From an uncultured delta proteobacterium (GTDB lineage Bacteria; Myxococcota_A; Polyangia; Polyangiales; JADJMO01), in contig CAIXWQ010001303.1 of NCBI GenBank assembly GCA_903923175.1, positions 1-34,051 of the forward strand: a stretch of 34,051 nt of DNA, read 5' to 3'. The notes beneath the pieces were generated by a model. It did not search any database and had not been told where the DNA came from. It worked only from the letters and a program-made list of their open reading frames with translations. This document shows, piece by piece, positions 1 to 34,051 of the stretch. The position numbers and the translations under genes are program-made. Position 1 is the stretch's first letter. Each line of letters begins with the position of its first letter.

Positions 1-3000
1 GCCTCCGTCGCGCGAGCGCGAGCAACGCGAGCGTGGAGCCCGCGAACAGCGCACGCCACGGGGCGCGCGCCGGCGCCGCGCTCGCGTCGACGCTGCATCC
101 GCCGCTCGCCTGCGTGTCGCTGATGCCGACGCACGCCTTGGTCGTGCCGTCGCAGCTGGTGCCGCTCACGCAGTCGTCCGAGGTGGCGCAGCCCTTGAGG
201 CAGCTGCCATCGGTGCCGCAGAGGTAGGGCGCGCAGCTCAGCGTGTTGCCTGCCTTGTCGGTCGACTGCGTGCGATCGGCGCTGCAGGTCGCCCCCTGCA
301 CGCACTTGCCGGACGCGGTGTCGCACTTGAAGGACGCGCCGCAGTCGTCGTTCGTCGCGCAGTTCGCCTTGCATGCGCGCGCCGTGGCGTCGCAGGCGTA
401 CTCGATGCACGAGGTCGCCTCGGGGAGCTTGCAGCCGCCGAGGCCGTCGCACGCGCCGTGCTTCTGCAGCTTCTTGTCGGCGGTGCACGCGTCGGTGCCG
501 CAGGACTGGGTGGTGCCGTTGACCCAGCCGCTGCACTTGTCGCGCGAGGCCGCGTCGCCGTTGCAGGCCTTCTTCGCGCAGTCGCTCGCCTCGAGCGTGT
601 CGCAGACGGCGCGCGTGGTGCCGTGCGGCGGGCCGGTGACCGGCGTGCACGTCCCCTCGCTCCCCTTCACGTCGCACGCCTCGCACTGGCCGTCGCACCC
701 CTTGTCGCAGCAGAGGCCGTCGACGCAGTGCCCGGACGCGCACTCCGCCGACGCCGCGCACATGACGCCGCTCCCCTTGAGGCACTGGCCGGGGCTCGCG
801 CCGAGGCCGGCGCACGCGGCGCCCGCGCCGCAGCTCGTGACGCCGCAGCAGACGCCGTCGGCGCAATGCGCGGACTTGCACTGCAGGTCTTCGGTGCAGG
901 GGTTGCCGAGCTCCTGCGCGCCGACGCACGCGCCGGCCTTGCAGAAGCTCCCTGCCGCGCAGTCGTCGTCCTTCGCGCACGCCGTGAGGCACGTCGTGGT
1001 GCCGCACTGGTACGCGCCGCACGTGCGCTGGACGATCGGGCAGTGGCCACCGCCGTCGCAGGTCGTGACGTCGGTCTCCGTGCCGCCCGCGCACGCCGGC
1101 GTGCCGCAGGAGACCGCCTTCGGCGCGTTGTGGCACGCGAGCGCGTCGGTCCCGTCGCAGCTGAGGCCGCACACCGCGTCACCCACGCTGGTGCTGCACG
1201 CCGCGTGTCCCGGCTTCGGCTGTCCGACGACCGGCACGCAGGTCCCCTCCTTGCCGGAGACGCCGCACGCCTCGCACGAGCCGGTGCAGCCGGTGTCGCA
1301 GCAGAAGCCGTCGACGCAATGGCTCGAGGCGCACTCGCTGTTGGTGCTGCACGTGCTCCCCTGCAGCTTCGCGCAGTGGCCGGCGCTCGAGGTCGACGCG
1401 TTGCACGACGCGCCCACGCCGCAGCTGGCGCTGCCGCAGCAGACGCCGTTGGTGCAGAAGCCGCTCGGGCACGCCGACGGATCCGTGCACGGAACGCCGA
1501 GCCCCTCGATCGGCACGCAGAATCCGCCCTTGCAGTAGTTGCCCGACTGGCAGTCGGCGGCGACCATGCAAGACGACTTGCAGGCCGTCGCGCTCGTGCA
1601 CTTGTACGTGCCGCAGTCACCCGTGGACGCGTTGCACGAGCCCGAGCCGTTGCACGTGCCGAGGTGCGAGACCGTCGAGAGCGGCGAGCCGTCGGTGCAC
1701 GTGTCGGCGCCGCACTTCGTCGCGCCGGTCGGATAGTTGCACTGGGTCGTGTCCGTGCCGTTGCAGCTGGGACCGCACGCGGTGCCGACGCCGGTGCCGC
1801 TGCACGCGCCACGGGTTCCGTGCGGCACGCCGGTGGTCGGCGAGCACGTGCCGATCAGGCTCGTGACGTCGCAAGCCTGGCACTTGCCGCTGCACGCCGA
1901 GTCGCAGCACACGCCGTCGACGCAGAAGCCCGAGCCGCACTCGCTGCTCGAGGTGCACGCCGCGGCGTTGGCCTTGGCGCAGTGGCCACGCGCCGTCGGC
2001 AGGTTGCACGAGAAGCCGGAGCCCGTGCACGCGGAGTCGCAGCACACGCCGAAGGCGCAGTTGCCGCTGAGGCACGCGTTGGCCGCGCTGCAGCCGTCGC
2101 CGTTGGGCTGCTTGAGCACGCACGCGCCGCCGCTGCAGTAGTAGCTGCTGCTCGCGCAGTCGGCGTCCGCCACGCAAGTGGTCGCGCACGCGCTCGTGCC
2201 GCACTTGTACGCGCCGCACGCGGTGGTCGTCTGCGTGCAGGCGCCGGAGCCGTTGCACGAGCCGAGGTTGGTCTGTTGGCCCGACGCGCACGAAGGCGTG
2301 CCGCACGAGACGCCGCTGCCGGCCGCGTGGCACGCCGTGGCATCGGCGCCGTTGCAGCTCGGCCCGCACGCGGTGCCCGCGCCCGTGCCGGTGCACGCGC
2401 TGCGCGTACCGTGCGGCGCGCCGGAGATCGTGAGGCAGGAGCCCAGCGCGCCCGCGACGTTGCACGCCTGGCACTGGCCGCCGCACGCGCTGTTGCAGCA
2501 CACGCCGTCGATGCAGTTGCCCGTGGAGCAGGCGCGGCAGGTCCCCGACGTCTTGCAGTCGCTCGTCAGGTTGCAGGTCGCGCCCTGGGCCTTCTGCGCG
2601 ACGCACGCGCCGGCCGCGCTGCAGTAGAAGCCCGACTGGCACTGCGCGTCGCTCGTGCACCCGGTGGGGCACGTGGCGTTGCTGCCGTCGCACGCGTACG
2701 CGATGCACGCGGGAGCGCCCGCCGACGACACCGGCGCCGCCTTGCACGTCCCGTTGGTCGCGCCGGCCCAGCCGAGCGCCGCGCCGTTGCACGCGTCGCA
2801 CGAGCCGCCGCACGCGGTGTCGCAGCAATAGCCATCGATGCAGTTGCCGGAGCCGCAGACCCGGCAGCCGAGCGTCTTGCAGTCGGCGCCCGCGGCAGGG
2901 TTGCACTTGCTCCCCTGCCCGAGGCGCGGCTGGCAGGTGCCCGCGGCGGTGCAGTAGTCGCCGCCGACGCAGTCGGCGTCGCTGCCGCAGGTCGTGGGGC

Positions 3001-6000
3001 AGCTCGTCAGCGTGCCGTCGCAGAGGTTGCTCGTGCACCCGGGGCTCCCCGCGCTCCCCTTCGCCGCGGGCGTGCACGTGCCAGGCACGAGGTTGCAGAC
3101 GTCGCAGGCGGCGCCGCAGGCCGTGTTGCAGCAGTAGCCGTCGACGCAGTTGCCGCTCGCGCACTGGGTCGCGGTCGTGCACGCCTGGCCGTTCTTCGCG
3201 AGGCAGCCGCCGGTCGCGGAGCAGGTGCTCGTCCCGGCGCACGTCCCCGGATCGTCGGCGTTGGCGACCGTCGTGCACGTGCCCGGGGTCGCCGCGCACG
3301 TCTGGCACGCGCCGCCGCACGCGCTCGTGCAGCACACGTTGTCGACGCAGGTCGTGGTGCCGGCGCACTCGCGGCAGCCCGCCGCGAGGCAGTCGCCGCC
3401 CGAGGCGGTGTTGCACGTGCCGCCCGCGCCGCGCCGCGCCTGACAGACCCCGCCCGACGCGCAGAAATAGGCCGCGCCGCAATCGGCGTCGGTCGCGCAC
3501 GTCCCGGGGCACGCGCCGTTGGTGCCGTCGCAGAGGAAGGCGCCGCAGATCGGATTCACGCCGCCCGCGCCCTTGCCGATCACCGTGCACGTACCCGGCG
3601 TCGCGCTGCACACGTCGCAGCCGCCGGAGCACGCGGTATCGCAGCAGTAGCCGTCGGCGCAGAAGCCGCTGGCGCAGGTCGTGCCGGAGCCGGTGCACGG
3701 CTGCGCCTGTCGCAGCTTGCACTGCCCGGAGCCGTCGCAGCTCTTCGTCGCCGCCGGGCAGCTGTCGGAGTCGTCGGCGCCGATCACCGAGGCGCACTGC
3801 CCGACCGTGCCCGCGAGGTTGCAGGCCTGGCAGCTCCCGCACGAGACCTGCTCGCAGCAGACGCCGTCGACGCAGAAGCCGGTGGCGCACTGCGCGTCGA
3901 GCGAGCAGGCGCCGCCGCGGGTGTAGTACTCCCACGTGTCGCGACGCCCGCCGCTCCCCGTGGCGCCGCCGAAGGCGACGACGCGGCGTCGGCTCGCGTC
4001 GTACTGGAGCACCTGCCCCCAGCGCATCTCCGGCCCGCCGCCGGCCGCGACCGTCTGCACCCAGGTCGAGCCGGCGTTGTCCCACTCCCAGGTGGTGGAG
4101 AGCGACTGGTTCACGAAGTAGTTGGTGCCGTCGGTCGTGCCGCCGAAGAGGACCATCTTCTTGCGGGTCGTGTCGTACGCGATCTGCGCGCCGATCCGCC
4201 CGCCGAGCCCCGCGGGCGCCGCCGCCTGACGGCTCACCCACGCGCTGCCGGACCACTCCCACGTGTCGCCGCAGAGCGTGCCGACGCCTGCGGGGCACTG
4301 CCCGCCGTACATGACGACGCGCTGGCGATCGGGGTCGTACGCCATCGACGCCCACTTGCGGGCCGGCGGCACCGTGGCGTTGCAAGGGCTCCCGGCGCAC
4401 ATCTGGCTCCAGGTCGCGCCGTTCCACTCCCACGTGTCGCCGAGCGTGGCGCCGCCCGAGTCCTGCCCGCCGAAGACCACGAAGCGGCCGCGGAAGGAGT
4501 CGTACGCACCCGCCGAATACGTGCGCGCCGACGGCTTGGTCGCGCCCGTGACGCACGCGGCGCACATCTTCGTGAAGCTGCTGCCGTTGTACGTGTACGT
4601 GTCGTCGTAGTACGTGCCGCCGTTGATGCCGCCGAAGATCACGAACTGCTGATTGACGGTGTCGAAGCCGCCGACCGCGCCCTGGCGCACCAGCGGCTTG
4701 GAGGCCGCGCACGCCCCGCCCGTGCAGGTCTGCGTCCAGGTGTAGCCGGTCCACTCCCAGACGTCGTTCGTCGTCCCGGTGCCGCCGAAGAGGATCACCC
4801 GGTTGCGCGCGGCGTCGTACGCGCTCGCAGACAGCGAGCGGCCGCCGATGCCGTCGAAGATCGTCGTCCAGCTCGAGCCGACGCTGGTGTACTCGTACGT
4901 GAAACCGCGGCTCACCACGACCTTGCCGCGAACGGAGTCGTAGGCGGACGCCTGATCGGAGACGGCGAGGGCGGTGCTCGTCTTCGTCCACACCGTGCCG
5001 AAGAGCTCCCACGTGTCCGAGAGCGGATCGGTCCCGGCGGTGCGTCCGCCCGCGATGAGCCCTTTGCCGACGCCCCCCTCCCAGACGAACGTCCCGACGG
5101 CGCGCCCGGGGAGCGTGCTGCTGTCGCTCGTGGTGGTGGCGATCGGCGTCCAGGTGCCGACGGCCCCGACCTGCGTGTAGCGCCACAGGTCGTTGTAGTA
5201 GGTGACGCCCGGCGCGGCATCGATGTCCGACTGCCCACCGAAGAGCAGCACGCGGCCGTTCGTGGTGTCGTAGGTCATCATGTGACGCTGACGCTTCGAC
5301 GGTCCGGTCGTCGCGGTCTGCTGCCACGACGTGCCGTCCCACGTCCACGTCTCGGTGTTCGCCGTGCCGGCCGAGCCGGTGAAGCCGCCGAACAACACGA
5401 CCTTGCCGGTGCCGTCGTACGCCATCGCGGCGTCCGGACGAACGGACGGCGGCGTGCACCCTGGAGGACACTTCTTGTACCAGGCGTTGCCGTCCCACTC
5501 CCACGTGTCGTTGAGGCCGTACCCGCCGAAGAGCACGGTGACCTTGCGAGACGGGTCGTACGCCATCGCGGCGCCCGAGCGCGCGGGCGGACCGGAGTTC
5601 GCGCGGAGCGACCAAGCGACGCCGTCCCACTCCCACGTCTGCTGGTTGACGCCGCTGAACGAGAACCCTCCGAAGAGCACCGTCTTGCCACGCACCGAGT
5701 CGAACGCGGCCGTGCCCCAGCGGTGGTTGTCCATCAGCTGCTCGCGGGCCTGCCAGACCGCCGTCTCGACGGCGGGGTCGACCACGATCGGAAACGCGAG
5801 CCCGGCCGTGTCGATCCCGACCGACAGCGTCTTGCCGTCCCACCGGAGCGAGGCGTCGCGCGTCACGCCCTTGGCGTCGACCGCGACGGCGCTCGGGATG
5901 CGCAGCAGCGCGTCGCCCTGCTCGTCGAGGAATTCGAGCGCGCCGTGCTCGGCCTGGCGCGTCTTGGCGAGGTGCCTCGGCAGCGAGATGCCGAGCTGGA

Positions 6001-6568
6001 ACTCGCGCGGCGCCCTGTCGTCCTTGAGCACGTAGGCCCATTCGAGGCGCTCGGGCGAGGCGACGAAGGCGAGATCGGTCGAGGGGAACGCGTCGCGGTA
6101 GATGCCGCGCCCGCCGTCGAGCGCGAGGGCGGACGCGTTGGCGGCGAGGTGCGTGAGCTTGAGGCGATACAGCTCGCTGACGCCGAGCCCGGCCTCGAAG
6201 GGCTGATCGGCGCGGGCGGGCAGGCGCGCACCGACGTGGTTCCCGCGCTCCGTCCACGCGGCGCGCCAGCCCGGGGAGAGCACGCCTTCGGGCGAGGTCC
6301 GGAAGCCCTCCGCGGTGGGCTCGAATCGCTGGGCGAGGGCCGTCCGCGAGGCGAGCGCGGTCTGGATGCCATCCGCCACGGCGCGCGCGGCCTCGTCGTG
6401 CTCGACGATCGCGACCGTGCCCGGCAGCGAGGCGTCGGGCGCCGCAGGGGCGTCGCTTCGAGGTGAGGAGCAGCCGGCGATCGTCGCCGCCACGAGCGCG
6501 AACGCGGCCACCACGACACCGAACGCCGCACGCGGACGTGCGCCCTGCACGCTTTCTCGAATCGCCAT
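1..6568 (-). CDS. Large surface lipoprotein: N-terminal lipobox, Kelch/galactose-oxidase-like repeats, long Cys-rich repeats, MYXO-CTERM-like C-terminus; 3' end truncated by window edge
   Basis: Frame read from ATG at 6568 (complement) gives MAIRESVQGARPRAAFGVVVAAFALVAATIAGC|SS, then repeated YDxxRxxVVLFGGxxxxxxxxDTWEWDGxxW units, then repeated CxSGxCxDGxCCxxxCxGxCxAC units, ending ...GGCSVDASAAPARAPWRALFAGSTLALLALARRR at the edge. Codon register is the same at both ends. Not in the ORF track because no stop lies inside the window. Confidence 0.9.
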   Translation of the reverse strand, partial: MAIRESVQGARPRAAFGVVVAAFALVAATIAGCSSPRSDAPAAPDASLPGTVAIVEHDEAARAVADGIQTALASRTALAQRFEPTAEGFRTSPEGVLSPGWRAAWTERGNHVGARLPARADQPFEAGLGVSELYRLKLTHLAANASALALDGGRGIYRDAFPSTDLAFVASPERLEWAYVLKDDRAPREFQLGISLPRHLAKTRQAEHGALEFLDEQGDALLRIPSAVAVDAKGVTRDASLRWDGKTLSVGIDTAGLAFPIVVDPAVETAVWQAREQLMDNHRWGTAAFDSVRGKTVLFGGFSFSGVNQQTWEWDGVAWSLRANSGPPARSGAAMAYDPSRKVTVLFGGYGLNDTWEWDGNAWYKKCPPGCTPPSVRPDAAMAYDGTGKVVLFGGFTGSAGTANTETWTWDGTSWQQTATTGPSKRQRHMMTYDTTNGRVLLFGGQSDIDAAPGVTYYNDLWRYTQVGAVGTWTPIATTTSDSSTLPGRAVGTFVWEGGVGKGLIAGGRTAGTDPLSDTWELFGTVWTKTSTALAVSDQASAYDSVRGKVVVSRGFTYEYTSVGSSWTTIFDGIGGRSLSASAYDAARNRVILFGGTGTTNDVWEWTGYTWTQTCTGGACAASKPLVRQGAVGGFDTVNQQFVIFGGINGGTYYDDTYTYNGSSFTKMCAACVTGATKPSARTYSAGAYDSFRGRFVVFGGQDSGGATLGDTWEWNGATWSQMCAGSPCNATVPPARKWASMAYDPDRQRVVMYGGQCPAGVGTLCGDTWEWSGSAWVSRQAAAPAGLGGRIGAQIAYDTTRKKMVLFGGTTDGTNYFVNQSLSTTWEWDNAGSTWVQTVAAGGGPEMRWGQVLQYDASRRRVVAFGGATGSGGRRDTWEYYTRGGACSLDAQCATGFCVDGVCCEQVSCGSCQACNLAGTVGQCASVIGADDSDSCPAATKSCDGSGQCKLRQAQPCTGSGTTCASGFCADGYCCDTACSGGCDVCSATPGTCTVIGKGAGGVNPICGAFLCDGTNGACPGTCATDADCGAAYFCASGGVCQARRGAGGTCNTASGGDCLAAGCRECAGTTTCVDNVCCTSACGGACQTCAATPGTCTTVANADDPGTCAGTSTCSATGGCLAKNGQACTTATQCASGNCVDGYCCNTACGAACDVCNLVPGTCTPAAKGSAGSPGCTSNLCDGTLTSCPTTCGSDADCVGGDYCTAAGTCQPRLGQGSKCNPAAGADCKTLGCRVCGSGNCIDGYCCDTACGGSCDACNGAALGWAGATNGTCKAAPVSSAGAPACIAYACDGSNATCPTGCTSDAQCQSGFYCSAAGACVAQKAQGATCNLTSDCKTSGTCRACSTGNCIDGVCCNSACGGQCQACNVAGALGSCLTISGAPHGTRSACTGTGAGTACGPSCNGADATACHAAGSGVSCGTPSCASGQQTNLGSCNGSGACTQTTTACGAYKCGTSACATTCVADADCASSSYYCSGGACVLKQPNGDGCSAANACLSGNCAFGVCCDSACTGSGFSCNLPTARGHCAKANAAACTSSSECGSGFCVDGVCCDSACSGKCQACDVTSLIGTCSPTTGVPHGTRGACSGTGVGTACGPSCNGTDTTQCNYPTGATKCGADTCTDGSPLSTVSHLGTCNGSGSCNASTGDCGTYKCTSATACKSSCMVAADCQSGNYCKGGFCVPIEGLGVPCTDPSACPSGFCTNGVCCGSASCGVGASCNASTSSAGHCAKLQGSTCSTNSECASSHCVDGFCCDTGCTGSCEACGVSGKEGTCVPVVGQPKPGHAACSTSVGDAVCGLSCDGTDALACHNAPKAVSCGTPACAGGTETDVTTCDGGGHCPIVQRTCGAYQCGTTTCLTACAKDDDCAAGSFCKAGACVGAQELGNPCTEDLQCKSAHCADGVCCGVTSCGAGAACAGLGASPGQCLKGSGVMCAASAECASGHCVDGLCCDKGCDGQCEACDVKGSEGTCTPVTGPPHGTTRAVCDTLEASDCAKKACNGDAASRDKCSGWVNGTTQSCGTDACTADKKLQKHGACDGLGGCKLPEATSCIEYACDATARACKANCATNDDCGASFKCDTASGKCVQGATCSADRTQSTDKAGNTLSCAPYLCGTDGSCLKGCATSDDCVSGTSCDGTTKACVGISDTQASGGCSVDASAAPARAPWRALFAGSTLALLALARRR
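2..106 (-). other. MYXO-CTERM-like sorting tail (GC motif, hydrophobic helix, Arg cluster)
   Basis: Translation ASGGCSVDASAAPARAPWRALFAGSTLALLALARRR at the truncated 3' end. Confidence 0.75.
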
Positions 6569-6819
6569 GTCCCCCCCTCGCGCGTCGCACTGCCGACGAG
6601 CAAAGGCCACGAAACGACGGCGGGGGCGCCGTCGCAAGCAAAAACGCGAACGCGAGGGGGATTCGGGGCGCTCGGAGAGCGAGACGAAGTCGCGTAGATC
6701 CGCCCGATATCCAATCGTCGCGTCGAAGCAGCGGTGCGTCGACGCGAAGCGTGGAATCCGCCCGGACGGCTCGGATTCACCGCACCCTGGGCGACTCCCC
6801 TCGCCGCGGCGGCGACGAC

Positions 6820-7230
6820 TCAGCTTCGACGGCGATCCACCAGCCGACGGAGCGCGCGCTCGGCCGCGTCGGCCGCGGCGTCGAAGGACGCGCGCACGCT
6901 AGGATCCTCGGCCTCGACCAGGACCTTCCCCGCCGAAGGCACGTCGACCGCGAATCGGCACACGTACGAGGGCGCGCCCTGCGGCCCGCTGACGCGCTCG
7001 AGGCGCACGGCCACGCGATCGAGCGTGACGCCGAAGCGCGCGAGCTTGAAGCCGACGCGCTTGGAGACGTACTCGCGGAACGTGGCGTCGATGCGCATGC
7101 CGAGGCCGCGCAGGACGAACGGGGTGGTCGGCGAGAGCGCGCGCTGGTGCGTCGGCGACGCGGGCGCGGGCTCCTTGGCGGCGTGAGCGGCGCGCCCAGC
7201 GGCGCGGGGGGACGACTTGCGGGCGGCCAT
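6820..7230 (-). CDS. HPF/RaiA-like ribosome-associated protein (sigma-54 modulation protein family)
   Basis: 136 aa; MRIDATFREYVSKRVGFKLARFGVTLDRVAVRLERVSGPQGAPSYVCRFAVDVPSAGKVLVEAEDPSVRASFDAAADAAERALRRLVDRRR resembles the HPF/RaiA core. Confidence 0.7.
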   Translation of the reverse strand: MAARKSSPRAAGRAAHAAKEPAPASPTHQRALSPTTPFVLRGLGMRIDATFREYVSKRVGFKLARFGVTLDRVAVRLERVSGPQGAPSYVCRFAVDVPSAGKVLVEAEDPSVRASFDAAADAAERALRRLVDRRRS

Positions 7231-7277
7231 GGATCACTTGTACCGCGCGAACGCTCGACGTGGAACCTGCCGGCGTC

Positions 7278-8807
7278 TCAGCGGATCCCGTTCGCCGCGA
7301 AGCGCTTGAGGAAGCCGTACGTCCCCGCGCCGCCCATCGTGTTGCACGTCGCCGAGGCGTAGCCCGGCGCGCAGTCCTTGTCGCGGTCGTACGACCAGTG
7401 GTGGATCCCGGCGAGTCCCATCGATTTGGCGAACGACGAGATCGCGTCGACGTCCGCGAGCGTGAAGGTCTCGCCGGCGGTGTCGTTGCCGCCGATCATC
7501 GGCGTGAGCTCGATCGCGCCCCACGGAATGCCCCAGTGGTCGTGCAGGTCGTACGCGGCCTGGATCGCCGATTGCCCCATCTGGCACGCGCCGGCCGAGA
7601 CGACGCACACGCCCGCGCTCGGTGAGCCGTAGTCCATGGTCATGAGGTTCACGGTGAGCCACGACGGCCAGGCGCCGGGGACCGCCGCCTTCACGGTCTG
7701 CAGCGACTGGGCGCCATAGACGTTCAGCGCGTCCGGGGCGCTCGCACCGAGCGACTTCGCGACGCTCGCGCCGGCGTTGGCGCCGAGCGTGGCGAGCGTG
7801 AGGCTGAAGCGCAGGCCAGGGTGCGCGGCGTGCGCGTGGACGATGCGCGCCACGAGCGCCTTGATCACGTCCGGCGACTGCCCGGCCTCGATGTCGAAGT
7901 CGACGCCGATCAGCTGGGTCGACGACCACCGCGAGAGGAAGGTCTCGAAGCCCGCGTCGGAGCTGCAGGTGAAGGAGCCGGCCGCGCCGCCGGTCGACAC
8001 GATGAACTGGATCTTCGACGCCTCGAGCAGCGCGACGTTCGCCTTCGCCATCGTCGCGCCGGGGACGCCGCCGAAGTTCTCCGCGCCGCACTCGCCCGTC
8101 GCGAAGGCGAGCGTGATCGCGCGCGCCCCCTGGGCGGCGAGATCCTTCGCGAGCGAGACGCGCGCCCCCGGCAACGTCGTCGACGCGACGTTGGTGTTCC
8201 AGTCCATGTCGATGCCCGTGTCCTTGTACGCGCTGAACACGAAGCCCGGCGCGGGGCCCGTGGCGATGGGGCCCGCGTCGACCGGCGGCGGAGTGGTGTC
8301 GGGCGTGCCGGTGCTCCCCGTGTCGGCGGCGCTGCCCGCGTCGCCGCCGACCGGACCGCCGCTCCCCTGGGGGCAGGTCCCCCCACCGGGCTCGCAGCCG
8401 AATCCCCAGCTCGTCGCCTGGCAGTGATAGCCCTGATTCAGGTTCGTCGTCGTCCAGCCGCACGACTCGCCGGCGTGCCCTTCGCAGGCGTTCGCGTCGC
8501 TCCCCATGTAGACCCACGCGCCCGGATCGCACGCGCTCGCCGGCGCTCCGGCGTCGGTGCCCGGCGCGGAGTCGGCGGCGGCCTGCGCGTCGGAGCCGGC
8601 CTCGCTCGGCGGCGTGCCCGTATCGGTGCCCGGAGCGCCTGGAGCGTCCGGAGTCCCTGGCGCGCCCGGCGCACCTGCGTCGGCGCCGAGCCCCTGCTCG
8701 CTGTGCGGCGGATCGTCGCTCGCGGAGGAGGCGCATCCGCCGAGCAGCGACGCGAGCGAGAGCGACGAGAGCGAGACGAGCGCGGCGAGGCGGAGGCGGG
8801 TTCGCAT
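7278..8807 (-). CDS. Lipoprotein with C-terminal GH18-like (chitinase/endoglycosidase) domain
   Basis: Start MRTRLRLAALVSLSSLSLASLLGGC (lipobox); Pro/Gly/Ala/Asp linker; small Cys-rich module; TIM-barrel-like domain with LIGVDFDIEAG (GH18 DxDxE core). Confidence 0.8.
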   Translation of the reverse strand: MRTRLRLAALVSLSSLSLASLLGGCASSASDDPPHSEQGLGADAGAPGAPGTPDAPGAPGTDTGTPPSEAGSDAQAAADSAPGTDAGAPASACDPGAWVYMGSDANACEGHAGESCGWTTTNLNQGYHCQATSWGFGCEPGGGTCPQGSGGPVGGDAGSAADTGSTGTPDTTPPPVDAGPIATGPAPGFVFSAYKDTGIDMDWNTNVASTTLPGARVSLAKDLAAQGARAITLAFATGECGAENFGGVPGATMAKANVALLEASKIQFIVSTGGAAGSFTCSSDAGFETFLSRWSSTQLIGVDFDIEAGQSPDVIKALVARIVHAHAAHPGLRFSLTLATLGANAGASVAKSLGASAPDALNVYGAQSLQTVKAAVPGAWPSWLTVNLMTMDYGSPSAGVCVVSAGACQMGQSAIQAAYDLHDHWGIPWGAIELTPMIGGNDTAGETFTLADVDAISSFAKSMGLAGIHHWSYDRDKDCAPGYASATCNTMGGAGTYGFLKRFAANGIR

Positions 8808-9142
8808 GAGGGCTCCTGGTTCCGGGTCCGGGAGCTCGGCTCTGCGAGCGCGATGCCGACGGGCGCTCGGCGTGGCGATCGCACGAAGCGCCTCGAATTC
8901 GAGCCTGTCGTGCGCGAGGCGCGGCCCGCGGCGAGGCGCGCCTGGGGGCGTTCGCCGCCAGGCTGGGGGGAGATCCCCCCGGCGCGGAGGCGAGGCCGGC
9001 GTCTGGGCCGTCGAGTGCGAGCCGGCGCCGGTCGCGCCGAACGCGGGCCCAGTGGAGGCCGCGAAGGCCGCGTGAGCGTCGAGGTGGCGGCGCGTCACTA
9101 CCCGGGGTCAACGCGCTGAGGCCGAAGTGATAAGCGAGCGCC

Positions 9143-9775
9143 GTGGGCAACCCGGCGCTCGCGTTCTTCTCGAAGTGCTTCCCGTCGATCCTCTCGATCG
9201 TCGATCCGCTGGCGCTCGTGCCCATCTACCTCGCGATGGTCGGCGCCGAGCCGCGCGCCGAGCAGCGGCGCATCGCCCTGCGCGCGACCGTGACGATGAC
9301 GATCGTGCTCGCGACCTTCGCCGTCGGTGGCGAGGTGCTCTTCCGCTTCTTCGGGATCACGATCCCAGCGTTCAAGATCGCCGGCGGCATCCTCCTGTTC
9401 TTCAACGCGCTCGAGATGATCCACGCGAAGGCGCTCGAGACGCGCTCGACCGCGGAGGAGCAGTCGGAGGCGCGCGGCAAGGCCGACGTCGCGATCATCC
9501 CGCTCGGCATCCCGCTGCTCGCGGGCCCGGGCGCGATCGCGACCGCGACGATGTGGTCGTCGCGCGCGAAGAGCCTCGCCGAGCGCGGCGCGCTCTACGC
9601 CTCGATCCTCGCGGTCGCGGCGCTGACGGTGACCGCGCTCTTCTTCGCGGGCTCGCTGATCCGCTACTTCAAGCAGACGGGCATCAACATCGCGACGCGG
9701 ATCATGGGCCTGATCCTCGCGGCCACCGCGGCGCAGTTCGTGGTCGACGGCGTGCGCGAGGTGCTCAAGGGGTGA
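9143..9775 (+). CDS. MarC family integral membrane protein
   Basis: 210 aa, GTG start; FPSILSIVDPLALVPIYLAMV and AFKIAGGILLFFNALEMI / IPLGIPLLAGPGAIATATM are characteristic of MarC/UPF0056. Confidence 0.9.
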   Translation: MGNPALAFFSKCFPSILSIVDPLALVPIYLAMVGAEPRAEQRRIALRATVTMTIVLATFAVGGEVLFRFFGITIPAFKIAGGILLFFNALEMIHAKALETRSTAEEQSEARGKADVAIIPLGIPLLAGPGAIATATMWSSRAKSLAERGALYASILAVAALTVTALFFAGSLIRYFKQTGINIATRIMGLILAATAAQFVVDGVREVLKG

Positions 9776-9809
9776 GGCTCGGCTGCGGGCCCGTCGACGC
9801 AAGCCTTTG

Positions 9810-10388
9810 CTAGTCGTCCAATCCGAGCCCCTCGAGGATCCTCGGCGTGTGCTTCTCGACCCGTGCGGTCCGCGTCTCGGGCTTCTTCGGCTGCGAGAAG
9901 TGGAGGATGTAGGCCCGCTGTCGACCCGGCGTCAGCGCAGCGAAGGCCGCCTTCAGCTTGCGATTCCCGGCGAGCGCAGACGCGAGCTCCTCGGGCAGCT
10001 CGTGGTCCTCGGTCTTCTTGCGCGCGACCTTCAGCCCGGCGCGCTCGACCTCGATCGCTTCGCGCAGGTAGGCGTTCAGCGTCTTCTCGAGCTTGGTCAC
10101 CTCGGCGACGCTCGTGAACCGGACCTGCCGGGCCGACTGCACGTTCTTCGTCTGTTGGACGAGGACGCCTTTGGCATCCTTCAGGAGCGCGCCCTTGTGG
10201 AACAGGATGGCGCAGTACGCCTTGAAGCCGTGGATGAGGGCGACGTTCTTCCCCTCGAGCGCGTAGCAGGGCTGGCCCCACTTCAGATCTTCCGTCAGCC
10301 CGCTGGCCAGGAGGATCTCGCGGAGCTTCTCGAACGGCGCGCGCCACGCGTCCTGCCGCTTCATGAATGCATCGACCTTCGCGTTCAC
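9810..10388 (-). CDS. DUF1801/YdeI-like (OmdA) family protein
   Basis: GTG start with upstream GGGAGGT; AFMKRQDAWRAPFEKLREILLASGLTEDLKWGQPCYALEGKNVALIHGFKAYCAILFHKGALL and C-terminal PGRQRAYILHFSQPKKPETRTARVEKHTPRILEG. Confidence 0.8.
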   Translation of the reverse strand: MNAKVDAFMKRQDAWRAPFEKLREILLASGLTEDLKWGQPCYALEGKNVALIHGFKAYCAILFHKGALLKDAKGVLVQQTKNVQSARQVRFTSVAEVTKLEKTLNAYLREAIEVERAGLKVARKKTEDHELPEELASALAGNRKLKAAFAALTPGRQRAYILHFSQPKKPETRTARVEKHTPRILEGLGLDD

Positions 10389-10705
10389 CGCTACCTCCCA
10401 GGTGCTGCCCCGCGGCGAGCATACCCAGAAATCGATCGGCCCTCCGCGGACGCACCGGCGGGCTACCCCTCGTCGTGACGCGCCGGCTCGAAAAGAACGC
10501 GCGGAGCGCGATCCGCTGCTGCGCGGGGCGCGCCGACCTCGCGATCCGAGAGTCGAGGCGCCCACGAGTCGCCGGCGCATCGTCGCGTGTAGCGCGAGAC
10601 GATGCGCCCGTGCCGCCGTCTCGCGGGGAGACACTCACTCTCGCGACGACTTGTCTGGCAATTGTCCTATATCGCATTGCCGATGAAGAGCGTAGGACTT
10701 CGGCT

Positions 10706-12436
10706 ATGGAGAAGGTCGTTCGCGGAGCGTCGACGGCGGGCTCCGACACACCGCCGACTCCTACTTCCGAGTCGATCCATTCGCTCCAGTCAATCCCTTC
10801 GCTCCATTCGCCCGCGAGCACGCGCGACGAGCTGGCCCGGGCGCTCGAGCGGCTTCATGTGAGCGAGGCCGCGCTGCGCGAGAGCGAGCGGTGGCTCGCG
10901 GCGATCGTCGACTCCACCGTCGACGCGATCATCTCGCTCGACGACTCGCAGCGGATCGTCGGCTTCAATCGGAGCGCGGAGCGGATCTTCGGTCCGCCCG
11001 CCGCGGACATGCTCGGGCGCTCGCTCGACGCGCTGCTGCCCGCTCGATTCCGCGAAGGGCACGCCGGCATGGTCGCCGATTACACCGAGCACGGCGCGTC
11101 GGCGCGCCACATGGGCGCGGCGCGCGTGACGGGGCTTCGCGCCGACGGCCGCGAATTCCCCGCGAGCGCGTGCATCTCCCGCTCGACCTCGGGCGGCCGT
11201 CGCCTGACGACGGTCGTGCTGCGCGACGAGGAGGAGCTCGCTCGCGCCGAAGACGCGAACAAGGATCTCACCTCGCAGCTTCACCATCGACAGCGCCTCG
11301 AGGCCCTCGGCACGCTCGCGGGAGGGGTCGCGCACGACTTCAACAACATCCTGATGGCGATCGGCGGCAACCTCGACCTCGCCGAGGCGGACGCACCACG
11401 CCACTCGCTCGTCGCGGAGAGCCTCGGTGAAATCCGGCGCGCGAGCGAGCGCGGCGCGGCGCTGGTGAAGCAGATCCTGGCGTTCAGCCGCAAGCGCCCG
11501 GCGGAGCCCCCCGCGGTCGTCGAGCTCGGCTCCGTCGTACGCGATGCGGTGCGGCTGCTCCGCGCGGCGCTGCCCCCACGGGTGAGCCTACGACTCGAGA
11601 TCGCCCCAGAAACCCCTGCGGTACGGATGCCTCCGACGCAGATCGAGCAGGTCGCGATGAACCTGTGCACCAACGCGTGGCACGCCGTCGGCGCTGCGGG
11701 CGTCGTCCGCGTATCCGTCGAGGCCGCGCTCGTTGCCGCCGATTCCGCTGCGGCGCGCCGAGGTCTCACGCCAGGAGCATTCGCTCGTCTCCGCGTGAGC
11801 GACGAAGGCTGCGGCATGGATCGCGAGACGCTCGATCGCATCTTCGAGCCCTTCTTCACCACGAAGCCACAAGGTGAGGGGACCGGCCTCGGACTCGCCG
11901 TCGTACACGGCATCGTCACGAGCCACGGGGGAGCGATTCTGGTCGAGAGTCAACCGGGCGTCGGCTCCACGTTCGAGGTCTACCTCCCCGCTAGCGAATT
12001 CCCGACGAAGCCGCCGTCTCCTCCGCCCGAGCAGCCGACGAAAGACGCCCCCGGACGTGGCTTGATCCTGGTCGTGGACGACGAGCCGACGGTCGCGATC
12101 GCGTGGAGCCGGATGCTCGAACGCGCAGGGTTCGAGGTCGTGACCGCCGTCGACGCCTCCGTCGCCATCGAGACCCTCGCCGCGCGGCACGGCGAGCTCG
12201 CGCTGCTCCTCACGGACCTGAGCATGCCGCGGCACGACGGCGTAGCGCTCGCGCGCGAGGCGAACCGCCTGGACCCCGCGCTGCCCGTCGTGTTCGCGAC
12301 CTGCTTCGCGACGCCCGGGCTGGCGACGCGCGTTTCGGCATTCAACGTGCGGGAGGTGCTGGCCAAGCCGCTCGCCCTCCGCGATCTCGTCGAGGCGGTC
12401 TCGCGCCACGCGCGGCGCGTCCGCGTCCTCTCTTGA
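10706..12436 (+). CDS. Hybrid sensor histidine kinase (PAS, HisKA, HATPase, receiver)
   Basis: PAS (IVDSTVDAIISLDDSQRIVGFNRSAERIFG), H-box LGTLAGGVAHDFNNIL, ATPase motifs, C-terminal receiver ILVVDDEPTV...LLLTDLSMPRHDG; start at MEKVV preferred over the longer ORF start. Confidence 0.9.
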   Translation: MEKVVRGASTAGSDTPPTPTSESIHSLQSIPSLHSPASTRDELARALERLHVSEAALRESERWLAAIVDSTVDAIISLDDSQRIVGFNRSAERIFGPPAADMLGRSLDALLPARFREGHAGMVADYTEHGASARHMGAARVTGLRADGREFPASACISRSTSGGRRLTTVVLRDEEELARAEDANKDLTSQLHHRQRLEALGTLAGGVAHDFNNILMAIGGNLDLAEADAPRHSLVAESLGEIRRASERGAALVKQILAFSRKRPAEPPAVVELGSVVRDAVRLLRAALPPRVSLRLEIAPETPAVRMPPTQIEQVAMNLCTNAWHAVGAAGVVRVSVEAALVAADSAAARRGLTPGAFARLRVSDEGCGMDRETLDRIFEPFFTTKPQGEGTGLGLAVVHGIVTSHGGAILVESQPGVGSTFEVYLPASEFPTKPPSPPPEQPTKDAPGRGLILVVDDEPTVAIAWSRMLERAGFEVVTAVDASVAIETLAARHGELALLLTDLSMPRHDGVALAREANRLDPALPVVFATCFATPGLATRVSAFNVREVLAKPLALRDLVEAVSRHARRVRVLS

Positions 12437-12650
12437 GAGCCACGCGGCCCGCGCCGTAGGCTCCCACGGCTCGCCCAGAGTGGGCTCTCGCACGTTCCGA
12501 GGCCGACCACGCGCCCACAGGCGTTGCACCCCCGAAGTCGCGGCGCGCGAAGGCTACGGGTCACACGTCGCAATCGCCCGATCGAGTGCGGCAGACGGCC
12601 TCGCGCTGCGGCCAAGCGGTTCAGCGACGTTCGCGTGCTGCAGGCCGTCC

Positions 12651-12983
12651 TCAGTCCCCGTCCGAAGGCACTGGATCGAAGAGTACGCGCAGCACGCGCA
12701 GCGCGGTCCGCTGCTGCGCGACGTCGCATCCGTCGATGAAGCCGTCGAGCTCGGCGCGCTCGTTCGTCGCCGCGGTCACCACCACGGCGAGCATTCCGGA
12801 CACCGAGAGGCCGAGTCCGCGAGCCAGCTTCGAGACCGTATCGAGCGTAGGCGAGTACCGCGCCTTCTCCAGCCGTCGAACTGCGTCCACCGAGACCTCG
12901 CTCCGCGCCGCGAGCCCCCCCTGCGTGAGCCCCCGCTCCAAGCGGAGGCTGCGGAGGCGCTCGGCGAACACTCTTCTGACCAC
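12651..12983 (-). CDS. XRE-family helix-turn-helix transcriptional regulator
   Basis: 110 aa; FAERLRSLRLERGLTQGGLAARSEVSVDAVRRLEKARYSPTLDTVSKLARGLGLSVSGML. Confidence 0.85.
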   Translation of the reverse strand: MVRRVFAERLRSLRLERGLTQGGLAARSEVSVDAVRRLEKARYSPTLDTVSKLARGLGLSVSGMLAVVVTAATNERAELDGFIDGCDVAQQRTALRVLRVLFDPVPSDGD

Positions 12984-13152
12984 ACGATCTCCCGTGAGAG
13001 GCCCGGTCCCTCACCGCCCAGGAAGCAGGACCTACCCGTCTTCCAGTACAGCAACTCTCGCCCCTCTCCCGCCAGCAAGCCAGCGGTTTCACGAGCGGGC
13101 GCATCGTCGTGTGCCTACATGCCAATGCGCCCTGACCTCGAGCGAGCTGAGT

Positions 13153-13166
13153 ACATCGGCCGATGT
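13153..13166. promoter_or_regulatory. Perfect 14-bp palindrome ACATCGGCCGATGT, candidate operator
   Basis: Sequence equals its own reverse complement; lies in the noncoding gap between the XRE gene and the che cluster. Confidence 0.4.
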
Positions 13167-13634
13167 CAGTCGACCGTGACTGGGCACGCCCACCACGACT
13201 CGAACCACGAATACGTCTGTGGAGTATCGAGGCGCATGATGCCGGACCTGCGTGCACGAGGCGCCGCACGCCCGGCGAACCATCCCGATCGGACTGCACG
13301 ATTCGCCGCTCAATGGGATTCTCGAATGGGTCACTCTCGACGCTCGATCCCCGTGTGAATTTGCTTCGCACACGAGAATCGACGTCCGGGAATCGAGCAT
13401 TTCAAGTCGCCTACACGGCCGTCTCGATACCCAGGAGTGGCCGACTCGACGCCGCGCGCGCTGCGCCTGAGTGGGCTTAAGTTCTGCCCGCCTCGACCGG
13501 AACAGATTGAGACGGCGAGGCCGCGGCGACGTGTCCCGGAGCTGCGTCGCGCGTCCAGGCGCGCCCCTCGCGCGCTCACAACCCCAAGCAGACGCGAGCC
13601 CGACGTCGGACGTCGGCAAGGAGATCGTATCCCG

Positions 13635-15617
13635 ATGGCCAACACTTCCTCCGACGGCCACGCGCGCCGTCGTTCCGGCGACCGCGCGATGGCTGCCCCC
13701 AGGTCGACGACGACCTCCGCAGCGATCCACTCCAACGGCGTGAACGCCGACATCGAGCAAGACCGCGCGGCCGCGCGCAAGCTCGCCGAGGAGAAGGCGC
13801 GCGCGCGGACGCTGGCGCGGGCGCAGGCGGTGGCCGAGAAGCTCGGGGCCGCGACCGCGCAGGTCTCGTCGTCGATCCAGGAGGCGTCCGGCGCCATCCA
13901 CGAGCTCGAGAAGACCGTCCAGCAGATCGCCGCTGGCGCGCGCGAGGCCTCCGCGGCCGCCGACGAGTCGCGCTCGGCGATCAACGAGATCGAGAAGGCC
14001 GCACAGCAGGCGAACAAGAACTCGGCCTCGTCGATGGAGCAGGTCAACGTGCTCCAGCAGCTGGTCGCGGCGTCCACGGCCGACATCAACACGCTCATCC
14101 AGGGGGTCGGCGAGTCGGCGCAGGCGAACATCGAGTCGGCCCGGATGATCGGCGAGCTCGAGAAGCTCTCCGACGAGATCGGCAAGATCGTGCACGCGGT
14201 CGCCCGCATCGCCGATCAGACGAACCTGCTGGCGCTCAACGCGGCCATCGAGGCGGCGCGCGCCGGCGAGCACGGCAAGGGTTTCGCCGTCGTCGCCGAC
14301 GAGGTCCGCAACCTCGCGGAGCGCAGCGAGAAGAGCGCGCGCGGGATCCAGGACGTCGTCAACGAGATCCAGGGGCAGGTCAAGGTCGTCGCCGCCGACA
14401 CCGAGAAGGCCGGAAACCGGGCCGTCGAGGAGGTCGAGAAGGCCAAGGCGATCACGCGCGATCTCGCGCAGGTCGCGACCGACATGGGCGTGATCCGCGA
14501 TGGCTGCGAGGTCATCGCGTCGAACGCGGTGCAGGCGGTTGCCGGCGCCAAGCAATACCTGGCCGGCTCCGAGCAGGTCGCGTCGGCCGCCGAGGAGGCC
14601 TCGTCCGCGTGCGAGGAGAGCCTCCGCTCGGTGCAGGAGCAGGCCAAGGCCTACAACGAGATGTCCGACGCGGCCGGCTCGATGGCCGATCTCGCCGACG
14701 AGCTCAAGACCTCGACGAACGCGCAGAAGTCGGCCGAGGAGCTCGCGGCGTCGGCCGAGGAGCTCTCGGCGAACACCGACGAGGTCAAGGCCGCGGCCGG
14801 GCAGATCGCCACCGCGATCGATCAGATCCAGAAGGCCGCGGGGATCCAGGCCAAGGCGGCCGAGCAGTCGAAGGACCTCGGCAACCAGCTGCAGGCCGCG
14901 GCGGCCGCGATGGGCGGGCGCGCGAAGGCGAGCACCGAGAAGGCCGAGGCGATCAAGACCCTGTTGCAGAGCAACAAGGTCAACGTCGACGCGCTCATCG
15001 CCAACGTCGGCTCCGCGGCCCAGGCCGCCTTGGGCTCGGCGAAGAACGTGAAGGAGCTCGAGGAGCGCACGCGTCGCATCGACAAGATCGTCGACGCCAT
15101 CGTGATGGTCACGGTGCAGACGAACATGCTCGCGGTGAACGGCAACGTCGAAGCGGCGCGCGCCGGCGAGTACGGCCGCGGCTTCTCCGTGGTCGCGGGC
15201 GACATCCGCTCGCTCTCGAACGAGAGCAGCGAGAACGCCGATCGGATCAAGGATCTCGTCCGCCAGGTCCAGGCCCAGATCCAGCGCGTGGCGACCGACA
15301 TCGAGCTCGCCGGCAAGACCGCGCTCGCCGAGGTCACCAAGGCCAAGGTCGTCACGGCGAACCTCGAGCGCATGGCCACCGACGTGGGGCGCGTGCAGCA
15401 GGCGATCCAGGAGATCGGCACCGGCGCGCAGGAGTCGGCCAAGGCGCTCGAGGAGGCCGGCAAGGCGGCCGACCAGATCAGCGCGGCGGCGCAGGAGACC
15501 GCGAAGGCGACCGAAGAGGCCGCCACCGCCGGCGAGCAGGCCTCGAAGGCGGCGCAGCAGATCGCGCAGGCCGTCGAGGAGATCGCCTCGCAGGCCGACG
15601 ATCTGCAGCACGGCTGA
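13635..15617 (+). CDS. Soluble methyl-accepting chemotaxis-like protein with two MCP hairpin tips (double signalling domain)
   Basis: 660 aa, no TM segment. Tip 1 [40 protein letters not shown] (14208-14327); tip 2 [42 protein letters not shown] (15102-15227); Ala/Glu-rich coiled coil elsewhere. AAGGAG upstream of ATG 13635. Confidence 0.9.
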
Positions 15618-15637
15618 CCGCCACCCGCGAGACCAAC

Positions 15638-17503
15638 ATGTCAGAGCAGCTCACCCGCTCCCAAGACCTCTCGGCGCACCTGGAAGAGAACCAAGTGGTG
15701 ACCTTCTTCCTCGGCGACGAGGAGTTCGGCTTCGACATCATGTCCGTGCAGGAGATCATCCGGCAGCCCACGCTGTGCCGGATCCCGATGGCCCCCGACT
15801 ACGTCGAGGGGGTCGCGAACCTCCGGGGCACGGTCCTCCCGGTCATCGACACCCGCACGCGCTTCGGCATGCGGCGCGAGACCGACACCGACGGCACGCG
15901 CGTGCTCGTCCTCGACGTCGACGGCCACAAGACCGGCCTGCGCGTCGACCGCGTGCGGCAGGTGACGCGCATCCAGCGAGGAGAGATGGAGGCGCCACCG
16001 GCGATCATCCGGGGCGGAGGGTCCTCCGAATACCTGAAGGGGGTCGCCAAGCTCGAGGGCGGCAAGCGGATCATCATGTCGCTGAACCCCCACGCGATCT
16101 GCAAGGTCGAGATCGCGGCGCTGGCCGAGACGCTCGCCAAAGAGGGGGCGGCGGCCGACCACGCGCCCTCTCTCGCGAGGACCGCGGGCGCCGACGCCGG
16201 CGATCAGTCGGTCGCGCAGATCGTCTCGTTCACCCTCGGGGCGGAGGAGTTCGCCTTCCCGATGGAGCACGTCCGGGAGATCCTGCGCGTCGAGCGGCCG
16301 AACGAGGTCCCCGACACCCCCGAGTACGTGCTCGGGATCGTCACCGTGCGGGGGAACATCCTGCCGGTGATCGACCTGCGCATCTTGCTCGGGCTCTCGA
16401 CGCTCGACGCGGAGGTCACGGCCACGGCGGCGCGCGCCCGAGCGGGCTTCCGTGCCTGGTTCGACGCGGTCACGGCCCAATGCCAGGGCGAGACCGCGCG
16501 CAGCACCGCGACCAGCGGCCTCGACGAGCTCCGCGCCTGGCACGCCGGCTTCTCGACCGCCAGCGAGACGCTGATGGAGGTCGTGAGCCAGATCCGGGTC
16601 GCCGGCGACAAGGTCCTCCGCGGGCTGCAGCAGACCCACGAGGCCAACCGCGGCGCGCGCGAGGTGTTCGGCGGCGAAGTGGCCCCGCACGCGGCCGACG
16701 TCGTCCGGCTCCTCACGGAGTTCGAAGGGAAGGTGAAGGCGAACATCTCCGAGGATCAGCGTCTGGTCGTCGTGCAGTCGCACGGGACGCTCTTGGCGCT
16801 GCTGGTCGATCGCGTCCGCGAGGTGCTGAACGTCCCCAAGCGGCTGATCGATCCGCCGCCGCGACTCTCGACCGCGGACGCGAGCGAGGTCGCCGGGGTG
16901 GCCAGGCTCGAGGAGGGCAAGCGGCTGATCATGCTGCTCGACGCGAACAACCTCGTGCAGCGGGACGCGCTCGGCTCGCTCGATCAGCAAGGCGGCGTCG
17001 AGGAGCAGGTCCGGCGGGCCAAGGAGGGGAGCGCCATGGAGCGTGGAACGACCGATCGCGACGGCGGTGCGCTCCTCGAGCGGCAGTTCGTGACGTTCCG
17101 CCTCGCCGACGGCGAGTACGGCATTCCGATCGAGCAGATCCAGGAGATCGATCGCACCTCGAAGATGACCAAGATCCCGAAGTCGGCCGACTACGTCGAC
17201 GGGATCACCAACCTGCGTGGCGAGGTCATTCCGGTGATCAACGCGCGCAAGCGGTTCGGCCTGCCGATGAAGGAGGTCGACGAGCAGACTCGCGTCATCA
17301 TCCTCGAGATCGACGGCAACAAGACCGGCCTCTTGGTCGACTCGGTCCGCCAGGTGCTCAACCAGGCGCAGAAGGACATCGCGGCCCCCCCGGCCTCGAT
17401 CTCGGGCGGCGTCGATCGGCAGTTCATCTCCGGGATCGGCAAGGCCGACAACGGCAAGCGGATGATCGTCCTGCTCGACGTCGCGAAGGTCCTGAAGGAG
17501 TGA
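15638..17503 (+). CDS. Triple-CheW-domain protein; second CheW domain interrupted by a helical insertion
   Basis: 621 aa; three CheW signatures: VVTFFLGDEEFGFDIMSVQEI...GVANLRGTVLPVID; IVSFTLGAEEFAFPMEHVREI...GIVTVRGNILPVID; FVTFRLADGEYGIPIEQIQEI...GITNLRGEVIPVIN. Confidence 0.92.
   Translation: MSEQLTRSQDLSAHLEENQVVTFFLGDEEFGFDIMSVQEIIRQPTLCRIPMAPDYVEGVANLRGTVLPVIDTRTRFGMRRETDTDGTRVLVLDVDGHKTGLRVDRVRQVTRIQRGEMEAPPAIIRGGGSSEYLKGVAKLEGGKRIIMSLNPHAICKVEIAALAETLAKEGAAADHAPSLARTAGADAGDQSVAQIVSFTLGAEEFAFPMEHVREILRVERPNEVPDTPEYVLGIVTVRGNILPVIDLRILLGLSTLDAEVTATAARARAGFRAWFDAVTAQCQGETARSTATSGLDELRAWHAGFSTASETLMEVVSQIRVAGDKVLRGLQQTHEANRGAREVFGGEVAPHAADVVRLLTEFEGKVKANISEDQRLVVVQSHGTLLALLVDRVREVLNVPKRLIDPPPRLSTADASEVAGVARLEEGKRLIMLLDANNLVQRDALGSLDQQGGVEEQVRRAKEGSAMERGTTDRDGGALLERQFVTFRLADGEYGIPIEQIQEIDRTSKMTKIPKSADYVDGITNLRGEVIPVINARKRFGLPMKEVDEQTRVIILEIDGNKTGLLVDSVRQVLNQAQKDIAAPPASISGGVDRQFISGIGKADNGKRMIVLLDVAKVLKE
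17021..17503 (+). other. Putative internal translation start giving a stand-alone 155-aa CheW (RBS 17021-17027, ATG 17036)
   Basis: AAGGAGG, 8-nt spacer, ATG in frame with the triple-CheW ORF; downstream product MERGTTDRDGGALLERQFVTFRLADGEYG... is a complete CheW domain. Confidence 0.45.
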
Positions 17504-17511
17504 GCCGCGGG

Positions 17512-17553
17512 TCGGTCGAGCTCGGATCCTCAGCTGGATTCGAGCTCGACCGA
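17512..17553 (+). promoter_or_regulatory. Intercistronic hairpin, 18-bp stem and 6-nt loop
   Basis: TCGGTCGAGCTCGGATCC-TCAGCT-GGATTCGAGCTCGACCGA; arms are complementary at all positions with one G-U wobble. Confidence 0.8.
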
Positions 17554-17577
17554 GGCCGACTTCGGAGAAGCGTTCCC

Positions 17578-18681
17578 ATGTGTCCGTTCCACGACAAGCC
17601 GAAGATTCGAGTCCTGATCGCCGACGACTCGGCGCTCATGCGACGCACGCTCCGGCGCGTCCTCGAGGACGACTCCGACTTCGAGGTGATCGACACCGCC
17701 CGCGACGGCGAGGACGCCGTGGCGAAGGCGCGCGAGCTGAGACCCGACGTGGTGTCGATGGACATCAACATGCCGAAGCTCGACGGCATCTCGGCGCTGC
17801 AGCTGATCATCAGCGAGGGGATCTGCCCGGTGGTCATGCTGTCGAGCCTGACGCAGCACGGCGCCGTCGCGACGTTCGAGTCTCTCGAGCTCGGCGCCTT
17901 CGACTTCGTCGCCAAGCCCGGCGGCACCGTCTCCGCCGAGCTCGGCTCGGTTGCACGCGACCTCCGCGCCAAGCTCAAGGCGGCCGCGAGCTCGCGCAGC
18001 CTCGATCGAGCGGGTCGGCGGACGCGGGCCGAGCGTGTCCGGCGCGTCACCCGTGAAGCGCGAGAGCTCCCGCCCGGGCCCAAGCTCGCGCTCCCCGAGC
18101 GCGCGGCCCCGTCGGACATGAAGGTCGTGGCCATCGGCATCTCCACCGGCGGGCCGGCCACGATCATGGAGGTGCTGCCGGCGATTCCGCACGACGTCAA
18201 CGCCGCCTTCTTCCTGGTCCAGCACATGCCCGGGAGCTTCACTGGCCCCTTCGCGCGCCGGCTCGACGAGACGTGCCAGCTGCACGTCGAGGAGGCCGCC
18301 GCGGGCGTCGAGGTTCGCCCCGGCTGCTGCTACGTGGCCCGCGGCGAGTACCAGATGACGGTGCACCGAGCCGCGAACGGGCGCGCCCTGCTCCGCACGC
18401 CCACCAAGCCCGACACGCTCTTCAAGCCGTCGGTCGACGTCATGATGGAGTCGGTGCTGGCGGCGTACGGCGCGAGCACGATCGGCGTGCTGATGACCGG
18501 CATCGGCGACGACGGCGCGAACGCGATGGTGAAGATCAAGCAGGCCGGCGGCTACACGATCGCCGAGAGTGAAGAGACCGCGGTCGTGTACGGAATGCCC
18601 CGGGAGGCGATCGAGCGCGGGGGCGCGAACGTCGTGCTGGCGAGCTGGGACGTTGCGAAGGCCATCCTGCGTCGACTCTAG
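17578..18681 (+). CDS. cheB: Chemotaxis response regulator protein-glutamate methylesterase CheB
   Basis: Receiver (VLIADDSALMRRTL...VVSMDINMPKLDG) plus methylesterase domain (IGISTGGPATI, FFLVQHMPGSFTGPFARRLD, GVLMTGIGDDGANAM). Confidence 0.95.
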   Translation: MCPFHDKPKIRVLIADDSALMRRTLRRVLEDDSDFEVIDTARDGEDAVAKARELRPDVVSMDINMPKLDGISALQLIISEGICPVVMLSSLTQHGAVATFESLELGAFDFVAKPGGTVSAELGSVARDLRAKLKAAASSRSLDRAGRRTRAERVRRVTREARELPPGPKLALPERAAPSDMKVVAIGISTGGPATIMEVLPAIPHDVNAAFFLVQHMPGSFTGPFARRLDETCQLHVEEAAAGVEVRPGCCYVARGEYQMTVHRAANGRALLRTPTKPDTLFKPSVDVMMESVLAAYGASTIGVLMTGIGDDGANAMVKIKQAGGYTIAESEETAVVYGMPREAIERGGANVVLASWDVAKAILRRL

Positions 18682-18695
18682 AGACTCGAGGTCCT

Positions 18696-19769
18696 ATGTC
18701 CGTCGAGAGGCTCGTAGCCCAACTGAACGCCGAGAGTGACGAGGAGCGCGCGTGGGCGGCCGAGGACCTCGGCTGCGGCGACGTCGGGACGGCGCTGCCC
18801 GCGCTGCTCGCGCGCGTACGCGTGGAGCCGAGCCGGGCCGTGCGCGAGGCGATCGTCACGGCGCTCTCGCGCTTGACGGATCCGGCGGTGCCCGCGGGGG
18901 TCGCCGAGCTGCTCTCTCACGACGACGCCTTCCTGCGCAACGGCGCGGTGGCGCTCCTCCGGGCGAGAGGGGCGGCGGCCGTGCCTGCGATCCGACGCGC
19001 GTTCGAGTCGCCCGATCCCGACCTGCGCAAGCTCGCGCTCGACATCCTCGGCGCGATCGAGACCCCGGACGCAGACGCGCTGTACGAGGCGGGCCTTCGT
19101 GATCGAGACATCAACGTCCGCATCGCGGCGATCGAGTACGTCGGCGAGCACCGAAGGGCGGGCTTCCGGCCGTGCCTCGAGGCGCTCTTCCCCGACGAAC
19201 CGAACCCGATGCTCCTGGCCGCGCTCTTCGCGACGCTCGCGTCGATCGGCACCGAGCAGACCTGGTCGGTCATCGCGGCGCGTTTTCCGACGGTCGAGAG
19301 CGTCCCCGCGTTCCTGCGCGGCGCGTGGCTCCGCGCCCTCGCACAGTGGCGAACCGGCGACACGCTCGAGACGCTCGCCGCGAACGCCCCGCACGCGAGC
19401 CCCGAGGATCTCGTCGACGCGCCCGGCCTTTGTCGCGAACGCCTCGCCTCCGTCGCCGCGCCGTCGCCGCTGCTGGCGCACCTCGAGGCGCTCCTCGGCG
19501 CGTCGATCGCGCCGACGACGAAGTATCGGATTCTCGAGTGGCTCGGCGGACTGCACGAAGCGGAGCCCATCTCGGCGATGGTGCGTGCGCAGCTCTCGAG
19601 CACCGAACCGCTGGTGGCGCAGGGCGCGCGCGAGGCCCTCGCCCGACTGAAGCCGGAAGGCTGGCAGGCCTCCGTCGACGAACAGGCGGCGCGCGCGCCG
19701 CGACCTTCGCCCCACGCCGCATTCACGAAGGAGCGGTCCTCGAAGAAGGCCTCCTCGGACGGCGTCTGA
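18696..19769 (+). CDS. HEAT-repeat protein
   Basis: 357 aa; repeated helical pairs e.g. DPAVPAGVAELLSHDDAFLRNGAVALLRARGAAAVPAIRRAFESPDPDLRKLALDILGAI. Confidence 0.85.
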   Translation: MSVERLVAQLNAESDEERAWAAEDLGCGDVGTALPALLARVRVEPSRAVREAIVTALSRLTDPAVPAGVAELLSHDDAFLRNGAVALLRARGAAAVPAIRRAFESPDPDLRKLALDILGAIETPDADALYEAGLRDRDINVRIAAIEYVGEHRRAGFRPCLEALFPDEPNPMLLAALFATLASIGTEQTWSVIAARFPTVESVPAFLRGAWLRALAQWRTGDTLETLAANAPHASPEDLVDAPGLCRERLASVAAPSPLLAHLEALLGASIAPTTKYRILEWLGGLHEAEPISAMVRAQLSSTEPLVAQGAREALARLKPEGWQASVDEQAARAPRPSPHAAFTKERSSKKASSDGV

Positions 19770-20602
19770 TGAACGTCACCACGCGCCAGTTCGAGATGCT
19801 CCGAGACATGATCTACGAGGCTCTCGGGCTCAGCTTCGACGAAGGCAAGCTCGATTTTCTCGAGAAGCGCGTCGAGAAGCGCATGGGGCACCTCGGCGTG
19901 GGCACGCTCGACGACTACCTGTTCCACCTGCGCTTCCTCGACACGCGCGGCGCCGAGATGCAGGCGCTCGCGAACCTGGTGACGACGAACGAGACGTACA
20001 TGTTCCGGGAGTTCGAGCAGCTCCAGGGGTTCGCCGACCACTGCCTCGACGAGATCCTGGCGGCCAAGGAGAAGCGCGGCGACAAGACGCTGCGGATCTG
20101 GTCCGCCGGCTGCTCCTCGGGTGAAGAGCCCTACACACTCGCGATCATCCTCCGCGAGGTCATCCACGACATCGAAGACTGGGACATCCAGATCGTCGCG
20201 ACCGACCTCGACGAGGTCCGCCTCGGGATGGCGCGCGCCGCGACGTACGGCCCACGCTCGGTGCGCGACGTGCCCGAAGAGTACCTGTCGCGGCACCTGC
20301 GCCCGCTCCCGAACGGTGAGTACGAGGTGAGGCCCGAGACGAAGAAGCTGGTCGAGGTGCGCCACCTCAACTTGAACGATCGCTCCGCCATGAGGAGCAT
20401 GCGCGGCTTCGACTTCGTGTTCTGTCGGAACGTCCTGATCTACTTCGACGACGCGTCCCGCAAGGCGGTGGTGGATTCGTTCTTCCACACCCTCGTCAAG
20501 GGGGGATTCCTCTTCCTCGGTCACTCCGAGTCGGTCGGGCGCATCACGAGCGCGTTTCGTCTCAAGCGCCTCGGCAAGCACCTCGTGTATTGCAAGGAGT
20601 AG
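19769..20602 (+). CDS. cheR: Chemotaxis protein methyltransferase CheR
   Basis: 277 aa; LVTTNETYMFRE, RIWSAGCSSGEEPYTLAIIL, DFVFCRNVLIYFD, GHSESV; start overlaps the preceding stop (TGATG). Confidence 0.96.
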   Translation: MNVTTRQFEMLRDMIYEALGLSFDEGKLDFLEKRVEKRMGHLGVGTLDDYLFHLRFLDTRGAEMQALANLVTTNETYMFREFEQLQGFADHCLDEILAAKEKRGDKTLRIWSAGCSSGEEPYTLAIILREVIHDIEDWDIQIVATDLDEVRLGMARAATYGPRSVRDVPEEYLSRHLRPLPNGEYEVRPETKKLVEVRHLNLNDRSAMRSMRGFDFVFCRNVLIYFDDASRKAVVDSFFHTLVKGGFLFLGHSESVGRITSAFRLKRLGKHLVYCKE

Positions 20603-20605
20603 TCC

Positions 20606-20977
20606 GTGAAAACCATTCTCGTCGTGGACGACTCCCGGACGACCCGTAGCTACCACGCGGCGATCGCGGCCTCGGCCGGGTACCGTGTGGTCACCGCGGT
20701 CGATGGCGCCGACGGGCTCGAGAAGCTCCTCGCCGAGCGGTGCGACCTCGTCCTGACCGACATCAACATGACCGGGATGGACGGCTACGAGTTCCTCCGC
20801 CGCGCGCGCGAGTTGCCGGAGTGCGAGGAGGTGCCGATCGTCATCATCTCCACCGCTTCGCGCGAGGCCGACAAGCTCAAGGCCTTCACGCTCGGAGCGA
20901 ATCTCTACATCGTGAAGCCCTCCGAGCCGCAGGCGTTGCTCGATCATCTCCAGATGATGCTCGGGGGGACGCCGTGA
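20606..20977 (+). CDS. CheY-like single-domain response regulator
   Basis: 123 aa, GTG start; ILVVDDSRTTR...LVLTDINMTGMDG...VIISTASR...YIVKP. Confidence 0.92.
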   Translation: MKTILVVDDSRTTRSYHAAIAASAGYRVVTAVDGADGLEKLLAERCDLVLTDINMTGMDGYEFLRRARELPECEEVPIVIISTASREADKLKAFTLGANLYIVKPSEPQALLDHLQMMLGGTP

Positions 20978-21270
20978 GCCAGGTGCTCACGCTGCACGGC
21001 ACAATCCTCGAGATCGCGCTCGAGGGGGAGCTGACGGTCGTCGACGTGAAGGAGATGCACGCAGCGATCCTCGCCGCGTTGTCGCCCGAGCACGACGTCG
21101 TCGTGCGCGCCAAGGACGTCAGCCGCGTCGACACGGCGGTGGCGCAGCTGATCTACGCGGTCGGCGTCTACGCCAGGAGCTTCGAGGTCCTAGAGGCCTC
21201 CGAAGCGTGGCTGAAGGCATTCCGCCTCCTCGGACTCGAGCGTCCCATCGACCCCGAGCCTGGCACGTAA
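20974..21270 (+). CDS. STAS-domain protein (anti-sigma factor antagonist-like)
   Basis: GTGA overlap with previous gene; VSQVLTLHGTILEIALEGELTVVDVKEMHAAILAALSPEHDVVVRAKDVSRVDTAVAQLIYAVGVYARSF. Confidence 0.75.
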   Translation: MSQVLTLHGTILEIALEGELTVVDVKEMHAAILAALSPEHDVVVRAKDVSRVDTAVAQLIYAVGVYARSFEVLEASEAWLKAFRLLGLERPIDPEPGT

Positions 21271-21287
21271 CCGGGAGACTTCGAGCG

Positions 21288-21659
21288 ATGCCGAAGACCG
21301 TACTTTCCGTCGACGACTCCCCGAGCATCCGCCAGGCGGTGAAGCTCACGCTCGGCTCGAAGGGCTACGTGGTGCGCGAGGCCGACGGCGGCAAACAGGC
21401 CCTTCAGATCTGCGCCGCCGAGCCCGTTCATCTCGTCATCACCGATCTCAACATGCCAGAGATGGATGGCATCGAGCTCATTCGTCACATCCGGGCGCTC
21501 TCGGCCCATCGATTCACGCCGATCCTGATGCTCACCACGGAGTCGCAGGCCGACAAGAAGAGCCAAGGCAAGGCGGCTGGCGCGACGGGCTGGATCGTGA
21601 AGCCCTTCACGCCCGATCAGCTCGTCGCGGTCGTGCAGCGCGTGCTGCCGCCTGGCTGA
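21288..21659 (+). CDS. CheY-like single-domain response regulator
   Basis: 123 aa; VLSVDDSPSIRQAV...LVITDLNMPEMDGIELI...LMLTTES...WIVKPFTPDQL. Confidence 0.93.
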   Translation: MPKTVLSVDDSPSIRQAVKLTLGSKGYVVREADGGKQALQICAAEPVHLVITDLNMPEMDGIELIRHIRALSAHRFTPILMLTTESQADKKSQGKAAGATGWIVKPFTPDQLVAVVQRVLPPG

Positions 21660-21691
21660 GCAGCGAGTTCCACGATGCGCAGACTCCACCC

Positions 21692-23578
21692 ATGGCGACG
21701 CGACGGGCGGCGGGAGGCGCCAGGCGCATGAGCCCGCTGAATTTGCCTCGTTCGCCCGCGCTCGACGCCTCGACGGCGCAGCTGCACTCCGAGCGCGACG
21801 CGCTCGCGAGCCTCGCCTCCGACATCGAGGGGGACTTCGTGCGGCTCGGCGATCTGCTCGGCGACACCAGCGCTGCCTGCTCCAGGCTCGCCGGCCTCGC
21901 CGACGACCTGCGACGCGTCGCGCGGGGCGAGGACGGCAAACGCGCGCTCGTCTTCTCTTATGAGCTCTTCAAGAAGTACTCCGACCTCGTCCTCGCCGGC
22001 ATCGACCAGGCCGAACGGGTCCGGCAGGAGCTTGGCGCCGTCTCGGCCGACGTCGCGATCCTCGCCAAGCGTGAGCGTGACTTCTCGGAGATCGTGACGA
22101 GCTTCTGGCTGCTGAAGACTGCGTTCCGGGTCGAGGCCGCGTCGCTCTCCCACGAGCACCGCGCGCTGCTCCTCGGGTTGACGAACGGCATGGACGAGCT
22201 CCACGAGGGGCTCAAACGGCTCGTGTTCGAGCAGTTCGGCCGGCTCGCCGCCACGCGGCTGCAGATCGCGCGGCTCGACGCGCGCCTCGGCGACGTCCAG
22301 ACCGACAGCCGCCGCCGTGTGCAGCAGGCACGGAGGCAGCTCGAGAGCGACCTCGACGCGTTCACCAACGCGCTGTCGCCCGCGACACGGTTCAGCGAGC
22401 AGGTCACGAACGAGAGCGCGCGTGCGGGGCTCCACGTGTCGCAGGTGATCGTGTCCTTGCAGTACCACGACATCGTTCGGCAACGCGTCGAGCACGTCGT
22501 GACGGCGATCGACGAGATCCTCACGACGCTGGCGGCGGCCGGGAGTGACGGTGCGAACCTCGCCGACGAGGCCGCCTCCGTCGAGGTCGCGAGCGCCGGC
22601 GCCAGGGTGCACTTCTCGGCGCGCATCCAGCTCGAACAGCTTCGCGACGCGCGCAGCGAGATCGACGGCGCGGGCGAGACGATCGTCTGCGGCATCCGCG
22701 AGGTTCTCGAGAGCGGCGAGGCGGTGCTCGGAGCGGGGATGCGGCTGCGGCAGCTCGTCACCGATGGCCTGCGACGGTCGCAAGCCTCGAGCTCGTTCGT
22801 GAACAAGATCCAGGATCTGCACGACTCCCAGGGCGCGGTCGCGCACGACGTCGACGCGCTGGTCAAGCTCGCCTCCGACGTCGGCACGATCGTGGAGGAT
22901 CTCTCTGTAGACGTGGTCCAGAAGACCCAGGCGCTGCGGCTCGTCGCGCTCAACGCCGGCGTGCAGGCCCTCCACGTCTCGGCGGGCGGCGCCCTCGAGC
23001 AGCTCGCGGCGATCACGCAGCGCGACGCGGACGAGGCGCTCGCGCACACCAAAGCGCTGCTCGCGGGCGCGCGGAGCATCCACGTCGCGGTCGAGGGGCT
23101 GCGCGGCGGACTCGAGGAGTTCCTCGAGCTCACCCGCGACGAGGACGCCGCGCTCGACGGCGAGGCGCTCATGGCCCGGCAGCTGCTGGTCGAGATGCGC
23201 TCGGGCGTCGCGGCGAGCTTCGAGGGGCTCGACGGGGATTTCGACCGACTGCGAAAGGCCGCGCACCGGACGCTCGACGAGCTCACGTTCCGCGAGGTCA
23301 TCACGACTCGGTTCACGAAGATGGAGGCCGCCCTCGAGGGGGTCGTCGCCGCGACCGCTGGGCTCGTCGATCGAGAGAGCGAGAGCTACGAGCTGAGCCT
23401 CGCGAGCCTGCGCGCGAGCTACACGATGGAGCGCGAGCGCGCGATGCACGACGCGGTCGCGCGTCGCGAGCACGAGCGGCGGGGCGCCACCGCGGTCCAT
23501 GGCTCGAGCGGCACGAGCCTGGCCGGCGCCGACGCGGCGAGCGCGCCTGCGCTGGACGAGAACGTGGAGCTGTTCTGA
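21692..23578 (+). CDS. Divergent MCP-derived cytoplasmic protein with two degenerate tips, DxxxQ motif and NVELF C-terminus; true start may be ATG 21728
   Basis: Degenerate tips SFWLLKTAFRVEAASLSHEHRALLLGLTNGMDEL (about 22100-22215) and QALRLVALNAGVQALHVSAGGALEQLAAITQ (about 22928-23020); LQYHDIVRQRVEHV at 22457-22498; C-terminus ...ALDENVELF. Confidence 0.7.
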   Translation: MATRRAAGGARRMSPLNLPRSPALDASTAQLHSERDALASLASDIEGDFVRLGDLLGDTSAACSRLAGLADDLRRVARGEDGKRALVFSYELFKKYSDLVLAGIDQAERVRQELGAVSADVAILAKRERDFSEIVTSFWLLKTAFRVEAASLSHEHRALLLGLTNGMDELHEGLKRLVFEQFGRLAATRLQIARLDARLGDVQTDSRRRVQQARRQLESDLDAFTNALSPATRFSEQVTNESARAGLHVSQVIVSLQYHDIVRQRVEHVVTAIDEILTTLAAAGSDGANLADEAASVEVASAGARVHFSARIQLEQLRDARSEIDGAGETIVCGIREVLESGEAVLGAGMRLRQLVTDGLRRSQASSSFVNKIQDLHDSQGAVAHDVDALVKLASDVGTIVEDLSVDVVQKTQALRLVALNAGVQALHVSAGGALEQLAAITQRDADEALAHTKALLAGARSIHVAVEGLRGGLEEFLELTRDEDAALDGEALMARQLLVEMRSGVAASFEGLDGDFDRLRKAAHRTLDELTFREVITTRFTKMEAALEGVVAATAGLVDRESESYELSLASLRASYTMERERAMHDAVARREHERRGATAVHGSSGTSLAGADAASAPALDENVELF

Positions 23579-23613
23579 ACCGCGGCGCGCGCGCCGACGA
23601 GGATCCGCACGTC

Positions 23614-24033
23614 ATGGCCCAACAGATACTCAAGCTCCGCACGCTCGAGGACGTCATCCGCGTGCGCCAGGCGTGCGTACGCCTCGCGGTCGAGCTCGGT
23701 CTCGACGGCTCGGATCGGAGGCGCGTCGCGACCGCGGCCGGCGAGATCGCGCGCAACGTCCTCCAGCACTCGGGCGACCTGGGCGAGGTCGCGCTCGAGG
23801 AGATCGACGACGGCACGCGTCGCGGAATCCAGATCGTCGTGCGGGACCAGGGGCGGGGCATCGCCGACGTCGTCGCCAACTCCAGCGCCGTCGCCTCGGC
23901 CTCGGTGATCTCCCTCGGCGCGGGGCTCGCCGGAGCGAAGTGGCTGATGGACACCTTCGAGATCGACACCGCGATCGGTCGGGGGACCACGGTGCGAATG
24001 GTGAAGTGGCAGAGCTCGAACGTCAGCCCGTGA
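23614..24033 (+). CDS. RsbT/RsbW-like serine/threonine kinase (HATPase_c switch kinase)
   Basis: 139 aa; AAGEIARNVLQHS (N box), VRDQGRGI (G1), SLGAGLAGAKWLMDTFEIDTAIGRGTTVRMVKW (RsbT-like G2 region). Confidence 0.85.
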   Translation: MAQQILKLRTLEDVIRVRQACVRLAVELGLDGSDRRRVATAAGEIARNVLQHSGDLGEVALEEIDDGTRRGIQIVVRDQGRGIADVVANSSAVASASVISLGAGLAGAKWLMDTFEIDTAIGRGTTVRMVKWQSSNVSP

Positions 24034-24065
24034 AGTCGTGATGGCGTGTCGAAGGAGCGTTGGAA

Positions 24066-26891
24066 GTGGCAATCACACCCTCTCAGATTCTCGAGCTCAC
24101 CCGCGCGGCGTTTCGGCAGGAGGCCGATGAGCTGCTGTCCGAGCTCGACACCACGCTCCTCCAGCTCGAGGCCTCGCCGATGGACGCGGCGCTCGTCAAC
24201 CGTGCGTTCCGGGCCATTCACACCCTCAAGGGTTCCGGCGCCACGGCCGGCTTCGACGCCGTCTCGGGGGTGCTCCACGGCGTCGAGGACGCGCTCAACG
24301 AGGCGCGCGAGGGGCGCCTCGCGATGAACGGAGAGATCGTCGACATCGTGCTGAAGGTGACCGACGTCGTACGACGTCTGCTCCAGGGGAGCGGCTCCGA
24401 CGCCGCGCTGCTCGAGGAGGGGCACGCCAGCGTTCGCGCGCTCGCCGCGCACCTCCCCGCATCGGGGAAGGTCGGCTCGACGCCCGCTGCGCCCGCCGCG
24501 CTCGCCGCGCCCGCGAAGGAGACCACCGAGCGCGGCGGCAGCGTCCACGCCGTGCGGTTCGCTCCGCACCGCACCATCTTCCACTTCGGTAACGATCCTC
24601 TCGTGATGCTCCGTGAGCTCGCGGGCCTCGGCGCGATCGTCGTTCGCGCGCGCGTCGACGCGCTCCCCGCGCTCCCCGAGCTCGATCCCGAGCTCTGCTA
24701 CCTCGCGTTCGAGGCGCAGGTCGGGACGAGCCGGCCGGAGGCGCAGCTCCGCGAGGTCTTCGCCTTCGTCGAAGACGACGCCGACGTGCGCATCACCCGC
24801 ACGGTCGCCGAGCATGCCTGGGTCCTGCCGCCGATTGCGTACTTCGATCCGGAGGCGGTCGCCGACTTCGTCGAGGAGGGCGAGGAGAACATCGCCGCGC
24901 TCGAGGCCGAGGTGCTCGCGCTCGAGGAGAATCCCAGCGAGACGCAGCGAGTCGAGGTCGTCTTTCGCGCGCTCCACAACTTGAAGGGCCAGGCCGGGCT
25001 GCTGCTCAGCGAGATGCGGCTCGCGCCTCCCGTCGGTTACCCGCTGGTGGCCTTCCGCGATCTCTGCCACGGCGTCGAGGGGTTCGCCGAGTTGCACCGG
25101 GGCACCGCGCGCAAGGAGCTCGACGAGGCCGGAATCCAGCTCTTGCTCCAGGCGGTCGACAGCCTGAAGTCACTCCTCGCGGACTTCCTCGAGGCGCGCG
25201 TCGCGGGCGATGGTGCGCAGCGCCTGCTTGCCAGGCTCGCCCAGCGCGGCGCCACGGTGCCGCCGCCCGAGGCGGGCGCACACGCGACCATGCTGGGCTC
25301 GGTCGCCGCGCAGTGCCGCGGCCTCGTGAGCTCCATCTTGCGGCCGGGCGAACGGGTGGAAGGGCTCTCGGCCACGGAGGTGAAGTCCATCTACCGCGCC
25401 CTGCAGACGCTCGGGCGCGCTGCGAGCTACGACAGCAAGCCCGTGGTCCGGGAGCGGGCCGACGAGATGCTCTCGACCTGCCGCGACCTGCAGGCGCGCG
25501 AGGACGGCGCACGCACCCTCTCGGTGCTCGTCCCGCAGTACCGGGGCCTCGAGGAGGCGCTCGCGCAGTCGAGCGAGCGGAGCGCGGCGCGCTCGTCGCC
25601 GCCGAAGGCGCGCACCATCTCCATCCGCCCATCGAGCCCGCCGAAGGTCAGCGAGCGCGCCCCCGCGGCCGACGTGGGCGCCGCGGCGGGCGGTCGGAGC
25701 GTGCGGGTGGATCAGCACAAGCTCGATCGCCTCATGCGCGCCGTCGGCGAGCTCCTCGTGGCGCGCAACTCGCTACCCACCTTCTCGAAGCGCCTCGAGG
25801 CCGAGCGCAGCTCCGTCTTCCGAGACGTCAAGGACGTCGGCGAGCGGATCTCCCACATCGCCGACGATCTCCAGGACTCCGTCATGGCGATCCGGATGAT
25901 GCCCATTCGCACGATGTTCCAGCGCTTCCCCCGCATGATCCGGGATTTGGCGCGCTCCGAGGAGAAGCAGGTCCAGCTCATCATCTCCGGCGAGGAGACC
26001 GAGCTCGACAAGACCGTCATCGAGCAGCTCGCGGATCCCCTCGTCCACCTCGTCCGCAACGCGGTCGATCACGGGCTCGAGCCGCCGCACGAGCGCGTCG
26101 CCGCCGGCAAGCCGGAGCTCGGCACGGTCGGGTTGAAGGTCTCGCAGGAGGGGAGCTTCGTCGTCATCGAGATCTCCGACGACGGTCGCGGGATGCGCGT
26201 CGAGAAGCTCCGCGACAAGGCGGTGGAGAAGGGCCTGCTCACGCGCGCTGCCGCCGACGCCCTTTCGCGCGAAGCGACCTTCGAGCTGGTGTTCCTGCCC
26301 GGCTTCTCGACGGCGGCGAGCGTGACGAGCATCTCGGGGCGCGGCGTCGGCATGGACGTCGTCCGCAACAACGTCCGCCAGCTGCACGGCACGATCGCCA
26401 TCGAGAGCGTCGTCGGAGGCGGGAGCACGTTCACCGTGAAGCTCCCGGCGAGCCTGATGGTGTCGAAGGCCATCCTCGTGGAGTCCTCGGGCGACCAGTT
26501 CCTGTTCCCGATCGAGAGCGTTCGCGAGATGGTCAAGCTCGACGCCTCGGAGATCCACGGGATCGCCGCGCAGCGCTTCATCCACATACGGGGCTCCGTC
26601 TGTCCGATCGTGGCGCTCTCGACGATCCTCGGTCAGCAGGAGCGGGCGGCGACGGGCGGAGAGCAGAGCGCCGCCATCGTGCGTACGCGCCTCGGCGACG
26701 TGGCGCTGATCGTCGATCGGCTGGTCGCGGAGATCGACGTCATCGTGAAGCCGCTCTCGGAGGGGCTCGACCGCCTTCGGATGTTCCAGGGAGCGTCGAT
26801 CCTCGGGGACGGCCAGGTCGCACTCGTCATGGATCCGTCCCAGCTCGGTGCGGTCGCGCAAGCTGCGCTGTCGGCACGGTTGCACGCCTGA
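24066..26891 (+). CDS. cheA: Chemotaxis histidine kinase CheA with two Hpt domains
   Basis: GTG start 8 nt after AAGGAG; Hpt1 FRAIHTLKGSGATAGF, Hpt2 FRALHNLKGQAGLLLS, dimerisation/HATPase (HLVRNAVDHGLEPP, ISDDGRGM, GRGVGMDVV) and C-terminal CheW-like domain. Confidence 0.96.
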   Translation: MAITPSQILELTRAAFRQEADELLSELDTTLLQLEASPMDAALVNRAFRAIHTLKGSGATAGFDAVSGVLHGVEDALNEAREGRLAMNGEIVDIVLKVTDVVRRLLQGSGSDAALLEEGHASVRALAAHLPASGKVGSTPAAPAALAAPAKETTERGGSVHAVRFAPHRTIFHFGNDPLVMLRELAGLGAIVVRARVDALPALPELDPELCYLAFEAQVGTSRPEAQLREVFAFVEDDADVRITRTVAEHAWVLPPIAYFDPEAVADFVEEGEENIAALEAEVLALEENPSETQRVEVVFRALHNLKGQAGLLLSEMRLAPPVGYPLVAFRDLCHGVEGFAELHRGTARKELDEAGIQLLLQAVDSLKSLLADFLEARVAGDGAQRLLARLAQRGATVPPPEAGAHATMLGSVAAQCRGLVSSILRPGERVEGLSATEVKSIYRALQTLGRAASYDSKPVVRERADEMLSTCRDLQAREDGARTLSVLVPQYRGLEEALAQSSERSAARSSPPKARTISIRPSSPPKVSERAPAADVGAAAGGRSVRVDQHKLDRLMRAVGELLVARNSLPTFSKRLEAERSSVFRDVKDVGERISHIADDLQDSVMAIRMMPIRTMFQRFPRMIRDLARSEEKQVQLIISGEETELDKTVIEQLADPLVHLVRNAVDHGLEPPHERVAAGKPELGTVGLKVSQEGSFVVIEISDDGRGMRVEKLRDKAVEKGLLTRAAADALSREATFELVFLPGFSTAASVTSISGRGVGMDVVRNNVRQLHGTIAIESVVGGGSTFTVKLPASLMVSKAILVESSGDQFLFPIESVREMVKLDASEIHGIAAQRFIHIRGSVCPIVALSTILGQQERAATGGEQSAAIVRTRLGDVALIVDRLVAEIDVIVKPLSEGLDRLRMFQGASILGDGQVALVMDPSQLGAVAQAALSARLHA

Positions 26892-26922
26892 ACACGGGGT
26901 GACCGGGCGTACCGGAAACTGG

Positions 26923-26956
26923 TTCGCTCGCGCAGGGACCCGCTAGCGTGAGCGAA
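26923..26956 (+). promoter_or_regulatory. Hairpin overlapping the start codon of the J-domain gene (11-bp stem, one G-U)
   Basis: TTCGCTCGCGC-AGGGACCCGCTA-GCGTGAGCGAA; right arm ends on the A of ATG 26956. Confidence 0.5.
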
Positions 26957-27663
26957 TGCCGATGGATCCGAGTGAGCTCGTCGCCGCGTGCGAGCGCCTC
27001 TTCGGGCGTGCGTGGCGCGAAGGGGGGATTCGTCTGGAGGCGCTCGAGGCTCGTGCAGTGCAGTCGGCCTTCCGCCAAAGGGCCTTCGAGGTCCATCCCG
27101 ATCGCGCGCAGCTGCTCGGGCGCTCGCCCAGCGAGCTGACGGCCGAGCTTCAGGCAATCGGCGCTGCGCGCGTGACGCTCGAGCGCTTCCTGGCGAACGA
27201 CGCCGCACCGTCGGTACCCGCCGAGCCCACGGAGGCACCGGTCGCCGCGGAGCCGCCGGCGCCCACTCGCCTGTACCGCGGCGCCGTCCCCAGCCGCCCC
27301 CTACGCTTCGGAGAGTTCCTCTACTTCAGCGCTTGGATTTCCCGCGACGAGCTCCGCGACGCCGTCGCTTGGCAGGCCGAGTCGCGACCCAGGTTCGGAG
27401 CGGTCGCGCTGGAGCTCCGGCTGCTCCGTCGCGGTCAGCTCGAGAGACTCCTCGGCGAGGCGCGGCGCCTGCCGATCGGCGAGCACGCGGTGGCGCGAGG
27501 CGTGCTGACGGGTCCGGAGCGGGATCGCGTGCTCGGCGTGCAGCGGCGCGTCCAGGCACCGCTCGGAGGCTACTTCGTCGAGCTCGGGTTGTTGGCCCCG
27601 GGCGAGGTGCGCGAGCAGCTCCGGCGACAGCGTCTGCACAATCGGCGCGCAATGGCGGCTTGA
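26956..27663 (+). CDS. J-domain-like protein with C-terminal GspE/MshE-N-like repeats
   Basis: AVQSAFRQRAFEVHPDRAQLLG (HPD motif); LRFGEFLYFSAWISRDELRDAVAWQAESRPRFGAVALELRLLRRGQLERLL and GGYFVELGLLAPGEVREQLRRQR resemble T2SSE-N repeats. Confidence 0.6.
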   Translation: MPMDPSELVAACERLFGRAWREGGIRLEALEARAVQSAFRQRAFEVHPDRAQLLGRSPSELTAELQAIGAARVTLERFLANDAAPSVPAEPTEAPVAAEPPAPTRLYRGAVPSRPLRFGEFLYFSAWISRDELRDAVAWQAESRPRFGAVALELRLLRRGQLERLLGEARRLPIGEHAVARGVLTGPERDRVLGVQRRVQAPLGGYFVELGLLAPGEVREQLRRQRLHNRRAMAA

Positions 27664-27842
27664 GTAGCCCTCCGCCGAGCTCGACGAGTCGACTCGCAGA
27701 GCCAGCTCCGGCCGTCGCGGGCGAGCGGGCTGCCGAAACGCAGCTGCGGAGACCGTGACCGTCGGAAGGTCGTGCGAAGAGCTCGAGCCACTTCGGCGTC
27801 GCTCGGCGGGAGATTGGCAGAGAGCGGCCAAGTTCGGCACTG

Positions 27843-28841
27843 CTACGCCCCGATCGCCAGCACCGCCGCGCCACGCACCTCGCCGCGCCGGAGCCGATCG
27901 AGCGCCTCGTTCGCCTGCGCCAGCGCGAACGGCTCGATCTCGGTCACCACCGGGACCTGCGCCGCGAGCGCGAGGAACTCCTCCGCGTCGGCGCGCGTGA
28001 GGTTCGCCACCGAGCGCACGCTGCGCTCGCCCCAGAGCAGCTCGTAGGGGAACGACGGCACGTCGCTCATGTGGATCCCGCCGCACACCACCACGCCGCC
28101 ACGCTCGACCGCCGCGAGCGCGCGCGGCACCAGCGCGCCCACCGGCGCGAAGACGATCGCGGCGTCGAGCGGCACCGGCGGCGTCTCGTCGGACGCGCCC
28201 GCCCACGTCGCGCCGAGCTCGCGCGCGAACGCCTGCGCGCTCGCGTCGCCGGCGCGGGTGAAGGCGTAGACCTCGCGCCCCTGCCAGCGCGCGACCTGCG
28301 CGACGAGGTGCGCGGCCGCGCCGAAGCCGTAGATGCCGAGGCGACGCGCGTCGCCGCAGAAGCGGAGCGAGCGGTAGCCGATCAGCCCGGCGCAGAGCAG
28401 CGGGGCGGCGTGCAGATCGTCGAGCGCGTCGGGGAGCGCGAAGGCGTAGCGCGCGTCGACGATGGCGCTCTCGGCGTAGCCGCCGTCGCGCGTGTAGCCG
28501 GTGAATTCGGCCTCGGCGCAGAGGTTCTCGCGCCCGCTCGCGCAGAACGCGCAGGCGCCGCAGGTCCACCCGAGCCACGGCACGCCCACGCGCGCGCCCG
28601 GCGCGAAGCGCTCGCTCCCCGCGCCCGGGCTCCCGAGCTCGGACACGATGCCGACGATCTCGTGCCCGATCACGAGCGGCAGCTTCGGGTGCGCGAGCTC
28701 GCCGTCGACCACGTGGAGATCGGTCCGGCAGACGGCGCACGCGCGCACGTCGATCGTGATCTCGCCGGGGCCGGGGGCGCGCAGGGCGATCTCCGCCTCG
28801 CGGAGCGGGCGTCCCGGGGCGTCGAGGAGCATGGCGCGCAT
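27843..28841 (-). CDS. Zinc-dependent alcohol dehydrogenase family protein
   Basis: 332 aa; ACAVCRTDLHVVDGEL, VIGHEIVGIV, GWTCGACAFCASGRENLC (structural Zn), GIYGFGAAAHLVAQVAR (nucleotide binding). Confidence 0.93.
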   Translation of the reverse strand: MRAMLLDAPGRPLREAEIALRAPGPGEITIDVRACAVCRTDLHVVDGELAHPKLPLVIGHEIVGIVSELGSPGAGSERFAPGARVGVPWLGWTCGACAFCASGRENLCAEAEFTGYTRDGGYAESAIVDARYAFALPDALDDLHAAPLLCAGLIGYRSLRFCGDARRLGIYGFGAAAHLVAQVARWQGREVYAFTRAGDASAQAFARELGATWAGASDETPPVPLDAAIVFAPVGALVPRALAAVERGGVVVCGGIHMSDVPSFPYELLWGERSVRSVANLTRADAEEFLALAAQVPVVTEIEPFALAQANEALDRLRRGEVRGAAVLAIGA

Positions 28842-28989
28842 GCCGCATTGTCCGCCCGGCGGCGAGGGAAGGGGAGCGGCGTCGAGCTCGGTGCGCGCGC
28901 TGCGCCCGCTGCGCGCGCTTCCGCCGATGCGCCCGCAGCTGCGTCGAGCGTCGACGCGCGGCGCGCTCGCTGGCACACGAGCCGGCGCG

Positions 28990-29400
28990 ATGGAGACCTC
29001 GACCGAAGCCGGCGATCGCCGCAAGACCCTGATCCTCGTCGGCGTCCTCGTGGCGCTCTTCGTGCTCGCGCTCCTGCTCGTGCGCCGCGCGGCCACCGAC
29101 GTCGGCGCCGATCAGACCAACGGCGCGTCTGGCGCGAGCGCGGGCGCCGTCGGCGCGCAGCCGCCTTTCGACGCCGGGCCGCTCCTTCCGGACGCCGTGC
29201 CCGAGGTGGCGCTCGGCGTGGCGGTGGGCGTCCCGCGTCCGCCTCCGCCGATCGCCTTCGATGCCGGCGTCGCAGCGCTGGCGCCCGACGCCGCGTCCGA
29301 CGCGCCCAAGTGCATCCCCGAGTCCAAGAAGGAGCTCTGCGGCGACGGCGTCGACAACAACTGCAACGGTCAGATCGACGAAGGGTGCGAGCGTCGCTGA
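28990..29400 (+). CDS. Single-pass membrane protein with MopE-type metal-binding motif
   Basis: TM helix TLILVGVLVALFVLALLLV and C-terminal CGDGVDNNCNGQIDEGCERR. Confidence 0.75.
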   Translation: METSTEAGDRRKTLILVGVLVALFVLALLLVRRAATDVGADQTNGASGASAGAVGAQPPFDAGPLLPDAVPEVALGVAVGVPRPPPPIAFDAGVAALAPDAASDAPKCIPESKKELCGDGVDNNCNGQIDEGCERR

Positions 29401-29428
29401 GGCGCCCGCTCGCCGAGGGCGCGCCGGC

Positions 29429-29938
29429 TCAGCCCTTCTTCGGCCCGACCAGCGTTCGCAGCGTCGCGCGCGCGACCGTCTCGCCCCGCGTGTCGACCAT
29501 GTCGACGACCACCGGATACTCCTGCCGCTCGCTCGTGGCTGGGACGGGGCAGTCGCACACGCCGCGGATCGTTCCGCGCGCCTTCTTCAGGTAGTCGATC
29601 GACATGCCGGCCACGATGAAGCGCGCGTCGTCCGGGAGCGAGTAGGCGAGCGCGACGTTGCCGGTGAGCTCGGCGAGGTTCGCGAGCGCGATCGCGTGCA
29701 CGCAGTCGAGGTGATTGCGTACGCCGCGCCGGTCGGCGAGCACGACCTCGGAGTGCCCCTTGCGCAGCACGTCGACCTTGGCGCCGATCGTCCCGGTGTA
29801 CGGCGCGGCGAGGCCGATCGCGCGGCTGAAGAGCGCGCGGCCGCCGGGCAATCGCGCCACCCGATCCCAGAGATCGCGAAGGACGTTCTTGCGTGACGAG
29901 GTGAGCGACGAGAGCGAGAACCCTTCGAGCACCGACAT
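29429..29938 (-). CDS. Hotdog-fold thioesterase-like protein (DUF4442 type)
   Basis: GTIGAKVDVLRKGHSEVVLADRRGVRNHLDCVHAIALANLAELTGNVAL...FIVAGMSIDYLKKARGTI; start at MSVLEG or at 29959. Confidence 0.75.
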   Translation of the reverse strand: MSVLEGFSLSSLTSSRKNVLRDLWDRVARLPGGRALFSRAIGLAAPYTGTIGAKVDVLRKGHSEVVLADRRGVRNHLDCVHAIALANLAELTGNVALAYSLPDDARFIVAGMSIDYLKKARGTIRGVCDCPVPATSERQEYPVVVDMVDTRGETVARATLRTLVGPKKG

Positions 29939-29990
29939 CGATGGAGCGTAGCGTGACACGTCGCGTTACGTCGAGTAGCCTGGAACAGAC

Positions 29991-30791
29991 GTGGCCGTTC
30001 TCCGCCGCATCGCCAGCGTTCTCGCCCTCGCCGCCATCGTCGCTGCCCCCGCAGGCTGCTCGCTCGGCGTCACCGGGCTCGGCGCCGATTCGGTCGAGGA
30101 CGATGCGGCGATCGCCGCCGACGACGCGACGACCGACGACGCGACGACCGAGGACGCGTCGATCGACGTCGCCGCGGCCGACGCCGAATCCGCAGCCGAC
30201 GCCGCGGCCGAAGCCGCAGCCGAAGTCGATGCCGCGGCCGACGTCGAGCCCGACGCCGAGCCCGACGCCGTCGTGTCGTTGCCGGTCGTCGCGCGGCTCA
30301 ACCTCGACGGCGCCGCGCTCGACGGCGTCGATTTCCCCGGCCACTGGACCGCCGCGCCGGTGCCGGGCCCGTGCGGCCCCAGCCACTACGAGAACAGCCC
30401 CGTGCACGGCACGCTCGACCCCGGGCTCTTCACCGGCGAGGCCTACGGCAACCCGCTCAAGTGCGCCGTCGGCGGCGGCACGTTGCCGCACGGGACCTAT
30501 CGCGTGCGCCTCTACTTCGCCGAGCTCTTCTGGGGGCCCGGCTGCCCCGGCGGCGGCGCGGGGCCCGGCTCGCGGCTCTTCTCCGTCGCGCTCGAGGGCA
30601 AGACGGTGCTCACCGACTTCGACATTTTCGTCGCGACCGGCGGCTGCCTCGCGAGCAAGACCTCCGCCGCGGGCGCGCCCGTCGTGCAGACCTTCGACGT
30701 GACCGTCAACGACGGCACGCTCGATCTCGTCGGCACCCCGACCAAGGACAACGCGAAGCTGTCCGCGATCGAGGTGCTCGGGCCGCTGTGA
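29991..30791 (+). CDS. Lipoprotein with acidic Asp/Ala/Thr linker and malectin-like domain
   Basis: GTG start; MAVLRRIASVLALAAIVAAPAGC lipobox; RLNLDGAALDGVDFPGHW...YRVRLYFAELFWG...RLFSVALEGKTVLTDFDIFVATGG. Confidence 0.75.
   Translation: MAVLRRIASVLALAAIVAAPAGCSLGVTGLGADSVEDDAAIAADDATTDDATTEDASIDVAAADAESAADAAAEAAAEVDAAADVEPDAEPDAVVSLPVVARLNLDGAALDGVDFPGHWTAAPVPGPCGPSHYENSPVHGTLDPGLFTGEAYGNPLKCAVGGGTLPHGTYRVRLYFAELFWGPGCPGGGAGPGSRLFSVALEGKTVLTDFDIFVATGGCLASKTSAAGAPVVQTFDVTVNDGTLDLVGTPTKDNAKLSAIEVLGPL
30120..30149. repeat. Perfect 15-nt tandem duplication (GACGACGCGACGACC x2) in the lipoprotein linker
   Basis: 30120-30134 identical to 30135-30149, followed by a degenerate third copy; encodes DDATTDDATTEDAS. 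Confidence 0.8.
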
Positions 30792-32426
30792 CTACTTCCC
30801 GATCAGCATCTCTCCGAACGAAGCCCGCAGCTTGCTCTTGAGGAATTTCCCCGTGCTCGTGCGGGGGATCTGCTGCACGAACACGAACGCGTCGGGCATC
30901 CAGAACTTCGCGAAGTGCCCCTCGAGGTGCGTGCGCAGCTCCTCCTCGCTCGCGCTCTGACCGGGCTTCAGCACGATCGCCGCGATCGGCCGCTCGTCCC
31001 ACTTCTCGTGGCGCCCGGCGAACACCGCCGACTCGAGCACCGCGGGGTGGCTCATGAGCGCGTTCTCGAGCTGCACCGAGCTGATCCACTCGCCGCCGCT
31101 CTTGATCACGTCCTTCGAGCGGTCGGTGATCCGCACGTACCCCTCGGCGTCGATCGTCACCACGTCGCCGGTCTTGAACCAGCCGTCGGCGGTGAAGCGA
31201 TCGCTCCCCTCGTCGCTGAAGTACGCCTTGGCGACGAACGGCCCGCGCACCTCGAGCTCGCCCATCGTCTCGCCGTCCCACGGCAGGATCTTGCCGGCCT
31301 CGTCGGCGTGCCGCTGCTCCACGAACGGCACCGCGTAGCCCTGCGTCGAGCGGATCCGGAGCTCCTGCGCCGGGTCGCCCGCGAGCGACGACTTCACGCG
31401 CGCCAGCGTGCCGAGCGGGTTCGTCTCGGTCATCCCCCACGCGTGCGTGATCACCACGCCGTGCCGCTCGGCGAACCCCTGGATCATCGACGGGGGCGCC
31501 GCCGCGCCGCCGATCACGGTCGTGCGCACGTGGCCGAGGTTCCACTTGCCCTGCTCGGCGTCGAGCATCGCCAGGATGCCGAGCCAGATCGTCGGCACGC
31601 CCGCCGCGATCGTCACCTTCTCGTCCTGCATCAGCTCGAGGATCGACTTCGCGTCGAGGTGCGGCCCCGGGAACACCAGGTTCGAGCCGGCCATCACGGC
31701 CGCGTACGGCAGCCCCCACGCCGCCGCGTGGAACATGGGGACCACCGGCAGCACCACGTCGCGCTCGCCGACCGCGAGCGAGTCGGCCATGCACGCCACG
31801 ATCGTGTGCATCACCATCGAGCGGTGCGAGTACACGACCCCCTTCGGGTTCCCCGTGGTGCCGCTCGTGTAACAGATCATCGAGGCCGCGTTCTCGTCGA
31901 GCCGCGGGAACTCGAACGCGTCCGAGCAGGGCTCGAGGAGCGCCTCGTACTCCGCGTCCTCCGGCGGCACGGCGGGATCGCCCTCGTCGCGCATGACCAC
32001 GACCTTGCGGATCCACGGCACCTCGTGCCGGAACTTGTCGAGCAGCGGCAGCAGCGTCGCGTCGGCGAAGACCCACTTGTCCTCGGCGTGGCGCGCGATG
32101 TACGCGATCTCGGTCGGGTGCAGGCGCAGGTTGAGGGTGTGGATCACCGCGCCGATCGCCGGCACCGCGAGGTAGAGCTCGAGGTGTCGATGATGGTTCC
32201 ATGCGAGCGTCGCCACGCGGTCGCCCGGCTTCACCCCCATGGCCACGAGCGCGTTGGCGAGCTTGCGCACGCGCTTCATCAGCTCCGCGTACGACACGCG
32301 GTTCAGGGCGCGGTTCGCCTGGCGACTCACCACCTCGCTCTTCGGGAAGAAGCGCGCCGCGCGCTCCACGAGGTGCGTGAGCGTCAGCGGGTAATCCATC
32401 ATCCGGCCGGGAAGCGTCGCGAGCAT
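30792..32426 (-). CDS. Long/medium-chain acyl-CoA synthetase (AMP-binding)
   Basis: 544 aa; ICYTSGTTGNPKGVVYSHRS (AMP-binding motif), VITHAWGMTETNPLG, GWFKTGDVVTIDAEGYVRITDRSKDVIKSGGEWIS. Confidence 0.95.
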   Translation of the reverse strand: MLATLPGRMMDYPLTLTHLVERAARFFPKSEVVSRQANRALNRVSYAELMKRVRKLANALVAMGVKPGDRVATLAWNHHRHLELYLAVPAIGAVIHTLNLRLHPTEIAYIARHAEDKWVFADATLLPLLDKFRHEVPWIRKVVVMRDEGDPAVPPEDAEYEALLEPCSDAFEFPRLDENAASMICYTSGTTGNPKGVVYSHRSMVMHTIVACMADSLAVGERDVVLPVVPMFHAAAWGLPYAAVMAGSNLVFPGPHLDAKSILELMQDEKVTIAAGVPTIWLGILAMLDAEQGKWNLGHVRTTVIGGAAAPPSMIQGFAERHGVVITHAWGMTETNPLGTLARVKSSLAGDPAQELRIRSTQGYAVPFVEQRHADEAGKILPWDGETMGELEVRGPFVAKAYFSDEGSDRFTADGWFKTGDVVTIDAEGYVRITDRSKDVIKSGGEWISSVQLENALMSHPAVLESAVFAGRHEKWDERPIAAIVLKPGQSASEEELRTHLEGHFAKFWMPDAFVFVQQIPRTSTGKFLKSKLRASFGEMLIGK

Positions 32427-32514
32427 CGGCTGTCCTCCTCTGGGTCGAGCGACCCGAAAGGAGAGCAGAGCTGCCGCGCTTCGTCATGACGCGCTGGGGC
32501 GCGCGTCAGGGCTG

Positions 32515-33717
32515 CTACGCCGGCGTCGGCTTCGCGGAGAACTTGCCCGAGCCCCAGCGGACCGCGAGGAGCCCCAGCGTGGCGGCGATCCCCGACGACC
32601 AAGCCCACGCACCGAGCCGCCCGTGCCCGAGCCAGAAGCCGCCGAGCGCCGGCGCGAACACCGCCTCGAGCGAGCCGAGCGACTGCATGATGCCGAGGGC
32701 GGTCCCCTGCTCGCGGGCCGAGGCCGACTGGCTCACCAGGCTGGTGAGCGCGGGGCGCAGCACGCCGGTGCTGAACGCCGACACGCTCGCCACGACGAGC
32801 AACGAGCCGGTGCCGTGGGCGAACGGCAGGCCGAAGTAGCCGATCACCGCGCACAGGAAGCCCGACCAGACGAGCGCCGCGTCGCCGAGCTTCTTCGATA
32901 GCCGGCCGATCAGCCCGCCCTGGATGAGGATCCCGAGGAAGCCCACGTACGCGAAGACGTAGCCGACCTCGCGCGGGCCGAACGCGTGCCCCTTCCACGT
33001 GTACGAGCGCTCGGCGAAGAGCGCGAACCCCGACGTGAAGAGCGAGAAGGCGAACTGGAAGAGGAAGAACTGCGCGAGCAGCCCGCCGAGCACCGGCCGC
33101 TTGAGGAACGTCGCGTAGGTCTCGAGCGCGAACGGGCTCGGCCTCCGCCCTGCGGGGCCCGGGTCGCTCCCTTCGTGATGGATCTTCGGCGGGCCGCCTT
33201 CGAGCAGCGTCGCGGTGGCGATGATGCTCGTGAGCGAGAGGCCGGCGGCGAGGTAGATCGGCGCGTTGAGCCCGTAGCGCGCGAGCTCGCCGGTGACCCA
33301 CGGCCCGATGAAGAAGCCGACCCCGAACGCGATGCCGATCAGCGCGAAGCGCTTGGTGCGCAGGTGCGGCGGCGTGCGATCGGAGATCCATGCCTGCGCG
33401 AGCGACAGGTTGCCCGCGGTGAGGCCGTCGATCACGCGCGCCACGTAGAGCATCCACAGCGACGACGCGCGCGCCATCAGGAGCAGCCCGATCAGCGTGC
33501 CGACCTGGCTCACGAGCAGCATCGGCTTGCGCCCGAAGCGATCGGAGAGCTGCCCGAGCACGGGCGACGAGATCAGCGAGCACGCCGCGAACACCGACAC
33601 GAGCAGCGTCGCCTGCAGCGGCGTCGCTCCGAACGACTCGGAGTAGATCGCGAGCAGCGGGATGACGAGCGTCAGCGCGAAGACGTCGACGAGGACGATG
33701 AGGAAGATCGGGAGCAT
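32515..33717 (-). CDS. MFS transporter
   Basis: Multiple TM helices; GQLSDRFGRKPMLL loop 2-3 motif; start at MLPIFLIVLVDVFALTLVIPLL preferred over extended ORF. Confidence 0.92.
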   Translation of the reverse strand: MLPIFLIVLVDVFALTLVIPLLAIYSESFGATPLQATLLVSVFAACSLISSPVLGQLSDRFGRKPMLLVSQVGTLIGLLLMARASSLWMLYVARVIDGLTAGNLSLAQAWISDRTPPHLRTKRFALIGIAFGVGFFIGPWVTGELARYGLNAPIYLAAGLSLTSIIATATLLEGGPPKIHHEGSDPGPAGRRPSPFALETYATFLKRPVLGGLLAQFFLFQFAFSLFTSGFALFAERSYTWKGHAFGPREVGYVFAYVGFLGILIQGGLIGRLSKKLGDAALVWSGFLCAVIGYFGLPFAHGTGSLLVVASVSAFSTGVLRPALTSLVSQSASAREQGTALGIMQSLGSLEAVFAPALGGFWLGHGRLGAWAWSSGIAATLGLLAVRWGSGKFSAKPTPA

Positions 33718-34051
33718 GGGTGGGGACGCGAGGCCTTCGATCGGCTGTGTACTCTCGAGCCGCCCCGAAAGCTCGTGCGCTCCCGGGCTCGCGTCCGCGA
33801 TCGAGCTCCGGTTAGAAGCCGGAGATCGTCCGAGCGCTCGTACGGACGACCGATCGCCGATTCGCCCGGCCGTTCGCCACAGGTTCGGCAACCGTCGTCG
33901 CGGCGGCCGTCGTCGAACCCCGGTTGAAACCTCATCATCCGCCACGATCTCGCCGTCCCCACGATCGTTTTCCGTGAACAAAGAATCGGACAGGCGTGGG
34001 CTTTCGCCGAGCGGTGCAGCCGGTCGATGGTCGGCGGGATGCGAGGCGAGA

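Follow-up and report, generated by a model that had tools for sequence, protein, structure and literature searches.

A likely F9-class, membrane-free chemosensory system in an uncultured member of the Myxococcota, with an insert in its triple CheW and a probable receptor-derived CheY phosphatase

Chemosensory arrays of the F9 (DosM) kind are rare and have been seen before in Vibrio cholerae, where cluster I belongs to this class and encodes the receptor DosM (VC1403), a triple CheW (VC1402) and CheA (VC1397). DosM together with the triple CheW (CheW3) constitutes the F9 signature, and a sensor domain is absent from nearly all DosM proteins. Under standard conditions, no phenotype is known for the V. 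cholerae F9 system. Here we describe a cluster, found in a 34,051-nucleotide stretch of DNA (the window), that suggests candidates for parts still to be accounted for in F9 systems: an input domain within CheW3, a receptor-derived CheY phosphatase whose gene adjoins that of its own CheY, a STAS protein shared by F9-like clusters and a partner that binds c-di-GMP. The host genome (10.7 Mb, ~71% G+C) fits Myxococcota. Taking the explanation developed below as a whole, we consider it likely that the cluster encodes a membrane-free system of the F9 class.

Eleven tightly packed genes, all on the plus strand (as are all features given below), occupy positions 13635 to 26891. An earlier note on this DNA had described them as mostly overlapping or less than 40 nt apart, and the intergenic gaps indeed run from −4 to 35 nt, with the single exception of 74 nt between the genes for the triple CheW and CheB. 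A DosM-like receptor and CheW3 are followed by a CheB methylesterase with a receiver domain (17578..18681; Pfam CheB_methylest, E=2.8e-57), a HEAT-repeat protein (18696..19769; HEAT_2, E=7e-22), a CheR methyltransferase (19769..20602; CheR, E=2.1e-55), the core response regulator CheY1 (20606..20977; Response_reg, E=3.8e-26), a STAS-domain protein, an optional module that starts with the second response regulator, CheY2 (21288..21659; Response_reg, E=3.1e-30), and continues with an MCP-like protein (MCP2) and an ATPase, and finally CheA (24060..26891), in which Pfam identifies two Hpt domains and dimerisation, kinase and CheW domains. The complete chemosensory set claimed earlier thus stands for the MCP, CheB, CheR, both CheYs and CheA, but its “CheW x3” is one three-domain open reading frame of 621 aa with no internal stop, which rules out three separate genes. 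The cluster contains no CheC, CheX or CheD gene, as the note had stated, and its claim that no transmembrane receptor is present also held: neither MCP-type protein has a hydrophobic stretch of transmembrane strength, a result compatible with a cytoplasmic array. The cluster seems to continue beyond 26891, since the next gene (26956..27663), encoding a J-domain-like (HPD motif) and MshEN c-di-GMP-binding protein (NF053729, 46.5 bits; cut-off, 38), travels with it, adjoining the MCP gene in loci L007 and L022 and cheB in L023.

The DosM-like receptor (13635..15617; Pfam MCPsignal, two stretches, E=6.6e-61) is a 660-aa protein with two tandem MCP signalling hairpins and neither a sensor nor a transmembrane domain. 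Its first signalling tip is canonical (14253..14270; AARAGE at aa 207), and the second (15153..15170) lies exactly 300 aa past the first. The tips fall at residues 207 and 507 in the window and in L007 and at 248 and 548 in L008, and the spacing was 300 aa in all nine F9-like receptors measured (those of the window, L007 and L008 and six plasmid receptors). Both published F9 signatures, the two-tip sensorless receptor and the three-CheW open reading frame, are therefore present, and the gene order around them is that of six plasmid clusters except for the position of the STAS gene and one inserted block. In a tree of 22 CheAs, the 10 sequences with F9 architecture formed one clade (99/98), outside which fell the E. 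coli CheA and five further CheAs encoded in the window's genome. The class assignment rests on this architecture and this tree, which agree in supporting the relationship to V. cholerae cluster I and its DosM-type receptor that had been proposed earlier.

We hypothesize that the receptor is a rod with one signalling tip at each end that would span two CheA/CheW3 baseplates, paved by the triple CheW, and would hold together a cytoplasmic array that is probably double layered. Lacking a sensor domain, the receptor would have to rely on other proteins for input. CheA would phosphorylate CheB, CheY1 and CheY2; CheR and CheB would adapt the receptor; and the STAS protein, perhaps working like CheS, would modulate CheA. 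MCP2 would end the signal by dephosphorylating CheY2, and some local output or input may be coupled to the array through the J-domain/c-di-GMP protein and the SpoIIAB/RsbT-like ATPase.

A genome search detected the cluster in at least 4 of the 184 genomes of the order, a lower bound because scoring was limited to the top-ranking candidates of a permissive initial pass. Synteny in relatives, which the note had named as a check, was retained: gene order is complete in G336 (locus L008) as far as the contig end within CheA and is kept in G288, spread over three contig pieces. It is also kept in G198 (L007), but there CheY2, MCP2 and the ATPase are all missing together; both L008 and L027 have CheY2. 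Plasmid clusters of six proteobacterial genera show the same core order, five of them (L028 to L031 and L033) also having the HEAT gene between cheB and cheR; conservation of this extent lies far beyond chance. A scan of genome contigs with CheA as the query yielded only a distant CheA from Desulfobacterales, outside the F9 clade. When MCP2 was used as a single-sequence query it matched only itself, and a two-row profile matched the G336 and G288 copies. As a separate matter, the idea that flagella are absent was dropped, flagellin being strong in all four genomes; FliG is missing from the window's genome, and the FliM match was weak.

CheW3 (15638..17503; Pfam CheW, 351 bits, four stretches) is 60 to 69% identical to its counterparts in three relatives, where the three-domain makeup is conserved. 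New here, along with the J-domain/c-di-GMP gene that travels with the cluster, is an insert of ~118 aa in the middle CheW domain (16397..16750), predicted to form a four-helix bundle and absent from the six proteobacterial CheW3 proteins compared. The segment modelled with AF2 was 131 aa long (16370-16762; pLDDT, 78; pTM, 0.72). The best Foldseek matches were four-helix-bundle ligand-binding domains of chemoreceptors, at a nonsignificant E of 0.07; Pfam recognized no known domain in the insert, and PDB sequence searches with the insert, MCP2 and the STAS protein gave no meaningful match. It is tempting to see in the insert a chemoreceptor-type ligand-binding domain, so that input would enter through the baseplate adaptor and not the receptor while MCP2 became a CheY phosphatase, but we regard this combined scenario as quite unlikely.

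MCP2 itself (21692..23578; 628 aa) is better read as a duplicated receptor module that probably serves as a CheY phosphatase of the CheZ type. It carries a CheZ-like DxxxQ motif (QYHDIVRQ, 22460..22483), conserved in three of three orthologs as Q[FY][HQ]DI[VI]RQ although these are only ~30% identical overall, and an invariant C-terminal tail, NVELF (23561..23575), that corresponds to the IELF end of its proteobacterial counterparts. The Pfam CheZ model scored 19.0 and 11.2 bits at the motif in two of the three orthologs, below the cut-off of 30.7. Compared directly, the two halves of MCP2 did not match significantly (hhalign, 2%); the duplication is proposed because both match the same third family, the accessory MCPs encoded by F9-like clusters in Proteobacteria (89% and 96.5%). 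The structure model was of low confidence (pLDDT, 56), and a fold search with it returned no meaningful matches. Genomic context points to the same function: the second CheY gene adjoins an FQD/IELF-type protein in L028 to L030, as in the window, and lies near CheC in L031 and L045 and near CheX in L032, while in L033 the FQD protein is upstream, apart from the second CheY. No replacement phosphatase was found in the G198 cluster, from which MCP2 is absent. MCP2 might instead be a second structural double-tip receptor, intact or decayed, since each half has a tip-like region and Pfam MCPsignal recognizes its counterparts in Proteobacteria (best E, 1.1e-26). However, MCP2 has no Pfam MCPsignal match, its tips are degenerate (that of the C-terminal half, ALNAGVQALHVSAGGALEQLA, at 22946..23008, was aligned with the accessory-MCP tip), and what is invariant is the DxxxQ motif and the tail; we therefore think a structural role unlikely. 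Of the two double-tip MCPs proposed in the earlier note, the first is upheld and the second fits a phosphatase better. Other accessory proteins of F9 clusters that now carry a chemoreceptor annotation may likewise serve to end the signal.

The note had also envisaged an added STAS/RsbT branch. In such an arrangement the array would drive a partner switch, the RsbT-like kinase phosphorylating the STAS protein so that a regulator of a sigma factor or phosphatase is released or captured. The two genes do share one operon, and the ATPase (23614..24033; HATPase_c_2, E=8.4e-13), of the SpoIIAB/RsbW/RsbT type with a serine kinase fold, matches the profiles of SpoIIAB (1til, E=9.6e-6) and RsbW and has ATP-site residues conserved in three relatives. 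However, the STAS gene (20974..21270; STAS_2, E=2.1e-8) is, by comparison of clusters, an F9 core component: G198 and every proteobacterial cluster read, six plasmid clusters among them, have it but no ATPase. Only the ATPase gene is extra, and the branch is thus not supported. At the position taken, by analogy with SpoIIAA, RsbS and RsbR, to be the phospho-acceptor, the STAS protein has Thr in the window and L027 but Ala in L007 and also in L008, although L008 has the ATPase. Moreover, neither a PP2C phosphatase nor a sigma factor was present among the window genes scanned, and we consider a partner switch improbable. Still less credible is a nucleoid-bound, Frz-like (ACF) system in which the receptor's N terminus binds DNA as in FrzCD. 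That precedent and a conserved basic N-terminal motif (RRxGDRAxAAP in the window, conserved in L007, L008 and L022; net charge, +5 over 75 residues) speak for it, but the first 40 residues carry a net charge of only +2 and a basic coiled-coil start is common to proteobacterial F9-like receptors. The two tips, unlike the single-tip FrzCD type, the triple CheW, the F9-like order and the CheA kinship all argue for the F9 assignment.

Set beside known systems, the F9-class reading places the locus as follows. Frz of Myxococcus xanthus likewise has a cytoplasmic receptor with a basic N terminus but differs in its single signalling tip, its separate CheW proteins and its class. MCP2 resembles CheZ (PF04344) and CheT of Sinorhizobium in having DxxxQ on a long helix and a presumed CheY-P phosphatase role, and differs in its duplicated receptor-like module, its subthreshold Pfam score and an activity that is predicted. 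The STAS protein, by description, is like Sinorhizobium CheS: small, STAS only and encoded with CheA and two CheYs. The plasmid F9-like clusters of Eleftheria, Methylobacterium, Sphaerotilus, Azospirillum, Agrobacterium vitis and Methylosinus (L028 to L033 and L045) share the 300-aa tip spacing and are ordered receptor, CheW3, CheB, HEAT, CheR, CheY, CheA and degenerate STAS, that of A. vitis lacking HEAT and the core CheY. Four have an accessory MCP with an FQD-type motif and IELF end. They differ from the window in that STAS follows cheA, CheW3 has no insert and the accessory MCP is single, not duplicated; no SpoIIAB/RsbT-like gene was noted in the stretches read. With V. cholerae cluster I, compared by its published description, the locus shares a sensorless double-signalling-domain receptor, a triple CheW, a CheA of its own and purely cytoplasmic parts, to which it adds the middle-CheW insert, the CheY2/MCP2/ATPase block between STAS and CheA and the J-domain/c-di-GMP gene.

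Between positions 13635 and 26891 the window carries eleven plus-strand genes spaced by -4 to 35 nt, with a single exception of 74 nt. Gene calls and Pfam searches bore out the compact arrangement described in the earlier note and identified MCP, CheW, CheB, HEAT, CheR, two receiver, STAS, SpoIIAB-type ATPase, and CheA domains; the CheA (24060-26891) has two Hpt domains. What had been read as three CheW genes is actually one open reading frame of 621 aa (CheW3, 15638-17503), and the interval of that note ended at 26891, ahead of a J-domain/c-di-GMP gene at 26956-27663. No transmembrane-strength segment was found in any protein of the cluster. Upstream, on the strand of the cluster, lies a gene for a histidine kinase that combines PAS and receiver domains (10367-12436); no ortholog of it was seen at the corresponding place in the G198 locus (L007).

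CheW3 of the window type was present in at least 4 of 184 genomes of the order, and in only two of an evenly drawn sample of 379 genomes of the phylum, both from the window's order. Comparison of synteny in relatives, which the earlier note had proposed as a check on the cluster, came out in its favor: the complete gene order is kept in G336, it is kept in G288 across three contigs (C34, C339, and C341), and in G198 it is kept except that CheY2 (21288-21659 in the window), MCP2 (21692-23578), and the ATPase (23614-24033) are missing together as a block. MCP2 occurs in three of the four CheW3-bearing genomes, and it was not found in any other genome of the order. Flagellin genes are present in all four (the window's genome, G198, G336, and G288), in agreement with the 97% reported by the survey of class F9. 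FliG was detected in three of these genomes and FliM weakly at most; their flagellar gene content is uneven or divergent.

Class F9 is defined by DosM, a receptor with two tandem signaling domains, and CheW3, a triple CheW protein (PMC7534058, PMC9321776). The window cluster contains both, the DosM-type receptor being encoded at 13635-15617. The spacing between receptor tips is 300 residues in the window, in the G198 and G336 loci (L007 and L008), and in six plasmid-borne relatives, so the length of the rod is strictly kept, as would be expected for a molecule bridging two layers. In a tree of 22 CheAs, the ten from clusters of F9 architecture formed one clade (support, 99/98), and five other CheAs of the window's genome fell outside it. 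Judged from its sequence, the window system is a member of this known, rare class.

The STAS protein (20974-21270) probably belongs to the core of F9-like clusters, since it can be aligned with an ~80-aa “hypothetical protein” whose gene follows cheA on the plasmids. STAS_2 matches were obtained for five of six of these small plasmid proteins, all weak (E-values of 0.0003 to 0.08) and under the Pfam cut-off. The STAS protein also occurs without the ATPase gene, both in the plasmid clusters and in G198. Its putative phospho-acceptor, which we take to be the residue after Asp from its position in SpoIIAA, RsbS, and RsbR, is T in the window and at L027 (a G288 locus) and A in L008 and L007. Action of a STAS protein on CheA is known from CheS (PMC12654446). 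In two proteobacterial F9-like clusters, the STAS-like gene is followed by a ParA family gene (L029, 20505-21266; L033, 20325-21176), whose product is a candidate array-positioning factor. A Desulfobacterales chemosensory cluster (L002, 7885-12836) encodes three neighboring CheB-like proteins and a ParA/MinD-like ATPase.

The three MCP2 orthologs (628 aa in the window) are ~30% identical, far lower than most of their cluster neighbors, and all three retain the motif LQ[YF][HQ]DI[VI]RQ and the C-terminal end NVELF. An “MCP”-annotated protein with a tip, a QFQD or QYQD motif, and an IELF end is encoded within or beside four of the proteobacterial F9-like clusters. A profile of these proteins matched both the C-terminal half (96.5% probability) and the N-terminal half (89%) of MCP2, which therefore appears to have arisen by duplication, with the DxxxQ motif retained in its first half and the tip and tail in its second. 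The catalytic pair of CheZ is Asp/Gln, and a CheZ profile matched two of the MCP2 orthologs across the DxxxQ motif, under the cut-off. A second CheY adjoins the tip-bearing protein in L028 to L030, and CheC (in Azospirillum) or CheX (in Agrobacterium vitis) is encoded in that vicinity. A CheY phosphatase would be the simplest common denominator, and we infer this activity for MCP2. The motif QFQDISRQ is also encoded around position 1114 of L034, a further chemosensory contig of the window's genome; CheZ-like receptor proteins may not be confined to F9 clusters.

Within its middle CheW domain, CheW3 carries a segment of ~118 aa that is present in all four relatives and absent from all six proteobacterial CheW3s compared. 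It was predicted to form a four-helix bundle (structure model, pLDDT 78). The best fold matches of the model were ligand-binding domains of the chemoreceptor MCP2201, followed at lower rank by domains of PcaY, Vc1313, Tar, KinB, and NarQ. Since all E-values were ≥0.07 and unrelated four-helix bundles were among the matches, a sensory role of this predicted domain is only a possibility. The gene at 26956-27663 encodes a J-domain-like (HPD) protein with an MshE-type c-di-GMP-binding motif and, in each of four genomes, neighbors chemosensory genes (also L007, 16903-17619; L022, 1690-2496; and L023, 1046-1882). The predicted c-di-GMP-binding motif scored above the cut-off in the window, L007, and L022, and the J domain gave a weak Pfam match in the relatives. 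The gene lies downstream of cheA in the window; in G198 and G288, it and the receptor gene are arranged divergently; in G145 (L023), it adjoins a cheB belonging to a different cluster.

The plasmid clusters of Eleftheria, Methylobacterium, Sphaerotilus, Azospirillum, and Methylosinus share the order receptor, CheW3, CheB, HEAT, CheR, CheY, CheA, and small protein, and that of A. vitis lacks HEAT and the CheY between CheR and CheA. The accessory parts of the window system are a new variant, and the cluster supplies specific candidates for the way in which F9 arrays receive input and end their signal.
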